DNA from: Chloroflexota bacterium
GTDB lineage: Bacteria > Chloroflexota > Dehalococcoidia > Lucifugimonadales > JADFKI01
Length of the DNA stretch: 64,000 nt
Reading direction: 5' to 3'
Assembly: GCA_009840355.1 (NCBI GenBank)
Contig: VXNZ01000005.1
Span: 1 to 64,000 of the forward strand
Part shown: piece by piece, positions 1 through 64,000 of the stretch
Position numbering within the stretch: the first letter of the stretch is position 1
Layout: each line of letters begins with the position of its first letter
Program-made: the position numbers and the translations under genes
The notes under the pieces: generated by a model
Told to the model about the DNA's origin: nothing
The model's input: the letters and a program-made list of their open reading frames with translations, nothing else
The model's database searches: none

Positions 1-193
1 GGTCGAAGGGTATGACTTTGCCTTCGACTTGCGCGAAGCCGTACTTGGATAGCATGCGTGCGGCGTCCAGCTTGTGGCAGGTCTTGATGGCATAGCTGTC
101 GCTTTGCAAGGTGTCTGCCAGGAAGATGGCTATGGTCTCACCGTCGTTGGTGAGATTGGCTATTTTCTGTTGTAAGGTGTTTTGGATGCACAC
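1..193 (-). CDS. Unrecognised protein, N-terminal fragment cut by window edge
   Basis: An open frame on the minus strand runs from a possible GTG at 193 off the left edge, giving 64 residues. It contains a stretch reading NLTNDGETIAIFLADTLQSD followed by an Ala/Lys-rich segment ending VEGKVIPFD. Codon use looks like that of real genes here. No Shine-Dalgarno sequence precedes the GTG and the frame stays open some way upstream, so the start is uncertain. I do not recognise the family. It could equally be an internal part of a larger or decayed gene. Confidence 0.4.
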   Translation of the reverse strand, partial: MCIQNTLQQKIANLTNDGETIAIFLADTLQSDSYAIKTCHKLDAARMLSKYGFAQVEGKVIPFD

Positions 194-598
194 GATAAAT
201 CTCAGGTGTCAGGGTTCGGGCGTCGGGGCTTGAGTGTTAAGCAATCATATGTTCTGATTATGAGGGTAAGTGTTTGGGTTGTCAAGGGGAGGATGTGGGA
301 GATAGCGTTTCTATTCGGAAGGTCGAAATAAGGAAACCCGTTCGTCTTGAGCTTGTCGAAGTGCGAGAACTCTGGGCGAGTGGTTCGCCCTTCGGCAAGT
401 TCAAGACTCTCACCACGAACGGTAGTAAAACGCTCTTGACCACCTAGAAAGAAACGCTATCCTATTCCAATAGGATGGGCGAAATAGATAGTATGTGTGT
501 ATCTATGGATAAGGGCAGGCTGGACATTATAGGGTATATCGCGCAAAATGCAACCCAACATTGTGAAGTCCTATTGAAGCCTGAAGGGAGGACGAAAA
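194..598. other. Intergenic region with one nested palindromic element
   Basis: This 405-bp gap lies between the edge fragment and the SDR gene. Its main content is the inverted-repeat element at 301-461. The remainder, about 462-598, is AT-richer and probably holds the promoter of the downstream gene, but I see no convincing -35/-10 pair. Open frames crossing it are poor in coding character. Confidence 0.5.
301..461. repeat. Nested inverted-repeat (MITE/REP-like) element, 161 bp
   Basis: Outer arms GATAGCGTTTCT (301-312) and AGAAACGCTATC (450-461) are perfect 12-bp inverted repeats. Inside is a second imperfect palindrome: the left arm begins CCGTTCGT at 338 and contains TTGAGCTTGTCGAAG, and the right arm ends ACGAACGG at 422. 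The inner sequence resembles the widespread intergenic repeat type built on 'GTTCGTGGTGAGCTTGTCGAA'. There is no coding capacity. The two-layer design matches the other repeat family in this window, although the sequences differ. Confidence 0.7.
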
Positions 599-1345
599 AT
601 GCGACTACAAGGCAAGGTAGCGATCATTACGGGCGCGGCGGGCGGTATGGGCGCGGAGGAAGCGCGGCTGTTCGCGCGGGAAGGCGCGAAGGTGGTCATC
701 GCCGATGTGCTGGACGACGAGGGCAAGCAGGTCGAAGCGGAGATTGCGGAAGCAGGCGGCGAGGCGACTTATATCCGCACGAATGTTACCAGCGAGCATA
801 GCTGGGAACGCCTGATTGCGGAGACCGTTTCGCTGTACGGCAAACTGGACATTCTGGTTAACAACGCCGGAGTCAGCAGTTCGTCTGAGGTTGACAAATT
901 GGACTTCGACGGCTGGAAGCGGATTATGGATGTCAACGCGACGGGCGTGTTCCTAGGGACGAAATACGCCGTGGAGCAGATGCGGCAGACGGGCGGCGGC
1001 GCCATCGTCAACATCTCGTCGATAATGGGCTTCGTGGGCGGAGAAGGCGGACATCCAGCGTACCATGCGTCGAAGGGCGCGGTTCGCATATTCACGAAGG
1101 CGATGGCGGTACAGTATGGACCTGAAGGCATCCGCGTCAACTCCATTCATCCGGGATTTATGCCGCCAATGCGAACATCCACGCCGGACGACGCGCAGCG
1201 CGCCGAACAAGTGCGCCTGACGCCATTACGCCGGACTGGTGAACTGATAGAAGTCGCCAATGGCGTGTTGTTCTTGGCATCGGACGAAGCGTCGTTCGTC
1301 ACCGGAACTGAGCTGGTGATAGACGGTGGATTTATTGCGCGGTAA
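599..1345 (+). CDS. SDR family NAD(P)-dependent oxidoreductase
   Basis: A classical short-chain dehydrogenase of 248 residues, the usual family length. Visible motifs are the Rossmann dinucleotide loop TGAAGGMG (11-18), NNAG (88-91), the catalytic serine in NISSIMG (about 140), and Tyr155/Lys159 in AYHASKG. The acidic Asp36 after strand 2 (VIADV) suggests NAD(H) preference. AGGGAGG lies seven bases before the ATG. The substrate cannot be read from sequence; 3-oxoacyl-ACP reductase-like and glucose dehydrogenase-like proteins are both close relatives. The gene stands alone and its end overlaps the convergent methyltransferase by 14 bases. Confidence 0.9.
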   Translation: MRLQGKVAIITGAAGGMGAEEARLFAREGAKVVIADVLDDEGKQVEAEIAEAGGEATYIRTNVTSEHSWERLIAETVSLYGKLDILVNNAGVSSSSEVDKLDFDGWKRIMDVNATGVFLGTKYAVEQMRQTGGGAIVNISSIMGFVGGEGGHPAYHASKGAVRIFTKAMAVQYGPEGIRVNSIHPGFMPPMRTSTPDDAQRAEQVRLTPLRRTGELIEVANGVLFLASDEASFVTGTELVIDGGFIAR

Positions 1346-2174
1346 CGCGGTCTCGCAGTCGGGCATCGTCGCTCGCATTCAATTTACCCACTAGCAACCA
1401 CCCGTCCCTGCCGTCTTCGTGCACCGGGTACGGCAGTGTCTTGGCGCGAAAGCCTGCCGCCTCCATCAGAGCAAGCCAAGTGCTCAGCGGGAATATGCCG
1501 GTAATATGGCGGTCTATTTCCACGCGCGCGCTGCCGTCCGCGCCCTTGAAGATGTACACGAACACGGATTCGAGCATGTTATCGTCTGGGTCAGGGTCAT
1601 GGTCAAACTCGATGGATACGAATTCTGGCGTTACGTCGCGCCGTATGCCGGCGTCAAGCTGTGTGCCGGGATAAGTCTCGGTGTACCAGTCCGGCGCCAT
1701 GATAAGCACACCGCCATCGCGCAAATGCTCCCGCGCAGTCGCAAGCGTTGCGCCGATGTCGTCTTCGCTCATCAGGTGGCAGACGGCATCGTGAATCAGC
1801 ACCGCGTCGAACTTCTCGTACAGCCGTACAGTGCGCATATCGCCTATGTGTTGCGCGACAGTGGGATTGAGCCGCTTGCAGTTGGCGAGCATCTTCGCGG
1901 ACGGATCGACGACTGTTACATCGTGCGCCGGCAGGTCGCGCCGCATATGCTCGCCGTGGCATGCGGCATCGGCGGACAGGCTATCGTCGCAGTTGGGATA
2001 TAGTATATGATGTAGGTTGTTGCCGCCGCCCACACCTAGCTCGAGAATTCTCAGCCTGCCCTGCCCTAACTCAGATGTCAGCGCGTTACGCCAGTGTACC
2101 GCCTCCATCTCGTAGTCCGAGTGGTGGCTGATGAGCGGCCAAAGGTGGGCGAATTCGTCATACATTCGGTTCAT
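1332..2174 (-). CDS. Class I SAM-dependent methyltransferase
   Basis: The SAM-binding motif I is seen as ILELGVGGGNNL. It is followed by an acidic motif II-like segment (VTVVDPSAKML) and by FDAVLIHDAVCHL in the position of motif IV. The C-terminal half (ITGIFPLSTWLALMEAAGF) is typical of Methyltransf_11/25-type small-molecule methyltransferases. I place the start at 2174 because AGGTGA sits just upstream; an in-frame ATG at 2192 has no ribosome binding site. Length is then about 280 residues. It is divergent from the aminotransferase at 2233, 58 bases away, so the two may share a control region. The substrate is unknown. Confidence 0.8.
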   Translation of the reverse strand: MNRMYDEFAHLWPLISHHSDYEMEAVHWRNALTSELGQGRLRILELGVGGGNNLHHILYPNCDDSLSADAACHGEHMRRDLPAHDVTVVDPSAKMLANCKRLNPTVAQHIGDMRTVRLYEKFDAVLIHDAVCHLMSEDDIGATLATAREHLRDGGVLIMAPDWYTETYPGTQLDAGIRRDVTPEFVSIEFDHDPDPDDNMLESVFVYIFKGADGSARVEIDRHITGIFPLSTWLALMEAAGFRAKTLPYPVHEDGRDGWLLVGKLNASDDARLRDRVTAQ

Positions 2175-2232
2175 CTTGTCACCTGCACCCATCGTAATTC
2201 GTCCATAGACATATTATACAGAGGAGGAAAAT

Positions 2233-3132
2233 ATGACCGACTATATTTCGTATTTCAACGGTGAATGGGTACCATTGAGCCAGGTTCGCATCGACCCCGA
2301 CGACCGCGGTTTCACGACTGGCGATGTGGTGTTCGATGTGGAGCGCACCTTCAACGGCAAGACCTTTCGCATGAGCTACCACATCGCAAGGCTGTATCGC
2401 TCGCTTCAGTACGCGCGGATGGACCCGGGACTGTCCCCGGAGGAGATGCATGCCATAAGCGAAGAAGTCGTGGCGCGCAACGAGGACGCCCGCGCCGAAG
2501 TCGGCGATTATTATGTCCGCCAGTTCGTGACGCGCGGCAAGGGCAGGTGGGCGCACTCTGCGGGACCGCCATCGGTCTGCGTACGCGTCAGCCCCATCGA
2601 TCTAGGGCGATACGCGCCGGCGTACACCGATGGGCTGCACGCGGTCGTCGCCCGAACGCGCAGCTACTCTCCGGAATCCCTGGATTCCAAGATTAAGCAC
2701 CAGAGCCGTATGAACTTCGAGCTAGCCGAGTTCGAAGCGGCGGATGTTGATCCGGAGGCATGGCCACTGCTGACTGACCTTGACGGCAACATCACCGAAG
2801 GCACATCCAACAATGTGTTCATCATAACCGACGGCGTCATACGCACGCCCGGTGACAGTACGATCCTCCAGGGCGGATCGCGCAGCATGGTACTCGAACT
2901 CGCCAGCCAACTGGGTATCCCGTTCGCGCAAGAGGAACTACAGCCTTACGACTTGTACACATCCGATGAGGTGTTCTTTTCGCGCACAGGACCTTGCATC
3001 CTGCCCGTAACGAGGGTTGACAATCGCATTGTCGCCGACGGCAAGCCGGGCGAGATTACACAGCAGCTTCTGGCTGCGTGGAGTGAGACGGTAGGCGTGA
3101 ACATTATCGACCAAGTGATGAGTCAAGCATAA
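2233..3132 (+). CDS. Class IV PLP-dependent aminotransferase
   Basis: Fold-type IV aminotransferase (IlvE / D-amino-acid transaminase / 4-amino-4-deoxychorismate lyase superfamily), 299 residues. The PLP lysine is expected in SLDSKIKHQSRMNFELAEFE. ITEGTSNNVFI supplies the conserved glutamate and phosphate-binding region, and TILQGGSR and SDEVFFSRT match the C-terminal cofactor loop. The start is secure, with GAGGAGGAAAAT immediately before the ATG. Branched-chain transaminase activity is plausible, but the family is too mixed to name the substrate. A hairpin follows about 40 bases after the stop. Confidence 0.85.
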   Translation: MTDYISYFNGEWVPLSQVRIDPDDRGFTTGDVVFDVERTFNGKTFRMSYHIARLYRSLQYARMDPGLSPEEMHAISEEVVARNEDARAEVGDYYVRQFVTRGKGRWAHSAGPPSVCVRVSPIDLGRYAPAYTDGLHAVVARTRSYSPESLDSKIKHQSRMNFELAEFEAADVDPEAWPLLTDLDGNITEGTSNNVFIITDGVIRTPGDSTILQGGSRSMVLELASQLGIPFAQEELQPYDLYTSDEVFFSRTGPCILPVTRVDNRIVADGKPGEITQQLLAAWSETVGVNIIDQVMSQA

Positions 3133-3173
3133 TTCAGGCACCACGCAATAGCGAACTTAAAGCACGCAGCAAA

Positions 3174-3200
3174 GGGGCTTGGCAGTTATCGCCAAGCCCC
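3174..3200. terminator. Hairpin between aminotransferase gene and tRNA-Leu
   Basis: A perfect 10-bp stem, GGGGCTTGGC paired with GCCAAGCCCC, has a 7-base loop. It lies between a plus-strand gene ending at 3132 and a minus-strand tRNA ending at 3215, so it could terminate both transcripts. A short T run follows only on the minus-strand side (TTTGCTG), so it better fits termination of the tRNA. Confidence 0.6.
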
Positions 3201-3214
3201 GTCGAATTAATTCG

Positions 3215-3300
3215 TGGTGCCGAGGAAGGGACTCGAACCCCCACTCTCTTGCGAGAAGCGGATTTTAAGTCCGCCGCGTCTGCCATTTCGCCACCTCGGC
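3215..3300 (-). tRNA. tRNA-Leu (anticodon UAA)
   Basis: Read on the minus strand, the acceptor stem GCCGAGG pairs with CCTCGGC, followed by discriminator A and an encoded CCA. The anticodon stem-loop is GCGGA-CTTAAAA-TCCGC, giving anticodon TAA. A long variable arm (TCTCGCAAGAGA), the class II hallmark of tRNA-Leu, is present. The T arm has the standard GGTTCGAGTCC. The D arm contains GGCGAAATGGCAGACGC. Length with CCA is 86 bases. Confidence 0.96.
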
Positions 3301-3433
3301 ATGTTTCTCTCCCAATGCATACGCATGGCAGCCCTACGTAAATTGTAGCATAGAGTTCGGCGAAGCGTGATTGGACAGGACTGCCCATCCGCTAGTGTCG
3401 AAAGGCAAAGAAGCGGGAAGAAGTGGAGAAAGA

Positions 3434-3466
3434 ACACGGCGGCGATGAAGGACACCGCCGCCACGA
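3434..3466 (-). terminator. Possible terminator of hppA
   Basis: A G+C-rich hairpin (GGCGGCG / CGCCGCC with an 11-base loop) lies about 30 bases after the hppA stop. On the minus strand it is followed by the T-rich run GTTCTTTCTCC. This is consistent with a factor-independent terminator with a moderate U tract. Confidence 0.5.
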
Positions 3467-3490
3467 TTTCAGTCCGTTAGAATTAAGCGA

Positions 3491-5530
3491 TTATAGGAAC
3501 AACGGCGCGAAAACCAGCGCGACGATGGACATCAGCTTGATGAGAATGTTCAGCGCAGGCCCGGATGTGTCCTTGAACGGGTCGCCAACGGTGTCGCCGA
3601 CGACTGCCGCGTCATGCTGCTCGGAGCCCTTGCCGCCGAGATTGCCTGCTTCTATGTACTTCTTCGCGTTGTCCCAAGAGCCGCCCGCGTTCGCCATCAT
3701 GATTGCGAGCAGGAAGCCGGTGGCAATCGCGCCGATGAGCAAGCCGCCAAGCGCAGCCGCTCCCAGGATTATGCCGACCAAGACCGGCACGACCACCGCG
3801 AGCAAGCCCGGCACGACCATCTCTTTCATCGCGCCGTTAGTGCTGATTGCAACCGCCTGCGCGTAGTCCGCTTCCGCCTCGCCTTCGAGCAAGCCTTTGA
3901 TTTCGCGGAACTGCCGGCGCACTTCCTCGACCATCGCGCCTGCCGCTCTGCCGACCGCTTGCATCGTGAGTGCCGCGAACAGGAAAGGCATCATCGCGCC
4001 GATAATCAAACCCATCAGCACACGGATATCCAGTAGGTCGAATGACTGTATGCCCGCAGACAGCGAGTACGCCGCCATCAACGCGAGCGCGGTAAGCACG
4101 GCGGAACCGATGGCAAAGCCCTTGCCTGTCGCAGCCGTGGTGTTGCCGAGCGAGTCGAGCGCGTCAGTTCGTTCGCGCACTGCCGGGTCGAGGTGCGCCT
4201 GCTCCGCGATGCCGCCCGCGTTGTCCGCGACAGGTCCGTACGCATCGGTTGCAAGCGTTATTCCCAGCGTAGATAGCATGCCGACCGCCGCAAGCGCCAC
4301 GCCGTATGTACCAGCCATCCAGTAGGTCAAGCCCATTGCGACCACGACAACGATGCCGGGTATGAATGTGCTCAGCATGCCGAGTCCCAAGCCGCCGATG
4401 ATGACGGTCGCCGGTCCCGTTTCCGCCTGCCCTGCCAAGTCTCTGGTGGGCTTGAACTCGAACGATGTGTAGTACTCGGACGCCGTGCCGATTAGCTGCC
4501 CTGCGACAAGCCCGATGAGCACGACCCAGAAGAGCTTGAAGTCCAGCCCGAGCATGTAGATTGCGATGCCCGTGCCAATCAGCACGAGTATGCCTGCCGC
4601 AATGATGCCGGTTCGCAATGACCAAAGTAGCTTGCCCATATCGGCGTCTTCGCCCGTTCGCACGAGGAATGTGCCAATGATGGCGGAGAATATGCCGATT
4701 GCGGCAACGAGGATGGGTAGCATCATAAGATTGCCGTCGAACCCGCCCGGGTTGGCGATGCTGAGCGCCGCCGCGCCGACTGCTGCGAGCGCGATAGTGG
4801 CGATAATCGAGCCGACATAGCTCTCGAACAGGTCTGCGCCCATTCCTGCGACATCGCCCACATTGTCGCCCACATTGTCCGCGACAGTCGCCGGATTGCG
4901 CGGGTCGTCCTCCGGTATGCCCTGCTCCACCTTGCCGACTAGGTCCGCGCCAACGTCCGCCGCCTTCGTGTAGATGCCGCCGCCGACCCTTGCGAACAGC
5001 GCGATGGACGATGCGCCGAAGCCGAAGCCCGCAACCACGCTGATGTCTTGGAATATCAGATACAGGATGGACACGCCAAGAAGGCCGATGCCCACAACCG
5101 ATATGCCCATCACCGTGCCGCTGTTGAAGGCGACCCGCAGCGCCGGATTCAAGCCCTGCTGCGCCTTGACCGCCGTGCGCGTGTTGGCGCGAACCGCGAT
5201 GCTCATGCCTATGTAGCCCGCGAGCGCCGAGCCTATCGCACCCACCAGATACGATATAGCCGTGGATGCGGGGAATGCGCTGACACTGCCCACGCGCCCG
5301 GTAACATCGAAGTCGATGAATACCGCGAGTATGATCGCGATGACCACGACAAACGCAGCGAGTAGCGTGTATTCGCGCTTCAGGAACGCTTGCGCACCTT
5401 CCTGGATTGCTCGCCCGATGAACTGGATTTCCTCGCTGCCGGGGTCCTGCTTTGTCACATTCATAGCAAGGTACGTGGCGAACGCCAGCGCAACGATGCC
5501 GGCAATCACAGCAAGAAGTATGATTTCCAC
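3491..5530 (-). CDS. hppA: Membrane-bound ion-translocating pyrophosphatase
   Basis: Couples hydrolysis of inorganic pyrophosphate to H+ or Na+ transport across the cytoplasmic membrane. The 679 residues form about 16 hydrophobic segments. Substrate and Mg-binding motifs are clear: [18 protein letters not shown] (209-226), [13 protein letters not shown] (428-440) and the C-terminal [17 protein letters not shown]. At the potassium-dependence position the sequence is [10 protein letters not shown] (462-471), with Ala and Gly where K+-independent enzymes have Lys and Thr, so this is the K+-dependent subclass. Whether it pumps H+ or Na+ is not decided by what I can see. It is a single-gene unit with a probable terminator downstream. 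Confidence 0.97.
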
Positions 5531-5691
5531 AATCAGCCTCCAAAAAAATGGTCTTCCCCATGATTATGGAAAATACGGGAAGACTAGGGTTACTTTGCCT
5601 AATGATAATGTTTGAATGCCGCTAGAAAAAGTAACATAGCGAGATTGCCAAGGTCAAGATTGCGATTCCGGCGCGGCATGAATTCAACCAT

Positions 5692-6339
5692 TTATTCCGT
5701 CCCCGCACGCTCATTGAGAAGCGCCTCCAATCGCTGCTGCCGCAGTGCAACAGTCAGGTCGCCGCGTGTGCGCTCAAGAACGCCGCGAACCATGTCCGTG
5801 CTGCGCCGCAATCCGCGCGTAACCGCGTCCGGGAAGTCCATCGTCACGAGGATGGTGTAAATCTCATCCATCAGTGCGAGCGCGCGTTCGCAGCCGTCGA
5901 AATCGTCTCGGCGCAGCTTGTCCAAGATGTGCCGGCGCAGCTCGCCGACGGTATCCGCAAGCCCACCAAGATACGGCGCCGCGCCAACTTGCAAGTCTTC
6001 AGGCGTTGGCAGTGGCTTGCCTTGAATGAAGGCGAGCACAGCGTTCGCCTCGACATACTCCTTCAGCGCGTCCTGCATATAGCCGGTGAAATACACTTCC
6101 GGGTGTTCTTGCAGCAGCGCGCCCGACTCATCCACAAGCGCCGCCGCGCTGCCAACCAGCCCGCGCGCCGTCTCAAACTCGCCGCGATGAATGGCGCGAA
6201 TGGAGTCGGCGCAGTGGCGAATCATCTCGCGCGAAAGGCGCAGCGCGCGCTCCCGCGTCCTGTCGGTATCGGCGAGGGATTGCCGCGCGGTTTCGGCGGT
6301 GGCGCGGAGTTGGGTGATGTGGTTGGGAGAGTTGTTCAT
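5692..6339 (-). CDS. Translin family protein
   Basis: 215 residues, all-helical by composition. It matches the prokaryotic translin pattern: REMIRHCADSIRAIHRGEF near the N-terminus, LPTPEDL followed by YLGGLADTVGELRR in the middle, and FPDAVTRGLRRSTDMVRGVL and ERTRGDLTVALRQ near the end. Eukaryotic and archaeal translins bind single-stranded RNA/DNA, and translin with its partner TRAX cleaves RNA. The bacterial function is not established. It stands alone between hppA and the toxin-antitoxin pair, three bases after the antitoxin stop (a lower-coordinate neighbour on the same strand), so it could be co-transcribed with that pair. Confidence 0.85.
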   Translation of the reverse strand: MNNSPNHITQLRATAETARQSLADTDRTRERALRLSREMIRHCADSIRAIHRGEFETARGLVGSAAALVDESGALLQEHPEVYFTGYMQDALKEYVEANAVLAFIQGKPLPTPEDLQVGAAPYLGGLADTVGELRRHILDKLRRDDFDGCERALALMDEIYTILVTMDFPDAVTRGLRRSTDMVRGVLERTRGDLTVALRQQRLEALLNERAGTE

Positions 6340-6342
6340 TGC

Positions 6343-6636
6343 TCAAACCTGCTTCGGCGCGATGGTGAGTTGAACGCCTATGCCATCGAGCGCCTTCATT
6401 ACGGCACCGATTCCTGGGTCGCGCTCTTCGGGCAGCGACTTGTGCAAGCTCGCGCGCCGGGACCGCGGTTCTTGAGTTGGACCGTTCACGCCTTTGGCGC
6501 GCGCCACATTGCCGACAGCTCTCATGAAATACGCCGGGTCATTCTCTTCAAGCGCAGCCTTCAGATATTCGATGATTACTTCGTCATCGGTGAGCAGTTG
6601 TGCGCTGTCCCAAGGGGTGTAGGATTCTTTGCTCAT
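6343..6636 (-). CDS. Antitoxin of a RelE/HigB-type pair, with altered HTH segment
   Basis: A 97-residue protein of the 'putative addiction module antidote' group (COG3636-like). It has the characteristic N-terminus with LLTDDEVIIEYLKAALEEND and FMRAVGNVARAKGV, then ASLHKSLPEERDP and a C-terminal ALDGIGVQLTIAP. It should repress its own operon and neutralise the toxin. The ATG overlaps the toxin's end region and is preceded by GAGGTAATGAC. Residues 51-61 (NGPTQEPRSRR) do not resemble the expected first half of the helix-turn-helix; reading the same DNA one base over gives TVQLKNRGPGAR, closer to expectation. Two compensating indels may have scrambled this segment, so DNA binding may be impaired. 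Confidence 0.85.
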   Translation of the reverse strand: MSKESYTPWDSAQLLTDDEVIIEYLKAALEENDPAYFMRAVGNVARAKGVNGPTQEPRSRRASLHKSLPEERDPGIGAVMKALDGIGVQLTIAPKQV

Positions 6637-6645
6637 GTCATTACC

Positions 6646-6939
6646 TCAGACTTCACTCGCCATCTGCCTAGCGCGCCTTATGTCTCGTTGTTGACTCGCC
6701 TTATCCCCGCCGCAAAGCAGAATAACTATCCGCCGTTGGCGTATGACGTAGTAGATGCGGTAGCCTTGACCGACATTGACGCGAAGTTCGCTGACACCGC
6801 CACCGACAGACCTACGGTCTCCAAAATTGCCTTCCTCTGCGCGGTCGATGCGAACTAAAATCTGCGCCTGCACTCGTTTATCGCGCAACCCGCTCAGCCA
6901 ACGCAGAAACTCATCGCTCTTGATTACCTCATATCTCAT
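6646..6939 (-). CDS. Type II toxin, RelE/ParE (HigB-like) family
   Basis: 97 residues with the compact RelE-fold pattern: N-terminal SDEFLRWLSGLRDKRVQAQI, central VSELRVNVGQGYRIYYV, then a hydrophobic strand RRIVILLCGGDKASQQRDI and the C-terminal helix RARQMASEV. This is the 'addiction module killer' group (COG3657-like), expected to cleave mRNA at the ribosome. The toxin precedes the antitoxin with nine bases between them, the usual order for this subgroup. All core residues of the family pattern look intact, so the toxin could be active. Confidence 0.9.
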   Translation of the reverse strand: MRYEVIKSDEFLRWLSGLRDKRVQAQILVRIDRAEEGNFGDRRSVGGGVSELRVNVGQGYRIYYVIRQRRIVILLCGGDKASQQRDIRRARQMASEV

Positions 6940-7018
6940 TCAGGAATTGCCTTCGCAGGGAAGAATACAATGCGAGGGGAGATGAGCCGGGTCGCCCTTG
7001 CATGTCGGCACGGCTGGG

Positions 7019-7955
7019 CTATCTGCCGTCGGCGTGGGGCCAGACTTTGATTGCGACTTGCGCGAGTCGGCGGGCGCGTTCTTCGATTGGGCTTTGTTTA
7101 CTTGTGGGATTTAGCCTCAAATCGGTAGTTTGTTGGGTTTGATGTAAGTCCATCGTATTTTTGCCCATTCGTGCCGCTCCCTAAAGCCGCGCTCAATCTC
7201 ATTGCGCCGCGCTTCTGTCTGTATGCGCCCATCGGCAAATGCCTTGTCTATCGTTGCCCTAACATCCAGATTGTTGCCCTTATCGCTGTTGCAAGGAGCG
7301 CAGGCTAGAGCGCGGTTGAAGCAGTCGTCATTCGTCCCATCACCCTTGTTGGGTTCAATATGGTCAAGGTGGAGTTCGCGGCGGTCGGGGGCTTTCTCCG
7401 TGCCGCAATACCAGCATGCCGTCTCCCATTCGTCCACAAACGCTTGCCATATGGTATCGCTGGTTTCCACCGCTTTCCGCTTGAATTGCGGAGGGGGCAA
7501 TGACTTGATTATCGGCTTCTGTTCCTCAACTGGTGTCTTCCGTTCTGGCAGGTCGTTAAAGCCCCGAACCTTAATCACCTTATCAGCGTTCTCAAAGCGC
7601 GACTCCACGCTCTCTATCAATTCCCCTTCCGTGATGATGCCTAAATCGGGGTGCTTATGGAGCGGAAGTCCCATATATCCTTAAACACTGCTGTAGTGCC
7701 TGCTTGGTCAGGAAACTCCAACCCCTTTTCGTAAGCGTCTTGTTCGCTCTGAACACCCCATGATTCCAGTAGGTCATATTCATGCTCAAGTTCTGCATCA
7801 GTAAGCGGCGGCTTCAGTTTGCCCTCAGATGTTTGATTTTTACCAAATGGTGGGTCTATGCACACAAGGTCAATGCTCTCGCTGTCCAATGCTTTCAGGA
7901 ACGGCAGATTGTCGCTTATGAACATCGTTCCGCAAATGCTGTCAGCATTAGTCAT
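7019..7955 (-). pseudogene. Decayed DNA methyltransferase-HNH fusion gene with internal deletion
   Basis: The first 90 or so codons (from 7955) encode the start of an N6-adenine/N4-cytosine DNA methyltransferase: FISDNLPFLKALDSESIDLV, then the catalytic motif CIDPPFGKNQTSEG, then DQAGTTAVFKDIWDFR. At about 7670 this frame runs into an early stop (SISTPI), and the overlapping +1 frame continues as an HNH protein. The rest of the methyltransferase core, including the SAM-binding FxGxG motif, is missing. Beyond the HNH stop, another frame (7131 to 7019) still reads TDLRLNPTSKQSPIEERARR and ends VWPHADGR, a likely original C-terminus. I infer a large internal deletion plus a later frameshift. A 27-codon reading frame overlaps the start. 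Confidence 0.7.
7117..7674 (-). CDS. HNH endonuclease domain protein (remnant of a larger gene)
   Basis: 185 residues with a complete HNH zinc-finger nuclease motif: CWYCGTEK (Cys87, Cys90), LHLDHIEPNKGDGTNDD (His102, His105) and FNRALACAPCNSDKGN (Cys125, Cys128, Asn129). The N-terminal 80 residues are unassigned. The ATG lies inside the junction with the methyltransferase fragment upstream, with a weak AGGA three bases before it. The protein could therefore be made by re-initiation, but it may simply be part of the pseudogene. In relatives this domain is likely the C-terminal part of a methyltransferase-nuclease fusion; that is inference from the junction, not shown directly. Confidence 0.6.
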   Translation of the reverse strand: MGLPLHKHPDLGIITEGELIESVESRFENADKVIKVRGFNDLPERKTPVEEQKPIIKSLPPPQFKRKAVETSDTIWQAFVDEWETACWYCGTEKAPDRRELHLDHIEPNKGDGTNDDCFNRALACAPCNSDKGNNLDVRATIDKAFADGRIQTEARRNEIERGFRERHEWAKIRWTYIKPNKLPI

Positions 7956-8035
7956 ATTGCCCTCCCTGGCGCATTTGCTATCAAGTCCTCATAGCGCAAC
8001 CGCTTACCATCAATGCCTTGAACAGTCGCTACCAT
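7952..8035 (-). CDS. Small ORF (27 aa) overlapping the methyltransferase start
   Basis: An ATG at 8035 opens a 27-codon frame reading MVATVQGIDGKRLRYEDLIA and ending NAPGRAI. Its TGA overlaps the methyltransferase ATG (ATGA), the classical arrangement for translational coupling. No strong ribosome binding site precedes it. The peptide's GKRLRYEDLI pattern looks protein-like rather than random. It may be a leader of the methyltransferase operon or the end of a decayed gene. Confidence 0.45.
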   Translation of the reverse strand: MVATVQGIDGKRLRYEDLIANAPGRAI

Positions 8036-8104
8036 CTACGATTCCGTATTCAACAGACGGCTGTTGTGACGATTTCAGATGCATCATATCACACGTCATA
8101 TCTC

Positions 8105-8758
8105 CTAAATCGCCCCCACCAACTCCCGCGCTGCCCGCTCCACGTCGTCTGCGAAAGTAACTGCGCTCACCACGCAGATACAGTCTGCGTCCGCCTGCGC
8201 AACCTCCGCGATGTTGCTCGCGTTGATGCCGCCAATCGCCACTACCGGCGCGCTTACCGCTGCCTTCACGCTGCCAATCATCTCGGGGCCCAGCGCCGTG
8301 CGCCCGCTCTTGCCCATGGTGGTTGTCGCGTATATCGCGCCGACCGCTACATAGTCTGCGCCCTGCGCTTCGGACTGGCGAGATTCTTCGACGCCGTTGT
8401 TCGACCGTCCGATAATCTGCTCGGGCGACAGAACGCGCCGCGCCTCTGCGACCGGCAAGTCCGTCTGCCCGACATGCAGTCCATGCGCCTCTGACAGGTA
8501 TGCGATGTCCGCGTCGTCATTGGCGATGAACAGCGCGTCATACTCGTCGCACAGTGCCTTGATTGCGCGCGCCACTTGCAGCACCTCGCCCTTGTCGCGC
8601 GTCTTGTCGCGCAGTTGGATGACGCTTGTGCCACCTCGCAGCGCCGCCGCCGCAACATCGACGACATCCCTGCCTTTAGTTGCTTCCGGATCTACGATGA
8701 CATAAAGCCCGTGCATTTTGGCGATGCGGCGTTGGCGTTCTTCGCTGATAGTGGTCAT
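8105..8758 (-). CDS. thiE: Thiamine-phosphate synthase
   Basis: Joins hydroxymethylpyrimidine diphosphate and the thiazole phosphate to make thiamine monophosphate. The TIM-barrel signature residues are all visible: GLYVIVDPE, GGTSVIQLRDKTRDKGE, ANDDADIAYL, GLHVGQTDLP, the phosphate-binding GAIYATTTM, and APVVAIGGINASN near the C-terminus. The length of 217 residues is normal. GAGGAAATA precedes the ATG. The other thiamine gene here, tenA (57484), is 49 kb away, and no riboswitch is evident in the 107-base gap upstream. Confidence 0.95.
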   Translation of the reverse strand: MTTISEERQRRIAKMHGLYVIVDPEATKGRDVVDVAAAALRGGTSVIQLRDKTRDKGEVLQVARAIKALCDEYDALFIANDDADIAYLSEAHGLHVGQTDLPVAEARRVLSPEQIIGRSNNGVEESRQSEAQGADYVAVGAIYATTTMGKSGRTALGPEMIGSVKAAVSAPVVAIGGINASNIAEVAQADADCICVVSAVTFADDVERAARELVGAI

Positions 8759-8865
8759 TATTTCCTCGCTGGTGCATTAATTTTGATTGGCAGAACAATG
8801 AGCATTCTAGCATGCGCGCGCTAATGGGTTTCCTGCCTGCCCTGAAGTTATGCTGTCAGCTGAGA

Positions 8866-9231
8866 TTACAGTTCAATGGCGTTGCGGACGACACGCAGGC
8901 TTGCGACCCTGTTAAGATGGTCGAGCTGCACCGACACTACATCAATGCGCCAATTGCGCTGCCAGCCGTTGGTTTCGGTGAGATAGCGCTGCGCCGCGGT
9001 GAGCATTTGCTGTTGCTTACGCGGGGTAACGGACTCTTCCGGAGTGCCCAGTTGACGACCGCGCCGCGTGCGCACTTCCACGAACACGAGCGTATCGCCG
9101 TCTTGCGCAACGATGTCTATCTCGCTTCTGCCGCAGCGCACATTCGTGCCGATAATCGCGCAGCCGGCCGCTTCTAGGTGCCGCCGCGCAGCCAGCTCCC
9201 CTAGCCTGCCCGTCTCTTGGCGCGAGTTCAT
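8866..9231 (-). CDS. yraN: YraN / UPF0102 family nuclease-like protein
   Basis: A small protein (121 residues from the ATG at 9231) with the restriction-endonuclease-like fold of the YraN family. It shows GRLGELAARRHLEAAG, then CGRSEIDIVAQDGDTLVFVE and VRTRRG, carrying the E..D..ExK-like pattern in which the usual Lys is replaced by Arg (VEVRTRR). Its ATG overlaps the rnhB stop (ATGA), which decides the start against an upstream in-frame ATG at 9288. It is last in the mnmA-dinB-like-rnhB-yraN operon. The rnhB-yraN pairing is common in bacteria. Function is probably in recombination or DNA processing but is not settled. Confidence 0.9.
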   Translation of the reverse strand: MNSRQETGRLGELAARRHLEAAGCAIIGTNVRCGRSEIDIVAQDGDTLVFVEVRTRRGRQLGTPEESVTPRKQQQMLTAAQRYLTETNGWQRNWRIDVVSVQLDHLNRVASLRVVRNAIEL

Positions 9232-9866
9232 AGCGCGGACTCGACAAGCCGTCGCACCGGTGCGAAAGAATAGCGGTGAATCTCGCAAGGTCCGACATTC
9301 TCCAGCGCGTCTAGATGCTGGCGCGTGGCGTATCCCTTGTGCTGCGCGAATCCGTATGCGGGATATACATCGCTATATTCGCGCATCATGGAATCGCGTG
9401 TTTCCTTCGCCACGATGGACGCGGCGGCAATGGAAAGACACTTTGCGTCGCCTTTGATGATGGAACGCTGGTCGGTTGCCAAGTCCGGCAGGAGAATGGC
9501 GTCTAGCAAGAGGAAATCCGGTCGCACGGGCAGCGCGTCGATCGCCCTTGACATTGCCGTTCTGGTAGCCTCGACTATGCCGATAGCGTCGATTTCAGCG
9601 GAGGAGGCTGCGCCCGTCGCCATCGTAACAGGCGCGTCACCCATGTCTTGCAGCGCCTTTTCGCGCTGACGGGGCGTGAGGAGCTTGCTGTCCCTTATGC
9701 CCGCAATCCATTCGTCGCTTGGATGAACCGGCAAAGACACTGCTCCTGCCACTACTGGACCTGCAAGGCTTCCGCGTCCCGCTTCATCCACTCCGGTGAT
9801 GACGGTGTAGCCGTCTTCAAGCAGAGCCGCTTCTTGGTCGTAAGTCGGGACAATGACTGAAGGCAT
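9228..9866 (-). CDS. rnhB: Ribonuclease HII
   Basis: Removes ribonucleotides misincorporated in DNA and RNA primers of hybrids. The N-terminal TGVDEAGRGSLAGPVVAGAV carries the first catalytic Asp and Glu, and DFLLLDAILLPD the third. SIAAASIVAKETRDSMM is the conserved helix, and YGFAQHKGYATRQHLDAL carries the C-terminal motif. 212 residues, normal. It follows the DinB-like gene by five bases and overlaps yraN by four, so it is translationally coupled. Confidence 0.97.
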   Translation of the reverse strand: MPSVIVPTYDQEAALLEDGYTVITGVDEAGRGSLAGPVVAGAVSLPVHPSDEWIAGIRDSKLLTPRQREKALQDMGDAPVTMATGAASSAEIDAIGIVEATRTAMSRAIDALPVRPDFLLLDAILLPDLATDQRSIIKGDAKCLSIAAASIVAKETRDSMMREYSDVYPAYGFAQHKGYATRQHLDALENVGPCEIHRYSFAPVRRLVESAL

Positions 9867-9871
9867 GAATT

Positions 9872-10384
9872 TCAGCCGTCAATGCCGCGCTGAATACCGC
9901 GAATGTACGCTATCTGCCCGACGTGCTGCGCTTCTTCAACAATCAAATGGCCTAGCATCCCACCAACCGTAACTTCCCAATCGGCGGTCATGACAATCTT
10001 TGTGTTGAGATCTTCCGCGGTCAGCAGGTCAATGCACTGGAATGCCTCTTCGCGCACCGTCCTATAGTATGCCATCAGATCATCGAGCGAAAAGTGCGGC
10101 AGGTTTACGACTTGTTCGACAGAAAATCCAAAGCCGCTGTCGTGTTCGGGAAGACCGAGTTTTTCGTGCCAACCGTCGCGCTCCCAGACCTGTTGGCTAT
10201 GGCGAATTCGGTGATTGATTAGACCGTCCTCAACACGCGCGATATGCCAGACCACGAAGTCGATGTGGTGCGATTCGGGCGTGGGCTGGAAGCGGCGCTC
10301 TTCCGGCGTAAGTCCCTCTAGCGCATCATCCAAGTCTTCCATGTATTCCGCCAAGGCAGCTTTCACGATGTCTCTGAAGTCCAT
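9872..10384 (-). CDS. DinB superfamily protein
   Basis: A four-helix-bundle protein of 170 residues. Three histidines are placed as expected for a DinB-type metal site: HIDFVVWHIARVEDG (helix 2) and GHLIVEEAQHVGQIAYIRG (helix 4). Members act as thiol-dependent S-transferases (bacillithiol/mycothiol types) or have unknown roles. The protein sits between mnmA (three bases upstream) and rnhB (five bases downstream) in a tight operon. The context, tRNA thiolation and DNA repair, does not define its substrate. Confidence 0.85.
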   Translation of the reverse strand: MDFRDIVKAALAEYMEDLDDALEGLTPEERRFQPTPESHHIDFVVWHIARVEDGLINHRIRHSQQVWERDGWHEKLGLPEHDSGFGFSVEQVVNLPHFSLDDLMAYYRTVREEAFQCIDLLTAEDLNTKIVMTADWEVTVGGMLGHLIVEEAQHVGQIAYIRGIQRGIDG

Positions 10385-10387
10385 GAG

Positions 10388-11497
10388 TTACCTTCCGGCG
10401 AGCACTTCGACCGGAGCCGGAGCCTCGATTTCGATTATGCCGCCGCCGATGATTTCGTCGGCTTCGTAGAATGTAACCGCCTGACCCGGAGTAACGGCGC
10501 GCTGCGGCTCATCGAAGCGCAGTTCTGCCCAGTCGCCGCGCGGTGTCAGCGTTGCCGGCGCTTCGCTCGCCTTGTAGCGAATCTTCGCGGTTATGGCGAT
10601 AGCGCCGTCCGGTGGTTCTCCTGCGATGTAGTTGATGCGAGAGGCCCACAAGTCGCGGCGCAGCAAGTCGTCGTGCCTGCCCAGCGTCACACGGTTGGAT
10701 TCGGAGTCGATGGCGGTAACATACAGCGGGTCGCCGGTGTTGCCCTGCAAGCCCAAGCGCCGCCGCTGCCCAATCGTGAAGAACTGGATGCCTGGGTGCG
10801 TGCCCAGAACATTGCCGTGCGCGTCCACCATATCGCCCGGCTTTGGTTCAACGCGCTTCCCCACGAATTTCCGATAGTCGCCGTCCGGAATAAAGCAGAT
10901 TTCCTGGCTATCCGGCTTGTCCGCGACCGGCAGTCCGGCGTCCGCCGCGATGCGGCGAATGTCAGATTTCGGGTACTCGCCTACCGGCAGCAGTAGGCGG
11001 TTCAACTCTGCTTGCCGAAGCGTGAACAGCACATAAGACTGGTCCTTGCCCGCGTCTATGCCCTTGAGCAGCCGAGTGCGGTCGGCTTCGTGCCGTATGC
11101 GCGCATAGTGTCCTGTGGCGATGTAGTCTGCGTCCATGAACAATGCGCGGCGCAGCAGGAAGTCGAACTTAATCTTGTCGTTGCACGCGAGGCACGGGTG
11201 CGGCGTGCGTCCGCGGTCGTATTCGCGCACGAAATAGTCGATGACGTGCTGTTGGAACTCGCGCTCGAAGTTGACGAAGTAGTGGCGTGCGCCGATGGCG
11301 TCGCACACGCGGCGGGCGTCCTGCACATCTTCGACCGAGCAGCAACGCTTGTTCAGCGGCGCGGCTGCGGCGTCTTCCTCAGACCAAAGCCGCATCGTAA
11401 CGCCCACGACGTCATAGCCCTGCCTCTTCAGCAGCAAGGCGGCAACCGAGGAGTCCACTCCCCCGCTCATTGCGACCACGACGCGCTTAGTATTCAT
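10388..11497 (-). CDS. mnmA: tRNA-specific 2-thiouridylase
   Basis: Inserts sulfur at the wobble uridine of tRNA-Glu, -Gln and -Lys. The PP-loop AMSGGVDSSVAAL (9-21) binds ATP. The first catalytic cysteine is in TPHPCLACNDKIKFDFLL and the second in PDSQEICFIPDGDYRKFV. The C-terminal beta-barrel has FTIGQRRRLGL and FDEPQRAVTPGQAVTFYE. Length of 369 residues is normal. First gene of the mnmA-dinB-like-rnhB-yraN operon. Confidence 0.97.
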   Translation of the reverse strand: MNTKRVVVAMSGGVDSSVAALLLKRQGYDVVGVTMRLWSEEDAAAAPLNKRCCSVEDVQDARRVCDAIGARHYFVNFEREFQQHVIDYFVREYDRGRTPHPCLACNDKIKFDFLLRRALFMDADYIATGHYARIRHEADRTRLLKGIDAGKDQSYVLFTLRQAELNRLLLPVGEYPKSDIRRIAADAGLPVADKPDSQEICFIPDGDYRKFVGKRVEPKPGDMVDAHGNVLGTHPGIQFFTIGQRRRLGLQGNTGDPLYVTAIDSESNRVTLGRHDDLLRRDLWASRINYIAGEPPDGAIAITAKIRYKASEAPATLTPRGDWAELRFDEPQRAVTPGQAVTFYEADEIIGGGIIEIEAPAPVEVLAGR

Positions 11498-11536
11498 AGA
11501 GTGAGCGTAACATACGGCGTTGTACGGTTCAACGAA

Positions 11537-12178
11537 TTACGTCACAGTAGTGCGGTCAGACAGAGAGATCATCTCGCAGATGGTGGAACGAATTTGATCG
11601 AATGGGACTTTCCGCGCTCCAAGCCTGTTCAAGCCACTAATGCCTATACTTTTCTGTTCAGGAGCATTCTTTTCCAAGACGTAAGTGGGCAGAACAAAGA
11701 AATCCCATTGAGATACATCAAGTGGGTCAAGCATATTAGGCGCATATGCGGCACGAGGATTGTAGAGACAGAATACATATACATCGGCAGAACGAACTTG
11801 GTCGTCCGAAAAAGTGTCGGTTTCAGCGTCCCAAACCAATTTACGCGCGATGTCGAATGTTGGAATTGACTCTTTTTCCTGTTTCCAACTCTGTTTGTAT
11901 CCTGACGACTTGACTTCAATTTTAACCCCATCAGGGCTAATCAAATCGTAGGAGTCCCATCCCTCTCGTGCATCCGACATTACCGTTACGCCATTGATAG
12001 CGAAGGCTACGATATACTCTGCGAATATGCCCCTTTCAGTGTTGTTGAGTATGTCAGAACCATACCATTCCCAAAAATTAAGCAAGGTCGCCTTGTCATG
12101 GACGCTATACCCTCTAGAATGTAACCGTTCGTTTCCTGTACGACGCTGTGGGTGGATGCGTCCTAGGGAGTCGTTCAT
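11537..12178 (-). CDS. Orphan PD-(D/E)XK nuclease-like protein
   Basis: 213 residues, unrecognised as a named family. Residues 50-90 carry a nuclease-like layout: GIFAEYIVAFAI (Glu54 on a helix), WDSYDLISPDG (Asp78) and VKIEVKSSGYKQSW (Glu88-x-Lys90). This is the D-x(n)-ExK core of restriction-type enzymes. AGGAG lies ten bases before the ATG. Base composition is visibly more AT-rich than in the neighbouring mnmA and rsfS genes, which suggests transfer. No methyltransferase partner lies beside it. It may be a solitary restriction enzyme, a repair nuclease, or a remnant of a restriction system. Confidence 0.65.
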   Translation of the reverse strand: MNDSLGRIHPQRRTGNERLHSRGYSVHDKATLLNFWEWYGSDILNNTERGIFAEYIVAFAINGVTVMSDAREGWDSYDLISPDGVKIEVKSSGYKQSWKQEKESIPTFDIARKLVWDAETDTFSDDQVRSADVYVFCLYNPRAAYAPNMLDPLDVSQWDFFVLPTYVLEKNAPEQKSIGISGLNRLGARKVPFDQIRSTICEMISLSDRTTVT

Positions 12179-12226
12179 CGGTTACTTCTCCTTGCCCTTC
12201 AGCCACTTCTCACGAATACACGCTGT

Positions 12227-12262
12227 TTGACCTCACCCGCCCTGCAAACCTATAATATCTCT
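12227..12262 (+). promoter_or_regulatory. Sigma-70 promoter of rsfS giving a leaderless mRNA
   Basis: TTGACC (12227-12232) and a perfect TATAAT (12251-12256) are separated by 18 bases. The expected +1, seven bases after the -10 box, falls on the A of the ATG at 12263. No Shine-Dalgarno sequence precedes that ATG. Both facts point to a leaderless transcript. Confidence 0.8.
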
Positions 12263-12631
12263 ATGACACAAACGCAACAGATTACTATGCAGTCCCTCGA
12301 CTACGCCCGCTACGCCGCCGATGTCGCCTCCGACAAGTTGGCGACGGACATCGTGGTGCTGGATATTTCAGACATCAGCGATTTCGCGGACTACTTCGTG
12401 ATTATCAGCGTGGAGTCCACGCGGCAGATGCGCTCGCTCGTGGAAGACCTTGAGCACGCGTTGGAGGAAAAAGGCGGCATACGACACCATCGCGAAGGCG
12501 CGCCTGAATCCGGATGGATGCTGCTGGACTTCGGCGATGTCGTCATCCATGTGTTCGGCGTAGAAGAGCGGCAGTTCTACGCGCTTGAAGCGGCATGGTC
12601 GGAGGCTACCGAGCTGGTCAGGATTCTATGA
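12263..12631 (+). CDS. rsfS: Ribosome silencing factor RsfS
   Basis: Binds ribosomal protein uL14 and blocks joining of the subunits when nutrients are scarce. The Iojap-family pattern is plain: [51 protein letters not shown] and [14 protein letters not shown] use the ATG at 12263 (122 residues) because the -35 element occupies the alternative start at 12227. Its end overlaps the convergent ndk gene by 14 bases. The promoter predicts translation from a leaderless mRNA. Confidence 0.93.
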
Positions 12632-13070
12632 TCCAGTCGTCTATGCCGCGCTCGTAGTCGATAATCTCCCCTTCGTCGAAGAAGAGCGAGAGTTCCGTCT
12701 CGGCGGATTCCGGCGAATCCGAGCCGTGAATCAGATTCATTCCGATGGTCAGCCCGAAGTCGCCGCGAATGGTGCCGGGCGTCGCCTCGACCGGATTCGT
12801 CGCACCCATCGTGGTTCGTACCACATCCACCGCATTCTCGCCCTCGACCGCGATAGCAACCAGCGGTGACGAGGTGATGAACTCCACCAGCCCCGCAAAG
12901 AAGGGCTTATCCACATGCGCGCCGTAGTGCTTGTGCGCCAGTTCCGGGGTTACTTGCAGCATCTTCATGCCAGCAAGTTTCAGCCCGCGCCGTTCCAGCC
13001 GCGCGATTATTTCACCGCTGAGACCGCGCTGCACGGCATCGGGCTTGATGAGTACCAAGGTTCTTTGCAT
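12618..13070 (-). CDS. ndk: Nucleoside diphosphate kinase
   Basis: Transfers the gamma phosphate among nucleotides through a phosphohistidine. [17 protein letters not shown] starts the protein, and the active-site His115 is in [17 protein letters not shown]. 150 residues from the ATG at 13070, the standard size. Upstream in-frame codons are excluded because AGGAG precedes this ATG and the family begins here. Last gene of the tsaE-tsaB-ndk unit, 19 bases after tsaB. Confidence 0.97.
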
Positions 13071-13089
13071 ATTGCCTATCGCTCCTGAT

Positions 13090-13779
13090 TCAAGTGTTTC
13101 GCCAAGTTCGTTGCGCCGTGCTGACCTGCGAGCTGCGCAGATACAGCGGTTCAAGTGTCAAGGCGTCCGCCACACGCCCGGCTTGCAGTTCGCGGTAGCC
13201 GATGGATGCCAGCGTGCCCGCTCGCCGTGTTGGCGGCGCCAATTCGACGATGTTCGCGGCGGGACCAAATGCATCGCGCAGCAGCTCTGTCGTTTGCGCA
13301 ACGCCTTCGCCGCAGATGATTGCGCCCATCGATACGAAGTATGAAATCGCATCCACGAGTTCGTCATGCTCCACAACCGTGTCTCCACGCGGCACTCCAT
13401 GCGCGAACATGCCAAGATACACGCGCCGCCTGCCCGCGCCAACGAGCGCGCAGACAGGCCCGCCCAACCCGAGATATGGCTGTGCCTCAATGTCCAACGA
13501 GCCGACAGCGACCAGCGGTATGTCGAGCGACATTGCCATTGCCTTCGCCGCGCTCATGCCCACGCGCAGCGCGCTGAATCCCCCAGGTCCGGACGCAATG
13601 TATATGGCATCTAGTTCGCTGACGCTGCTACCCGTGCGCTCAAGCAGGCTCATTATGCTCGGCACAAGTTCGACGGAATGGTTGCGCTCGGAGCGCCAAG
13701 TCAGTTCGACGACTGGCTCGCCATTGCGGGACAGGCCTATCGATGCGAAGCGCGTGGATGTGTCAATGGCAAGTTCCAT
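13090..13779 (-). CDS. tsaB: tRNA threonylcarbamoyladenosine complex protein TsaB
   Basis: Non-catalytic ASKHA-fold partner of TsaD in making t6A37 in tRNA. The sequence begins [16 protein letters not shown], then has [18 protein letters not shown] and [20 protein letters not shown], all family hallmarks. 229 residues. It starts three bases after the tsaE stop, so the two are co-translated. tsaD itself is not in this window. Confidence 0.95.
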
Positions 13780-13781
13780 CG

Positions 13782-14366
13782 TTACGCCTCACCATTCGCA
13801 CTGTTACAGTGCCCACCGTTGCCAGGCGCGTCGTTGCCGGGCGCATCGTTGCTGGGCGTAGTGGCTTCGAGAGAAGATGCGCCGCTAAACTGCTTTTCAA
13901 GGTCGTTCATGATCGCGTGGTATCGCTCTGAGTCAGCCTTGAATGTAAGAGTGCGTATTTCGCCGCCGGTTGATTCGATGCGAACGGTTAGGGACTCGCC
14001 TATGAAGGCATCGCTGCCCTTCTCCGCCCACTCCACGACGCACACGCCGTCGCCCAGAAAGTAGTCGTCAAGCCCGAGGTCGATAACCTCTTCGATGCTG
14101 TCGAGGCGGTATAAGTCCATGTGGTACAGCGTTAGCCGCGCCGCGTACTCGCAAATCAGCACGAAGGTCGGGCTGCGCGCATACTCATCGCCGCCAAGTC
14201 CCCACAGGATGCCCTGCGTTAGGCAAGTCTTACCCGCGCCAAGATCGCCGGACAGCAAGAACACATCGCCAGCGCGAGCGTGCGCGCCGAGAAGCCTGCC
14301 GACCGCCTGCGTCTGCTCCGGGCTGCTTGTCGTAAGTGAAATTGTCTGCTTCGTATCGATTTCCAT
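13782..14366 (-). CDS. tsaE: tRNA threonylcarbamoyladenosine complex ATPase TsaE
   Basis: P-loop ATPase that resets the TsaBD complex. Walker A is GDLGAGKTCLTQGI (40-53), followed by SPTFVLICEY, LYHMDLYRLD and VVEWAEKG, all as in the family. At 194 residues it is longer than usual (about 150). The extra C-terminal tail (about 165-194) is rich in Asn/Gly/Ala and contains the tandem NDAPGNDAPGN, encoded by an imperfect 15-base repeat. The tail is probably disordered. Confidence 0.95.
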   Translation of the reverse strand: MEIDTKQTISLTTSSPEQTQAVGRLLGAHARAGDVFLLSGDLGAGKTCLTQGILWGLGGDEYARSPTFVLICEYAARLTLYHMDLYRLDSIEEVIDLGLDDYFLGDGVCVVEWAEKGSDAFIGESLTVRIESTGGEIRTLTFKADSERYHAIMNDLEKQFSGASSLEATTPSNDAPGNDAPGNGGHCNSANGEA

Positions 14367-14575
14367 GGACGTTTAGTGCTTGCCTGTCAAGAGGTGAACA
14401 TGCGTGTATTATGTTCAGGTATAGCGCGTGTCGCACTGCCGTACACGCATAGCATTTGTGCGCCGGCAGACTGCGGACATGCGCGAAATAACTGTGTAGA
14501 TAGAATACCAGAACAAGGCGCGGGCCGGTAAGAGATTGCCAGCGCGCAGAGGGCATGTCGGGTAGGATGCAGGCA

Positions 14576-15307
14576 ATGAGAACGCTGATAGTCGCGGATG
14601 TGCACAGCAACCTTGATGCGTTTCAAGCGGTGATAGATGACGCGGCGTCGAACGGCGGCTTCGACGAGATATGGTCGCTTGGAGACATATTAGGCTATGG
14701 ACCGGAGCCGTCCGAGTGCATCGAACTGCTGCGCTCGTATCCGCACAAGATGGTCGCGGGGAATCACGATCTCGGCTCGGTGGGCGAAGTGTCGCTGAGA
14801 CGCTTCAATCCGTATGCGGCTGCGGCGAATCGGTGGACAGCCGAGCAGCTTACGCCCGAGCAGGCAGACTACATCCGAGCATTGCCGCTGACATTGGAAA
14901 TCGGCGAGTTCACGCTGGCGCACGGCAGCCCGCGCGACCCAATTTGGGAATACCTGACGACCGCCGAAGCCGCAATCGCCTGCTTCACGCACATCGAGAC
15001 ATACTGGTGTCTGGTCGGGCATTCGCACCTGCCGTTCCTGTGCATCCCGCGACTGGACAGCGCCGCGTTCATGGAGCTGCCGGAAGACCGGCGCGTGCAG
15101 CTCGACGACAACCCGTTGATAATCAATCCCGGCTCCGTGGGCCAACCCCGGGACCGCGATCCCCGCGCAAGCTTCGTCGTGTACGACAATGCGGACAACA
15201 CGATACTGCACAGACGTGTCCCCTACGACATCGAAGCCACGCAAGAGAAGATGCGCCGCCACAACCTGCCGGACTTTCTAATCGACCGGCTTGCAGTGGG
15301 GCATTAG
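14576..15307 (+). CDS. Metallophosphoesterase (calcineurin-like)
   Basis: Metal-dependent phosphodiesterase of the YfcE/DR1281-like group, about 243 residues. Motifs run in order: LIVADVHSNLDAF (D-x-H), WSLGDILGYGPEPSE (GD), VAGNHDLGS (GNHD), FTLAHGSPRDPIWEYL, VGHSHLPF (GHxH) and IINPGSVGQPRDRDP. I choose the ATG at 14576, since the family starts just before the first motif. AGGA lies eight bases upstream, and a TAGGAT box at 14563 could be a -10. The substrate is not predictable. A nested repeat element follows it. Confidence 0.9.
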   Translation: MRTLIVADVHSNLDAFQAVIDDAASNGGFDEIWSLGDILGYGPEPSECIELLRSYPHKMVAGNHDLGSVGEVSLRRFNPYAAAANRWTAEQLTPEQADYIRALPLTLEIGEFTLAHGSPRDPIWEYLTTAEAAIACFTHIETYWCLVGHSHLPFLCIPRLDSAAFMELPEDRRVQLDDNPLIINPGSVGQPRDRDPRASFVVYDNADNTILHRRVPYDIEATQEKMRRHNLPDFLIDRLAVGH

Positions 15308-15346
15308 TTTGGCATTAGAAGTATCGGCGCAAAGGGATTAGGCTAT

Positions 15347-15492
15347 GTGGACATTTCGACGACGGCTTTAATTTCCTGTCATTTCGAGCGAAAGCGAGAA
15401 ATCTAAAGTCTATAATAGGCTGACATGCAATGATTTTAGATTCCTCACTGCGTTCGGAATGACATGATAAGCGTATCTGGTCAAATGTCCAC
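15347..15492. repeat. Nested inverted-repeat element, copy A (diverged outer arms)
   Basis: The core at 15377-15464 is a palindrome of left arm TGTCATTTCGAGCGAAAGCG and right arm CACTGCGTTCGGAATGACA. The outer arms GTGGACATTT (15347-15356) and AAATGTCCAC (15483-15492) are perfect. The core matches copies B, C and D in opposite orientation, but the outer arms are different. No coding capacity. Confidence 0.85.
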
Positions 15493-15534
15493 GGAACCTA
15501 ACACGGCAGGATGACGCAAATCCGCCGCCACATC

Positions 15535-16311
15535 TTACTCGTCGTCTTCGTCGAAATCTTCGGTTGAGGCGGAGCCGCCGCCAAAGCCGACCCTTGGCGT
15601 ATTGGCGCCGCGCGTGCTCTGCGATTTCCGACGCGGCAGATTGGCGATGTCGTCCCTGATGCGCTGAATGTCCTCGCCTACTTCCGCAAGGCTCACTGCG
15701 ATTGCAGCCACGCCGGCGTTGCGAAGGGTTTCAATTTCGGACTTGCCGATTTCGGCTGGCACGTTCACGATCGCGCGCTTGCGGACGATGCCGCGCATCT
15801 TCTGGATGATGAGCAGCTTCTGCACGGTGAGCGGCAGCAGACCGTCTGTCGGAGTGAGCAGCGCGCAGTCGATGTCCAACGTGCGGATAGCCCGAGCTTC
15901 GTCTTCGTCGAACTCCGGCTCATCGAACCCGACAGCGATGACCTTGCCTAGCGCGTCGTCGTTCAGCACGGCAGCGGCGGTGCCTTCCGGATCGAACACG
16001 ATGAAGTCACAGCCGGCGTCCTTCAGCGCCGTCGCGTGGTCCGCGCTTGCGCTGCCTACCCTCGCGCCCCATAGCCTATCACTGAGCGCGTCTCCAACAC
16101 GGCTGGCGGCGCTGCCGTCGGATGCGTCCAGCGTAACGAGAAGCGCATCCGCAGGCGAGTCTGCGAGCGCTGAATCGTCGGCAAGCTCGGTTGCGGACAC
16201 ACGCCCGATAACGGCGATGTCCGGCGTTGCGGCTGCCTGCCGAGATGCCACGAACCCGATGCCGGGCGAACTGGTCTGCGTTTTGTCCAATAGGTCGGTA
16301 AGTCTGCTCAT
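15535..16311 (-). CDS. Unrecognised protein, possibly TIM-barrel
   Basis: 258 residues with no family I can name. Alternating hydrophobic strands and helices resemble an alpha/beta barrel: ADALLVTLDAS, GCDFIVFDPEGT, LGKVIAVGFDEPEFDEDEA, DIDCALLTPTDG, LLIIQKMRGIVRKRAIV, then NVPAEIGKSEIETLRNAGVA and AIAVSLAEV. The closing segment looks like the barrel end of aldolase-type or luciferase-type proteins, but no catalytic motif is evident. The C-terminus is an acidic/Gly tail ending DFDEDDE. AGAGG precedes the ATG. Divergent from the flavin reductase gene. Confidence 0.7.
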   Translation of the reverse strand: MSRLTDLLDKTQTSSPGIGFVASRQAAATPDIAVIGRVSATELADDSALADSPADALLVTLDASDGSAASRVGDALSDRLWGARVGSASADHATALKDAGCDFIVFDPEGTAAAVLNDDALGKVIAVGFDEPEFDEDEARAIRTLDIDCALLTPTDGLLPLTVQKLLIIQKMRGIVRKRAIVNVPAEIGKSEIETLRNAGVAAIAVSLAEVGEDIQRIRDDIANLPRRKSQSTRGANTPRVGFGGGSASTEDFDEDDE

Positions 16312-16595
16312 GGATTAACCTCTGATTTCGTCGAACGGGCGCGTAAGACGCGCGAAACGATGTATGGCTTATGGCTAGTTATGATTTCAAATCCGCTCGT
16401 CGATTTCCCCTTCTCGGGGCAAGAACAGCATGAACGGCAATTATGCCCTGCTGCATCAAGTTCACACGACAGTGCGACTTATCACGAATTATCGGCATAT
16501 AGTTTATGGTTGTACACCTGTTCAAGTCAACGCACTTGCCAATGTCGCCGCGCGGTATTACCCTTTGACCGAATTCACAGCAAGGGAGATTTCAG

Positions 16596-17210
16596 TTGAG
16601 AATAGACCCGAAAACATTCGAGGGCTTCAATCGCGTGCTGACCGGCGTCGTCGTGCCGCGCCCGATAGCGTTCGTGTCGAGCGTGTCGGCGGACGGCGTT
16701 GTCAACCTCGCGCCGTTCTCGTTCTTCAACGCGATGGCGTATGATCCGGCGACAATCGTGATGGGCATATCGCGCAGCGCGGGCTGGAAGGCGAAGGACA
16801 CGCTGGCGAACATCGAGCAGACCGGAGAGTTCGTGGTCAACGTGGTTGTGGACGACATCGCAGAAGCGATGAACAGCACCGCAGCCGAGTTCCCCGCCGA
16901 TGTGGACGAATTCGAGATAAGCGGGCTGACCGCCACGCCGTCCGAAATAGTGCGCGCGCCGAGGGTCGTGGAATCGCCAGTGAACATGGAGTGCAAGCTC
17001 AATCAGGTCGTTGACGTCGGCGACGGCACGAAGCACGCGATAGTCATCGGCGAGATAGTGCTGATGCACATCCGCGACGACATCATCAGCGGGCATCGCA
17101 TCAACCACGAGCGGCTGAAGCCGGTCGGCAGGCTCGCGGGCAATATGTACTGCAATACGCATGATGTGTATGAGCTAGTCCGGCCACAGTACGATGGCGA
17201 GGAGGGTTAA
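16596..17210 (+). CDS. Flavin reductase-like FMN-binding protein
   Basis: Split-barrel FMN-binding protein of 204 residues (flavin reductase/DIM6-NTAB family). Typical segments are TGVVVPRPIAFVSSVSADG, NLAPFSFFNAMAYDPA, KDTLANIEQTGEFVVNVV, and ECKLNQVVDVGDGTKHAIVI with GEIVLMHI. It starts at a TTG, fixed by AAGGGAG seven bases upstream. Likely supplies reduced flavin or reduces a small substrate with NAD(P)H. It is followed directly, with no gap, by the esterase gene. Confidence 0.9.
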   Translation: MRIDPKTFEGFNRVLTGVVVPRPIAFVSSVSADGVVNLAPFSFFNAMAYDPATIVMGISRSAGWKAKDTLANIEQTGEFVVNVVVDDIAEAMNSTAAEFPADVDEFEISGLTATPSEIVRAPRVVESPVNMECKLNQVVDVGDGTKHAIVIGEIVLMHIRDDIISGHRINHERLKPVGRLAGNMYCNTHDVYELVRPQYDGEEG

Positions 17211-17906
17211 TTGGAAGCGAAGCAGTTTGAGGGCAAAACCCTCCGTTACATCGCGGCTGAGCCGGACGGCTATGATCCGGCTCGCAAATATCCGATGATA
17301 ATCCTGCTGCACGGATTCGGCGCGCACATGGGCGATCTTGTGAGTCTCGCGCCTGCAATCGACCCTGAAGGCTATGTCTATATCTTCCCTAACGCGCCGA
17401 TTCCGTTCGAGATAGGCCCCGGCATGACCGGCTTTGGCTGGACACAACCGCGCCGCATTCCGCAAGAGCTGCGACGCGCTGAAGACATTGACCAAGTGGT
17501 TGATATGCTGGCATCGCTGGTCGATGAGGTGGCCGAGCAATATCCCACAGAGCCGGGCAAGATCATACTGGGAGGCTTCTCACAGGGCGGCATGATGACC
17601 TACCGATACGGATTGCCGAATCCGCAGTTGTTCAAAGGCTTGGCGGCGCTGAGCGGCGTCGCGCCGGACGAAGATACGATACGAGATCGCCTGCCGGACG
17701 ACCGCTCGCAGCCCATATTCGTGGCGCACGGCACTGGAGATACGGTGATTGAGGTGCAAATGGCGCGAGACACACGTGATTTCCTGCAATCCGAAGGTTA
17801 CGCGCCCGAGTACCACGAGTATCTTATGGCGCACGAAATCAGCCAGCAGACGCTGACCGACCTTTCGGAGTGGATAAAGAAGACGCTGCCACCTGCAGGC
17901 AGTTAA
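17211..17906 (+). CDS. Carboxylesterase/phospholipase-type alpha/beta hydrolase
   Basis: 231-residue alpha/beta hydrolase of the Abhydrolase_2 type. LLHGFGAHMGDLVSL holds the oxyanion HG, GGFSQGGMMTYRYG the nucleophile Ser124, FVAHGTGDTVIEV the Asp, and MAHEISQQ the His. A TTG start is set by GGAGG five bases before it, overlapping the end of the flavin reductase gene. The two genes are surely one transcript. The substrate is an ester or thioester of unknown identity. Confidence 0.9.
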   Translation: MEAKQFEGKTLRYIAAEPDGYDPARKYPMIILLHGFGAHMGDLVSLAPAIDPEGYVYIFPNAPIPFEIGPGMTGFGWTQPRRIPQELRRAEDIDQVVDMLASLVDEVAEQYPTEPGKIILGGFSQGGMMTYRYGLPNPQLFKGLAALSGVAPDEDTIRDRLPDDRSQPIFVAHGTGDTVIEVQMARDTRDFLQSEGYAPEYHEYLMAHEISQQTLTDLSEWIKKTLPPAGS

Positions 17907-18061
17907 GCTAACTGAAGGCGCGGCATAATGCACCGCAGCGCATGAAAAAATGCGGTGCCGCTCGCAAGCACTAGAGGCAGCGCGCAATACCAAACCAACA
18001 CAATAAATCGGGCTGCACAACACAGCAAACCCATATCAAGATACACTAAGGAGTAAATGAA

Positions 18062-18808
18062 ATGGTCAAAATTAGAGAGAACAACATCCTGAAGAAGAAC
18101 CGCGAAGGCAAGAAGGGTTTGGGGCTGAGCCTCGTTTTCCCCAGCGCTGAGGCGATCGAACTGGTCGGCATGCTGGGCGGGTTTGACTTCGTGAACCTCG
18201 ATGCCGAGCACGGACTGTTCACGCAGGAATCGGTGGACGCTATGGTGCGTGTCGCAGACGGCTATGGGCTCACGACGATTATGCGCGTGCCGGACAAGGG
18301 CGCGAACTTCATCAACCTCTACCTAGACCGCGGCGTCATGGGCGTACTTGGTCCGCATGTGGAGACCGCAGAGGAAGCGAAAGCGCTTGTTGACGCCTGT
18401 CGCTTCACGCCTGAAGGCGAACGAAGTTGGGGCGGCGGCAGAGGCACCTATTACAACGACAGCGGACTTATCGACCAACCGGGACTGGACCGCAGCGAGT
18501 TCATGGAACTGACGAACAAAGAGATGCTCGTAATGGCGCAGCTGGAATCGGCAACCGCGTTCGATAACCTTGACGCCATTCTCGAAGTAGAAGGCATTGA
18601 CGCATTCGCCTGGGGCACGAACGACTTGGCGCAGTCTATGGGTTATCCGGGAAAGCCGGAACATCCCGTTGTGCAGGAAGCGCAGGATGCAATCGGCGAA
18701 CGGATTCATGCAGCCGGCAGGCACCTGTCGTCCGACATCCACACGGCGATTGCGCTGAACGACCTTATCCTGAGCGGCTCGCGCGCTTTCCTCGAAGCGA
18801 ACCAATAG
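18062..18808 (+). CDS. HpcH/HpaI family class II aldolase
   Basis: 248 residues. Members cleave 2-keto-3-deoxy or 4-hydroxy-2-oxo acids into pyruvate and an aldehyde with a divalent metal. Seen: GGFDFVNLDAEHGLF (catalytic His and acidic region), ILRVPDKG-like MRVPDKGANF, LVMAQLESATAFDNLD (metal Glu) and FAWGTNDLAQSMGYPG (metal Asp). AAGGAG precedes the ATG. It opens a run of four genes that look like sugar-acid catabolism: aldolase, two dehydrogenases, and a dehydratase on the opposite strand. Confidence 0.9.
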   Translation: MVKIRENNILKKNREGKKGLGLSLVFPSAEAIELVGMLGGFDFVNLDAEHGLFTQESVDAMVRVADGYGLTTIMRVPDKGANFINLYLDRGVMGVLGPHVETAEEAKALVDACRFTPEGERSWGGGRGTYYNDSGLIDQPGLDRSEFMELTNKEMLVMAQLESATAFDNLDAILEVEGIDAFAWGTNDLAQSMGYPGKPEHPVVQEAQDAIGERIHAAGRHLSSDIHTAIALNDLILSGSRAFLEANQ

Positions 18809-18872
18809 CGCGCCAGACGAGGGCAAATGGCGACAACCAAATCACAACGATAATTGCCACGGAGGGTGTAAC

Positions 18873-19919
18873 ATGGCAATGATGAAGGCTGCGTTCTACG
18901 ACGGCAACGGCACAATGACGCTCGGCGAGTATCCGCGTCCGGAGGTGGGCCCCGGCGACGCCATTGTGCGAATCCGCTCCACAGGCATCTGCGGCTCTGA
19001 CTTGCAGGTGAAGGCGGACCAGAAGGAAGCCGACGAATCGCCCGTTGGACACGAGGTCGCGGGCGAAGTCGTTGCCGTGGGCGAAGGCATTGACGAAGAC
19101 TTGCTCGGCACGCGCGTGGCAATCGAGACTATCGGGCATGGGCGCGCGTGCCTGCGCTGCTGGTACTGTCGAATGGGTCAGTACAAGCAATGCAGGAGCA
19201 TGGCGGCACCCGAAGGCGGCGGGTTCGCCGAATACATCAAGCGCAAAGCGTGGGGCTGCTATCCCCTGCCCGACAACTTGACATGGGAAGAGGCGGCGCT
19301 GGTCGAGCCGTTCGCGGTGTCGGTGCACGGCGTGCGGCGCGGTCAGCTCATCGGCGGCGAGACGGTCGTCGTGCTTGGCGCGGGCAATATCGGCTTGACG
19401 GCGGTCGCTGCAGCGCGCGCGCTCGGCGCCGGCACGATATTCGTAACCGCGCGGCACGAACAGCAGGCAACGCTCGCCAAGCAGCTCGGCGCGGACCACG
19501 CATTCGCCCCGGACGACCCTGCTCTCAACGACGCTATAATGGACGCGACGCAAGGGCTGGGCGCGGACCTGACCGTGGAAACCGTAGGCGGCTGGCGTCC
19601 GGACCCGATTACGCAGGCTATCGAAATAACACGACAACAGGGACGATTCGTGGTCATCGGCGGGTACCGCACGCCCATCACCGTTGACTGGCTGCCGCCG
19701 ATGATGAAGGAGCAAACCATAGTCTTCTCGTCGTGCTACGGTATAATCAACGGCAAGCACGACTACGAAGTGGCAATCGACCTGATGGCGTCCGGTCGTG
19801 TTGACCTGAAGCCCATGGTGACGCACATCTACTCGCTGGACGACATCCAACAGGGCTTCGCAACCGCCTACGACAAAACCACAGGATCGGTGAAGGTGCA
19901 GATACATCAGGGAGGTTAG
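18873..19919 (+). CDS. Zinc-dependent medium-chain alcohol dehydrogenase
   Basis: 348 residues of the threonine/sorbitol dehydrogenase type. The catalytic zinc ligands are Cys40 (STGICGSD) and His60-Glu61 (VGHEVAGEVV). The structural zinc cysteines are all present in CLRCWYCRMGQYKQC (93, 96, 99, 107). The NAD-binding loop is VVVLGAGNIGLTAV. ACGGAGGGTG lies before the ATG. It probably oxidises a polyol or sugar to feed the neighbouring dehydratase and aldolase; the exact substrate is not readable. Confidence 0.92.
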   Translation: MAMMKAAFYDGNGTMTLGEYPRPEVGPGDAIVRIRSTGICGSDLQVKADQKEADESPVGHEVAGEVVAVGEGIDEDLLGTRVAIETIGHGRACLRCWYCRMGQYKQCRSMAAPEGGGFAEYIKRKAWGCYPLPDNLTWEEAALVEPFAVSVHGVRRGQLIGGETVVVLGAGNIGLTAVAAARALGAGTIFVTARHEQQATLAKQLGADHAFAPDDPALNDAIMDATQGLGADLTVETVGGWRPDPITQAIEITRQQGRFVVIGGYRTPITVDWLPPMMKEQTIVFSSCYGIINGKHDYEVAIDLMASGRVDLKPMVTHIYSLDDIQQGFATAYDKTTGSVKVQIHQGG

Positions 19920-19922
19920 CCA

Positions 19923-20876
19923 ATGCAGTACCGCAAGTTCGGCGACTCTGAGCTGGAGACGTCAGTAGTCGGCTTTGGAGGCTGGCCCATGGGCAGAGGA
20001 CACTACGGCTCATTTGACGAGACGGATGTCCTGCGTGCCATAGACGCTTCCATTGACCTGGGCGTAACCCTGTTCGATACGGCAGCCGTCTATGGCTGGG
20101 GCGAAGGCGAGAAGCTTTTGGGCAGAGCGCTGAAGGGCAGGCGCGATAAGGTCGTCCTTGTCAGCAAGGGCGGACGCCAGTGGCACGACCCGGACAATCC
20201 GCAGATGAGAGACAGCTCCAAAGAGGCGCTTACCAAGGGGCTGGATGAAAGCTTGCAGCGTCTTCAGACCGACTACCTGGATCTATACCTCATCCACTGG
20301 CCCGACGAATCGCGCCCGATGTCCGAACCGATGGAGGCGTTCGCCGAGTTCCAGCGACAGGGTAAGATTCGCTATGGCGGCGTTAGCAACTTTAGCGTGC
20401 GGCAGATGACAGACTGCCTAGACACATTCCCAATCATCACAAATCAGGTCGGATATCACCTCTTCGACTTCCGCCCTGAAGAGGAAGTGTTTCCTTTCTG
20501 CACCGACAATGGGATGGGCGCGATGGCTTACGGTTCACTAGCACACGGACTGCTGACCGGGATGATGACGCCTGAAACGCAGTTCGAGGAAGACGACTGG
20601 CGACGCAGCCTAATGGCATTCGGGCAGCCACTATTCAAGGGAGAGACATTCCTCCGGAATCTCGGCAAGGTAGAAGCACTGAAGAACATCGCGTCAGAGA
20701 AAGGAATGACGGTAGCGCAGCTGGCGCTTGCCTGGGTCATCTCCAATCCTGCGGTCAGCGTCGCGCTGGTGGGTACGCGCCGCGCCGCCGAGATGGAAGA
20801 AAACGTCAAAGCCGCCGAATGGATGATGGGCGAAGAAGAGCGCGAAGAAGTCCGCGCCGTTGTGATCGGCGAATAA
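19923..20876 (+). CDS. Aldo/keto reductase
   Basis: 317-residue TIM-barrel NAD(P)H oxidoreductase. The catalytic tetrad is visible: Asp and Tyr in VTLFDTAAVYGWGEGE, Lys in VVLVSKGG, His in LYLIHWPDE. Cofactor-site signature VALVGTRRAAEMEENVKAAE is near the C-terminus. It begins three bases after the dehydrogenase stop, so the two are co-transcribed. It may act on a sugar or on the aldehyde released by the aldolase. Confidence 0.92.
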   Translation: MQYRKFGDSELETSVVGFGGWPMGRGHYGSFDETDVLRAIDASIDLGVTLFDTAAVYGWGEGEKLLGRALKGRRDKVVLVSKGGRQWHDPDNPQMRDSSKEALTKGLDESLQRLQTDYLDLYLIHWPDESRPMSEPMEAFAEFQRQGKIRYGGVSNFSVRQMTDCLDTFPIITNQVGYHLFDFRPEEEVFPFCTDNGMGAMAYGSLAHGLLTGMMTPETQFEEDDWRRSLMAFGQPLFKGETFLRNLGKVEALKNIASEKGMTVAQLALAWVISNPAVSVALVGTRRAAEMEENVKAAEWMMGEEEREEVRAVVIGE

Positions 20877-20978
20877 TCAGCAGCAGCCTCGATCTTACTG
20901 CTCGTTCAGCCGCTACACTACCCGTGCCATATCAGCGCGTCGGAAGTTAAAGGATAAGGCAGTATAACTCAGTACGCT

Positions 20979-22679
20979 TTACAAGGATTCCGCCCGCAAA
21001 AAGTCGAAGTCGCAGCCTTGGTCGGCTTGGGTTACATGCTGGGAGTACATTACGCCGTAGCCGCGCTTGAAGTGCGGTTTGGGCTGCGGAACCTCGGATA
21101 GCCTGCGCTGCACTTCCCTTTCGTCCACCAGCAGGTCTAGGCGGCGGTTGGGCACATCAAGTTCGATGATGTCGCCGTTGTGGACTGCGGCAAGCGGACT
21201 GCCAGCCGCCGACTCCGGCGTTACATGCACGACGACCGTGCCGAAAGCCGTGCCGCTCATTCGCGCGTCCGATAGGCGCACCATATCGCGAATGCCGCGC
21301 TGCAAGAGCTTGCGTGGCAGCGGCAGAAAGCCCCACTCCGGCATGCCCGGCCCGCCTAAGGGACCCGCGTTGCGCATTACCAGCACATCGTCCGGATGCA
21401 CATCGAGGTCAGGGTCGTCGATGCGGTATTCCATATCGTCGTGGTCATCGAAGACGAGCGCGCGTCCGCGGTGCGTAAGCAGTTCGGGCGATGCCGCAGT
21501 CGGCTTGATTACACCGCCGCCGGGTGCCAGCGATCCGTACACGACCGCAAGCCCGCCCTCTGAATTGAGCGCGTTGTCCAAACTGCGAATGATATCCGGG
21601 TTGTGGTTGATAGTGCCGGCGACATTCTCGCCGAGCGTTCTGCCCGTAATCGTCATCTGCTCGGTGTGGAGCAATGGACGTAGTTCGTTAAGCAGGGCGG
21701 GAAGACCGCCAGCGTAGAAGAAATCTTCCATCAGGAATTCGCCCGACGGCTTCAGATTCAGGATGAACGGTGTGGTGCGCGACAGTTCGTCGAACAGCGT
21801 GAGCGGTAGGTCTATGCCCAGTCGGCCGGCGATCGCGGTCAGGTGTATGATGGCGTTCGTGGACCCGCCGAGAGCGTGCAGGGTGCGAATCGCGTTCTCA
21901 AACGCCTCACGCGTCATGATTTGCGACGGGCGAAGGTCCTGTTCCACAAGCGTCAGTATTTGCCTGCCCGCTGCCTCCGCGAGCTGCGTGCGGCGCGAAT
22001 CCACCGCGGGAATCGCGGCATTGCCCGGCAGCGCGATGCCGAGGGATTCGCCCATCGACGCCATGGTTGACGCCGTGCCCATCACCATGCAGTGCCCCGG
22101 ACTGCGCACGATAGAGTTCTGCAACTCCGCCCACTGCTCTTCGTTGATTCGGCCGGCGCGCAGTTCCGTATGGTAGCGGCGGCAGTCGGTGCAAGAGCCG
22201 AGTTCTTCGCCACGCCAGTTGCCCTTGAGCTGCGGGCCGCCGGTAACGAGAATCGCTGGGATGTCCGCGCTTGCCGCGCCCATGAGCAGCGCGGGCGTGG
22301 TCTTGTCGCAGCCGCCGAGCAGCACGACGCCGTCCAGCGGGTTTGCCCTGATTGATTCTTCGACATCCATGCTCATTAGATTGCGGAAGAGCATGGTAGT
22401 GGGGCGCATATTGTACTCGCCCAGTGACATCACGGGAAACTCCATCGGAAAGCCGCCCGCCTGCCAGACGCCGCGCTTGACCGCCTCCGCGAGTTGGCGC
22501 AGGTGCGCGTTGCAGTGCGTCAGGTCACTCCAAGTGTTGCAGATGCCGATGACGGGCTTGTTTTGGTATGCCGGCTCGCCAAAGCCCTCTGCCTTGAACG
22601 CCGCCTGCCTCAGCCAGCCGTATAGTTCCGGCGTATCGAACCATTCTCGGCTGCGGAGTGGTTTGCCATTAGTCGCCAT
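20979..22679 (-). CDS. IlvD/Edd family dehydratase, sugar-acid type
   Basis: 566 residues. Candidate [2Fe-2S] ligands are Cys56 (LTHCNAHL), Cys124 (GGCDKTTPA, with the Lys that is carbamylated in this family) and Cys197 (PGHCMVMGTASTMA). The segment GSCTDCRRYHTELRAG is typical of the arabinonate/xylonate dehydratase branch rather than of biosynthetic IlvD. It removes water from an aldonic acid to give a 2-keto-3-deoxy acid, the substrate class of the HpcH/HpaI aldolase upstream. Convergent with the aldolase-dehydrogenase genes, with 102 bases between. Confidence 0.92.
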   Translation of the reverse strand: MATNGKPLRSREWFDTPELYGWLRQAAFKAEGFGEPAYQNKPVIGICNTWSDLTHCNAHLRQLAEAVKRGVWQAGGFPMEFPVMSLGEYNMRPTTMLFRNLMSMDVEESIRANPLDGVVLLGGCDKTTPALLMGAASADIPAILVTGGPQLKGNWRGEELGSCTDCRRYHTELRAGRINEEQWAELQNSIVRSPGHCMVMGTASTMASMGESLGIALPGNAAIPAVDSRRTQLAEAAGRQILTLVEQDLRPSQIMTREAFENAIRTLHALGGSTNAIIHLTAIAGRLGIDLPLTLFDELSRTTPFILNLKPSGEFLMEDFFYAGGLPALLNELRPLLHTEQMTITGRTLGENVAGTINHNPDIIRSLDNALNSEGGLAVVYGSLAPGGGVIKPTAASPELLTHRGRALVFDDHDDMEYRIDDPDLDVHPDDVLVMRNAGPLGGPGMPEWGFLPLPRKLLQRGIRDMVRLSDARMSGTAFGTVVVHVTPESAAGSPLAAVHNGDIIELDVPNRRLDLLVDEREVQRRLSEVPQPKPHFKRGYGVMYSQHVTQADQGCDFDFLRAESL

Positions 22680-22763
22680 GCTCCTTATTCTCCTTCAAGC
22701 ATATGCTGCGAATATGCAGCAGTTGGTCGCGGCAGTATCGGCGGTATTCGTCATCGGTTGGAG

Positions 22764-23336
22764 TCAGCGGTTCGGCGGCCCGCGGAATGGGTTCTCGACA
22801 TATTCGGCGAGCTTCAGCGATTCTAGCGCGCCGTTCCACACATCGTTGGCGACCGCGTGGTCTTCGGGCCAATACTCCATCGTGATGAGCGCCTGCACAT
22901 TGCCGCCGCGCGCCAGGCACGCCCGCGAGTGCGCCTTGCGCTTCTCCACCGGGTCGATGAAGTCAATCTCAAGCCATGCGTATTCAAGGTCGCTGCGGCG
23001 CACCTTCAGCAGGGGCCCCTTTCGCGTGCGATGTCGTACGTCGTTCCTCAAGACGACGGTGTCCATGTAGTGCTCAAGCGGCGGGAATATGCCCCAATTG
23101 ACAATCGTGCCGTCCGGTCCGAGTTGCGTAACGGACACTTGCAGGCGAATGTCGTCGTCCGGCTCTTCGCCGTCGTAGAAGCAGATGGTGTCGCCCTCCG
23201 GCTTGACAACCCAGTCGCCCGGGTATTCCAAATGGACGGCGCCCCTGTTGATGACGAAAATCTTGTTTCCGGGCTTCGCCTTCCAGCGGTGCTTGTCGGA
23301 CAGGTTGAATTCGCGGCTTTGCCACTTCTTGCTCAT
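22764..23336 (-). CDS. Unrecognised protein, PsbP/MOG1-like look
   Basis: 190 residues with no clear family. It has no signal peptide. The middle reads VHLEYPGDWVVKPEGDTICF and LQVSVTQLGPDGTI, then AWLEIDFIDPVEKRKAHSRA, LARGGNVQALITMEYW and AVANDVWNGALESLKL. This pattern (YPxxW, late helix with a 'SLKL' end) recalls the alpha/beta sandwich of PsbP/DUF1795 proteins, which is only a guess. Its ATG overlaps the stop of the preceding gene by four bases, so the two proteins are made together and likely interact. Confidence 0.7.
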   Translation of the reverse strand: MSKKWQSREFNLSDKHRWKAKPGNKIFVINRGAVHLEYPGDWVVKPEGDTICFYDGEEPDDDIRLQVSVTQLGPDGTIVNWGIFPPLEHYMDTVVLRNDVRHRTRKGPLLKVRRSDLEYAWLEIDFIDPVEKRKAHSRACLARGGNVQALITMEYWPEDHAVANDVWNGALESLKLAEYVENPFRGPPNR

Positions 23337-23989
23337 TGCTGCGCTCCGTCGCTAGGTTCGTTCGATTGCGCCTGCGCTGCGCCGCGCATTTGGCTGTCGA
23401 TCCATCGTTTAAGCGCGTCCAATGCGGGCGGCGCGACGAAGAACACCTGAATGTCCGCGGGGAACTGTACGCGATGCCCTTCACTGATGAACAGCGCTCC
23501 GTTTCCCGTATTGGTCAGCGTCTCTGAGATGCGTTCTGCGATGTGGTCGAAGCGTTGCTGCGTCGTCTCCTGAATGCCGGAGATCGCCAGATTCATCACC
23601 TTCTCGCTCATCAAGCCGATGGACAGGCAGCGCTGCCAGTCGCTGTGCTCTTCGACGACAGCCCTGTCCTCCGTCGCCTCCAACGATGCGCCGCCGCTGC
23701 GCAGCGCCTGAATGAACGCGCCGCCAAACGGGTTCATCGCCTCGACCATTGCCATGCCTTCGTCATCGCCCGCGTAGATAGTCTCGTGGAACACGTGCAT
23801 CACACTGCCAAGCGAGCGTTCAAGGTTCTGGATGTGGTCGCGCACTTCGGACCAGTAGCGTTCGAGCAGTTGCGTTGCGTCATTGGGCATGTCCGGCGGA
23901 AACAGGAATATCGGCACCAGAAACAGTTTGCGCCGCCCCGCGTACTGTCCGGCTTCGGGCTTCGGCATTTGCGATAAAGGTGTGGTCAT
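23333..23989 (-). CDS. Unrecognised helical protein coupled to the next gene
   Basis: 218 residues, mostly helical, no transmembrane segment beyond a short hydrophobic LFLVPIFLFPP near the N-terminus. Middle helices read TQLLERYWSEVRDHIQNLER and MVEAMNPFGGAFIQALRSGG; the end has ALKRWIDSQMRG. I do not recognise a family or catalytic motif. It is first in a two-gene overlapping unit with the gene at 22764 and is divergent from the DUF429 gene, about 130 bases away. Confidence 0.7.
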   Translation of the reverse strand: MTTPLSQMPKPEAGQYAGRRKLFLVPIFLFPPDMPNDATQLLERYWSEVRDHIQNLERSLGSVMHVFHETIYAGDDEGMAMVEAMNPFGGAFIQALRSGGASLEATEDRAVVEEHSDWQRCLSIGLMSEKVMNLAISGIQETTQQRFDHIAERISETLTNTGNGALFISEGHRVQFPADIQVFFVAPPALDALKRWIDSQMRGAAQAQSNEPSDGAQQ

Positions 23990-24122
23990 CGGGCGTCCTT
24001 CCGTGCGTTATCGTGTCATAGAGATAATACCAGAATTAGAAGGTAATGACGCCAAGCGCAAGAGCCCGAGTGGTACAATGCGGCCGCTTAACACACCGAC
24101 TCTAAGCTTGCCGGAGGCACGC

Positions 24123-24974
24123 ATGACCACCATCATAGGCATCGACTTCAGTGGCGCAAAGCACGACCGAGACACCTGGGTTGCTAGCGGACGCCTGACA
24201 AGCGACGGCGCGCTCATATTCGAAGGCGCGAACATGATACGCCGCAAGGATGTGGTCAACCTTCTGATTGCCGCATACCCACCGACCGTATCCGCCATAG
24301 ACTTCCCGTTTAGCGTTCCGCAAGAGTTCGCCGAGTTCCTGAACACAGGCGACGGCTTGAAGGCAATGCCGGATGTGTGGCGCACCATAGACGGAATGAG
24401 CCTTGATGACTTTTATGCGGCGCGAGACGCCTTTGTCAGCCATTTCGGCATAGAACCCAAGCGTGCCGGCGACAGAGCCCATTTCACAGAAAGCTTCTCG
24501 CCGCTGCACAAGGTCAACCCCAACATGGTTCCAATGACATATTGGGGCATCCGCATGCTGCGCGAGCTATTCAGCAAAGAGCCTAGCCGCTGGATTGTGC
24601 CGCCAATGGAAGCGTCGGGCGGCCAAGCCGAAGTCGTAACTCTGCTGGAAACGATGCCCGGCGCATTTCTCAGGGCTATTGGCGCAATCTATAAGGGATA
24701 CAAGAAGCCAAAGTCTGCCCTACTGCGCGACGAACGGCGCAACGCCATCTTGGACGACATCCAGCACAATTCCGGTATCGCGCTGCCCAATTTATCCGAT
24801 TTACGCGAGGTTTGCATCGAAAACGACAATTGCCTCGACGCCGTAGTTGCGGCAGTCGTGGCTGCGCGATGGGCGCAGGACGCAGCCAAATTTCGCCAAC
24901 CTAACGCCGCCGAACTGCCGGCGGCAAGACTCGAAGGCTGGATATACGTCCCCAAGCCTCAGTCCGCCGAGTGA
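24123..24974 (+). CDS. DUF429 domain-containing protein
   Basis: 283 residues from the ATG at 24123, which has GGAGG five bases upstream; a longer reading frame starting at 23883 is rejected for that reason. The N-terminal TTIIGIDFSGAKHDRDTWVA shows the RNase H-like strand with the DUF429 Asp, and SAIDFPFSVP is the second conserved acidic motif. IPLNLSDL-like ALPNLSDLREVC and DNCLDAVVAAVVAARWAQD give the C-terminal Asp. A catalytic nuclease role is suspected for the family but unproven. The end overlaps fdhA by 16 bases on the opposite strand. TACAAT at 24074 may be its -10 box. Confidence 0.85.
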   Translation: MTTIIGIDFSGAKHDRDTWVASGRLTSDGALIFEGANMIRRKDVVNLLIAAYPPTVSAIDFPFSVPQEFAEFLNTGDGLKAMPDVWRTIDGMSLDDFYAARDAFVSHFGIEPKRAGDRAHFTESFSPLHKVNPNMVPMTYWGIRMLRELFSKEPSRWIVPPMEASGGQAEVVTLLETMPGAFLRAIGAIYKGYKKPKSALLRDERRNAILDDIQHNSGIALPNLSDLREVCIENDNCLDAVVAAVVAARWAQDAAKFRQPNAAELPAARLEGWIYVPKPQSAE

Positions 24975-27685
24975 ATCGGTTCGGCTACCTTTTCGATTCG
25001 CACCGCGCAGACTTTGTACTCCGGTATGCCGGAATATGGATCGAGCGCGTCACTGGTCAGGAAGTTAGCAGCGTGTTGCTGCAGCTTGACGAATGGCACG
25101 AACACCTCGCCCTGCCGCATCTTATCAGTGTAGTTTGCCCTGCCCTCTAACACGCCACGCCGCGACTTTAAGCGTATCCACTCGCCGTCTGATACCTCGA
25201 ACTTCGCGCCATCGTCTGCGCTCATGCTGATTTGCAGCTCCGGCGCGCGCGCCAGCAGATTGTCCGCCCTGCGCGTTATCGTACCGCCGTGCCAGTGGTA
25301 CAGGATGCGGCCGGTGTTCAATATCAGCGGGAAGCGCCTGGACGGCATTTCTTCTGCCTGCGGACCCTGGTTGAATGCGACGAACTTTGCCCTAGGACCG
25401 CGCGGGAAATCATACTCGTACAGATAGCGCGTGCCGGGGTGGTCAGGCGTCGGGCACGGCCACTGGATACCGCCTTCGATTTCAAGACGGTCGTACGAAA
25501 TGCCCGCGATGATTGGAGTGTTGCCTGCCATTTCCTGCCATATCTCGGACGGATGCGTGAAGGCGAACTGGTCTTCCATGCCCAACCCAAGATTGCGGCT
25601 CATGCGCTGCGCCAAGTCGCAGAGAATGTCCCAATCCGGTCGGCTGTCGCCAATTGGCTCGACGACCTTGCGGACACGCTGCACACGGCGCTCGCTGTTC
25701 GTGAATGTGCCGTCCTTTTCGGCGAACGATGTGGCGGGCAGCACGACATCTGCGATCTGTGCCGTCTCGTGCAGGAAAATGTCCTGAACTACCAGAAACT
25801 CTAGCTTCTGCAAAACTTCTTCGGCGTGGTTGAGATTCGGCTCGCTCAGCAACGGGTTCTCGCCGGTAACATACATCGCCTTGATGCGACTGTTCTCGAT
25901 GTCGCGCATCATCTCGGTGATGACATGCCCTGCCTCGTCCGGCAGCGGGTGATTGCCCCAAGCTTGTCGGAATTTGGACACTGTGTCCTTGCCGATTCGC
26001 TGATAGCCGGGGAATGCGTCGGGCAGACAGCCCGCGTCTCCGCAGCCCTGTACATTGTTTTGCCCTCGCAGCGGCGAAATACCCGATCCGGGCTTACCGA
26101 GCTGCCCCGCGACGAACGACAGGTTCAGCAGGCTGTGCGCGTTGGCCGTGCCCATCATGTGCTGCGTGATGCCCATTCCCCAGATGAGGCACGACCCGCT
26201 GAACGGCGGCTCAGCGTATATCCGTGCCGCCTGCGCGATGTCGTCCGCACGCACGCCGGTGAGCGATTCCGCATAGTCGAGCGTATATCCGTCTATTACC
26301 GAGCGCCAGTTCTCGAATTCCTCGGTGCGACCGTTCACGAAATCCCAATCGACCAGGTTCTCGTCGAGTATCACCTTCGCCATTGCGTTTAGCAGTGCGA
26401 CGTCAGTGCCCGGGCGCGGTCGCAGCCACAGCTCGGCGAAGTCGCACATATCGATGCGGCGCGGGTTGATGACGATGAGCTTCGCGCCGCGTTCCAGCAC
26501 CGCGCGCCGCATTCGAGACGCGGCGACCGGGTGGTTCGAGTTCGCGTCCGAACCGATAATGACGAGGCAGCCTGCCTCTTCGTAGTCTTGGTACGAATTC
26601 GAAGTAGCGCCGCTCCCCAGCGATGTCAGCATCGCCTCAACGGACGGGGCGTGACACAGGCGTGTGCAGTGGTCGATGTGGTTGCTTTGCATCAGCAGCC
26701 GCGCGAACTTCTGCTGAACATAGCCGTCTTCGTTGGTCGCCTTCGCGGAGCAGAGCGTGGAGAACTCGTAGCCGCGATACTTGGCGAGATTGTCGGCGAC
26801 ATATTCGAGCGCCTCATCCCAGCTCGCCTCGGTCAGGATGCCGTCCTTGCGTATGAGCGGTGCGGTCAGCCTGTCTTCGTGGTTGACAAATGTATAGCCG
26901 AATCGCCCCTTGACGCACAGCATCCCAATGCTGGACTGGTTATCAGGATCGTCGAGCATCGCCACGATGCGGTCGGTGTCGTCAACCTGTGCCTTGATGC
27001 CGCAGCCCACGCCGCAGTATGGGCAGGTCGTAGTAACCTCTTTTTCCACATTCGACGGCGGCGTCTTGACTTCGATTGCGCCCGTCGGGCATACGGACAA
27101 GCACTGCCCGCAAGTTGTGCAGACCGACTCCACTAGCGGGCGTTCCGCGAATGTGCCAATCTTGCCCTGCGTGCCTGTACCTAGCAGGTCAATCGCGCCT
27201 ATGAACTGGTGCCCGTCTTGGCACGCCTGCACGCAGCGTTGGCACAGGATGCAGCTTTCCATCGCTATGTTGAACACCGGATTGCTGCTGTCAACGGCTT
27301 CTCGCTTCCTGCCCTCCCAGCGCGGGGCGGTAATACCGTGCCTGTCCGCTGCGATGGACAGTTCCTTGTAGGACTTGTGCCCGTTCGCCCCGTTTGACGG
27401 GAACATCGCGAGCGTGAGTTCCAGCACGCCCTTGCGCATCGCTTGCACTTCCGGCGTGTCCGTCCAGACGCTCATGCCGTCCGAAACGGGCACCGCGCAG
27501 GAAGCCGGATAGCCACGTACGCCCTCGATTTGTACAAGGCAAGTGCGGCAAGCCCCGATGGGCTTCATGTCCGGGTCTTTGCACAGCTGCGATATGTAAG
27601 TGCCGGACTGATTGATGGCGTCCAAGACCGTCGCAGACTCGCTGACGGTTGTCGGATAGCCGTTGATGCTGAGTGTGATGCTCAT
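24959..27685 (-). CDS. Formate dehydrogenase, alpha (Mo/W-bisPGD) subunit
   Basis: Oxidises formate to CO2, or the reverse, at a bis-pyranopterin metal centre. Domains: [2Fe-2S] ferredoxin (Cys35, 46, 49, 63), two [4Fe-4S] sites CILCQRCVQAC (145-155) and CTTCGQCLSVC (189-199), then a catalytic [4Fe-4S] CPYCGVGC with Cys257. The active site is Cys344-His345 (RLCHAPSVEA), so no selenocysteine. MGTANAHSLLNLSFVAGQLG and RGQNNVQGCGDAGCLPD are FDH hallmarks. 908 residues. The NuoG-like His-Cys [4Fe-4S] region (about 95-120) has no cysteine. Last gene of the formate block; AGGAAGG precedes the ATG. Electrons should pass to the NuoF/NuoE-like subunits upstream. Confidence 0.93.
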   Translation of the reverse strand: MSITLSINGYPTTVSESATVLDAINQSGTYISQLCKDPDMKPIGACRTCLVQIEGVRGYPASCAVPVSDGMSVWTDTPEVQAMRKGVLELTLAMFPSNGANGHKSYKELSIAADRHGITAPRWEGRKREAVDSSNPVFNIAMESCILCQRCVQACQDGHQFIGAIDLLGTGTQGKIGTFAERPLVESVCTTCGQCLSVCPTGAIEVKTPPSNVEKEVTTTCPYCGVGCGIKAQVDDTDRIVAMLDDPDNQSSIGMLCVKGRFGYTFVNHEDRLTAPLIRKDGILTEASWDEALEYVADNLAKYRGYEFSTLCSAKATNEDGYVQQKFARLLMQSNHIDHCTRLCHAPSVEAMLTSLGSGATSNSYQDYEEAGCLVIIGSDANSNHPVAASRMRRAVLERGAKLIVINPRRIDMCDFAELWLRPRPGTDVALLNAMAKVILDENLVDWDFVNGRTEEFENWRSVIDGYTLDYAESLTGVRADDIAQAARIYAEPPFSGSCLIWGMGITQHMMGTANAHSLLNLSFVAGQLGKPGSGISPLRGQNNVQGCGDAGCLPDAFPGYQRIGKDTVSKFRQAWGNHPLPDEAGHVITEMMRDIENSRIKAMYVTGENPLLSEPNLNHAEEVLQKLEFLVVQDIFLHETAQIADVVLPATSFAEKDGTFTNSERRVQRVRKVVEPIGDSRPDWDILCDLAQRMSRNLGLGMEDQFAFTHPSEIWQEMAGNTPIIAGISYDRLEIEGGIQWPCPTPDHPGTRYLYEYDFPRGPRAKFVAFNQGPQAEEMPSRRFPLILNTGRILYHWHGGTITRRADNLLARAPELQISMSADDGAKFEVSDGEWIRLKSRRGVLEGRANYTDKMRQGEVFVPFVKLQQHAANFLTSDALDPYSGIPEYKVCAVRIEKVAEPIHSAD

Positions 27686-27816
27686 TTCGCGCCTTCCTGA
27701 GTTAACGCATTTTGTCCAGTCTGTACCTTTCCCCCTTGAAGGTGGAAGGTTAGGTTGAGAGTGATGTTCTCCCCAACTATGTACAAGCCAAAGGTGTGCT
27801 CGTCCACGACCGCCAC
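27686..27816. other. Spacer between NuoF-like and formate dehydrogenase alpha genes
   Basis: This 131-base gap is the largest within the AOR-fdhA part of the block. It contains a degenerate copy (27725-27755) of the pyrimidine/purine hairpin repeat found elsewhere in the window. It could make fdhA expression partly separate, but no clear promoter is visible. Confidence 0.4.
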
Positions 27817-29439
27817 CTACTGCCGTTCACCAGCCATCATCGCAAGTTCGTCGCCAAAGAAGTGGAGCGCGCTGAGGACGGGATTGCCCGCTGCCTGCCC
27901 CAAGCCGCACAAGGACGCGGCGTTCACCAGTTCCGCGAGCTGCCGCAGTTCGTCAAGCGCGCCAACCGGCGCCTTGCCAGCCACGATGTCATCCACCATT
28001 TTGACCATGCGTGGTGTTCCCTCGCGGCAGGGCGTACACTTGCCGCACGATTCTGCCGCGTTGTACGCCGCGAGCTTGCGCATCATATCCACCGCACTCA
28101 CACTGTCGTCAAGCGCGATGACCCCACCCGCGCCAAGCATCACGCCCGATTCGTGGATGAAGCCCGGCGTGATTGGCGTATCCAGCATAGAAACGGGGAA
28201 TATGCCGCTAGAAGGTCCGCCAACCGCAATCGCGCTCAAAGCCCTGTCGTCTGCGATGCCGCCGCCGATGTCGTAGATAATCTCGCGCAGTGTCGTGCCC
28301 ATCGGCACCTCGGCAAGCCCCCCTCGCCGCACCGAACCGCTAAGGCTGATTATCTTCGTGCCTTTGGCGTCGTCTGTGCCGACTGCCGCGAACGCACCAC
28401 TGCCGTACGCCAAGATGTACGGCACGCTGGACAGCGTTTCCGCGTTGTTAATGACGGTTGGCTTGCCCCAGAGTCCGGCTTCCGTGGGGAATGGAGGGCG
28501 TTGTCGTGGTTCTCTTCGCAAGCCTTCCATCGTGTTTAGCAGCGTGGTTTCGTCGCCGCACACATAGCCTCCCGCGCCGCGCATAATCGCCATGTCCAGC
28601 GCGAAGCCTGATGACAGAATGTCGTCGCCCAACAATCCGCTCGCGTATGCCTGCTCCAAGGCGGTCTGCATGCGCTCGGCGGATAGGTTTGCTTCTGCGT
28701 TGATGTAAATGTGCGCTTCGTGGACGCCAGCCGCGTAAGCCGCGATAATCGCGCCCTCTATCAGTCGATGCGGCACGCCTTCCATGATATGGCGGTCTTT
28801 GAATATGCCCGGTTCGCCTTCCTCGCAATTGACCACAAGGTAGCGCGGAGTGTTGTTGACCGCGCGCGCGCCGCGCCACTTCAGCCCTGCCGGAAAGTAC
28901 GCGCCACCACGCCCTCGCAATCCGGACGCCAGCACTTCCTCGATAACATCGTCCGGTGGCATGGAAAGCGCGCGCGCAAGCCCGTTATATCCCCCGTTCA
29001 GGATGTACTCGCCGATGTGCAGGGCATCCCATTCGCCGCAGCCTTGCAGCGTCAGACGGTGTTGCCTTGCGAGGAAATCGCTGCTGTCAGATTTCGGTTG
29101 AGCGGTATTCGTTGCAGTATCGGAATCCGCTGATGTGTCTGAGAACATGTCCGTGTTCACATCATCAGCGGATAGGTTGCAATACTCGATAGTGCGACCG
29201 TCCGCGAACGACACTATCGCCTTAGGAGCGGCGAAACTCGCGCCATCGCAGCCTGCCGTAACCAGATATGCGTCGTTCGGCAACGCCTGCAACAGCGCGT
29301 CTGCAACTTCACCGGCGCCGACTGCCAGCGAACTGTGCGAGACCTGCACCACAACGCGCGTCTTGCGGTCGCGCGCCTGCCGTTCCACGCTTGCGGCAGC
29401 GCGAAGTGAGCCTAGAGCATCCGTAATGGCGTCCGTCAA
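27817..29439 (-). CDS. NuoF-like (51 kDa) NAD/FMN subunit of formate dehydrogenase
   Basis: Diaphorase subunit that passes electrons between Fe-S centres and NAD through FMN. 540 residues. Glycine-rich NADH/FMN site GLRGRGGAYFPAGLKW (173-188), FMN site NCEEGEPGIFKDRHI (204-218), GGYVCGDETTLLNTMEG, and [4Fe-4S] cysteines 465, 468, 471 (ESCGKCTPCREGTP) and 511 (SLCGLGQAAGNP). The N-terminal 125 residues hold a small alpha/beta, thioredoxin-like domain as in the Hnd/Fds group. It starts at a TTG, overlapping the NuoE-like stop (TTGA) behind GAGGAGG. An ATG-initiated alternative would be far too short. Confidence 0.92.
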   Translation of the reverse strand: MTDAITDALGSLRAAASVERQARDRKTRVVVQVSHSSLAVGAGEVADALLQALPNDAYLVTAGCDGASFAAPKAIVSFADGRTIEYCNLSADDVNTDMFSDTSADSDTATNTAQPKSDSSDFLARQHRLTLQGCGEWDALHIGEYILNGGYNGLARALSMPPDDVIEEVLASGLRGRGGAYFPAGLKWRGARAVNNTPRYLVVNCEEGEPGIFKDRHIMEGVPHRLIEGAIIAAYAAGVHEAHIYINAEANLSAERMQTALEQAYASGLLGDDILSSGFALDMAIMRGAGGYVCGDETTLLNTMEGLRREPRQRPPFPTEAGLWGKPTVINNAETLSSVPYILAYGSGAFAAVGTDDAKGTKIISLSGSVRRGGLAEVPMGTTLREIIYDIGGGIADDRALSAIAVGGPSSGIFPVSMLDTPITPGFIHESGVMLGAGGVIALDDSVSAVDMMRKLAAYNAAESCGKCTPCREGTPRMVKMVDDIVAGKAPVGALDELRQLAELVNAASLCGLGQAAGNPVLSALHFFGDELAMMAGERQ

Positions 29440-29891
29440 GACGACACCTCCTCGATAATCGCGCTGACTTGAGCGACCGCTGCCCTGCCGCGCCACACGC
29501 CATCGACTTCGACCACCGGCGCGACACCGCACATGTAGGCGCAAGGCGTTTCTTCGAGAGTTACATTGCCGTTTGTGCTGTCATTGGCGAGCGCGGCTTG
29601 CGTTTCTGCCATCAGCTGCCTGCCGCCGTTAAGCCAGCAACTCAGCCCCGTGCAAACTCGAATCACATGCTCGCCCGGCTTCTGAATGCGGAGCTCGGTG
29701 TAGCTCGTGGCGGCACCATAAACTTCGCTCGAAGGTATGCCAAGATGCCATCCCACGACTTCCATCGCCCAGTTCGGCAAGTGGCCATACTCGTGCTGGA
29801 GGAAGTGCAGCGCCGGCAGCAGCTGCCCCCGACTGCGCGGGAACTTCTGCCGCAATGTGGTGCGTAGTGCGTTTCTTACTTCCCTGTTCAA
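29436..29891 (-). CDS. NuoE-like (24 kDa) [2Fe-2S] subunit
   Basis: 151-residue thioredoxin-fold ferredoxin subunit. The [2Fe-2S] ligands are Cys80 and Cys85 (VCTGLSCWLNGG) and Cys117 and Cys121 (ETPCAYMCGVAPVV). The N-terminal helical bundle has LLPALHFLQHEYGHLPNWAM and IPSSEVYGAATSYTEL. Works with the NuoF-like subunit. It overlaps that gene by four bases, and starts 68 bases after the AOR stop, so it follows AOR in the same run. Confidence 0.92.
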   Translation of the reverse strand: MNREVRNALRTTLRQKFPRSRGQLLPALHFLQHEYGHLPNWAMEVVGWHLGIPSSEVYGAATSYTELRIQKPGEHVIRVCTGLSCWLNGGRQLMAETQAALANDSTNGNVTLEETPCAYMCGVAPVVEVDGVWRGRAAVAQVSAIIEEVSS

Positions 29892-29959
29892 TCTGCGTCC
29901 CTTGTCCTCGCCTGCTTTCTGCCGCTATTCCAGAATGCGCGATGCGTGATAGCTTGGAT

Positions 29960-31906
29960 TCAGTGCGTCAGCGCCGCGTCCCTCACCACATCCTCTATGC
30001 CCAAATCGAGCAGTGTATCATCCGGTATCGTGCCGTCTGCGTTCCAACGGCGGGCGCGATAGTAACCGTCTATCATCATATCCAAGTCAGCGCGGCTTAA
30101 GCCTACGCCCTGCGCTACGCCGGTTGGTAGCACTTCGTCGAACACTCGCTGCGGCAGTGTATCATCTTCGCGCGTCCAACCTTCGCGGATGTTGAACGCC
30201 TTTTTGAGATTGTTCACACGCTCGCCGATCGCTTGCAACTCGTCCGCGCTCACATCCCAGCCTGTGATGTGCCGGTATATCTCCGCCGATTCTTTGTACA
30301 AGTCGTCGAACGCCTTGCGCAGAAACTTGCACCATATCAGCGAGTCTAACACCGCGGAGAAGTCCTCGCCTTCCGCCGTGATTTTACCGCGCCGTTCATC
30401 CGCTTCCAGTCTATTGACGCGCGCGGAGAAGTCCGCCTCGTACGCCGATGAACGATTGTGGCACGCGCCGCGTGTGCTGACCGCGAGTCCGAGTGCCATC
30501 GTCTTCAGACTGCGCGGTTCGTACCCGGGCATCTCCAAGCCCTTGACCTGCATTGCCCAGTCCTCGCTGCCCTGCCCGACAATACGCGCGGCGCGCAAAC
30601 TGCCCTCGGCGAGCAAGCCGCCTACGCCCTCACGCGCCGCAATGAGCCGGACGCACGCCAATAATTCGTCGCCGCTGCCGAAGCGCAAGTCCATTCCGCC
30701 CGTGTCGTCGAGCGTCAGAATGCCGCGCTCGAAGCACTCCATCGCCCAGGCGATAGTCGCGCCAACGCTGATGGTATCCATGCCGAGCTCGTCGCAAAGC
30801 GTGGACGCGCGAATGACGGTGTTGCCGTCAGCGACGCCGACCAGCGGACCCAAGGCGAAGGCGCTTTCGTATTCCATCCGCCCTTTCGCCTTCTTGCCGC
30901 TGTCGCTCGTCACCAGAATCTTCTCGCAGCCGATTGTGCAGTTGGCGCAATGCGCGTTCTTCACGAAGTTAGTTTCATGGAACTGCTCTGCGCTCACGCC
31001 GTCCGCGCCGTCGAATGTGGACTGCTGGAAGTTGCGCGTGGGCAGGGTGGCAAGGCTGTTGAAGACCGAGACATTCGCCATCGTGCCGAGTGTGCGGTAT
31101 TTCTCGGTCGCCGGGCCCAGACTACGCCGCGTCAAGTCCGCGCCGATGCGGTTGAGCGCGTCCGGGTTTTGCACGGGTACGGCTCGCGTTCCCTTGACCG
31201 CGATCGCCTTCAAATTCTTCGAGCCCATCACTGCGCCGGGTCCGGTGCGCGCCGCCTGCCGTCCGCCGTCATTGGTGATGCTGGCGAAGCGCACCAGATT
31301 TTCGCCTGCGGGACCGATGCACGCCACGCGGGTACGATGCCCCAGACGCATCTTGACAGCCTTCTCGGTTTCAAGCGTGCTCAAGCCCAGCAGGTCGTCC
31401 GCGTCTAGGAAATCAACTTGCCCGTCGTCGATGGACAGCAGGCAGGGATATTCGCTCTTGCCTGTGATTATGAGCGCGTCGCAGCCGGATTTTTTCAGCT
31501 CGGTCGCCATGAAACTGGACGACAGCGAATCGCCGATGAAGCCGGTGAGCGGCGATTTTGTCAGCACCGCGAACTTACTGCTGGTGGTCAGGCGGCTGCC
31601 GACGAGCGGGCTGGTGACGAATATCAGCGGGTTCTGCGGCGCGAGCGGCTCGACGCCCGGCGGGCAGTGCTTGAATAGCAGATATGCGCCAAGCCCCGTG
31701 CCGCCGATGTATCGACGCAGCACGTCTTCTGACAGCGCCTCCCAGTGGCTCTCTTGGCGCGTCAAATCGACTACGAGCGCCCTGCCGTTGTATCCATAAA
31801 GCAAGCGGTTATCCCCAGTTTGCGAATTCGTCGCGCTAGATTTACTGCGCTGACTCGCGCTATTTTGCGCCATTGTATCATGTAGCGCAAGTGAGGATTC
31901 AGCCAC
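29960..31906 (-). CDS. Aldehyde:ferredoxin oxidoreductase (tungsten family)
   Basis: 648 residues. The N-terminal domain binding the bis-pyranopterin cofactor is clear: GGTGLGAYLLFKHCPPG, NPLIFVTSPLVGSRLTTSSK, KSPLTGFIGDSLSSSFMATE. IGPAGENLVRFASITNDGGR and AARTGPGAVMGSKNLKAIAV follow. The [4Fe-4S] ligands begin HCANCTIGCEK. Members interconvert aldehydes and carboxylates with ferredoxin. It starts at GTG inside the moaD stop (8-base overlap), though the first 30 residues are Ser/Asn-rich and the start could be later. Its place between the cofactor genes and NuoE/F-like genes suggests electron exchange with that module. Confidence 0.93.
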   Translation of the reverse strand: MAESSLALHDTMAQNSASQRSKSSATNSQTGDNRLLYGYNGRALVVDLTRQESHWEALSEDVLRRYIGGTGLGAYLLFKHCPPGVEPLAPQNPLIFVTSPLVGSRLTTSSKFAVLTKSPLTGFIGDSLSSSFMATELKKSGCDALIITGKSEYPCLLSIDDGQVDFLDADDLLGLSTLETEKAVKMRLGHRTRVACIGPAGENLVRFASITNDGGRQAARTGPGAVMGSKNLKAIAVKGTRAVPVQNPDALNRIGADLTRRSLGPATEKYRTLGTMANVSVFNSLATLPTRNFQQSTFDGADGVSAEQFHETNFVKNAHCANCTIGCEKILVTSDSGKKAKGRMEYESAFALGPLVGVADGNTVIRASTLCDELGMDTISVGATIAWAMECFERGILTLDDTGGMDLRFGSGDELLACVRLIAAREGVGGLLAEGSLRAARIVGQGSEDWAMQVKGLEMPGYEPRSLKTMALGLAVSTRGACHNRSSAYEADFSARVNRLEADERRGKITAEGEDFSAVLDSLIWCKFLRKAFDDLYKESAEIYRHITGWDVSADELQAIGERVNNLKKAFNIREGWTREDDTLPQRVFDEVLPTGVAQGVGLSRADLDMMIDGYYRARRWNADGTIPDDTLLDLGIEDVVRDAALTH

Positions 31907-32204
31907 CCGCTTGGCTGGAAAAGAGTAGCAGCGTGTCGCCGTCCCGAAGGCGCAGGCAGCCGTCGCTCACGAACTCTGTGCCGTTCAAGTTGAGGGTGTA
32001 ACTTTCCAGCAAGCCGGCAAGGTCATCGCGCAGTACGACGCCGACGAGCGCGGGGCATTTCTCTGCAAGCGCAACGACCAAAGAGGCGGCGCTGGCGTTC
32101 GATGGCAGTGTCAATGCGATTGCCTTGCGACCGCTCGCAATGCGTGCCGTGCCGAATAGCTCGATCGTGACGTTAGCGGTGTGCACCGTGGTATGTTCCA
32201 TCAT
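31899..32204 (-). CDS. MoaD/ThiS family sulfur carrier
   Basis: 101 residues, beta-grasp fold, ending in the Gly-Gly needed for thiocarboxylation (FSSQAGG). Provides sulfur for the dithiolene of the pterin cofactor when it acts with MoaE, which is not in this window. I start at the ATG at 32204 (AGGTAG precedes it) rather than at 32225. It begins four bases after the mobA stop and runs into the AOR gene. Being directly coupled to AOR, it may be a version dedicated to the tungsten enzyme; this is inference. Confidence 0.88.
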   Translation of the reverse strand: MMEHTTVHTANVTIELFGTARIASGRKAIALTLPSNASAASLVVALAEKCPALVGVVLRDDLAGLLESYTLNLNGTEFVSDGCLRLRDGDTLLLFSSQAGG

Positions 32205-32208
32205 GCTG

Positions 32209-32829
32209 CTACCTGCCCTCTTCAACGAGCGACAGAGCGTGCGCCAAGTCGTCCGGCGTGTTCACATTGAAGAAGCTCAACCGGTCGGCGTCGAGCGCGT
32301 CAACTTCATCATCTTGCACATACCGCACGCGAACATCGTCGAAGAAGCGGGCGATGCGCAGCTGTCCGGCTTCGAGGCGGCGCTCAATATGCGGCAGGCA
32401 TGCCTTAGAGTACGCGGAGTGCGTCGGTTCGGGATAGCCTTCCAGCATTGGCACAACGGCGTCGTGCCCCTGCCGCAATGACAGAATATGCTTGATGAGC
32501 GCGGTGTTCAGGAACGGCATGTCACAGGCGACGACGAATCCCCATTCGTTAGACGCGGCGGTTAGCCCGGTGAATATCCCGCCTAACGAACCGGAGTCCG
32601 GGTAGATGTCCACGGCGGTCTTTGCGCCGGCGGGCAGCGGCAGTTCGGCGGCGCGCTCCTTGCTGTTGACCACGACGACGGTCTCGTCCGTAAGCGTGGC
32701 AAGTCGTCCGATGACTCGTGAGATTAACGGCTCGCCGCCGAATGGTTCAAGCGCCTTGTCACGGCCAAGCCTTCGGCTCAATCCGCCGGCAAGCACTATT
32801 GCTGAGACGCTTCTTGAGTCGTCCATCAC
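32209..32829 (-). CDS. mobA: Molybdenum cofactor guanylyltransferase
   Basis: Adds GMP to the molybdopterin to make the bis-MGD form used by FDH. 206 residues. The nucleotidyltransferase signature LAGGLSRRLGRDKALEPFGG is followed by VVACDMPFLNTALI (metal Asp) and YSKACLPHIERRLEAGQLRI. Ends four bases before moaD. Located with the moeA genes, so both the synthesis and guanylation steps are beside the target enzyme. Confidence 0.93.
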   Translation of the reverse strand: MMDDSRSVSAIVLAGGLSRRLGRDKALEPFGGEPLISRVIGRLATLTDETVVVVNSKERAAELPLPAGAKTAVDIYPDSGSLGGIFTGLTAASNEWGFVVACDMPFLNTALIKHILSLRQGHDAVVPMLEGYPEPTHSAYSKACLPHIERRLEAGQLRIARFFDDVRVRYVQDDEVDALDADRLSFFNVNTPDDLAHALSLVEEGR

Positions 32830-32882
32830 CTTATTCTCGCTGCTAACCTGAATTGTCGCATCACAACCATATTATTGCGCCG

Positions 32883-34829
32883 CTAACTCAGCTCTGCTAC
32901 GACCTGTCCCATCGACTTAGTGCCGTAGCCGCCTAGCGCATCGACTTCTGCTTTGAATGCGTCGCTGCGGATGGTTTCAAGCGCAAACTGCACATTTTCG
33001 CTATCGTAGTGTTCGCGCGGTATCACGAGGTCGTACTGCTCTGACAGCAGCGGCACGAAGTCCAGCCCCATCGCGTTTGCTGCCGACAGGATGCCCAGCC
33101 CGACATCGGCGCGCCCTCCTGCGACCGCTGCCGCAACCGCGAGATGTGTGTATTCCTCGCGGTCATAGCCGCGAATGTCGTCCGGTTCGATGCCAAGTTC
33201 GCGCAGCTTGTAGTCTAGCAAGAGCCGCGTGCCGGAGCCACGCTGCCGGTTGAGGAATGTAACATCATCTCGCGCAAGGTCGTGCAGCGCGGCGATTTGC
33301 TTGGGATTGCTGCATGGCAGAATCAGCCCCTGTATGCGCTGCACGAGATTGACCACGACCACGCTGCGCCCTTTCAGGAAGCGGCGGATGTACGACAGAT
33401 TGTACTCGCCCGTTTCTTCGTCTAGCAGGTGCGAGCCTGCCATATGCGCCTCGCCTCGCGCCAGCGCCATCAGCCCGCCCATGCTGCCCACATTCGACGA
33501 TGCAAGCGTCATCTGCGGCTTTGCCCGGCGCACATGGCTCGCTAGGAGGTCGAGCGTCATATCGTGGCTGCCGATGGCCACGACGGTATCGTCGATCGAT
33601 TCGACCGGCCGCAGAAGTTCGACGCTGACCTCCGCGCCGGCGTCCAAGCCTTCGGAGAAGCGCGGTATCTTCACGATGCCGTCCGCGCGAACAAGCGACA
33701 TTATGACACCCGCGCCGCGCATGATCGGTGATGCGACTAGTTTATCGCCGACACGACCTAGCCGAACTCGCAGAAATTCGTCCTCGCCCATAGGCGACAT
33801 TGTTTTGCGCGTGATTGTCGCTTGCGCTGCGCTTCGGACTGACGCGGGGACACCCAGCATACGCTCGACCAGAGGCTTAACGAAGAGTTCGCAGGTGAGC
33901 GCCGCTGACACGGGATAGCCGGGAATGCCCAGCACCGGCTTGCCTTGCACTACGCCAAGCGCGATAGGATGTCCGGGTCGAATTGCCGTCCCATGCACGA
34001 CGAGTTCGCCAAGCGATTCGATGACGCGCGCCGTGTAGTCTTCGCTGCCCGCAGACGAACCGGCGTTCACCAGTACGATGTCGTGTTGAGCCACCGCCGC
34101 CTTGACACCAGCAAGCAATGCGTCGAAGTCGTCCGGTATCGTCTGCCAAGTCGTCGCATCCCCGCCCCAATCGTCCACCATGCCGCCCAGAACCAGCGAG
34201 TTGAACTCAATGATGTCGCCGGGCTGTAGGTCGCCTCCCACCTGCACGAGTTCGTTGCCGGTCGGTATGACCGCCACGCTAGGCTTACGGCGCACAGGCA
34301 GCGAGGGCAGACCCGCCGCCGCGCACGCCCCCAAGTCCACCGGACGCAAAGTATGGTTCTCGGGCAGCACAAGCTCCGTCGCCACGATGTCCTCTCCAAG
34401 CGGTCGGACATGCTGATATGGCGCGGCAGGCGCTTGTATCTCCAATGTGTCGCCATCAACTTCGTGCACGACTTCAACCATAATCACCGCATCGTAGCCA
34501 TCCGGCATGGGATCACCGGTGTCGATCCAGACCGCTTGCGCTCCAACTGCGAGGTGCAGCGGGGATGTTTCAGTCGCGCCAACCGTGTCCGTGGAGCGCA
34601 CCGCAATGCCGTCCATCGCCGCCGAATCATAGTGCGGCGACGATATTTGCGCCCATATCGGTTCGGCGGTTACACGCCCTTGGGCGCTAGTGAGCGGCAC
34701 GACTTCGGACTCTGTGTGGCGTAATCCGAAAACGGCGTCTAACGCCTTGAAATAGCGGTCGAGCGCATCCTCAAGCGGAATATCGCTGAGATAGTACCGC
34801 CTGCCGTGTCTATGGGATTGGGTCGTCAA
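32883..34829 (-). CDS. MoeA-like molybdotransferase fused to a periplasmic-binding-protein-like domain
   Basis: 648 residues. Residues 1-400 are MoeA-like: ISSPHYDSAAMDGIAVRS, PDGYDAVIMVE, PLGEDIVATELVLPE, SVAVIPTGNELVQVG, NAGSSAGSEDYTARVIESLG, PVLGIPGYPVSAAL. Residues 430-648 are a PBP-like domain (pfam12727 type): DDTVVAIGSHDMTLDLLASH, FLNRQRGSGTRLLLDYKL, AGGRADVGLGILSAA, with no signal peptide. The PBP part may sense molybdate or tungstate inside the cell. Starts at TTG behind AGGA. A second, unfused moeA lies 200 bases upstream. Confidence 0.9.
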   Translation of the reverse strand: MTTQSHRHGRRYYLSDIPLEDALDRYFKALDAVFGLRHTESEVVPLTSAQGRVTAEPIWAQISSPHYDSAAMDGIAVRSTDTVGATETSPLHLAVGAQAVWIDTGDPMPDGYDAVIMVEVVHEVDGDTLEIQAPAAPYQHVRPLGEDIVATELVLPENHTLRPVDLGACAAAGLPSLPVRRKPSVAVIPTGNELVQVGGDLQPGDIIEFNSLVLGGMVDDWGGDATTWQTIPDDFDALLAGVKAAVAQHDIVLVNAGSSAGSEDYTARVIESLGELVVHGTAIRPGHPIALGVVQGKPVLGIPGYPVSAALTCELFVKPLVERMLGVPASVRSAAQATITRKTMSPMGEDEFLRVRLGRVGDKLVASPIMRGAGVIMSLVRADGIVKIPRFSEGLDAGAEVSVELLRPVESIDDTVVAIGSHDMTLDLLASHVRRAKPQMTLASSNVGSMGGLMALARGEAHMAGSHLLDEETGEYNLSYIRRFLKGRSVVVVNLVQRIQGLILPCSNPKQIAALHDLARDDVTFLNRQRGSGTRLLLDYKLRELGIEPDDIRGYDREEYTHLAVAAAVAGGRADVGLGILSAANAMGLDFVPLLSEQYDLVIPREHYDSENVQFALETIRSDAFKAEVDALGGYGTKSMGQVVAELS

Positions 34830-35029
34830 ATTGCGTTGTCCTGTTGCTAATAATACATTTATGTGGACGACTATTGCTCGGCGCTTCTTTCCAGCCTGTC
34901 GTCAGACGGCAATTCGCTGACGTATCATCGCCTGAGGTGTCGGGGAAATTCATCAAGCCCTATTTCATGCGAAGGTGATGGTCGCGCTTCACATTGCTAC
35001 AATCATCTCGTAAATCACTACCGCCGAGT
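34830..35029. other. Spacer between the two moeA genes
   Basis: Of the 200 bases, I see no clear promoter, riboswitch or repeat. The gap is large enough to hold an RNA element controlling the fused gene, but I could not recognise the Moco motif by eye. Confidence 0.3.
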
Positions 35030-36283
35030 TCAAACTAAAAACAACCGCACATCCACCGTATCGCCCGCATAAAGCCCTGACCTGTCGAGCGGTACCTTTA
35101 CGATGCCATCGGAGCGCACAAGCAGATAAATCAGGTTTGATTTGCCAAACACAGGTATGGCTTGCGCGCGACCGCTATCGTGTTCGATACGGACAGGGAC
35201 AAAGTCTTCTCGGCCTGCATCGGAAGATATGTCGCGCGTGAGCGTTGCCTCGCACGACGCCGAATTCGGCGCACTATCAATGCCGCTCATTTGATAGATT
35301 GCCGGACGAACTATCAGGTGGAAGACGATCATCGCGGAGACAGGATTGCCCGGCAGGCCGAACACGGGCTTGCCGTCCGCCAAGCCAATGACGGTCGGCT
35401 TGCCCGGCTTGATGGAAATGCCATGCACGATGACGCCCGGCTCGCCGAGGCTGTTTATCACATCCGCGGTCAGGTCGCGGCTGCTTACCGAGCTGCCGGC
35501 GGAGAACACGAGCGCATCGCAAGCCGCAAGCCCTTCAATCGCCGCGTTACGCTGCGCATCGAAATCGTCCGGTGCGAGCGCGATAGGAATCGGTTTGCCT
35601 CCTACCTGCTCCACCAGCGCGGCGATGGTGTATGTGTTGATGTCGCGAATCTGTCCAGCGCCGACTTGCGCGCCGGGCGGCACCAACTCGTCGCCGGTGG
35701 ATATTATGCCGACACGGGGCTTGCGGCACACATCAATGTGTGTGATACCCAGCGCGAGCAGACCGCCAATGTCCTGCGGTCGAATCACACTGCCTTTGGA
35801 CAAGATGACATCACCCTTGCGCACATCCTCGCCGACCTGCACAACATTCTCGCCGGGCGCAACGGCGCGCAGCACTTCAATCGCGGTCTCGTCCAGAGCT
35901 TGCGTGCGTTCGACCATAACTACGGCGTCCGCGCCTTCTGCCAGCATGCCGCCGGTATAAGCCTTCGCCACCTGCCCTACTCTGAGCCGGACATTCGCCG
36001 ATTCGCCCATCGGCACTTCGCCTACCAAGTCAAGGTACGCGGGTAAGCCTTCGCTCGCGCCGAATGTGTCCCGCGAGCGCACGGAATAGCCGTCCATCGA
36101 GGAACGCGGGAATGCCGGCAAGTCTTCGGGCGAGTGTATGTCAGCCGCCGTTACGCGCCCGAGCGACTCAGACACGGGCACGACCTCCACTCCGACCGAC
36201 GATTTCAGCATCGGCTTCAGCGCGTCGAACGCAGCGTCCGGGGCAAGCACATTGAAGAACTCGGGCATGTTAAACCCCGCCAC
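35030..36283 (-). CDS. moeA: Molybdopterin molybdotransferase MoeA
   Basis: 417 residues in the standard MoeA order: PAFPRSSMDGYSVRSRDTFG, AEGADAVVMVERTQ, VGIISTGDELVPPG, VFSAGSSVSSRDLTADVINS, GKPVFGLPGNPVSAMIVF, and a C-terminal barrel with DFVPVRIEHD and VRSDGIVKVPLDRSG. Inserts Mo (or W) into adenylylated pterin. It is the second moeA-type gene in the block and has no PBP tail. Two copies often reflect separate metal choices, for instance Mo and W, but the sequence does not decide. Confidence 0.93.
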   Translation of the reverse strand: MAGFNMPEFFNVLAPDAAFDALKPMLKSSVGVEVVPVSESLGRVTAADIHSPEDLPAFPRSSMDGYSVRSRDTFGASEGLPAYLDLVGEVPMGESANVRLRVGQVAKAYTGGMLAEGADAVVMVERTQALDETAIEVLRAVAPGENVVQVGEDVRKGDVILSKGSVIRPQDIGGLLALGITHIDVCRKPRVGIISTGDELVPPGAQVGAGQIRDINTYTIAALVEQVGGKPIPIALAPDDFDAQRNAAIEGLAACDALVFSAGSSVSSRDLTADVINSLGEPGVIVHGISIKPGKPTVIGLADGKPVFGLPGNPVSAMIVFHLIVRPAIYQMSGIDSAPNSASCEATLTRDISSDAGREDFVPVRIEHDSGRAQAIPVFGKSNLIYLLVRSDGIVKVPLDRSGLYAGDTVDVRLFLV

Positions 36284-36398
36284 TCAAGACCATAGATTGT
36301 CAGCCTTCACTTCCACACGTCTAGCAAGGTTGACGCCTTTGTTGAAAACACCCATCGTTGCCGAAATCTACGTCCACCATTGATGTGCCATCGCCTTA

Positions 36399-38021
36399 CT
36401 ACAACCCCAAGATATTCCCCTCGCCGTCCACATCTAGCGCGCGCGGGGAACCCGGCAAGCCGGGCATCGTCATGATGCTGCCGGCAATTGGGTATATGAA
36501 GCCCGCGCCGACGGATGCTCGCACGTCGTTGACCTCGAAAGTGTAGCCGGACGGCCTGCCCTTGAGGCGCGGGTTGTGCGAGATGGACAGGTGCGTCTTC
36601 GCCATGCACACAGGCAGGCTGCCCCAGCCCTGCTCTTCGTAACGGCGCAGCAGCCGGCGCGTGGACGGCGCCCAGGACACATCGTCCGCGCCGTACATCT
36701 TCTGTGCCAATGCCAACACCTTCTCGCGAATCGTGGCGTCTTCGGGGTACATATAAGTGATTTCCGGTTCGTCGCCAGAGGTCGCATCTATGACCGCCTG
36801 TGCAAGATCGACGCCGCCTGCGCCGCCCTCGGTGAACACGCGCGTGTCCACGGCGGCGAATGCGCCTGCTTCCTCGCAGCCCTTCCTGACAATATCCAGC
36901 TCCGATTCGGTGTCAGACGGGAATCTATTCAGCGCGACCACAACGGGCAAGCCGAACGAACGGATCGCGCCGATTAGATGCACCAGATTTGCCATGCCGC
37001 GCTGCACTCTTTCTTCGTTCGGCTCGTCGAGCTGACGCCTAAGCGCCCCGCCGTGCGACCGCAGCGCACGCACCGTCGCCACGATAACCGCGCCGCTCGG
37101 TTCGAGGCCATTGAAGCGCGCTTTGATGTGCATAAATTTCTCGAAGCCCAAGTCTGCGCCGAAGCCCGCTTCAGTCAGCACATAGTCGGCGTATCCGAGT
37201 GCAATTCTGTCGCCCATCACCGAGCTGCAGCCGTGCGCGATATTGCCGAATGGGCCGGCATGCACGATGACCGCCTGCCCTTCCGTAGTCTGCACGAGGT
37301 TCGGCTGAATGGCGTAGCGCAGCAGCGACATCATCGAGCCGACCGCGTTCACATCTTCCGCCGTTACGGGATCGCCGGAGTTTGTAGTGCCCACCACGAT
37401 GCGGCTGAGACGTTCGCGCAGGTTCTCGAGGCTAGACGACAACGCGAGCACCGCCATAATCTCGGACGCGGTAACGATGTCGAATCCGGACTCCCGCATC
37501 GGAGCATTTGGCGAGCCGCCAATGCCGCTGACAATTGTTCGCAGCGCCCTGTCTTCGACATCCGTCACGCGCCGCCAAGTTATGCCGGTCGGACCGAAGC
37601 CGGGAATCTGCCCGCGCTGCGCCACATTGTCCGTAAGCGCGGCGAGCAGGTTGTGCGCCGAGCCGACGGCGTGCGCGTCGCCGGTGAAGTGGATGTTTAC
37701 TTCGTCCTGCGGCTCGACTAGAGACAGTCCGCCGCCCGTACCGCCGCCCTTTATGCCGAATATCGGACCGAGCGAAGGTTCTCGCAGCGTAGCGACGACA
37801 TTCTTGCCAAGCCTGCCGAATCCTTGCGCCATGCCGACCGTCGTGGTCGTCTTGCCTTCGCCGGCGGGCGTAGGCGTGATGCCGGTTACGACAATCATCT
37901 TGCCACGCTTGCCGTCCGTGCGCTCGGCGCTCAGCGGTATCTTCGCCTTGTAATGCCCCTGCGGGATAAGCGATTGCGTGTCCAGACCGAGTTCTGCCGC
38001 AACATCCATTATTGGACGCAT
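36399..38021 (-). CDS. fhs: Formate-tetrahydrofolate ligase
   Basis: Makes 10-formyl-THF from formate, THF and ATP, linking formate with folate C1 pools. 540 residues from the ATG at 38021 (GGAG ten bases upstream); the 13-residue extension in front is not part of the family. The P-loop-like TPAGEGKTTTTVGMAQGFG is at 51-69. REPSLGPIFGIKGGG and VNIHFTGDAHAVGSAHN follow, and SDFGFGADLGFEKF-like AGFGADLGFEKFMHIKARFN in the middle. Complete, with the terminal NILGL. First gene of the formate block, whose promoter must lie in the 424 bases upstream. Confidence 0.95.
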   Translation of the reverse strand: MRPIMDVAAELGLDTQSLIPQGHYKAKIPLSAERTDGKRGKMIVVTGITPTPAGEGKTTTTVGMAQGFGRLGKNVVATLREPSLGPIFGIKGGGTGGGLSLVEPQDEVNIHFTGDAHAVGSAHNLLAALTDNVAQRGQIPGFGPTGITWRRVTDVEDRALRTIVSGIGGSPNAPMRESGFDIVTASEIMAVLALSSSLENLRERLSRIVVGTTNSGDPVTAEDVNAVGSMMSLLRYAIQPNLVQTTEGQAVIVHAGPFGNIAHGCSSVMGDRIALGYADYVLTEAGFGADLGFEKFMHIKARFNGLEPSGAVIVATVRALRSHGGALRRQLDEPNEERVQRGMANLVHLIGAIRSFGLPVVVALNRFPSDTESELDIVRKGCEEAGAFAAVDTRVFTEGGAGGVDLAQAVIDATSGDEPEITYMYPEDATIREKVLALAQKMYGADDVSWAPSTRRLLRRYEEQGWGSLPVCMAKTHLSISHNPRLKGRPSGYTFEVNDVRASVGAGFIYPIAGSIMTMPGLPGSPRALDVDGEGNILGL

Positions 38022-38445
38022 ATTTTCTATCTCCTCATATAGCCACCAGTGATATTTCAACGGAACGCGATTCGCTCAATTTCTCAATTCAGCGTCGCAA
38101 GCGCATTCTAACACACAGCGCAATACTTACACACAGACCGTCTCTGAAAGGGGCGATGTTTAGGAGAGGGCAAAACGATTCACACACAATCCCAAATACC
38201 GTGCTGTCCTGCCAATCGTCTAATCCCAGTTAGACACGACCTTGCCCACCGTCGAACAGCGTGTACACCTATGCCGCCTTTTCCAGCGTGTAATGTGACT
38301 CAGCGGAATGCCGCGCTTGTCTCAACCCGAGTTCCGAGTTCGTTTTAGGCGTGGTCTCAGGTGCCATGCCGTCGTGGTGCACAGTGGCTACTCGTCTGCC
38401 AAGCGCGCGAAACCCATCGGGATAGTTTCTCGTGTTGCCAGGCTC
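38022..38445. other. Intergenic region upstream of fhs
   Basis: 424 bases between fhs and the Memo-family gene, both on the minus strand. It should contain the promoter of the formate block. By eye I find no tRNA, no convincing riboswitch, and no repeat copy. It is moderately AT-rich and has no coding character. Confidence 0.4.
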
Positions 38446-39720
38446 TTATCCCCCGTCATACAATAACGCCCCCGCTATGGATACCAGCGAGCCGCCTTGC
38501 GCGTCTGCGGGGCATTGGTCGTAGCCCATCGATTCACCTTGCAGGTTGCTGCCCTTGCCTTGCCGGTTCAGCAATTCAAGCATAAGGTAAATGGGTGGGA
38601 TGCCGCATATTCGGCGCGAGTCCGATTCGGCGCGGGAGCGTTCAAAGAATGCCGCGCCGTCTCCGTTGCAGATCTCGGTCATTGAGTCGCCGTCTTCTGC
38701 CGCGAGCTTTGCGCGCGCTATGGCGTCGAGCGGTGCGGTGTCTCCGAATGCGGGGCCCATGTGTGCCAAGTCGCCCGCTGCGATGACCAGCGTCCGGCGT
38801 CCGGCGGTGGCATCGACTAGGTAATCTACCGTATCGTTAATTCGACGGTCGTCCCACGGATTGCCCCTGCCCGATACGAAGTGATGGAACGAGCCGCACA
38901 GCACCGGCACGACTGCGCAATCTCGTCCGTCAAGGAAGTGGTGCAGCCACACGGCGGCGAGTTCGATAGAATGCTCTTTGATGTGGTGAATCTCTTCCTC
39001 GTACGCACGCTTGCCGAGCGTATCTGCCAGACCGTCGATGATGTCCGTGTCCGTCCGCAGTGTGCCGTGCGGCGTGAAGTAGCTCTGGCGCGTGGGCGTC
39101 AGCATCCCAAGCCCGCCGGAATGGTCCGTGCCGAATATCACGACCAGCTCTATGTCGTCAAGCGATGGCTTGGCGCGCTGCCACAACTCGGCGTAAGTCT
39201 TGTGGCCGCGCTGGTAGTCGATGTGCGGGCATAGCATGCCGATAAGTTCACCGACAGCAGTCTCGTCGGCAGACACGGGCGTTTCTTCGCAGTACGCTGC
39301 CATTGTGCGGGTTAGGCGTGCTACATCGCCGGGATACACCGGACCGGCATGCGACGGCGGGCGATGCCTCGCGTCATGGTATCGCCGCATCACGTCGGCG
39401 GCAGCGTCCTGGTACGCGCCATTCTCCAACAGCAGCGCGTCGTCCATCTGCTCGATAATCTGCGCGATGACATGCTCAGGCAGCGTGTTGCCGGTGTGCA
39501 GCAGCAGGCCGGAACGTAAACCGGATATATCGCGCGTACCGTCGCACAGCGATAGCAGAGGCGCAAGCGGCTGCGGGATGAGCGCGCCGTCCTCGGCAAT
39601 GCCCAGACTGTCGTACAGGTAAATCATGCGCTGCCCTTGATAGTCCACCAATTGTGGCTCCAGCAGCCTCAACTTCGGATGTGTGGGTGCGCTTCTTGCC
39701 CGTTCGCTCGCCAAAATCAT
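38446..39720 (-). CDS. AmmeMemoRadiSam system protein B (Memo family)
   Basis: 424 residues from the ATG at 39720 (GAGGAGG just upstream). The C-terminal 300 residues are the Memo/LigB-like fold: GMLCPHIDYQRGHKTYAELW, VVIFGTDHSGG, REYKEHSIEL-like IKEHSIELAAVWLHHF, IAAGDLAHMGPAFGD, PPIYLMLELLNRQG. His and Cys residues that could bind metal are retained. The first 115 residues are an extra domain. Bacterial homologues are linked with an AMMECR1 protein and a radical SAM protein, neither present in this window. The function of the system is unproven. Confidence 0.88.
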   Translation of the reverse strand: MILASERARSAPTHPKLRLLEPQLVDYQGQRMIYLYDSLGIAEDGALIPQPLAPLLSLCDGTRDISGLRSGLLLHTGNTLPEHVIAQIIEQMDDALLLENGAYQDAAADVMRRYHDARHRPPSHAGPVYPGDVARLTRTMAAYCEETPVSADETAVGELIGMLCPHIDYQRGHKTYAELWQRAKPSLDDIELVVIFGTDHSGGLGMLTPTRQSYFTPHGTLRTDTDIIDGLADTLGKRAYEEEIHHIKEHSIELAAVWLHHFLDGRDCAVVPVLCGSFHHFVSGRGNPWDDRRINDTVDYLVDATAGRRTLVIAAGDLAHMGPAFGDTAPLDAIARAKLAAEDGDSMTEICNGDGAAFFERSRAESDSRRICGIPPIYLMLELLNRQGKGSNLQGESMGYDQCPADAQGGSLVSIAGALLYDGG

Positions 39721-40100
39721 CGCCTCCTCATCGACGCCGACTGCGCCGCACATTTCATGGCGAAACCTCGTTCGCCGCGCTGATTATAGACCAGATGTGG
39801 TGTGATGGCTATTGGGCGGCTATCGGCAAACAGCGTTGGCTATAGCTTAGGCTTGGCAATAGCTCGGAATGCCCCTACCCTAGCCTCCCCCCCACAGTGG
39901 GAAGGGAATAAACCCATCACATCTCAGATTTGCATGAAATTGGGCACGGTGCGAACTAGTAAGTAAGAATTGCCCACATGATATAATTGGCTTCCGAAAT
40001 ACAAGAAGTTGACGTTGGAACGCCTTAATTTCGGAGATACACGATGGTGACCGGACTATGACGATGGCAGAGATCGGAATAGTGCTCTCAGAGGTTTTGA
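39721..40100. other. Divergent intergenic region with prs promoter
   Basis: 380 bases between the Memo-family gene and prs, which are divergent. TATAAT at 39983-39988 is a good -10 box for prs with a leader of about 110 bases; the -35 is weak. A degenerate CCTCCCC...GGGAAGGG hairpin repeat lies at 39884-39906. Confidence 0.5.
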
Positions 40101-41063
40101 ATGGCTCTTTACGAAGACCTGAAGGTATTTAGCGGGAACGCCCATCGCAAGCTGGCTCAATCCATCTGCGCCTACTTGGACATTCCGCTTGGCATGAGTG
40201 AAGTGTTCAAGTTCAGCAACGACAACACTTTCGTCCGGATTCTCGAGAACATCCGCGAGCAGGATGTGTTCCTCGTTCAGCCCATCGCATACCCGGTCAA
40301 CGACCATATAATGGAACTGCTGATTATGATCGATGCCGCCAAGCGCGCGTCCGCAGGCAGGATCACGGCGGTCATCCCATACTTCGCATACGCCCGCAGC
40401 GACAAGAAAGACCAGCCACGCGTGCCCATCACGGCGCGGCTTGTGGCAAATCTGATAGAGACCGCAGGCGCTGACCGCGTGCTGACGCTCGAGTTGCATG
40501 CCGGGCAGATTCAGGGATTCTTCAACATCCCGCTCGACGAACTGAGCGCCATACCGGAGCTTGCGCACCACTTCCGCGACAGGCAGGTTGACAACGACAT
40601 TGTGGTGGTCGCGACGGACGCCGGCGACGCCAAGCGCGCGCGCAATCTGGCATCGCGCCTGGACGCGCCGCTCGCCATCGTTGAAAAGGTGCGCTTGGGC
40701 AACACGGAGAGCGTGGAATCGACAACACTCATCGGCGATGTACAGGGCAAAACCGCCATCATAGTGGACGACGAGATTGGCACTGGCGGCACGGTCATCG
40801 CCACGGCGAACACCATACGCAGCCGCGGCGCGCGCGACATCTACTGCTACGCCGCGCACGCAGTTCTCGCCGGCAGCGCCCCGGATGTGCTGGAAAGCAG
40901 CATCATCAAAGAACTGGTCGTTACCGACTCCCTACCTGTGCCGCCCGCCAAGATGGGCACGAAGACGAGCGTAATTTCCGTCGCGCCAATGCTGGGCGAG
41001 GCTATACAGCGCATCCATAGCGGCACATCCGTCGGCGCGATGTTCAACGGCGCCGGCGCCTAG
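40101..41063 (+). CDS. prs: Ribose-phosphate pyrophosphokinase
   Basis: Makes PRPP from ribose 5-phosphate and ATP. 320 residues. Motifs: FKFSNDNTFVRILENIREQD (substrate), VIPYFAYARSDKKDQPRVPI (the flexible loop), DRVLTLELHAGQIQGFFNIP, the KRAR-type IVEKVR lysine, and the PRPP loop IIVDDEIGTGGTV. AGAGG six bases before the ATG sets the start. Isolated; secA follows after a 285-base gap. Confidence 0.97.
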   Translation: MALYEDLKVFSGNAHRKLAQSICAYLDIPLGMSEVFKFSNDNTFVRILENIREQDVFLVQPIAYPVNDHIMELLIMIDAAKRASAGRITAVIPYFAYARSDKKDQPRVPITARLVANLIETAGADRVLTLELHAGQIQGFFNIPLDELSAIPELAHHFRDRQVDNDIVVVATDAGDAKRARNLASRLDAPLAIVEKVRLGNTESVESTTLIGDVQGKTAIIVDDEIGTGGTVIATANTIRSRGARDIYCYAAHAVLAGSAPDVLESSIIKELVVTDSLPVPPAKMGTKTSVISVAPMLGEAIQRIHSGTSVGAMFNGAGA

Positions 41064-41348
41064 TCTGACATCGCTGGCAATACTCCAATCGCACTTCACC
41101 ATATCCCTTTCCTACCCTCCCCTCTTGACGGTGGGAGGTCAGGATACGGTCGTAAGAATACTCGACTCCATCGAATTGGCGGCGGGCAAAAACGCGATTT
41201 GCCTTATAGGGTATAATGAGCGTAAGAGGTTCGCCAAACTTCGCTTGGCATACTGCCGAGGCCGCGCGTCAAGCGGGTCAACGAGCGGTTGCCGGGCATT
41301 CCTTCCGATTCGCAGGGCGGATCTCCCAACCACGGAGGCAAATCTCTC
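41064..41348 (+). promoter_or_regulatory. secA leader region with -10 box and hairpin repeat
   Basis: TATAAT at 41212-41217 gives a probable -10 element, with a leader of about 130 bases before the secA ATG at 41349. No good -35 is visible. A hairpin repeat (CCCTCCCCTCTTGACGGTGG) lies at 41111-41142, 70 bases upstream. Confidence 0.5.
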
Positions 41349-44033
41349 ATGCTGAAATCTCTCACAAGGCTGCTAGTCGGCTCCAACGAGGGAGCAATCA
41401 AGAAGCTGCGCCGCATCGCCGAAGACATTAATAAACTCGAAGGCGAATTCGAGAGCATGTCGGACGCGGAACTCGCCACGATTCGCTACAAGTTTCGCCA
41501 GCGCATTGAACGTGGCGAGGAACTCGACGACATTCTGCCCGAGGCGTTCGCCACGGTGCGCGAGGCGGCTAAGCGCGTATTGGGAATGCGCCACTTCGAT
41601 GTACAGCTCATTGGCGGCATGGTGCTGCATCAGGGCAAAATCGCCGAGATGCGTACAGGCGAAGGCAAAACGCTCGTTGCCACACTGCCCGCCTACCTGA
41701 ACTCGCTCGCCGGCAGCGTGCATGTCGTTACCGTAAACGACTACCTAGCGCGCCGCGATGCCCAATGGATGGGGCAGGTGTATCACTTCCTCGGTGCTTC
41801 TATTGGCGTGCTGCAGCATGATGCCGCGTACATGTTCGACCCTGATGTGGAATCGTCTGAACGCGGCATGGAAAGCCTGCGCCGCGTGGAACGGCGAGAG
41901 GCTTATGCGGCGGACATCACATACGGCACGAACAACGAGTTCGGCTTCGACTACTTGCGCGACAACATGGTCGTGGAACTCGGCAGGCGGGTGCAGGGAA
42001 AGCGCGAATTCGCCATCGTGGACGAGGTGGATAACATTCTCATCGACGAGGCGCGCACGCCGCTTATCATCAGCGGGCCGGCGCAGCAATCGCCAAACGA
42101 ATATCGCCGATTCGCGCGGCTGGCGAACACGCTCGACCGCGAAGACGACTACACCATCGATGAGAAGCACCGCACCGCCGCGCTGACGAACGAAGGCATA
42201 TCCAAACTGGAGAAGATGCTGAATGTCAGTAACATCTACGGCGCGGAGAACTTCGAGCTGGTCCACTACGCCGAGAATGCGCTGAAGGCGCAGGCGATAT
42301 TCGAACGGGACCGCGATTATGTGGTGCAAGACGGCGAAGTCGTCATTGTTGACGAGTTCACCGGACGCCTGATGACCGGCAGGCGCTACTCTGACGGGCT
42401 GCACCAGGCGATCGAAGCTAAGGAAAACGTAAAAGTTCAGCGCGAGTCAGTGACATACGCCACGATTACGCTGCAGAACTACTTCCGCCTGTACGACAAG
42501 CTGTCCGGCATGACCGGCACGGCTGCCACGGAAGGCGAAGAGTTCTGGAAGATATACAAACTCGAAGTAGTCGAGATTCCCACGAACAAGCCGATGGTTC
42601 GCCAAGACGACCAAGATCTCATTTATCCAAACCAAGACGCGAAATACCGCGCGGTCGTCGGCGAAATCAGGGAGCGCAGTCAAGCGGGACAACCCGTGCT
42701 AGTCGGCACGACGGACATCGATATGTCGGAGATGCTGAGCGATCGGCTGCGGAAGGCGGGCGTCAAGCACGAGGTGCTGAACGCCAAGCAGCACGAACGC
42801 GAGGCGCATATCGTCGCGCAGGCAGGTCGTCCGGGCGCGGTCACCGTCGCCACCAACATGGCGGGTCGCGGCACCGACATCATTCTCGGCGGCAATCAGG
42901 AAATGCTTGGCATTCCCGAAGAAGAGTGGCAGGCAGACCACGACCGCGTTATCAGGCAAGGCGGCTTGTTCATTCTCGGCACGGAGCGGCATGAGGCGCG
43001 TCGCATCGACAACCAGCTTCGCGGGCGTTCCGGCAGGCAAGGCGACATTGGGCACTCGCGGTTCTATGTTGCGCTCGACGATGAACTGATGCGGCGCTTC
43101 GGCGGCGACACCATCAAGAAGTTCATGAACTGGGCGATGGAAGACGAAGGGCACATTGAAAGCAAGTCTATCAGCAAGTCCATCGAGTCCGCGCAGGTGA
43201 AGACAGAGGCGTTCCACTTCGACATCCGCAAGCATCTCGTCGAATACGACGATGTGGTGAACACGCACCGCGATGTCATCTACGGCGAGCGCGAGAAGAT
43301 TCTGTCCGGCTCCGACTTAAAGGCGAATATGCAAGCGATGGTCGCGGCGAATATGCAGGAACTCTTGCAGCAGCACTTGGGCGGCAATCGTCCCGAGCTG
43401 TGGAATACCGAACGCCTAGCGCGCGAACTCGGCGGCATAATGCCTATGCCGTCCGAATTCGCATACCACGACGACATCGCGGCATACTCATACGAAGAAG
43501 TGGAAGACATCATCCTGCGCCACGCCGAAGCGCTGTACGACAGCATCGAAGCCGAGCTGGGCGACGACGAGATGCGCACCCTGGAGCGCCAAGTGATGCT
43601 GCGCGTCATAGACAGCAACTGGGTGCAGCACCTCACCGCAATGGAAAACCTGCGGCAGGGCATCGGGCTGCACGCCTTCGGGCAGCGCGACCCACTGGTG
43701 ATGTACAAAAAGGAGGGGCACGAAAAGTTCCAAGACTTGCAGTCGCGCATACAGAGCGACATCGTGCACGCCATCTACAACATCGGCGATATGGCGCAGC
43801 AGCATGCGCGGCTGAACGGCAGCTTACAGCACCCCAACGGCGCGAACGGCACAAACCGCCGCCGCCAGCGCTCCGGCACGAACGGCGCGTCCCGCAATGG
43901 CAACGCCAGCGTGATGACGCAGGTCGTGTCCGCGCAGCGCGAAGCCGTCCCCGCGGGAAGCCGCAAGATCGGGCGCAATTCGCCCTGCCCGTGCGGTAGC
44001 GGAAAGAAGTACAAGCGCTGTTGCGGAGCGTAG
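41349..44033 (+). CDS. secA: Preprotein translocase ATPase SecA
   Basis: Motor that drives unfolded proteins through SecYEG. 894 residues from the ATG at 41349 (GGAGG ten bases before it); an upstream in-frame ATG is not supported. Walker A is MRTGEGKTLVATLPAYL (101-117), Walker B IVDEVDNILIDEA. The preprotein cross-linking domain includes FRLYDKLSGMTGTA, and the second helicase domain VATNMAGRGTDIILGG and QLRGRSGRQGD. The C-terminus is the zinc SEC-C motif NSPCPCGSGKKYKRCC. Complete. Confidence 0.98.
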   Translation: MLKSLTRLLVGSNEGAIKKLRRIAEDINKLEGEFESMSDAELATIRYKFRQRIERGEELDDILPEAFATVREAAKRVLGMRHFDVQLIGGMVLHQGKIAEMRTGEGKTLVATLPAYLNSLAGSVHVVTVNDYLARRDAQWMGQVYHFLGASIGVLQHDAAYMFDPDVESSERGMESLRRVERREAYAADITYGTNNEFGFDYLRDNMVVELGRRVQGKREFAIVDEVDNILIDEARTPLIISGPAQQSPNEYRRFARLANTLDREDDYTIDEKHRTAALTNEGISKLEKMLNVSNIYGAENFELVHYAENALKAQAIFERDRDYVVQDGEVVIVDEFTGRLMTGRRYSDGLHQAIEAKENVKVQRESVTYATITLQNYFRLYDKLSGMTGTAATEGEEFWKIYKLEVVEIPTNKPMVRQDDQDLIYPNQDAKYRAVVGEIRERSQAGQPVLVGTTDIDMSEMLSDRLRKAGVKHEVLNAKQHEREAHIVAQAGRPGAVTVATNMAGRGTDIILGGNQEMLGIPEEEWQADHDRVIRQGGLFILGTERHEARRIDNQLRGRSGRQGDIGHSRFYVALDDELMRRFGGDTIKKFMNWAMEDEGHIESKSISKSIESAQVKTEAFHFDIRKHLVEYDDVVNTHRDVIYGEREKILSGSDLKANMQAMVAANMQELLQQHLGGNRPELWNTERLARELGGIMPMPSEFAYHDDIAAYSYEEVEDIILRHAEALYDSIEAELGDDEMRTLERQVMLRVIDSNWVQHLTAMENLRQGIGLHAFGQRDPLVMYKKEGHEKFQDLQSRIQSDIVHAIYNIGDMAQQHARLNGSLQHPNGANGTNRRRQRSGTNGASRNGNASVMTQVVSAQREAVPAGSRKIGRNSPCPCGSGKKYKRCCGA

Positions 44034-44100
44034 TCCCTGCCCTATTTCATACCACACAGAGAAGGCCGCAAAGGCGGACACATAGAGCATGTGAGAAGTA

Positions 44101-45867
44101 ATGAACAACTCTCAGATAGCCGAGACTTTTGAGAACATCGCAGGCTTGCTTGAAATGAAGGGCGAAAAGGTATTCACCATTCGCGCCTACCAACGTGCCG
44201 CGCGCACCATCGAACGCCTGCCGATGGAACTCGGCGAGATGTTGCGCGAAGAGCAGGACTTGAAGGCGATCCCCGGCATCGGCAAGGCAATCTCCGAGAA
44301 GATTGGCGAGATGGTCGATACGAACTCGCTTCACTACTACGACCGCCTGAAGGCAGAGTTTCCCGACGGCATTCTGGAAGTGATGCAGATTCCCGGTCTG
44401 GGACCGAAGACCGTGCGGCGGCTATGGCTGGAACTGGGCGTTACAGATGTGTCCGGCTTACAAGCGGCGATAGACGACGGCAGGCTGGAATCGCTGCCGC
44501 GTCTGGGCAAGAAGACCGCCACCAATATCGCGCGACAATTACAGTTCAAGCGCAGCCAGAGCAAGCGAATGCCAATCGCGCGCGCGCAGCCGATATGCGA
44601 CCGACTCATCGCCGCGCTGCGAGAGCAATGCCCGGAAATCAGGCAGATTATGCCGGGCGGCAGCCTCCGCCGCTACGAAGAGACCATCGGCGACATCGAT
44701 CTCGTTTGCACGGCGGACGACCCGGCGCAAGTGCTGGACGCACTGGTGTCCCTGCCGAATGTCGCGGATGTGCTGGGGCACGGCGATACGAAGGCGTCGG
44801 TGTATCTGCACGACGGCATTCAGATCGATCTGCGCGTGGTGCACGAACGGCACTTCGGCGCGCTGTTGCAGTACTTTTCCGGCAATTTGCAGCACAACAT
44901 TCTGCTGCGCGACAGGGCGAACCAGCTCAACCTATCGCTCAACGAATACGGCATCACCGACAAGGAAACCGGCGTCATAGAAGAGTTCGCCGACGAGCAG
45001 GCGCTGTACAAACGGCTCGGCTTGCAGTACATCCCGCCCGAATTGCGGCAAGGCGGCGGCGAGGTCAAGTTGGCGCTCCAACAAGCCATTCCAGCGCTCG
45101 TAGAATTGTCCGACATTCGCGGCGACTTGCACGACCACTGCGATTGGAGCGACGGTCGCGACCCGATGCAAGCCATGGTGCTCACCGCGAAAGAACGCGG
45201 CTTGGAATATTTGGCAATCACCGACCATTCGGTCGGCAGAGGCATCGCCAACGGGTTGAGTGAGGAGCGCCTGGAACGGCAAATATCAGTCGTGCGGGAG
45301 TGCGAGCAAAACATCGGCGGCATTCGCCTACTCGCCGGCACGGAGATGGACATCCGCGCGGATGGCACGCTTGACTACGACGACGATATTTTGCAAAAGC
45401 TCGATTGGGTTGTCGCATCCGTCCACTCTGCGATGAGCCAAGACGCCGCCACAATGACAGAGCGCATTATCAAGGCGATGCGCAATCCAAATGTCGATGC
45501 CATCGGACACCTCAGCACGCGCATTGTTGGCGGGCGGAAAGGCGTTGACGCCGATTACGAAGCGATATTCCGCGCGGCAGCGGACACCGGCACCGCGCTC
45601 GAAATCAATGCTGCGCCGGAACGCCTGGACCTGCGAGACAGCCATGCGGCGCGCGCCCGTGAACTCGGCGTGCCACTGGTCATCAGCACGGACGCACACA
45701 CCACAGAAGCCCTGAGTAACGCCCGATTCGGCGTGGGCGTGGCGCGCCGGGCGTGGTGCGAACCCAGACACATCCTCAACACCCTCCCCTACGACAAGCT
45801 CATCGAATACTTGAAGACTCCCAAGCCTACGAGGATAGAAGCGTTTGCAAGACTTGCACGAGGCTGA
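44101..45867 (+). CDS. polX: DNA polymerase/3'-5' exonuclease PolX
   Basis: Family X repair polymerase fused to a PHP nuclease domain, 588 residues. Helix-hairpin-helix sequences AIPGIGKAISEKI and IPGLGPKTVRRLW bind DNA. The polymerase active site is MPGGSLRRYEETIGDIDLVC with DLRVVHERHFGALLQ after it. The PHP part has DLHDHCDWSDGRDPMQAM and AITDHSVGRG, then GTEMDIRADGTLDYDDD and ISTDAHTTEAL. The reading frame is intact. The end overlaps the next gene by 23 bases, so the two are coupled. Confidence 0.97.
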   Translation: MNNSQIAETFENIAGLLEMKGEKVFTIRAYQRAARTIERLPMELGEMLREEQDLKAIPGIGKAISEKIGEMVDTNSLHYYDRLKAEFPDGILEVMQIPGLGPKTVRRLWLELGVTDVSGLQAAIDDGRLESLPRLGKKTATNIARQLQFKRSQSKRMPIARAQPICDRLIAALREQCPEIRQIMPGGSLRRYEETIGDIDLVCTADDPAQVLDALVSLPNVADVLGHGDTKASVYLHDGIQIDLRVVHERHFGALLQYFSGNLQHNILLRDRANQLNLSLNEYGITDKETGVIEEFADEQALYKRLGLQYIPPELRQGGGEVKLALQQAIPALVELSDIRGDLHDHCDWSDGRDPMQAMVLTAKERGLEYLAITDHSVGRGIANGLSEERLERQISVVRECEQNIGGIRLLAGTEMDIRADGTLDYDDDILQKLDWVVASVHSAMSQDAATMTERIIKAMRNPNVDAIGHLSTRIVGGRKGVDADYEAIFRAAADTGTALEINAAPERLDLRDSHAARARELGVPLVISTDAHTTEALSNARFGVGVARRAWCEPRHILNTLPYDKLIEYLKTPKPTRIEAFARLARG

Positions 45868-46588
45868 GATAGCCGATGCCGTCACGCCGTCAGCGCCGAC
45901 CGACGGGGAAGACGCCGTAGCGATAGCGCACCTGATTGGCGCGCTAGAGCGCGGCGTGGACTGGCCCACGGCTGTGCTGGAAGCGATGTCCATCTGGCGC
46001 ACCGCAACCGAGACCATTGGCGACCGGCGCAACAATTACTTCGTCGGCGGCGAGGCGTTCGATTGGATGCTGATGGCGGAGCGCCTGTGCGAGGTGGCAG
46101 GAACACTAATCCCCGACGACGAACGCGAGGAGCTATTGTTCAGCGGACGCTTCCCAGAGAGTTTCGACGCAGAGCGATTCAAGGAACTGCTAGGCGCGCA
46201 GAAGCACAGCGGTTTCCTGAACTACTACTACGGAGTCGTCGTAGAAGAAGCGCTACAATTGGCGGTGGAGCGAGAAGTGCATAAGCGCGCTGTCAGCAAC
46301 GGCAATCAGTACCAAGGCGACTTCTCCGAAGAGGCATATTTCCGGATATACCGCCGCAGCCTCACCGAACTCTTGCAGGATTTCTGCGCCGAAATGGGTT
46401 ACATCAACGAAGGCGTCATATCGCTAAGCCAGTGCAAAGAGTTCCTGTATTGGTTGTTCAAGTACCGCATGCGAATATCGGACAAGGCAAAAGTCGCCAG
46501 CGACACGCGCAAAGGCATCGCCCAGCTCCGCGAAATCGCCGAAGCGCAGCCGCAGACCGGCGGCGGGTATGCGCCGGAGCAGCCTTAG
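45845..46588 (+). CDS. Unrecognised protein coupled to polX
   Basis: 247 residues from a TTG inside the polX coding end; the reading frame is well supported by codon use. It is largely helical: IGALERGVDWPTAVLEAMSI, YFVGGEAFDWMLMAERLCEV, SGFLNYYYGVVVEEALQL and CKEFLYWLFKYRMRISDKAK. I do not recognise a family. Its overlap with polX suggests a role linked to that polymerase, for example as a DNA-repair partner, but there is no further evidence. Confidence 0.75.
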   Translation: MQDLHEAEIADAVTPSAPTDGEDAVAIAHLIGALERGVDWPTAVLEAMSIWRTATETIGDRRNNYFVGGEAFDWMLMAERLCEVAGTLIPDDEREELLFSGRFPESFDAERFKELLGAQKHSGFLNYYYGVVVEEALQLAVEREVHKRAVSNGNQYQGDFSEEAYFRIYRRSLTELLQDFCAEMGYINEGVISLSQCKEFLYWLFKYRMRISDKAKVASDTRKGIAQLREIAEAQPQTGGGYAPEQP

Positions 46589-46774
46589 CGCATTCCTCTA
46601 CCATCCACGCAAGCCTCACGCAGACCGCGCACTTCGACACGACACATCGTCCCCAGCTGTCCCGCATTTTCGCGCCGTTCCTACTATCTTCTTTCTTTCC
46701 ACGACGAATGCCTGCTCCGAAGTCACTTATGTGGATATTCGTCGGCTCATTTGCGCAGGCAGGCTGACACGATA

Positions 46775-48064
46775 CTAGCCCTCTTCCGGCGGTTTGATGC
46801 CGCGGAACATCTGTAGAAGCAACCCGTTGTACACTAGCTTGACAACGGCACCAACTAGGAACGGCGCGCCAAGATACGCGATTCCAGCGATTACACCTGC
46901 GGCGGCTGGGCTGACGGTTTGCGCGAGATTTCGGCCGAGATTGTTCATACTCGCCATTGCGGTGCGGGATTCCGCCGGCACGATTGCCATCGTGTAGGAC
47001 TGGCGGGCAGGCACATCCATATCGTTGCAGACTTCATGCAGCAGGTAGAACGCCACGGCAAGCCACACTTCAGTCGAAAGCGCCAAGCCGATGAACATCA
47101 GGTTCGCCGCGACTTGCGTGAACGCCATCGTGTTCACCAGCCCGATGCGTTTGGCGACCGGCGCAGCGAGGGAGACCGACACCACATTCAGCACTTGCGC
47201 GGCGAAGAAAATACCCGTTACTTCGAGCAGGTCAATGCCAAACTGAGTTACGAACCAGTACGATACGAACGCCCGCACCGCGAACCCGCCACCAAAGGCG
47301 TCAAGTATCGATAGCCCGGTCATTCTGTAAATCAAGCCACGCGCGGATGGCGTGCCTGCGGGAGGCGTTGGCGCGTTCTGCGGTGCCTCAGCATCGCTGG
47401 AATCCCTGCGACGCACTTCCACATCGGGAGACAACCGGGCGTACAGAGGAATGCCCACCGCAGCAATCGCGGTGTACAGCACGAACATCACCTTGTACGA
47501 ATCTAGTTCGTCTATAACCCAAGACTGCTGTATCAGGTCGTGCTGAATTAGCACGGGCAGCCCAATCATCATCGAGCCAAGCGCGCGCGTGAATATGGTC
47601 GCGAGGTTGTAACAGCTGAACGCCACGGTGCGCTGCGATGGGCTGGTGTTCTCCGCAAGCACTGCGGTGTCCAGCGATATGAACGCCGTTCGGTCGCCGC
47701 CGCCGGATGTCGTTACCGCGAACACGCCTACAATCAGCAGCACTATGTAATCTGACGAAATCGAGAAGACCACGCCACCGCCGACCATCAGCACGGACAT
47801 CGCCATGAACATCCGCTTGCGCCCGATTCTATCTCCCCAGAATGTGGCGAGGAAGTTCGACAGAGCGCTGCCTGCCATAATCGAGCTGAATATCAGAGTC
47901 GCCTGAATTACCCCGAAACCCAGCAGCGACAGATACACGCCGAGGAAAACGCTGATGAATCCGTAGTCAAGCGTACGCAGCGCAGCGGCAAGAATGACAA
48001 TCCTGCCATTCCGTCCCACCTGCGGGAATATGTGGCTGACCGGCCGCATTACACGATTGAGCAT
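46775..48064 (-). CDS. MFS transporter
   Basis: 429 residues with 12 predicted membrane helices in two halves, separated by an acidic cytoplasmic loop rich in Asp/Glu/Pro (about 225-245). The first half has YGFISVFLGVYLSLLGFGVI and the MFS loop-2 pattern GDRIGRKRMFM between helices 2 and 3. The substrate is not indicated. It follows valS by 92 bases on the same strand. It may export a drug or metabolite. Confidence 0.85.
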   Translation of the reverse strand: MLNRVMRPVSHIFPQVGRNGRIVILAAALRTLDYGFISVFLGVYLSLLGFGVIQATLIFSSIMAGSALSNFLATFWGDRIGRKRMFMAMSVLMVGGGVVFSISSDYIVLLIVGVFAVTTSGGGDRTAFISLDTAVLAENTSPSQRTVAFSCYNLATIFTRALGSMMIGLPVLIQHDLIQQSWVIDELDSYKVMFVLYTAIAAVGIPLYARLSPDVEVRRRDSSDAEAPQNAPTPPAGTPSARGLIYRMTGLSILDAFGGGFAVRAFVSYWFVTQFGIDLLEVTGIFFAAQVLNVVSVSLAAPVAKRIGLVNTMAFTQVAANLMFIGLALSTEVWLAVAFYLLHEVCNDMDVPARQSYTMAIVPAESRTAMASMNNLGRNLAQTVSPAAAGVIAGIAYLGAPFLVGAVVKLVYNGLLLQMFRGIKPPEEG

Positions 48065-48156
48065 CGGTTATGCCTCAGTCGGGAATGGTGGGACGAACGG
48101 CTTGCGAACCGCGAAATGCGTGGATGTTTGCGTAGCGCGCTCACATTCGGCCGACA

Positions 48157-50856
<2,700 letters not shown>

Positions 50857-51162
50857 GAATTTCGTCCTGTCAATTCGGTTTGCCTTGTTGCTGCTCGCCT
50901 ATTCAATCAATCCAACTTGATAGATGGCAGGGCGGTATCTTGGAGCGGGGATCGGCTTGCCTGATTCCGTGACGACCGCAAGCCATGCTTCCTTAGCAAT
51001 CTACAACTCTTTCAGAGCCTATTCAGCGGTATCCCCGAAAGCCGAGCAATGTATGAGGTCGGGTATATCCGCAACATACGGCTCGTCTTCTTTAGGAGTA
51101 GAAGATGTTTATATGGTAGCCCTTCATCATATCCACCCTGTGCATCGACGTTACTGCCCATC
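50857..51162. other. Intergenic region between valS and the AAA ATPase gene
   Basis: 306 bases lying between two minus-strand genes. A plus-strand frame at 50924-51175 lacks family resemblance and a ribosome binding site. A partial T-box-like string occurs but fails the pairing test (see rejected items). I see nothing else. Confidence 0.4.
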
Positions 51163-52557
51163 TTACCCACTGTAAATGTACTGCCCGCCGACGCGGTCGC
51201 AGTTCAGACGGCGGTTCAGATGCAGCCCTTCCAATATGAACTCCACGGCGGATGCGATTGCCGCCGCCTCTTCAGACTGCTCGATCTCTTTGATTAGCTC
51301 GGCTGCTTCGCCCATCCCGGCGTAGCCAGATAGGTAATCAGCGGACGACTTGTCGCTGCCGCATTCGATTGTCAGCCCTTCCTCAAACAGGTCGGTCAAG
51401 TCGGCGAATTGGCGCGGCTGGTAGTAGCGGCCAAATGTGTTCAGCACCGCCTTCTTCACCAGATCTTCGATGACGCGGAACTCCCTGCCCTCTTCGACGC
51501 TTTCCATCTCGATCTTGCCCGTCGTGGAGGCGACCAGCGCCGGAAGGTCGCTTACGCGCGGGGATGCGGGTTCGTTGTGGCGCAGGCTGCGCTTGAACGC
51601 AGAGCTAAGCATCGTCTCGTAGTTGGCGATGGACACGCGTAGGCTGACGCCCGAACGCTGGTTGATGTCCGGGCTGCGGCGAGCCAATGCGGTGAACTCG
51701 GCTATAATCTCGCGCATATATCGCGGCACGCTGACTCGGCTGCCGGTGTCGTCAAAGTGCGCGTATTCCTGCTCTACAATGCCGATTTCGTCGTCCAAGG
51801 AACGAGGGTAGTGCGTGCGTATCTGCGCGCCGTAGCGGTCCTTAAGCGGAGTGATGATGCGTCCGCGGTTCGTGTAGTCTTCCGGGTTCGCGGTCGATAC
51901 CAAGAACACATCGAGCGGCAGCATAATGCGGTAGCCCTTAATCTGAATGTCACGCTCCTGCATCAGGTTGAACAGGCTCACCTGAATTCGCTCCGACAGG
52001 TCGGGCAGTTCGTTGATGCAGAATATGCCTCTGTTCGTGCGCGGTATCAGCCCGTAGTGTATCGTCAGTTCGTCGGAAAGGTAGCGCCCTTCCGCGACCT
52101 TTATCGGATCGACTTCGCCGATAAGATCGGCAACGGTGATGTCCGGCGTTGCAAGTTTTTCGCTGTAACGCTCGTCGCGGTGCAGCCACGAAATCTTTGT
52201 GGCATCGCCGTCGCGGGCGATCCTTGCCTTGCACTGGTAGCATATCGGATCGAACGGTTCACAGTTCAGTTCACATTCGGCAATGACGGGGATTTCCTCG
52301 TCCAGCAGCGACACCATGTGCCGTATGAGCCGCGACTTCGCTTGTCCACGCTCGCCCAGCAATATGATGTCCTGCCCGGCGAGTATGGCGTTCTCCAGCT
52401 GCGGTATCACCGAGTCGCTGAAGCCGATTATGCCCGGAAACAGGTCCTCGCCCGCCTGAATCTTGCTGATGAGGTTGTTGCGGATTTCTTCGCGTACAGT
52501 CAGGGGCTTGTAACCGCTCGCTCGCAGTTCCCCGACGGTGCTCGCCTTATCAGGCAT
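51163..52557 (-). CDS. MoxR/ChlI-like AAA+ ATPase with a cysteine cluster
   Basis: 464 residues from the ATG at 52557 (GGGAGG six bases upstream). The Walker A equivalent is LLGERGQAKSRLIR (GExGxxKS, 67-80), Walker B GIFCINELPDLSERIQVSL, with Asn-Glu where Asp-Glu is usual, and sensor-like VFLVSTANPEDYTNRGRIIT. Four cysteines at 95, 99, 106, 109 (CELNCEPFDPICYQC) could hold zinc between Walker A and B. The fold resembles the magnesium-chelatase I subunit. Such ATPases normally pair with a von Willebrand A protein, which is not adjacent here. The target of the remodelling is unknown. Confidence 0.85.
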   Translation of the reverse strand: MPDKASTVGELRASGYKPLTVREEIRNNLISKIQAGEDLFPGIIGFSDSVIPQLENAILAGQDIILLGERGQAKSRLIRHMVSLLDEEIPVIAECELNCEPFDPICYQCKARIARDGDATKISWLHRDERYSEKLATPDITVADLIGEVDPIKVAEGRYLSDELTIHYGLIPRTNRGIFCINELPDLSERIQVSLFNLMQERDIQIKGYRIMLPLDVFLVSTANPEDYTNRGRIITPLKDRYGAQIRTHYPRSLDDEIGIVEQEYAHFDDTGSRVSVPRYMREIIAEFTALARRSPDINQRSGVSLRVSIANYETMLSSAFKRSLRHNEPASPRVSDLPALVASTTGKIEMESVEEGREFRVIEDLVKKAVLNTFGRYYQPRQFADLTDLFEEGLTIECGSDKSSADYLSGYAGMGEAAELIKEIEQSEEAAAIASAVEFILEGLHLNRRLNCDRVGGQYIYSG

Positions 52558-52729
52558 TTTCATCCTCCCGTCCCATTGTGTACAAATTGGCGTGTACGAT
52601 TTGACTTGTTCAATTTTGCAGAACAATCATATCAGACATTCGCGACGGCTGACGAGATACCCACGCTTTATCCTGCTTATCTTGTTCATCCATGTAATTG
52701 CAATTGCTGATATACTGCCAATCACTATG

Positions 52730-53539
52730 ATGAACTACATCTGCAAGACCTGCGGCGTGGAGTTCTCGGCGAGCGAGTCGCCGCCGCCAAACTGCCCGAT
52801 TTGCGACGACCCACGCCAGTATGTGGGCTGGGACGGGCAGCAATGGACCACGATGGCGGAACTCAAGGCGCAAGGCTATGTCAATGAAACCCGCGAGATA
52901 GAACCGGGCTTGATCGGCATTGGTATGACGCCGTCGTTTTCCATCGGGCAGCGCGCCCTGCTGCTGCAAACGCCCGGCGGCAATGTGCTGTACGACTGCA
53001 TCAGCCTGCTGGACGACAGCGCCATTGCAGCGGTCAACGCGCTGGGCGGCATACAGGTTATCTGCTTCTCGCACCCGCATTTCTACGACAGCATGGTGAG
53101 CTGGAGTCTCGCGTTCGACGACGCTGCAATTATCATCCCGGAGGCGGACCGCGAGCATGTGATGCGCCCGCACGCCAACATCCGGTATTGGGATGGCGAG
53201 CCGTTGGAAATTATGCCCGGCGCGACACTGATTCAGTGCGGCGGACACTTCGACGGCAGCGCAGTGCTCCATTGGGCTGGCGGCGCGGACGGAAAAGGAG
53301 CGCTCTTCGTCGGAGACAGCATCACCGTCGTGCCTGATAGGCGATTCGTCAGCTTTATGACTAGCTATCCGAACCTTATTCCCCTGTCCGCGCCTGAAAT
53401 CGGACGAATCGTCGCGGCAGTCGATCCGTATGAGTTTGACCGCATATACGGCGGCTGGTGGGGGCGCAATGTTATGCAGAACGCCAAAGACGCCGTGCGC
53501 CGGTCCGCAGAACGGTATATCGCACACATTCAGGGCTAA
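52730..53539 (+). CDS. Metallo-beta-lactamase-fold hydrolase with rubredoxin-like N-terminus
   Basis: About 269 residues. A CxxC...CxxC knuckle is at the start (YICKTCG, Cys5/8; NCPICDDP, Cys22/25), as in rubredoxin-like zinc ribbons. The main domain is metallo-beta-lactamase-like: CFSHPHFYDSM (His115, His117, Asp120 in the HxHxxD region), IQCGGHFDGSAV and FVGDSITVVPD. The ATG at 52730 (or 52727) is favoured because TATACT lies at 52711-52716, placing the +1 only a few bases away. The long frame upstream is not coding. The substrate is unknown. Confidence 0.85.
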   Translation: MNYICKTCGVEFSASESPPPNCPICDDPRQYVGWDGQQWTTMAELKAQGYVNETREIEPGLIGIGMTPSFSIGQRALLLQTPGGNVLYDCISLLDDSAIAAVNALGGIQVICFSHPHFYDSMVSWSLAFDDAAIIIPEADREHVMRPHANIRYWDGEPLEIMPGATLIQCGGHFDGSAVLHWAGGADGKGALFVGDSITVVPDRRFVSFMTSYPNLIPLSAPEIGRIVAAVDPYEFDRIYGGWWGRNVMQNAKDAVRRSAERYIAHIQG

Positions 53540-53718
53540 CCATAGCCCATCTCTACTCACAATCCGTCCCTGAGTCCACGCCTTTATGCGTCCCGAGTTA
53601 TCGGCGCATTTGGTTCTTCCTCGGTAGCATTAAACCGCAAACGCGCCGTTACACGACGGTTTCCGTTGTTCTATAATGGTTTGCGAAATTCTGAGCAAGC
53701 CGAGTAGGAGCCGCGCAA

Positions 53719-54999
53719 ATGAACCGACATGCTGGCCGGTTGGACGAGCAACACGACGCCAACGACCCATTAGGAATGTCGAAGTTCAGCATCCGCCGCT
53801 CCTCGGTGCAACAACTCTTGTGCATGCTGTTCATGCACATATTCCTCATCATTGCAGGCGTGGCATCGCTGGCTCAGGGTAACTGGCTGATATTCGCGCT
53901 GTCCGGCGGAGCTTACATCGCATTAGTCCTGCATACGATAATAACCGCGGTCAACATACCGCGAATAGTCGAAGTCGAGGTGTGGATACGACGGCTGGGC
54001 GCCGGCGATTTCGATCATAGTGTAGAGCCTTGGGGAAACGACGAAGTTTCCAAAGTGGCTATCGCGCTGGAAGCGCTACGGCAGAACTCAATTCGTGCCT
54101 TGCAGATTGACACCGTAACGCAACTGTCAGAGGAACTGCGCGACAGGAATGCCGAGTTGGAACAAGCAATGGCAGATCTGCAAGACAGTCAGGACAGAAT
54201 CATTAGCCAGCAAAAGTTAGCGGAACTGGGCGAGCTGACATCGGGCGTGGCGCACGAGATGCGCAACCCGCTGCAATTCATCCGTAATTTCACAGAATCC
54301 TCGCAGGAACTTGCAGAAGAGCTGCAAGAGCTGCTGAGCGAATCCGGCGATTTCGACCGCGAAGAAGCAGCCGAGATAGTCAACGACCTCGTCGGCAATA
54401 TGGAGCGCATAGAGCATCACGCCAGCCGCCTGAACCACATTGCGTCCGCTATGATGATCCTGGATCGCGGCACCGGCGGCGGCTTCCGCTCGGTTAACCT
54501 GAACCGCCTAGTCATCGAGCAGACCGACCTGGGGCACAAGGCGATTCAGGCGTATGAACCCGGCTTTGAGGCTACGGTTGATATGGATCTAAGCCCGACA
54601 CTTGATGAAATAGAGGTCGTACCGGAAGATATTGCGCGGGCAATCATCAACTTGGTGATGAACGCTTGCGAATCAATGGCAGAGCGTCGCCGACTGGCAC
54701 AAGGCAAGTACAGCCCACAACTCACAGTAAGCACAAACAGCACGGACGACGGAGTAATTATGCTAGTCCGGGACAACGGCACGGGCTTAAGCCAAGAAGT
54801 CAAAGAGCGCATGTTCAACCCGTTCTACACCACGCGAAAGACACCGCGAAACACCGGCTTGGGACTCAGCCTTGTCTGGGACATCGTGCGCGAGCACGGC
54901 GGCAGCGTCGCCGCAGCATCCGTGCGGGGCGAATACACCGAACTGAAGGTAGTGCTGCCGACAAGCCCTGCCGCAGAAAGCATGTGTACGGCAGAGTGA
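53719..54999 (+). CDS. Orphan sensor histidine kinase
   Basis: 426 residues. Two membrane segments (about 32-52 and 57-78) are followed by a HAMP-like linker and a coiled coil (135-165), then the phosphoacceptor His179 in SGVAHEMRNPLQFIRNF. The ATPase has N box INLVMNACESM, G1 RDNGTGLS and G2 NTGLGLSLVWDIVREHGG. It lacks a sensor domain outside the membrane, and no response regulator is next to it. AGGAG lies eight bases before the ATG, and TATAAT at 53672-53677 with TTACAC at the right distance is a weak promoter. Confidence 0.93.
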   Translation: MNRHAGRLDEQHDANDPLGMSKFSIRRSSVQQLLCMLFMHIFLIIAGVASLAQGNWLIFALSGGAYIALVLHTIITAVNIPRIVEVEVWIRRLGAGDFDHSVEPWGNDEVSKVAIALEALRQNSIRALQIDTVTQLSEELRDRNAELEQAMADLQDSQDRIISQQKLAELGELTSGVAHEMRNPLQFIRNFTESSQELAEELQELLSESGDFDREEAAEIVNDLVGNMERIEHHASRLNHIASAMMILDRGTGGGFRSVNLNRLVIEQTDLGHKAIQAYEPGFEATVDMDLSPTLDEIEVVPEDIARAIINLVMNACESMAERRRLAQGKYSPQLTVSTNSTDDGVIMLVRDNGTGLSQEVKERMFNPFYTTRKTPRNTGLGLSLVWDIVREHGGSVAAASVRGEYTELKVVLPTSPAAESMCTAE

Positions 55000-55041
55000 A
55001 TTGATCGCATGCGGCTAGCGGGCGATCCGCTACGGTCTAAT

Positions 55042-55428
55042 TCAGTCTTGCCGCTGCCTGTATATCTGTATGCCTGCGTATGACAAGATACTACCCTTGA
55101 TTGCCACTTCGGGCTTCTTGATGCTAATGCTGACGGCGCTCGCGGCGGTCTCGGCGAATATGCGCGTTGCGATCTGCTCGGCGACGCTTTCTATCAAGTC
55201 TTTGCTTTCGCCTTCGAGCGCCTCCTTGGCGATGTCGTACACTGGGACGTAATCCACCGCGTCTTCAAGGTTGTCCGATGCTCCGGCTGCGCGCGTGTCG
55301 CACTCCATCGTTATGTCCACTATGAAGCGCTGTCCCCTCGCCTTCTCCGCCGCGCCGACCCCGTGGTAGCCATAGAAGACAAGCCCGTGCAGAAATACTT
55401 TGTCCGTGTCATCTCTAGTCGCTCCCAT
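55042..55428 (-). CDS. folB: Dihydroneopterin aldolase
   Basis: Folate pathway enzyme, 128 residues. FLHGLVFYGYHGVGAAEK holds the conserved Tyr-His-Gly, GQRFIVDITMECD the strand with the substrate site, and LIESVAEQIATRIFAE the helix with the catalytic region. VSISIKKPEVAIKG ends the pattern with its catalytic Lys. I choose the ATG at 55428, since AGGA is ten bases before it; the in-frame GTG at 55437 is less likely. No other folate genes are adjacent. Confidence 0.93.
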   Translation of the reverse strand: MGATRDDTDKVFLHGLVFYGYHGVGAAEKARGQRFIVDITMECDTRAAGASDNLEDAVDYVPVYDIAKEALEGESKDLIESVAEQIATRIFAETAASAVSISIKKPEVAIKGSILSYAGIQIYRQRQD

Positions 55429-55461
55429 ATTATTCACATCCTGCTTGTGATTGCTTAGATT

Positions 55462-55628
55462 GGAGACGATTTCACAAGTGCCCTAATGTTGTCATTTCGC
55501 ATTACTCTTATGTCATTCCGAACGCAGTGAGGAATCTGAGATCGTTGCATGCAAACCCGTTGCAGACTTTAGATTTCTCGCTTCGCTCGAAATGACAGGT
55601 ACGAATTGCATTTGTGAAATGGTCCTCT
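55462..55628. repeat. Nested inverted-repeat element, copy B
   Basis: Outer arms GGAGACGATTTCACAAG and the imperfect CTTGTGAAATGGTCCTC-like right end (TTTGTGAAATGGTCCTC). The core palindrome is at 55511-55597, TGTCATTCCGAACGCAGTG to CTTCGCTCGAAATGACA. Flanked by folB and the citrate-lyase-like gene. The core is nearly identical to copies C and D. Confidence 0.9.
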
Positions 55629-55675
55629 GAATAGAGTCTAATGCGGCTACGCAAGTCGCTTTGACAGCAAAGGGC

Positions 55676-56551
55676 TCACTCGGACGAAGATAGCGATTCC
55701 GCCAGTTCTAGCAGTGCCTCTGCTCGCTTTACGACCGGCACATCAACTACCCTACCGTCTAGCGAAGTCGAGCCGCGTCCTCTGCCCTCTGCCTCGCGGT
55801 ACGCCTCTACGACGCGGCGCGCCTGCTCGATCTCGGCTGCGGACGGCGAGAATGTCTGGTTGATAATGTCGATCTGCGCCGGGTGGATGGCGAACTTGCC
55901 CTTGAAGCCGTATTGCTTTGCTGTCTGAGCGTTATCGCGCAAGCCGTCAGGATCCCGGAAGCCGAAGTACGGCGTGTCGAGCGCGAGCACATCGGCAGCG
56001 CGCGCCGCCACCGCGATGCTGTTTCGCGCAAAATATGTCTCGGTTTCAGATTCGGTGCGCTCGATGCCCATGTCGTTCGTAAAGTCCTCCGCGCCGAACG
56101 CCACGCCAATGATGCGCGGTGACGCCGTGCATATCGCGTACAAGTTTACTATCGCCTGCGCGGTCTCAATCCATGGCACAAGGCTTATGCTGCCGACTTC
56201 CAAGCCGGCGTCGCGTTCCAGTGCCTCCAGTTTGTCGCTGATGGTGGCGATGTCTTCGGGGGTGCATATCTTGCCGACGGACACGCCGGAGATATGCTCG
56301 CCTACCACAGCCGCCAGATCGTCGTCCAGCAGCCCGGTTTCCAGCGAGTTTACGCGGGGAATCACGCGCGCGCCGGCCGCCGCCAGCTGCGCGAGATACG
56401 ACGCCGTAACCACCCGCGCGTTAGCCTTCTCGTCATCCGGCACAGAGTCTTCCATGTCCGGTATGAACGCGTCCGGCTTCAGCCCCGATGCGCGTTCCAG
56501 CATGCGTGGCTGGTTGCCCGGCACGAATAACAGGCTTCTCAAAATAGTCAT
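55676..56551 (-). CDS. CitE-like CoA-ester lyase
   Basis: 291 residues of the HpcH/HpaI aldolase-citrate lyase superfamily, CitE branch. RSLLFVPGNQPRMLERASG, DAFIPDMEDSVPDDEK (metal Asp-Glu), VIPRVNSLETG and RIIGVAFGAEDFTNDMGIER are characteristic. FKGKFAIHPAQIDIINQTFS holds the CoA/substrate-binding region. Probably cleaves or forms a 3-hydroxyacyl-CoA such as malyl- or citramalyl-CoA. No citrate-lyase partner subunits are adjacent. Divergent from cofE. Confidence 0.88.
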   Translation of the reverse strand: MTILRSLLFVPGNQPRMLERASGLKPDAFIPDMEDSVPDDEKANARVVTASYLAQLAAAGARVIPRVNSLETGLLDDDLAAVVGEHISGVSVGKICTPEDIATISDKLEALERDAGLEVGSISLVPWIETAQAIVNLYAICTASPRIIGVAFGAEDFTNDMGIERTESETETYFARNSIAVAARAADVLALDTPYFGFRDPDGLRDNAQTAKQYGFKGKFAIHPAQIDIINQTFSPSAAEIEQARRVVEAYREAEGRGRGSTSLDGRVVDVPVVKRAEALLELAESLSSSE

Positions 56552-56707
56552 TCAATTTCCTCCCACAGTCCCTGCCCCGACATGGGCCAAGGGATAGAAA
56601 GTACGGCAACGACATGCCCGTAATTGTTCTTGCTGATATACTTGAACGGCAACGCGCCGCATCAAGCCTGTCAAACCATGTTAGCCTGCCGCACGGAGAA
56701 CGCAAGT

Positions 56708-57481
56708 ATGAACGAGGTCCCGCGCATCGAAGTCATTGGCATCACCGGCATTCCGGAGATTACCGGCGGCGAATCGTTAGGCAGTCTAATATCGAACGCA
56801 GCGCGCGCGCAAGAAACACCACTTCAGTCGGGCGATGTCCTTGTCGTGACGCAGAAAATTATCTCCAAGGCAGAACACCGACTCATAGACTTGAACACAA
56901 TTGAGCCATCGCCGCTCGCGGTGAATTTCGCCGCCGAGACACACAAAGACGCCCGACTCGTCGAGCTTGTACTGCGCGAGAGCCGCGCAGTTGTGCGGAT
57001 GGAATCGGAGCGCGGCATCATCATCAGCGAGACGCGGCAGGGCTTCGTGTGCGCGAACGCCGGCATCGACGCGTCAAATGTGCCGGGCGTCGATGTTGTC
57101 TGCCTCCTGCCCGAAGACTCCGATCGCTCGGCGCGTGAAATACGTGATGAGATTGCGAGCGTAACGGGCGGCGTCGATGTAGCGGTGGTAGTATCGGACA
57201 CATTCGGGCGCGCTTGGCGCGATGGGCATGCGAACATCGCCATCGGCGTCGCGGGCATGAACCCGGTCAAGGACTATCGCGGCACTTACGACGTGAACGG
57301 CATGGAACTTAAGGTAACAACCATCGCCGCCGCAGACGAACTCGCCGCAGCGGCAGAACTCGCGATGGCAAAGGCGATCCAAGTGCCGGTCGCCCTAATT
57401 CGCGGCTACGACTACGAACCGATGCAAGACGCCACCATCGCGCCGCTAATCCGCGAACGCTCGAAGGACATGTTTAGGTAG
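56708..57481 (+). CDS. cofE: Coenzyme F420-0:L-glutamate ligase
   Basis: Adds the first gamma-linked glutamates to F420-0. 257 residues from the ATG at 56708 (GGAG ten bases before it). Typical features: GDVLVVTQKIISKAEHRLID, VRMESERGIIISETRQGFVC, NAGIDASNVPG, VVVSDTFGRAWRDGHANIA, and GMELKVTTIAAADELAAAAE at the C-terminal end. It lacks the C-terminal nitroreductase domain of the fused form. It ends two bases before the convergent tenA. This shows the host makes F420; other F420 genes are outside the window. Confidence 0.94.
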   Translation: MNEVPRIEVIGITGIPEITGGESLGSLISNAARAQETPLQSGDVLVVTQKIISKAEHRLIDLNTIEPSPLAVNFAAETHKDARLVELVLRESRAVVRMESERGIIISETRQGFVCANAGIDASNVPGVDVVCLLPEDSDRSAREIRDEIASVTGGVDVAVVVSDTFGRAWRDGHANIAIGVAGMNPVKDYRGTYDVNGMELKVTTIAAADELAAAAELAMAKAIQVPVALIRGYDYEPMQDATIAPLIRERSKDMFR

Positions 57482-57483
57482 CC

Positions 57484-58152
57484 CTACACGGGCCACTCCT
57501 CCATACGCCACGCCGCATCCCAGAACATGTACTCGTACTTGCTCCCAATCCGAAATGCTTCGCGCATGCGCTCGACCTCTTCTTCGCCGCTGTCGGCTGC
57601 GATTCGGTCAATGAAATCGCGCATCCAGGCGGCTAGTTCCGCGAACTCCGGCGAGTTGTACATCTCAATCCAGTTGGCATATAGTGGCGCGTTTTTCGGC
57701 AAGCCGCGGTCATACAGCATCTGCCCTATCTCGCTGTAGCCCCACATGCAGGGCAGTATCGCACTCGAAATTTCGCCTACGCTGCTGCGATGCGCAATCT
57801 GCAAGAGGTGGCGCGTGTATGCGTGCGTGGTCGGCGATGCTTGTGTCGCCAGCAGTTCTTCCTCGCTGATGCCGAACTCTTTGCAAGAGCTCACATGCAG
57901 CGCCATCTCGGTGTTGAGCGTCTCGTCGAGCAGCTTGGCGAACCAGCCCATGTCGCCCACGTTGGGCGTCTTGGCGGCGGCGAGCGCAATCACGCGACAG
58001 AAGTCGATGAGGTAGATGTAATCCTGCCGCATGTAATACTGGAACTTCGCCAATTCCAGCGTGCCGTCGCCGATGCCGCTGACGAGCGGATGATTGTGCT
58101 CCGCGTCCCAAATATCGGCGCACTCCCGCCGAAGGTCATCCGAAAACCCCAT
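57484..58152 (-). CDS. tenA: TenA-type aminopyrimidine aminohydrolase (thiaminase II)
   Basis: Salvages the pyrimidine from degraded thiamine. 222 residues. IWDAEHNHPLVSGIGDGTLE, KFQYYMRQDYIYLIDFCRVI and the catalytic Cys in SAILPCMWGYSEIG mark the TenA_C form; the C-terminal MFWDAAWRMEEW carries the Glu. It should work alongside thiE, which is far away at 8105. Confidence 0.93.
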   Translation of the reverse strand: MGFSDDLRRECADIWDAEHNHPLVSGIGDGTLELAKFQYYMRQDYIYLIDFCRVIALAAAKTPNVGDMGWFAKLLDETLNTEMALHVSSCKEFGISEEELLATQASPTTHAYTRHLLQIAHRSSVGEISSAILPCMWGYSEIGQMLYDRGLPKNAPLYANWIEMYNSPEFAELAAWMRDFIDRIAADSGEEEVERMREAFRIGSKYEYMFWDAAWRMEEWPV

Positions 58153-58194
58153 AACTCCCTCTCAAATCCTGTTTATCCCGTTAGCCATGGCGCA

Positions 58195-58596
58195 TCAGCC
58201 CTCTGCCCGCTCCACGGCAATGCGCGTTCCTGAGCGGACTTGTTTCAGCACGGTGGCGTCGCCTTGGATGCTGCCTAGCGGATTGACTGCGCTCGCCGCC
58301 CGTATTTCGTCGCCTCTGCTCGCCGGCGTGCGCCCGAAGAACAGGCACAGTGCCTGACCCGGCGGCCAGTACGCCACCGCGCCCATTTCGACGACATCGT
58401 TGGCGCCGTCCTCTTCACTCGCGTTCACTGCGATGCGGAAGTAAATCTCGTCGCCCCAGGTGTTTCCGGATGCCTCTAACGGCAGCGCGTCCCATACCAA
58501 GTCGGCGGTCGCACTGTCGTTCAGGCTTGCCGTTACGGACACCTCGCCCGCCGTAATTTTGATTCTTCGGTCGCTCAATTGCGTCTGCCCCTTCAC
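58195..58596 (-). CDS. Cyclophilin-like fold protein
   Basis: 133 residues from a GTG start. The DNA reads KITAGEVSVTASLNDSATAD, LVWDALPLEASGNTWGDEIY, VEMGAVAYWPPGQALCLFF and GRTPASRGDEI, the pattern of the small cyclophilin-like beta barrels (TM1367/DUF369 type). These proteins lack the active-site residues of real prolyl isomerases, and their role is unknown. It lies 42 bases after tenA on the same strand, and could be co-expressed. Confidence 0.85.
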   Translation of the reverse strand: MKGQTQLSDRRIKITAGEVSVTASLNDSATADLVWDALPLEASGNTWGDEIYFRIAVNASEEDGANDVVEMGAVAYWPPGQALCLFFGRTPASRGDEIRAASAVNPLGSIQGDATVLKQVRSGTRIAVERAEG

Positions 58597-58690
58597 AATT
58601 CATTGCCGTCCGTCATATACTCACGGCGAATTATAGCCGAAAACGGCCGGACCTTGCGTCAAGCGGAATTTTGATACGGGCAGCACAGCA

Positions 58691-60193
58691 ATGACAACAT
58701 CGGGATACATACTGGCGATAGACCAAGGCACGACAGGCACGACCGCCCTGCTGGTGGACGGCTCCGGGCGTGTCGTGTGGCAGGCATACCGCGAGATTAC
58801 GCAGATTTACCCGCAGCCGGGCTGGGTCGAGCACGACCCGAATGACATCTTCGAATCGGTGATTGAAACGGTGGACGAGCTGTTGGAAGCAACCGAGATT
58901 GGCGTGCGACAGATTAACTCCATCGGCATCACGAACCAGCGCGAGACGACAATAGTCTGGGAGCGCAGCACAGGCAAGCCGGTGTTCAACGCAATTGTCT
59001 GGCAATGCCGCAGGACTGCGCCGCTCTGCGATGCGCTGAAGGCGCGCGGATTGGACGCCGATGTCGTGGAGAGAACCGGGCTGCCCATCGACGCGTACTT
59101 CCCCGCGACCAAGATTCGCTGGATACTCGACCACATCCCGGACGGACAGCGGCGCGCCGAGAATGGCGAGCTCGCATTCGGCACGGTCGATTCGTGGCTG
59201 ATGTGGCAGCTGACGAACGGCACTCTGCACACCACCGATGTTACGAACGCATCGCGCTCAATGCTGTACAACATCGACACCCTCGAATGGGACGCGGATT
59301 TGCTAAGTGCGCTGGACATTCCCGACGCAATGCTGCCCGCAGTACAGCCATCGAGCGTTGTATTCGGCTACACGGGCGGCAACTTCTTCGGTGGTCATGC
59401 GATACCCATCGCGGGCGTTGCGGGCGACCAGCATGCCGCGCTGTTCGGGCAGGCGTGCTTTGATCCGGGCATGGCGAAGAATACCTATGGCACGGGGTCG
59501 TTCATCCTCATCAACAGCGGCGCGGAACGCGTGCACTCGCGGCAAGGCTTGCTGTCCATCATCGCCTGGGGCATCGGCGACAGCGTAACCTACGGTTTGG
59601 AGGGCAGCATTTTCTCCACCGGCGCGACCGTGCAATGGCTGCGCGACGGCTTGCAGTTCATCGAAGAGTCGTCAGATGTGGAAGCTCTCGCGGCGTCAGT
59701 CGAAGACAATGGCGGCGTATATCTCGTGCCGGCGTTCACCGGGCTGGGCGCGCCGCACTGGGACATGTACGCGCGCGGCACAATGCTGGGCATAACACGC
59801 GGCACTGAGCGCGGACACATCGCGCGCGCCGCCCTAGAATCGACCGCATACCAGACGCGAGATGCGATGGACGCGATGAAACGTGACACAGGATTGGATA
59901 TTCCGCTGCTGCGCGTGGACGGCGGCGCCACCGCGAATGAACTGATGATGCAGTTCCAAGCAGACATTCTCGGCATATCCATCGAGCGGCACGCCACCGC
60001 GGAGACAACCGCACTTGGCGCAGCGTATCTCGCCGGACTCGCCACCGGATTTTGGCAAGATACGACCGAAATTGCGCAGAATTGGGAGAGCGACAAGCGC
60101 TTCGAGCCGACGATGAGCGCCGAACGCCGTGATAGGCTGTACGCTAAGTGGCAGCGCGCGGTGGGAAGAGCAAAGGCTTGGGAGCGGGCGTAG
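58691..60193 (+). CDS. glpK: Glycerol kinase
   Basis: Phosphorylates glycerol with ATP. 500 residues, FGGY fold. ILAIDQGTTGTTALLVDG begins the ATP region; PGWVEHDPNDI and GITNQRETTIVWERSTGKPV are substrate motifs. AGDQHAALFGQACFDPGMAK and NTYGTGSFILINSG follow, and LRVDGGATANELMMQFQADI gives the second FGGY signature. No other glycerol genes are beside it and its upstream region has no strong Shine-Dalgarno sequence. Confidence 0.96.
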   Translation: MTTSGYILAIDQGTTGTTALLVDGSGRVVWQAYREITQIYPQPGWVEHDPNDIFESVIETVDELLEATEIGVRQINSIGITNQRETTIVWERSTGKPVFNAIVWQCRRTAPLCDALKARGLDADVVERTGLPIDAYFPATKIRWILDHIPDGQRRAENGELAFGTVDSWLMWQLTNGTLHTTDVTNASRSMLYNIDTLEWDADLLSALDIPDAMLPAVQPSSVVFGYTGGNFFGGHAIPIAGVAGDQHAALFGQACFDPGMAKNTYGTGSFILINSGAERVHSRQGLLSIIAWGIGDSVTYGLEGSIFSTGATVQWLRDGLQFIEESSDVEALAASVEDNGGVYLVPAFTGLGAPHWDMYARGTMLGITRGTERGHIARAALESTAYQTRDAMDAMKRDTGLDIPLLRVDGGATANELMMQFQADILGISIERHATAETTALGAAYLAGLATGFWQDTTEIAQNWESDKRFEPTMSAERRDRLYAKWQRAVGRAKAWERA

Positions 60194-60522
60194 TCCGCAG
60201 TCATTTAGCCACTCAGTCAGTAGAGAGTTACCATATCATCGAGAGGATTTCATAACTCCATAATATTGTCATTCTCCGCTTTTTGTCATTCCGAACGCAG
60301 TGAGGAATCTGAAATCATCGCATGCAAACCTGTTTCCGGCTTTAGATTTCTCGCTTCGCTCGAAATGACACGGGTGAATTGCCGAAATGACAGGCATAAA
60401 TTGGATTTGTGAAAGCGTCTTACATCATAAAACAAGATTGAAATTACATTGCCCTGCCCTAACCTTCCATCAAGCAGGCAGGAACTACAGCAAGGCAGAA
60501 CAGTAATCGCTAGGAGAGAACA
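60194..60522. other. Intergenic region holding repeat copy C and a hairpin fragment
   Basis: 329 bases. The repeat occupies 60241-60421. A degenerate hairpin repeat, CCTAACCTTCCATCAAGCAGG at 60459-60479, follows it. TAGGAGAG before the Ldh ATG is its ribosome binding site. Nothing else is seen. Confidence 0.6.
60241..60421. repeat. Nested inverted-repeat element, copy C
   Basis: Outer left arm GAGAGGATTTCATAA and outer right arm TTTGTGAAAGCGTCT are partly decayed. The core at 60284-60370 is TGTCATTCCGAACGCAGTG to CTTCGCTCGAAATGACA. An extra 22 bases (CGGGTGAATTGCCGAAATGACA) after the core look like a small tandem duplication of its end, making this the longest copy. Confidence 0.85.
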
Positions 60523-61572
60523 ATGCCTACCGTCCAAGCAGATCGATTGCAGAACATAGCGGCGCAGCTCCTCATCGGGGCGGGCGCGAGCGAGGAAGAA
60601 GCCGACATAGTCTCGCGGCACTCCATCGGCGCGAATCTTGCCGGTCATGATTCGCACGGGATCATCCAGATTCCCACATACATTGACCGCGCCAAGCGTG
60701 GGCATATTGTTCCCGGCGCGCCATTCGACATAATCCGCGAGACATCGACCACGACGGTGATAGACGGCAACTGGGGGTTCGGCTATGTCGTGTCGGAGCG
60801 GGCAATGGAGATTACCATCGAGAAGGCGAAGCAGCACGGAGTCGCCGCCGCGACGGTGTTCCGGCAAAGCCACGTCGGGCGTGTCGCGGACTACCCGATT
60901 ATGGCATCCCACGAGAACATGATCGGCATAATGACCGCCGACTCCGGCAGGTCGTCTAAGGGCGTCGTGCCGTTCGGCGGACGCGAGCCGCGTCTTGGCA
61001 CGAACCCGATCTGCATCGCCATGCCCAGCAAACTCGAAGGCCCGATGTTCATCGATATGGCGACTAGCGCGGTGGCGGCAGGCAAGCTCGGCGTTGCGGT
61101 CGCGCGCGGCGCGTCGGTGCCGGAAGGCTGGATTATCGACAAAGACGGCAATCCTTCGACCGATCCCAGCGACCTGCGAAACGGCGGCGCGGTGCTGCCG
61201 CTGGGCGGCCCTGAAGGGCATAAGGGATACGGGCTGTCCGTGATGGTCGAGATACTGTCCGGAATTCTCACCGGACTCGGCTTCGGGCACGACCCGTCTG
61301 GCCGCCACAATGACGGCTGCTTCCTCGCCGCGTTCAACGTGGATGCATTCCGCCCGGTCGAAGAGTTCAAGCAAGAGGTAACCGAGTTCGCGCAGTACCT
61401 GAAGAGCACGCCCACCGCCGCCGGATTCTCCGAGGTCTTCTACCCCGGCGAGTTGGAGCACTTGAAAGAACAGACGCTACTGCGCGACGGTATCACCGTC
61501 GAAGACAGCACATGGGACGCACTCAAAGCGCTCGCCGACGAATACGGGTTGACTGAATCGCTCGAAATGTAG
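60523..61572 (+). CDS. Ldh family malate/lactate/ureidoglycolate dehydrogenase
   Basis: 349 residues of the NAD(P)-dependent Ldh2 fold, distinct from the classical Rossmann LDH. GHDSHGIIQIPTYIDRAKRG includes the catalytic His region; DGNWGFGYVVSERAMEI, QSHVGRVADYPIMAS, GGREPRLGTNPICIAMPS and HKGYGLSVMVEILSGILTG follow. AGGAGAG lies before the ATG. Likely oxidises a hydroxy acid such as malate, sulfolactate or ureidoglycolate; the choice is not clear from sequence. Confidence 0.92.
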   Translation: MPTVQADRLQNIAAQLLIGAGASEEEADIVSRHSIGANLAGHDSHGIIQIPTYIDRAKRGHIVPGAPFDIIRETSTTTVIDGNWGFGYVVSERAMEITIEKAKQHGVAAATVFRQSHVGRVADYPIMASHENMIGIMTADSGRSSKGVVPFGGREPRLGTNPICIAMPSKLEGPMFIDMATSAVAAGKLGVAVARGASVPEGWIIDKDGNPSTDPSDLRNGGAVLPLGGPEGHKGYGLSVMVEILSGILTGLGFGHDPSGRHNDGCFLAAFNVDAFRPVEEFKQEVTEFAQYLKSTPTAAGFSEVFYPGELEHLKEQTLLRDGITVEDSTWDALKALADEYGLTESLEM

Positions 61573-61630
61573 TTATTCCGTCCGATGCACAAGACGATCT
61601 CGCCGCCCGTACTGGGGCTCTTCACCCCGT

Positions 61631-61657
61631 CCTCCCTTCCCCCTTGATGGGGGAGGG
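61631..61657. repeat. Pyrimidine/purine hairpin repeat (best copy)
   Basis: CCCTTCCCCCTTGATGGGGGAGGG-type perfect hairpin adjoining copy D. Related, less perfect copies are at 27725-27755, 39884-39906, 41111-41142 and 60459-60479. This is a small interspersed hairpin family typical of intergenic DNA in many environmental genomes. Confidence 0.6.
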
Positions 61658-61668
61658 ATTCACTGACT

Positions 61669-61829
61669 GAGACGATTTCATAAGTCCTTAATGTTGTCAT
61701 TCTACGTTGCTTATGTCATTCCGAGCGCAGTGAGGAATCTGAAATCGCTGCATGTAAACCTGTTTGCGACTTTAGATTTCTCGCTTCGCAAGAAATGACA
61801 GGCATAAATTGCATTTGTGAAATCGTCTC
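61669..61829. repeat. Nested inverted-repeat element, copy D (best preserved)
   Basis: Outer arms GAGACGATTTCA (from 61669) and TGAAATCGTCTC (to 61829) are perfect. The core palindrome is at 61714-61800. The total is 161 bp. Possible short direct repeat of CACTGA on both sides (61661 and 61829) would fit a transposon target duplication, but part of it overlaps the arms. Confidence 0.9.
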
Positions 61830-61852
61830 ACTGATTAGTCCTACTTGGACGG

Positions 61853-64000
61853 CTACGAATACGCGCTGCCGTACAGCGCATTAAACAGCAGTTTATATGT
61901 GCCACGTGCTTGCGCTCTGAATTGGGGCCTGAAGCCGAATAGCACAACTTCGCCTTCACCGAGCGGTATGCTTGCGAGTGCGGTCCTGTTGTACAGATTC
62001 TCGGGTCCCACCAGCATGCCGCTGAACAGAGGATTGCGCATCGGGAACTTCGCCACCACCCTGCCGCGCCGAATATCGAATGCGGGTCCGTCGTAGAACA
62101 TCACCGCCGAAAGGCTGGGCATCCCGTAAGAAAGCGGATGCCCAGCGTCCAGCAGCACGGCGAGCAGACTACCCGGGCAGTAGAAGTCGGCGCGCTTCAG
62201 ATCTGCCAGCACATTGCGCACGGGCAATTCAAGATGGCGTATCGCATACCGCGCCGAGCCGTCCCATGTTACCAGCGTGCCGCCCTGTTCTACGAATTCG
62301 CGCAGGTTATCCGCGCCTTGCTCACCAATGCCGCCGGAGTATTTGGGATGGTAGTACGACTTTCTATGTCCCCAGTGGATATGCCGCACGAGCTGGTGTG
62401 GTAAAACGATAGCGTCAAACTGCTCGCGCAGATTGCCTTCGTGCGTCTCTTCATTCAGCAGCGAGTGGTAGTCGAAGCCGTATTCGTCCAGCACATAGCG
62501 CGTCCAACCCTCTTCCACCGACGCGACGTAGCTCTTGTACACGGCAATGCGCGGCTTCGACAACTTGTGGTAAGCGACATCGGGTATGCTTTCGACCGCG
62601 CGTATAGAGTTGGCGGACGGCTCTTGCAAAGTGTCGGACACAACGCCGTTCAACGATTGCGCGTTTTCCACTATGAATGCACCTCGCGCGTATGACACGC
62701 CTTCGATGGCGAACGGCTCGCGCGCGCGCCGCACATTCCCGCCTGACCGCAGCAGGTTGTTCACCAACCGCGCGCTCGCGTTCGATTCGGGCGATATAAT
62801 CCAAGCGGCGTGCTTCTTCAAACCGCCATTACCGCGACGACGCACGCTATTTTCCGACAGCGTGGCGGGCATTGATGGCTCGCTCTCTTCGAGCAGCCTT
62901 AGCGGGGCGGAAAATCTGCCTCTGATGGTGTACGAGTTAACGCCCATTAGCATCGGCATGCAGTGTGCCGTAACATCGTAGGGCACCTTGAAGGGACCAC
63001 CGGGATGCGTTCGCACTTCCGGATATTTGTGCTGTTCCAAGAGCGTCTTCGCGAAACCCCAGTACGGCTGCCCGTTCAGGATGACGCGAGAGCCGGCTGC
63101 AAACGGCTGCCCGTCCGCGTTGAATGCCTGCGTCGCTTCGTGGACTTCGACCATACCGGTGCGCAGCGCGTCCAGCATTTCGGCGGCGGCGGAATGGTCG
63201 TGCTGCTGCGTGGGAATGATGAACGCGCGCGGCAATGTGTGCTTCTTGATGGCATTCTTCGCCACCTGATAGAAGTTTCGCAACAGCGTCTCGCGCAGCC
63301 GGGCGGAATGCGTTAGGCACGACTTCGCGGCAATCAGGTTATATTCCACGATGTCGCTCAAACGCCAAATGCCACCCTTCCATGGCAGCGGATGGTTCCA
63401 AGTAATCTCCGTCGGCGTCTCGCCCCTGTCGGTTTGCAGATTGCGCTCCGGCACATTCACCGGCGTAGCGATGCGCGCACCCGCAGCCTCAGTCAGCATC
63501 CGCACGCCGCCGTGATACTGCTGGTACGACCTGTTGGGGCTGTACGCATCGTACACGACATTCATCGACACGCCCGCCTTGCCCTGCGCAGTCAGGTCTG
63601 CCGCCATCGCCGCGCCGAGCATCGCGCTCTCCGCGTTCAGGATTGCGTCCACATTCGGCCCCATCGGGTTTACGAACGGCGGCACCATCATGCGTACGCC
63701 GGTAGAGCGCGTCTGGTGCATGTCCAGCACAACATGCGGACGCCACGCGTTGAAGCAGTGGTCGACTAGCAGACGAGTTTCCTGCTGCGTGAACATGAAC
63801 CAGTCGCGATTGTTGTCATGTCCGGTGTAGTGCTGGTACAGGAACGGCGGCATAACGCCCTCATAGGATTCGCCGAGCGTGCTCTCGTACCATTGTTTCA
63901 CATCGATGAGCCCGTCCGGATTCGTGCAGGGCAGCAGCAGTAGAATCACATTGTCCAGGACCGCCCGCGCGTCTTCCCTTTCGTCGGTCGCCAGCCAGTG
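61853..64000 (-). CDS. M14 family zinc carboxypeptidase-like protein (N-terminus outside the window)
   Basis: At least 715 residues, still open at the right edge. The visible part starts downstream of the HxxE zinc motif. It shows LLLPCTNPDGLIDV (NPDG), HDNNRDWFMFTQQE, HVVLDMHQTRSTGVRM (third zinc His) and TPTEITWNHPLPWKGG (catalytic-site region). The C-terminal 300 residues look like an extra Rossmann or amidotransferase-like domain: FDAIVLPHQLVRHIHWGHRK, NLREFVEQGGTLVTWDGSAR. A secreted or cell-surface peptidase is likely, but the signal peptide would be outside the window. Confidence 0.88.
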   Translation of the reverse strand, partial: HWLATDEREDARAVLDNVILLLLPCTNPDGLIDVKQWYESTLGESYEGVMPPFLYQHYTGHDNNRDWFMFTQQETRLLVDHCFNAWRPHVVLDMHQTRSTGVRMMVPPFVNPMGPNVDAILNAESAMLGAAMAADLTAQGKAGVSMNVVYDAYSPNRSYQQYHGGVRMLTEAAGARIATPVNVPERNLQTDRGETPTEITWNHPLPWKGGIWRLSDIVEYNLIAAKSCLTHSARLRETLLRNFYQVAKNAIKKHTLPRAFIIPTQQHDHSAAAEMLDALRTGMVEVHEATQAFNADGQPFAAGSRVILNGQPYWGFAKTLLEQHKYPEVRTHPGGPFKVPYDVTAHCMPMLMGVNSYTIRGRFSAPLRLLEESEPSMPATLSENSVRRRGNGGLKKHAAWIISPESNASARLVNNLLRSGGNVRRAREPFAIEGVSYARGAFIVENAQSLNGVVSDTLQEPSANSIRAVESIPDVAYHKLSKPRIAVYKSYVASVEEGWTRYVLDEYGFDYHSLLNEETHEGNLREQFDAIVLPHQLVRHIHWGHRKSYYHPKYSGGIGEQGADNLREFVEQGGTLVTWDGSARYAIRHLELPVRNVLADLKRADFYCPGSLLAVLLDAGHPLSYGMPSLSAVMFYDGPAFDIRRGRVVAKFPMRNPLFSGMLVGPENLYNRTALASIPLGEGEVVLFGFRPQFRAQARGTYKLLFNALYGSAYS

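Follow-up and report, generated by a model that had tools for sequence, protein, structure and literature searches.

A conserved gene order of aldehyde oxidoreductase, NuoEF and formate dehydrogenase in SAR202-type Dehalococcoidia, with NuoEF best read as part of the formate dehydrogenase

Introduction

The NAD-linked WORs known so far need WorS, combined either with WorN (Class III) or with WorABC (Class IV). Class III, exemplified by Aromatoleum AorABC, uses WorS and the FAD subunit WorN. Class IV, exemplified by A. mobile WorABCSL, is bifurcating and has the operon order WorSLCBA (PMC13328260); from its chain names and the same paper we infer that PDB entry 9mqx is the A. mobile complex. 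Non-bifurcating NuoF homologues lack B2-B5 (PMC9304861). Class I enzymes such as PfAOR and BmWOR consist of a single large subunit, and the closest described formate dehydrogenases (FDHs) are NAD-linked enzymes of the FdsGBA/MeFDH1 type (6tg9, 7vw6).

Both the deep sea and sponges harbour SAR202-type bacteria in abundance. These have been predicted to oxidise C1 compounds (PMC5395668). Our literature search found no paper naming SAR202 together with aldehyde ferredoxin oxidoreductase, and the work on AOR and FDH of Pelobacter (PMC4275255) held no precedent at the gene level. Here we examine a 64,000-nucleotide stretch of DNA (the window) in which an aldehyde oxidoreductase (AOR) gene directly precedes nuoE and nuoF. 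The original prediction was that this diaphorase might serve both AOR and FDH; it overlooked that bifurcating WORs (9mqx) already unite an AOR with NuoE/NuoF-like subunits.

Results

Layout of the locus

Gene order, conservation, and domain and ligand content were read directly from the sequences. The genes run on the minus strand in the order FTHFS, moeA, moeA-PBP, mobA, moaD/WorX-like, AOR, nuoE, nuoF, fdhA, u218, (u190), ilvD:

36399..38060, minus strand: FTHFS, formate-tetrahydrofolate ligase (PF01268, 731 bits); first gene of the conserved cluster, adjacent in most relatives
35030..36283, minus strand: moeA, metal insertion into pterin (PF03453/PF00994/PF03454)
32883..34829, minus strand: moeA fused to a periplasmic-binding-protein-like domain (PRK14498 type; NF011068, 788 bits)
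32209..32829, minus strand: mobA, cofactor guanylyltransferase (PF12804; TIGR02665 below cut-off)
31899..32225, minus strand: moaD/ThiS-like small protein, WorX-like (NF041918, 27 bits, below cut-off; synteny); immediately 5' of AOR in almost all relatives
29960..31906, minus strand: AOR, tungsten-type aldehyde oxidoreductase large subunit (PF02730 and PF01314, i.e., AFOR_N and AFOR_C; alignment to 1aor)
29436..29891, minus strand: nuoE-like (FdsG-like) [2Fe-2S] thioredoxin-fold subunit (PF01257, 2Fe-2S_thioredx; HydC, FdsG and WorC-type PDB matches)
27817..29439, minus strand, reading frame open to 29544: nuoF-like (FdsB-like) FMN/NAD subunit (PF01512 and PF10589, Complex1_51K and NADH_4Fe-4S; Cys comparison)
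24959..27685, minus strand: fdhA, NAD-formate dehydrogenase catalytic subunit (Fer2, Fer4 and molybdopterin domains; TIGR01591)
23333..23989, minus strand: u218, conserved, of no known family, following fdhA
20979..22679, minus strand: ilvD/edd-type dehydratase, end of the conserved block (PF00920; synteny)

AOR, nuoE, nuoF and fdhA have intact reading frames that match their family profiles, and the predicted order of these four genes was recovered in full, with exactly 68 bases between AOR and nuoE and 131 bases between nuoF and fdhA. The predicted overlap of moaD with AOR depends on where AOR begins: it exists from GTG 31906 and vanishes from ATG 31873, 25 nt past moaD, or from TTG 31804, the start of the relatives. 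Either of the latter two is likelier than GTG 31906, because the AFOR_N match sets in only at residue 41 and the relatives have their starts there. For nuoF the most likely start is TTG 29439, where TTGA overlaps the nuoE stop, GAGGAGG lies upstream and the product has about the same length as in relatives. A promoter and terminator scan yielded fewer terminators than shuffled sequences.

The AOR as a probable Class I-type enzyme

The AOR is most similar to PfAOR (388 bits), next to A. mobile WorL of 9mqx (373) and to other AORs. Alignment to 1aor shows that the [4Fe-4S] ligands are conserved (Cys320/323/327/526) and that Glu347, Tyr462, His483 and Thr275 are kept as well; the residues listed as conserved among aldehyde-oxidising WORs are present (PMC13328260). 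AFOR_N and AFOR_C, together with the PfAOR ligands (Thr243, Glu313, Tyr427, His448 and four Cys), identify it as a WorL-type subunit with one [4Fe-4S] cluster only, and it is the single AOR of the genome. Its metal is assumed from the family to be tungsten, not molybdenum. As in Class I there is a single large subunit with a WorX/MoaD-like neighbour and the same cofactor ligands, and the composition agrees with that class except for the adjoining nuoEF; unlike Class I enzymes, this AOR shares an operon with an NAD-FDH.

NuoE, NuoF and FdhA form a predicted NAD-formate dehydrogenase

PDB matches place NuoE and NuoF in the diaphorase family of complex I, Fds, Hyd/Bfu and Wor, with NuoF matching 9mqx_B and NuoE matching 9mqx_C. 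The cluster cysteines of the NuoE-like protein are Cys80/85/117/121. FdhA scores 747 bits against TIGR01591 (cut-off 666), has MeFDH1 (7vw6) as its best PDB match and the alpha subunits of MeFDH1 and FdsA as its top relatives, and carries an N-terminal NuoG/HydA-type arm with one [2Fe-2S] and two [4Fe-4S] clusters; FdhA has one further [4Fe-4S] in addition. Its active site is Cys344-His345, of which Cys344 is kept in 34/34 relatives, and its N-terminus is detectably related to WorA of 9mqx (64 bits).

The nuoE-nuoF-fdhA set in this order, the NuoG-like arm, the FMN/NAD subunit with one [4Fe-4S], the Cys-His site and the TIGR01591 score above cut-off are all shared with enzymes of the FdsGBA/MeFDH1 type, and judged by these features nuoEF and fdhA encode what is predicted to be a complete FdsGBA-like NAD-formate dehydrogenase. 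The window locus differs in that the arm lacks the His/Cys (N5-type) cluster, which is present in 0/34 relatives, that an AOR stands in front and that no FdhD was detected. FdhD is normally required to sulfurate formate dehydrogenase. The FdhD profile (PF02634) found no match in the genome itself nor in 140 of the 147 genomes sampled from the order, where a divergent FdhD is possible, and we speak of an FdsGBA-like locus rather than a full member because an FdhD/FdsC chaperone was not found. Across this sample FdhD is mostly absent although FdhA1 is present in >50 of the 147 genomes.

The genome encodes two NuoF and one FDH of the FdhA type. Next to the second NuoF lies a NuoG-like protein in which the FDH active-site Cys is missing (0/3); therefore the NuoEF of the window is the sole candidate partner for FdhA (and AOR). 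At NuoF residues 71, 99 and 103, N-terminal Cys are conserved in 40-42 of 45 AOR-linked NuoF, and the N-terminal cluster was probably lost in the window protein because Ser replaces two of the three.

The AOR-nuoE-nuoF order is old

We compared AOR loci and their flanks in 147 genomes spread evenly over the same order (SAR202-type Dehalococcoidia), the closest relatives of the locus being Dehalococcoidia/SAR202 MAGs. At an AOR identity of at least 58%, nuoE or nuoF follows AOR in 14/14 loci. On the AOR tree, nuoEF follows AOR in 49 of the 53 rows of one clade, which covers about 17 families and AOR identities down to 47%; because of this recurrence the order, which the original prediction suggested looking for elsewhere, is an old conserved unit and not chance. 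The linkage needs two changes on the tree, a single gain at the base of the 53-row clade (SH-aLRT 97) and a single loss, which falls in genus g66. Streamlined genomes have gaps of 8-48 nt between AOR and nuoE and of 12-51 nt between nuoF and fdhA.

AORs outside the clade had no nuoEF within the flanks examined. Among the nearest of these (47-54% identity), L017 and L020 adjoin a WorS-like Fe-S protein, L018 and L019 have neighbours read as IorA and IorB from sequence rather than by family search, and L016 has neither. AOR homologues without nuoEF but with ferredoxin partners were named beforehand as the case that would speak against a shared module. This case is half realised: the nearest AORs outside the clade are without nuoEF, and some of them adjoin WorS-type Fe-S proteins or IorAB. 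Within the clade the sole exception is g66, where AOR has neither the nuoEF link nor another such partner. L018 and L019 also lie near an apparent paaK-like gene, recognised by eye, suggesting surroundings of aromatic amino acid degradation.

NuoEF probably belongs to the formate dehydrogenase

Corrected counts over the 147 genomes give 51 with both the clade AOR and FdhA1, 2 with AOR only and 3 with FdhA only; these counts share ancestry, and no probability is drawn from them. They leave out G122 (66% complete, AOR fragment only). Before correction they stood at 50, 3 and 3, and the difference is due to G044, which was dropped as a case of AOR-nuoEF without FdhA when a 75% FdhA1 fragment was found at a contig end. 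The two genomes with AOR but without FdhA1 (G083 and G142) are both incomplete or fragmentary. G105, whose AORs belong to other clades, keeps nuoEF (L170) and FdhA1 (L157; FdhA 73%). In genus g66, AOR, nuoEF and fdhA are all present but far apart, and where AOR is missing, in three g66 genomes, so are the second NuoF and FdhA1. AOR, nuoEF and fdhA act as a single evolutionary unit, within which FdhA is the partner that NuoEF is never convincingly without.

After neighbour control, the distance correlation of NuoF with FdhA is 0.33 vs 0.03 for AOR with NuoF, a weak signal from 21 genomes, and a mirror-tree of AOR with NuoE/F showed nothing beyond shared history. The Cys patterns of FdhA and NuoF are alike in AOR-linked genomes and in the unlinked g66 and G105.

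The best reading is that NuoEF belongs primarily to FDH. The further claim that the diaphorase also serves AOR found no support: NuoEF with FdhA alone makes up a standard NAD-FDH in which the docking Fe-S arm is part of FdhA, AOR comes without an adaptor subunit and is never convincingly found without FdhA in this clade, and G105 has nuoEF and fdhA without a clade AOR.

One could go further and attribute the whole arrangement to cofactor supply and expression, with AOR and FDH sharing W/Mo-pterin genes and a promoter and nothing else. Two moeA genes, mobA and moaD do lie in the same block, and g66 retains the mobA-moaD-AOR unit by itself. However, a metabolic theme is suggested by FTHFS and fdhA, which both act on formate, and the redox gene order is unusually constant, which makes such pure clustering improbable.

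Wiring between AOR and NuoEF

No WorS-type Fe-S reading frame was found near any nuoEF-linked AOR, and neither a separate WorA nor WorN was seen at the window locus, where the genes after AOR are nuoE and nuoF and not an FAD subunit. Because AOR has a single [4Fe-4S] and there is no WorS, WorA or WorN, no wire from AOR to NuoF is visible. A hidden ferredoxin between AOR and nuoE was likewise found in none of the clade loci; the one extra match, in L103, overlies nuoE on the other strand and is spurious. The genome has one very small ferredoxin candidate, a 100-aa reading frame at G000:C17 (one profile).

A link to NuoEF would, as in Class III, join aldehyde oxidation to NAD, but coupling of the AaAOR type is rejected, as neither WorS nor WorN was found at the locus. 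Likeness to Class IV is closer: AOR is followed by NuoE- and NuoF-like genes in the order L-C-B and then by a WorA-like N-terminus, so that the window presents WorSLCBA minus WorS, with the WorA-like domain fused to FDH. These homologous subunits and their order (PMC13328260) would suit a Wor-Bfu-like enzyme that splits AOR electrons between ferredoxin and NAD via NuoEF. However, the C-terminal pair of [4Fe-4S] required of BfuB (PMC9304861, PMC13328260) was absent from the NuoF of every AOR-linked locus with a readable tail, the window NuoF having one [4Fe-4S], and neither WorS nor a separate WorA was found at the locus. A bifurcating WOR working by the known mechanism is refuted at the sequence level by the missing WorS and C-terminal Fe-S domain, and we consider Class IV bifurcation extremely improbable. 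Since no WorS-type gene lies near AOR and NuoF lacks the C-terminal ferredoxin domain, any transfer from AOR to NuoEF must be non-bifurcating, either direct or via the FdhA arm.

Because the L-C-B-(A fused to FDH) order mirrors WorSLCBA without S, a shared NAD site stays alive as a reading. AOR would dock on NuoEF-FdhA, perhaps at the ferredoxin-like arm of FdhA, and the same NuoF would serve aldehyde and formate. The single gain and near-universal retention of AOR-nuoE-nuoF agree with such docking, as do the relationships to the 9mqx subunits. The AOR-nuoEF link also survives relocation of fdhA, which lies ~13 kb off on the other strand in G036, on another contig in G096 and 3-4 kb off in G119 and G126. 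Electron flow from AOR to NuoEF and NAD would be thermodynamically downhill. However, the lack of WorS or any other Fe-S adaptor for an AOR with one cluster, the retention of nuoEF and fdhA in G105, the persistence of the three parts far apart in g66, the absence of excess covariation of AOR with NuoE/F and the unchanged Cys patterns in unlinked genomes all count against it, and we regard a shared site as a serious though rather unlikely possibility. Its specific form, a WorS-less, non-bifurcating hub with AOR (via the FdhA arm) and FdhA on one NuoEF, would be an undescribed WOR class, and we hold it to be unlikely.

Discussion

On balance, the gene content points to a joint Mo/W-enzyme operon, probably combining an FdsGBA-like NAD-FDH with a Class I-type (ferredoxin-type) AOR. 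NuoE, NuoF and FdhA would form a soluble, non-bifurcating NAD-dependent formate dehydrogenase, in which the bis-MGD site of FdhA would oxidise formate and the electrons would pass through the four Fe-S clusters of FdhA to NuoF (Fe-S, FMN) and on to NAD+. AOR, with its WorX/MoaD-like neighbour, would be a stand-alone W-pterin enzyme oxidising an aldehyde, with its electrons most likely going to ferredoxin. Formaldehyde would fit because FTHFS and FDH are nearby, and it is suggested as a candidate only by these surrounding formate genes. AOR and FDH would share an operon because the cofactor pathway upstream is common to both and probably because of metabolite flow as well, from aldehyde to acid/formate and then to CO2 and NADH. 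We infer the composition of the complexes, ferredoxin as the AOR acceptor and the AOR substrate from these gene contents.

Several observations run against the joint operon with a ferredoxin-type AOR. The AOR-nuoE adjacency is nearly as tight as that of nuoF and fdhA and outlasts the fdhA moves in G036 and G096, the slot directly 3' of related AORs sometimes holds a redox partner, and the genome has that single tiny ferredoxin candidate. FdhD, needed by a standard FDH, was not found, and by analogy the L-C-B-A order resembles that of the bifurcating WOR operon (PMC13328260).

What the locus suggests is an aldehyde-formate route based on W/Mo and retained for as long as the order has existed. 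If AOR does use NuoEF, this would be a WOR-FDH electron link without the small Fe-S subunit of other multi-subunit WORs, and aldehyde and formate oxidation would feed one NAD site in abundant, largely uncultured ocean bacteria.

Other features of the FDH loci deserve mention. The u218 gene trails fdhA, also at relocated fdhA genes (L153-L156). Its product falls in no Pfam family; the predicted structure is confident (pLDDT 87) and has no counterpart in the PDB at E<=0.001. It is a candidate FDH accessory. In G018 (L152:12526-15658), the FDH after AOR-nuoE-nuoF is split into a 294-aa Fe-S reading frame and a 715-aa catalytic one, representing either a separate WorA-like subunit or a frameshift. 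Three AOR-less nuoF-fdhA loci (L158, L159 and L172) encode NuoF with two extra C-terminal [4Fe-4S] motifs, and their products are, from these motifs, probable bifurcating FDHs; L158 and L159 also carry FTHFS and mobA. Where AOR is absent, the selenocysteine FDHs found in the order pair with nuoF.
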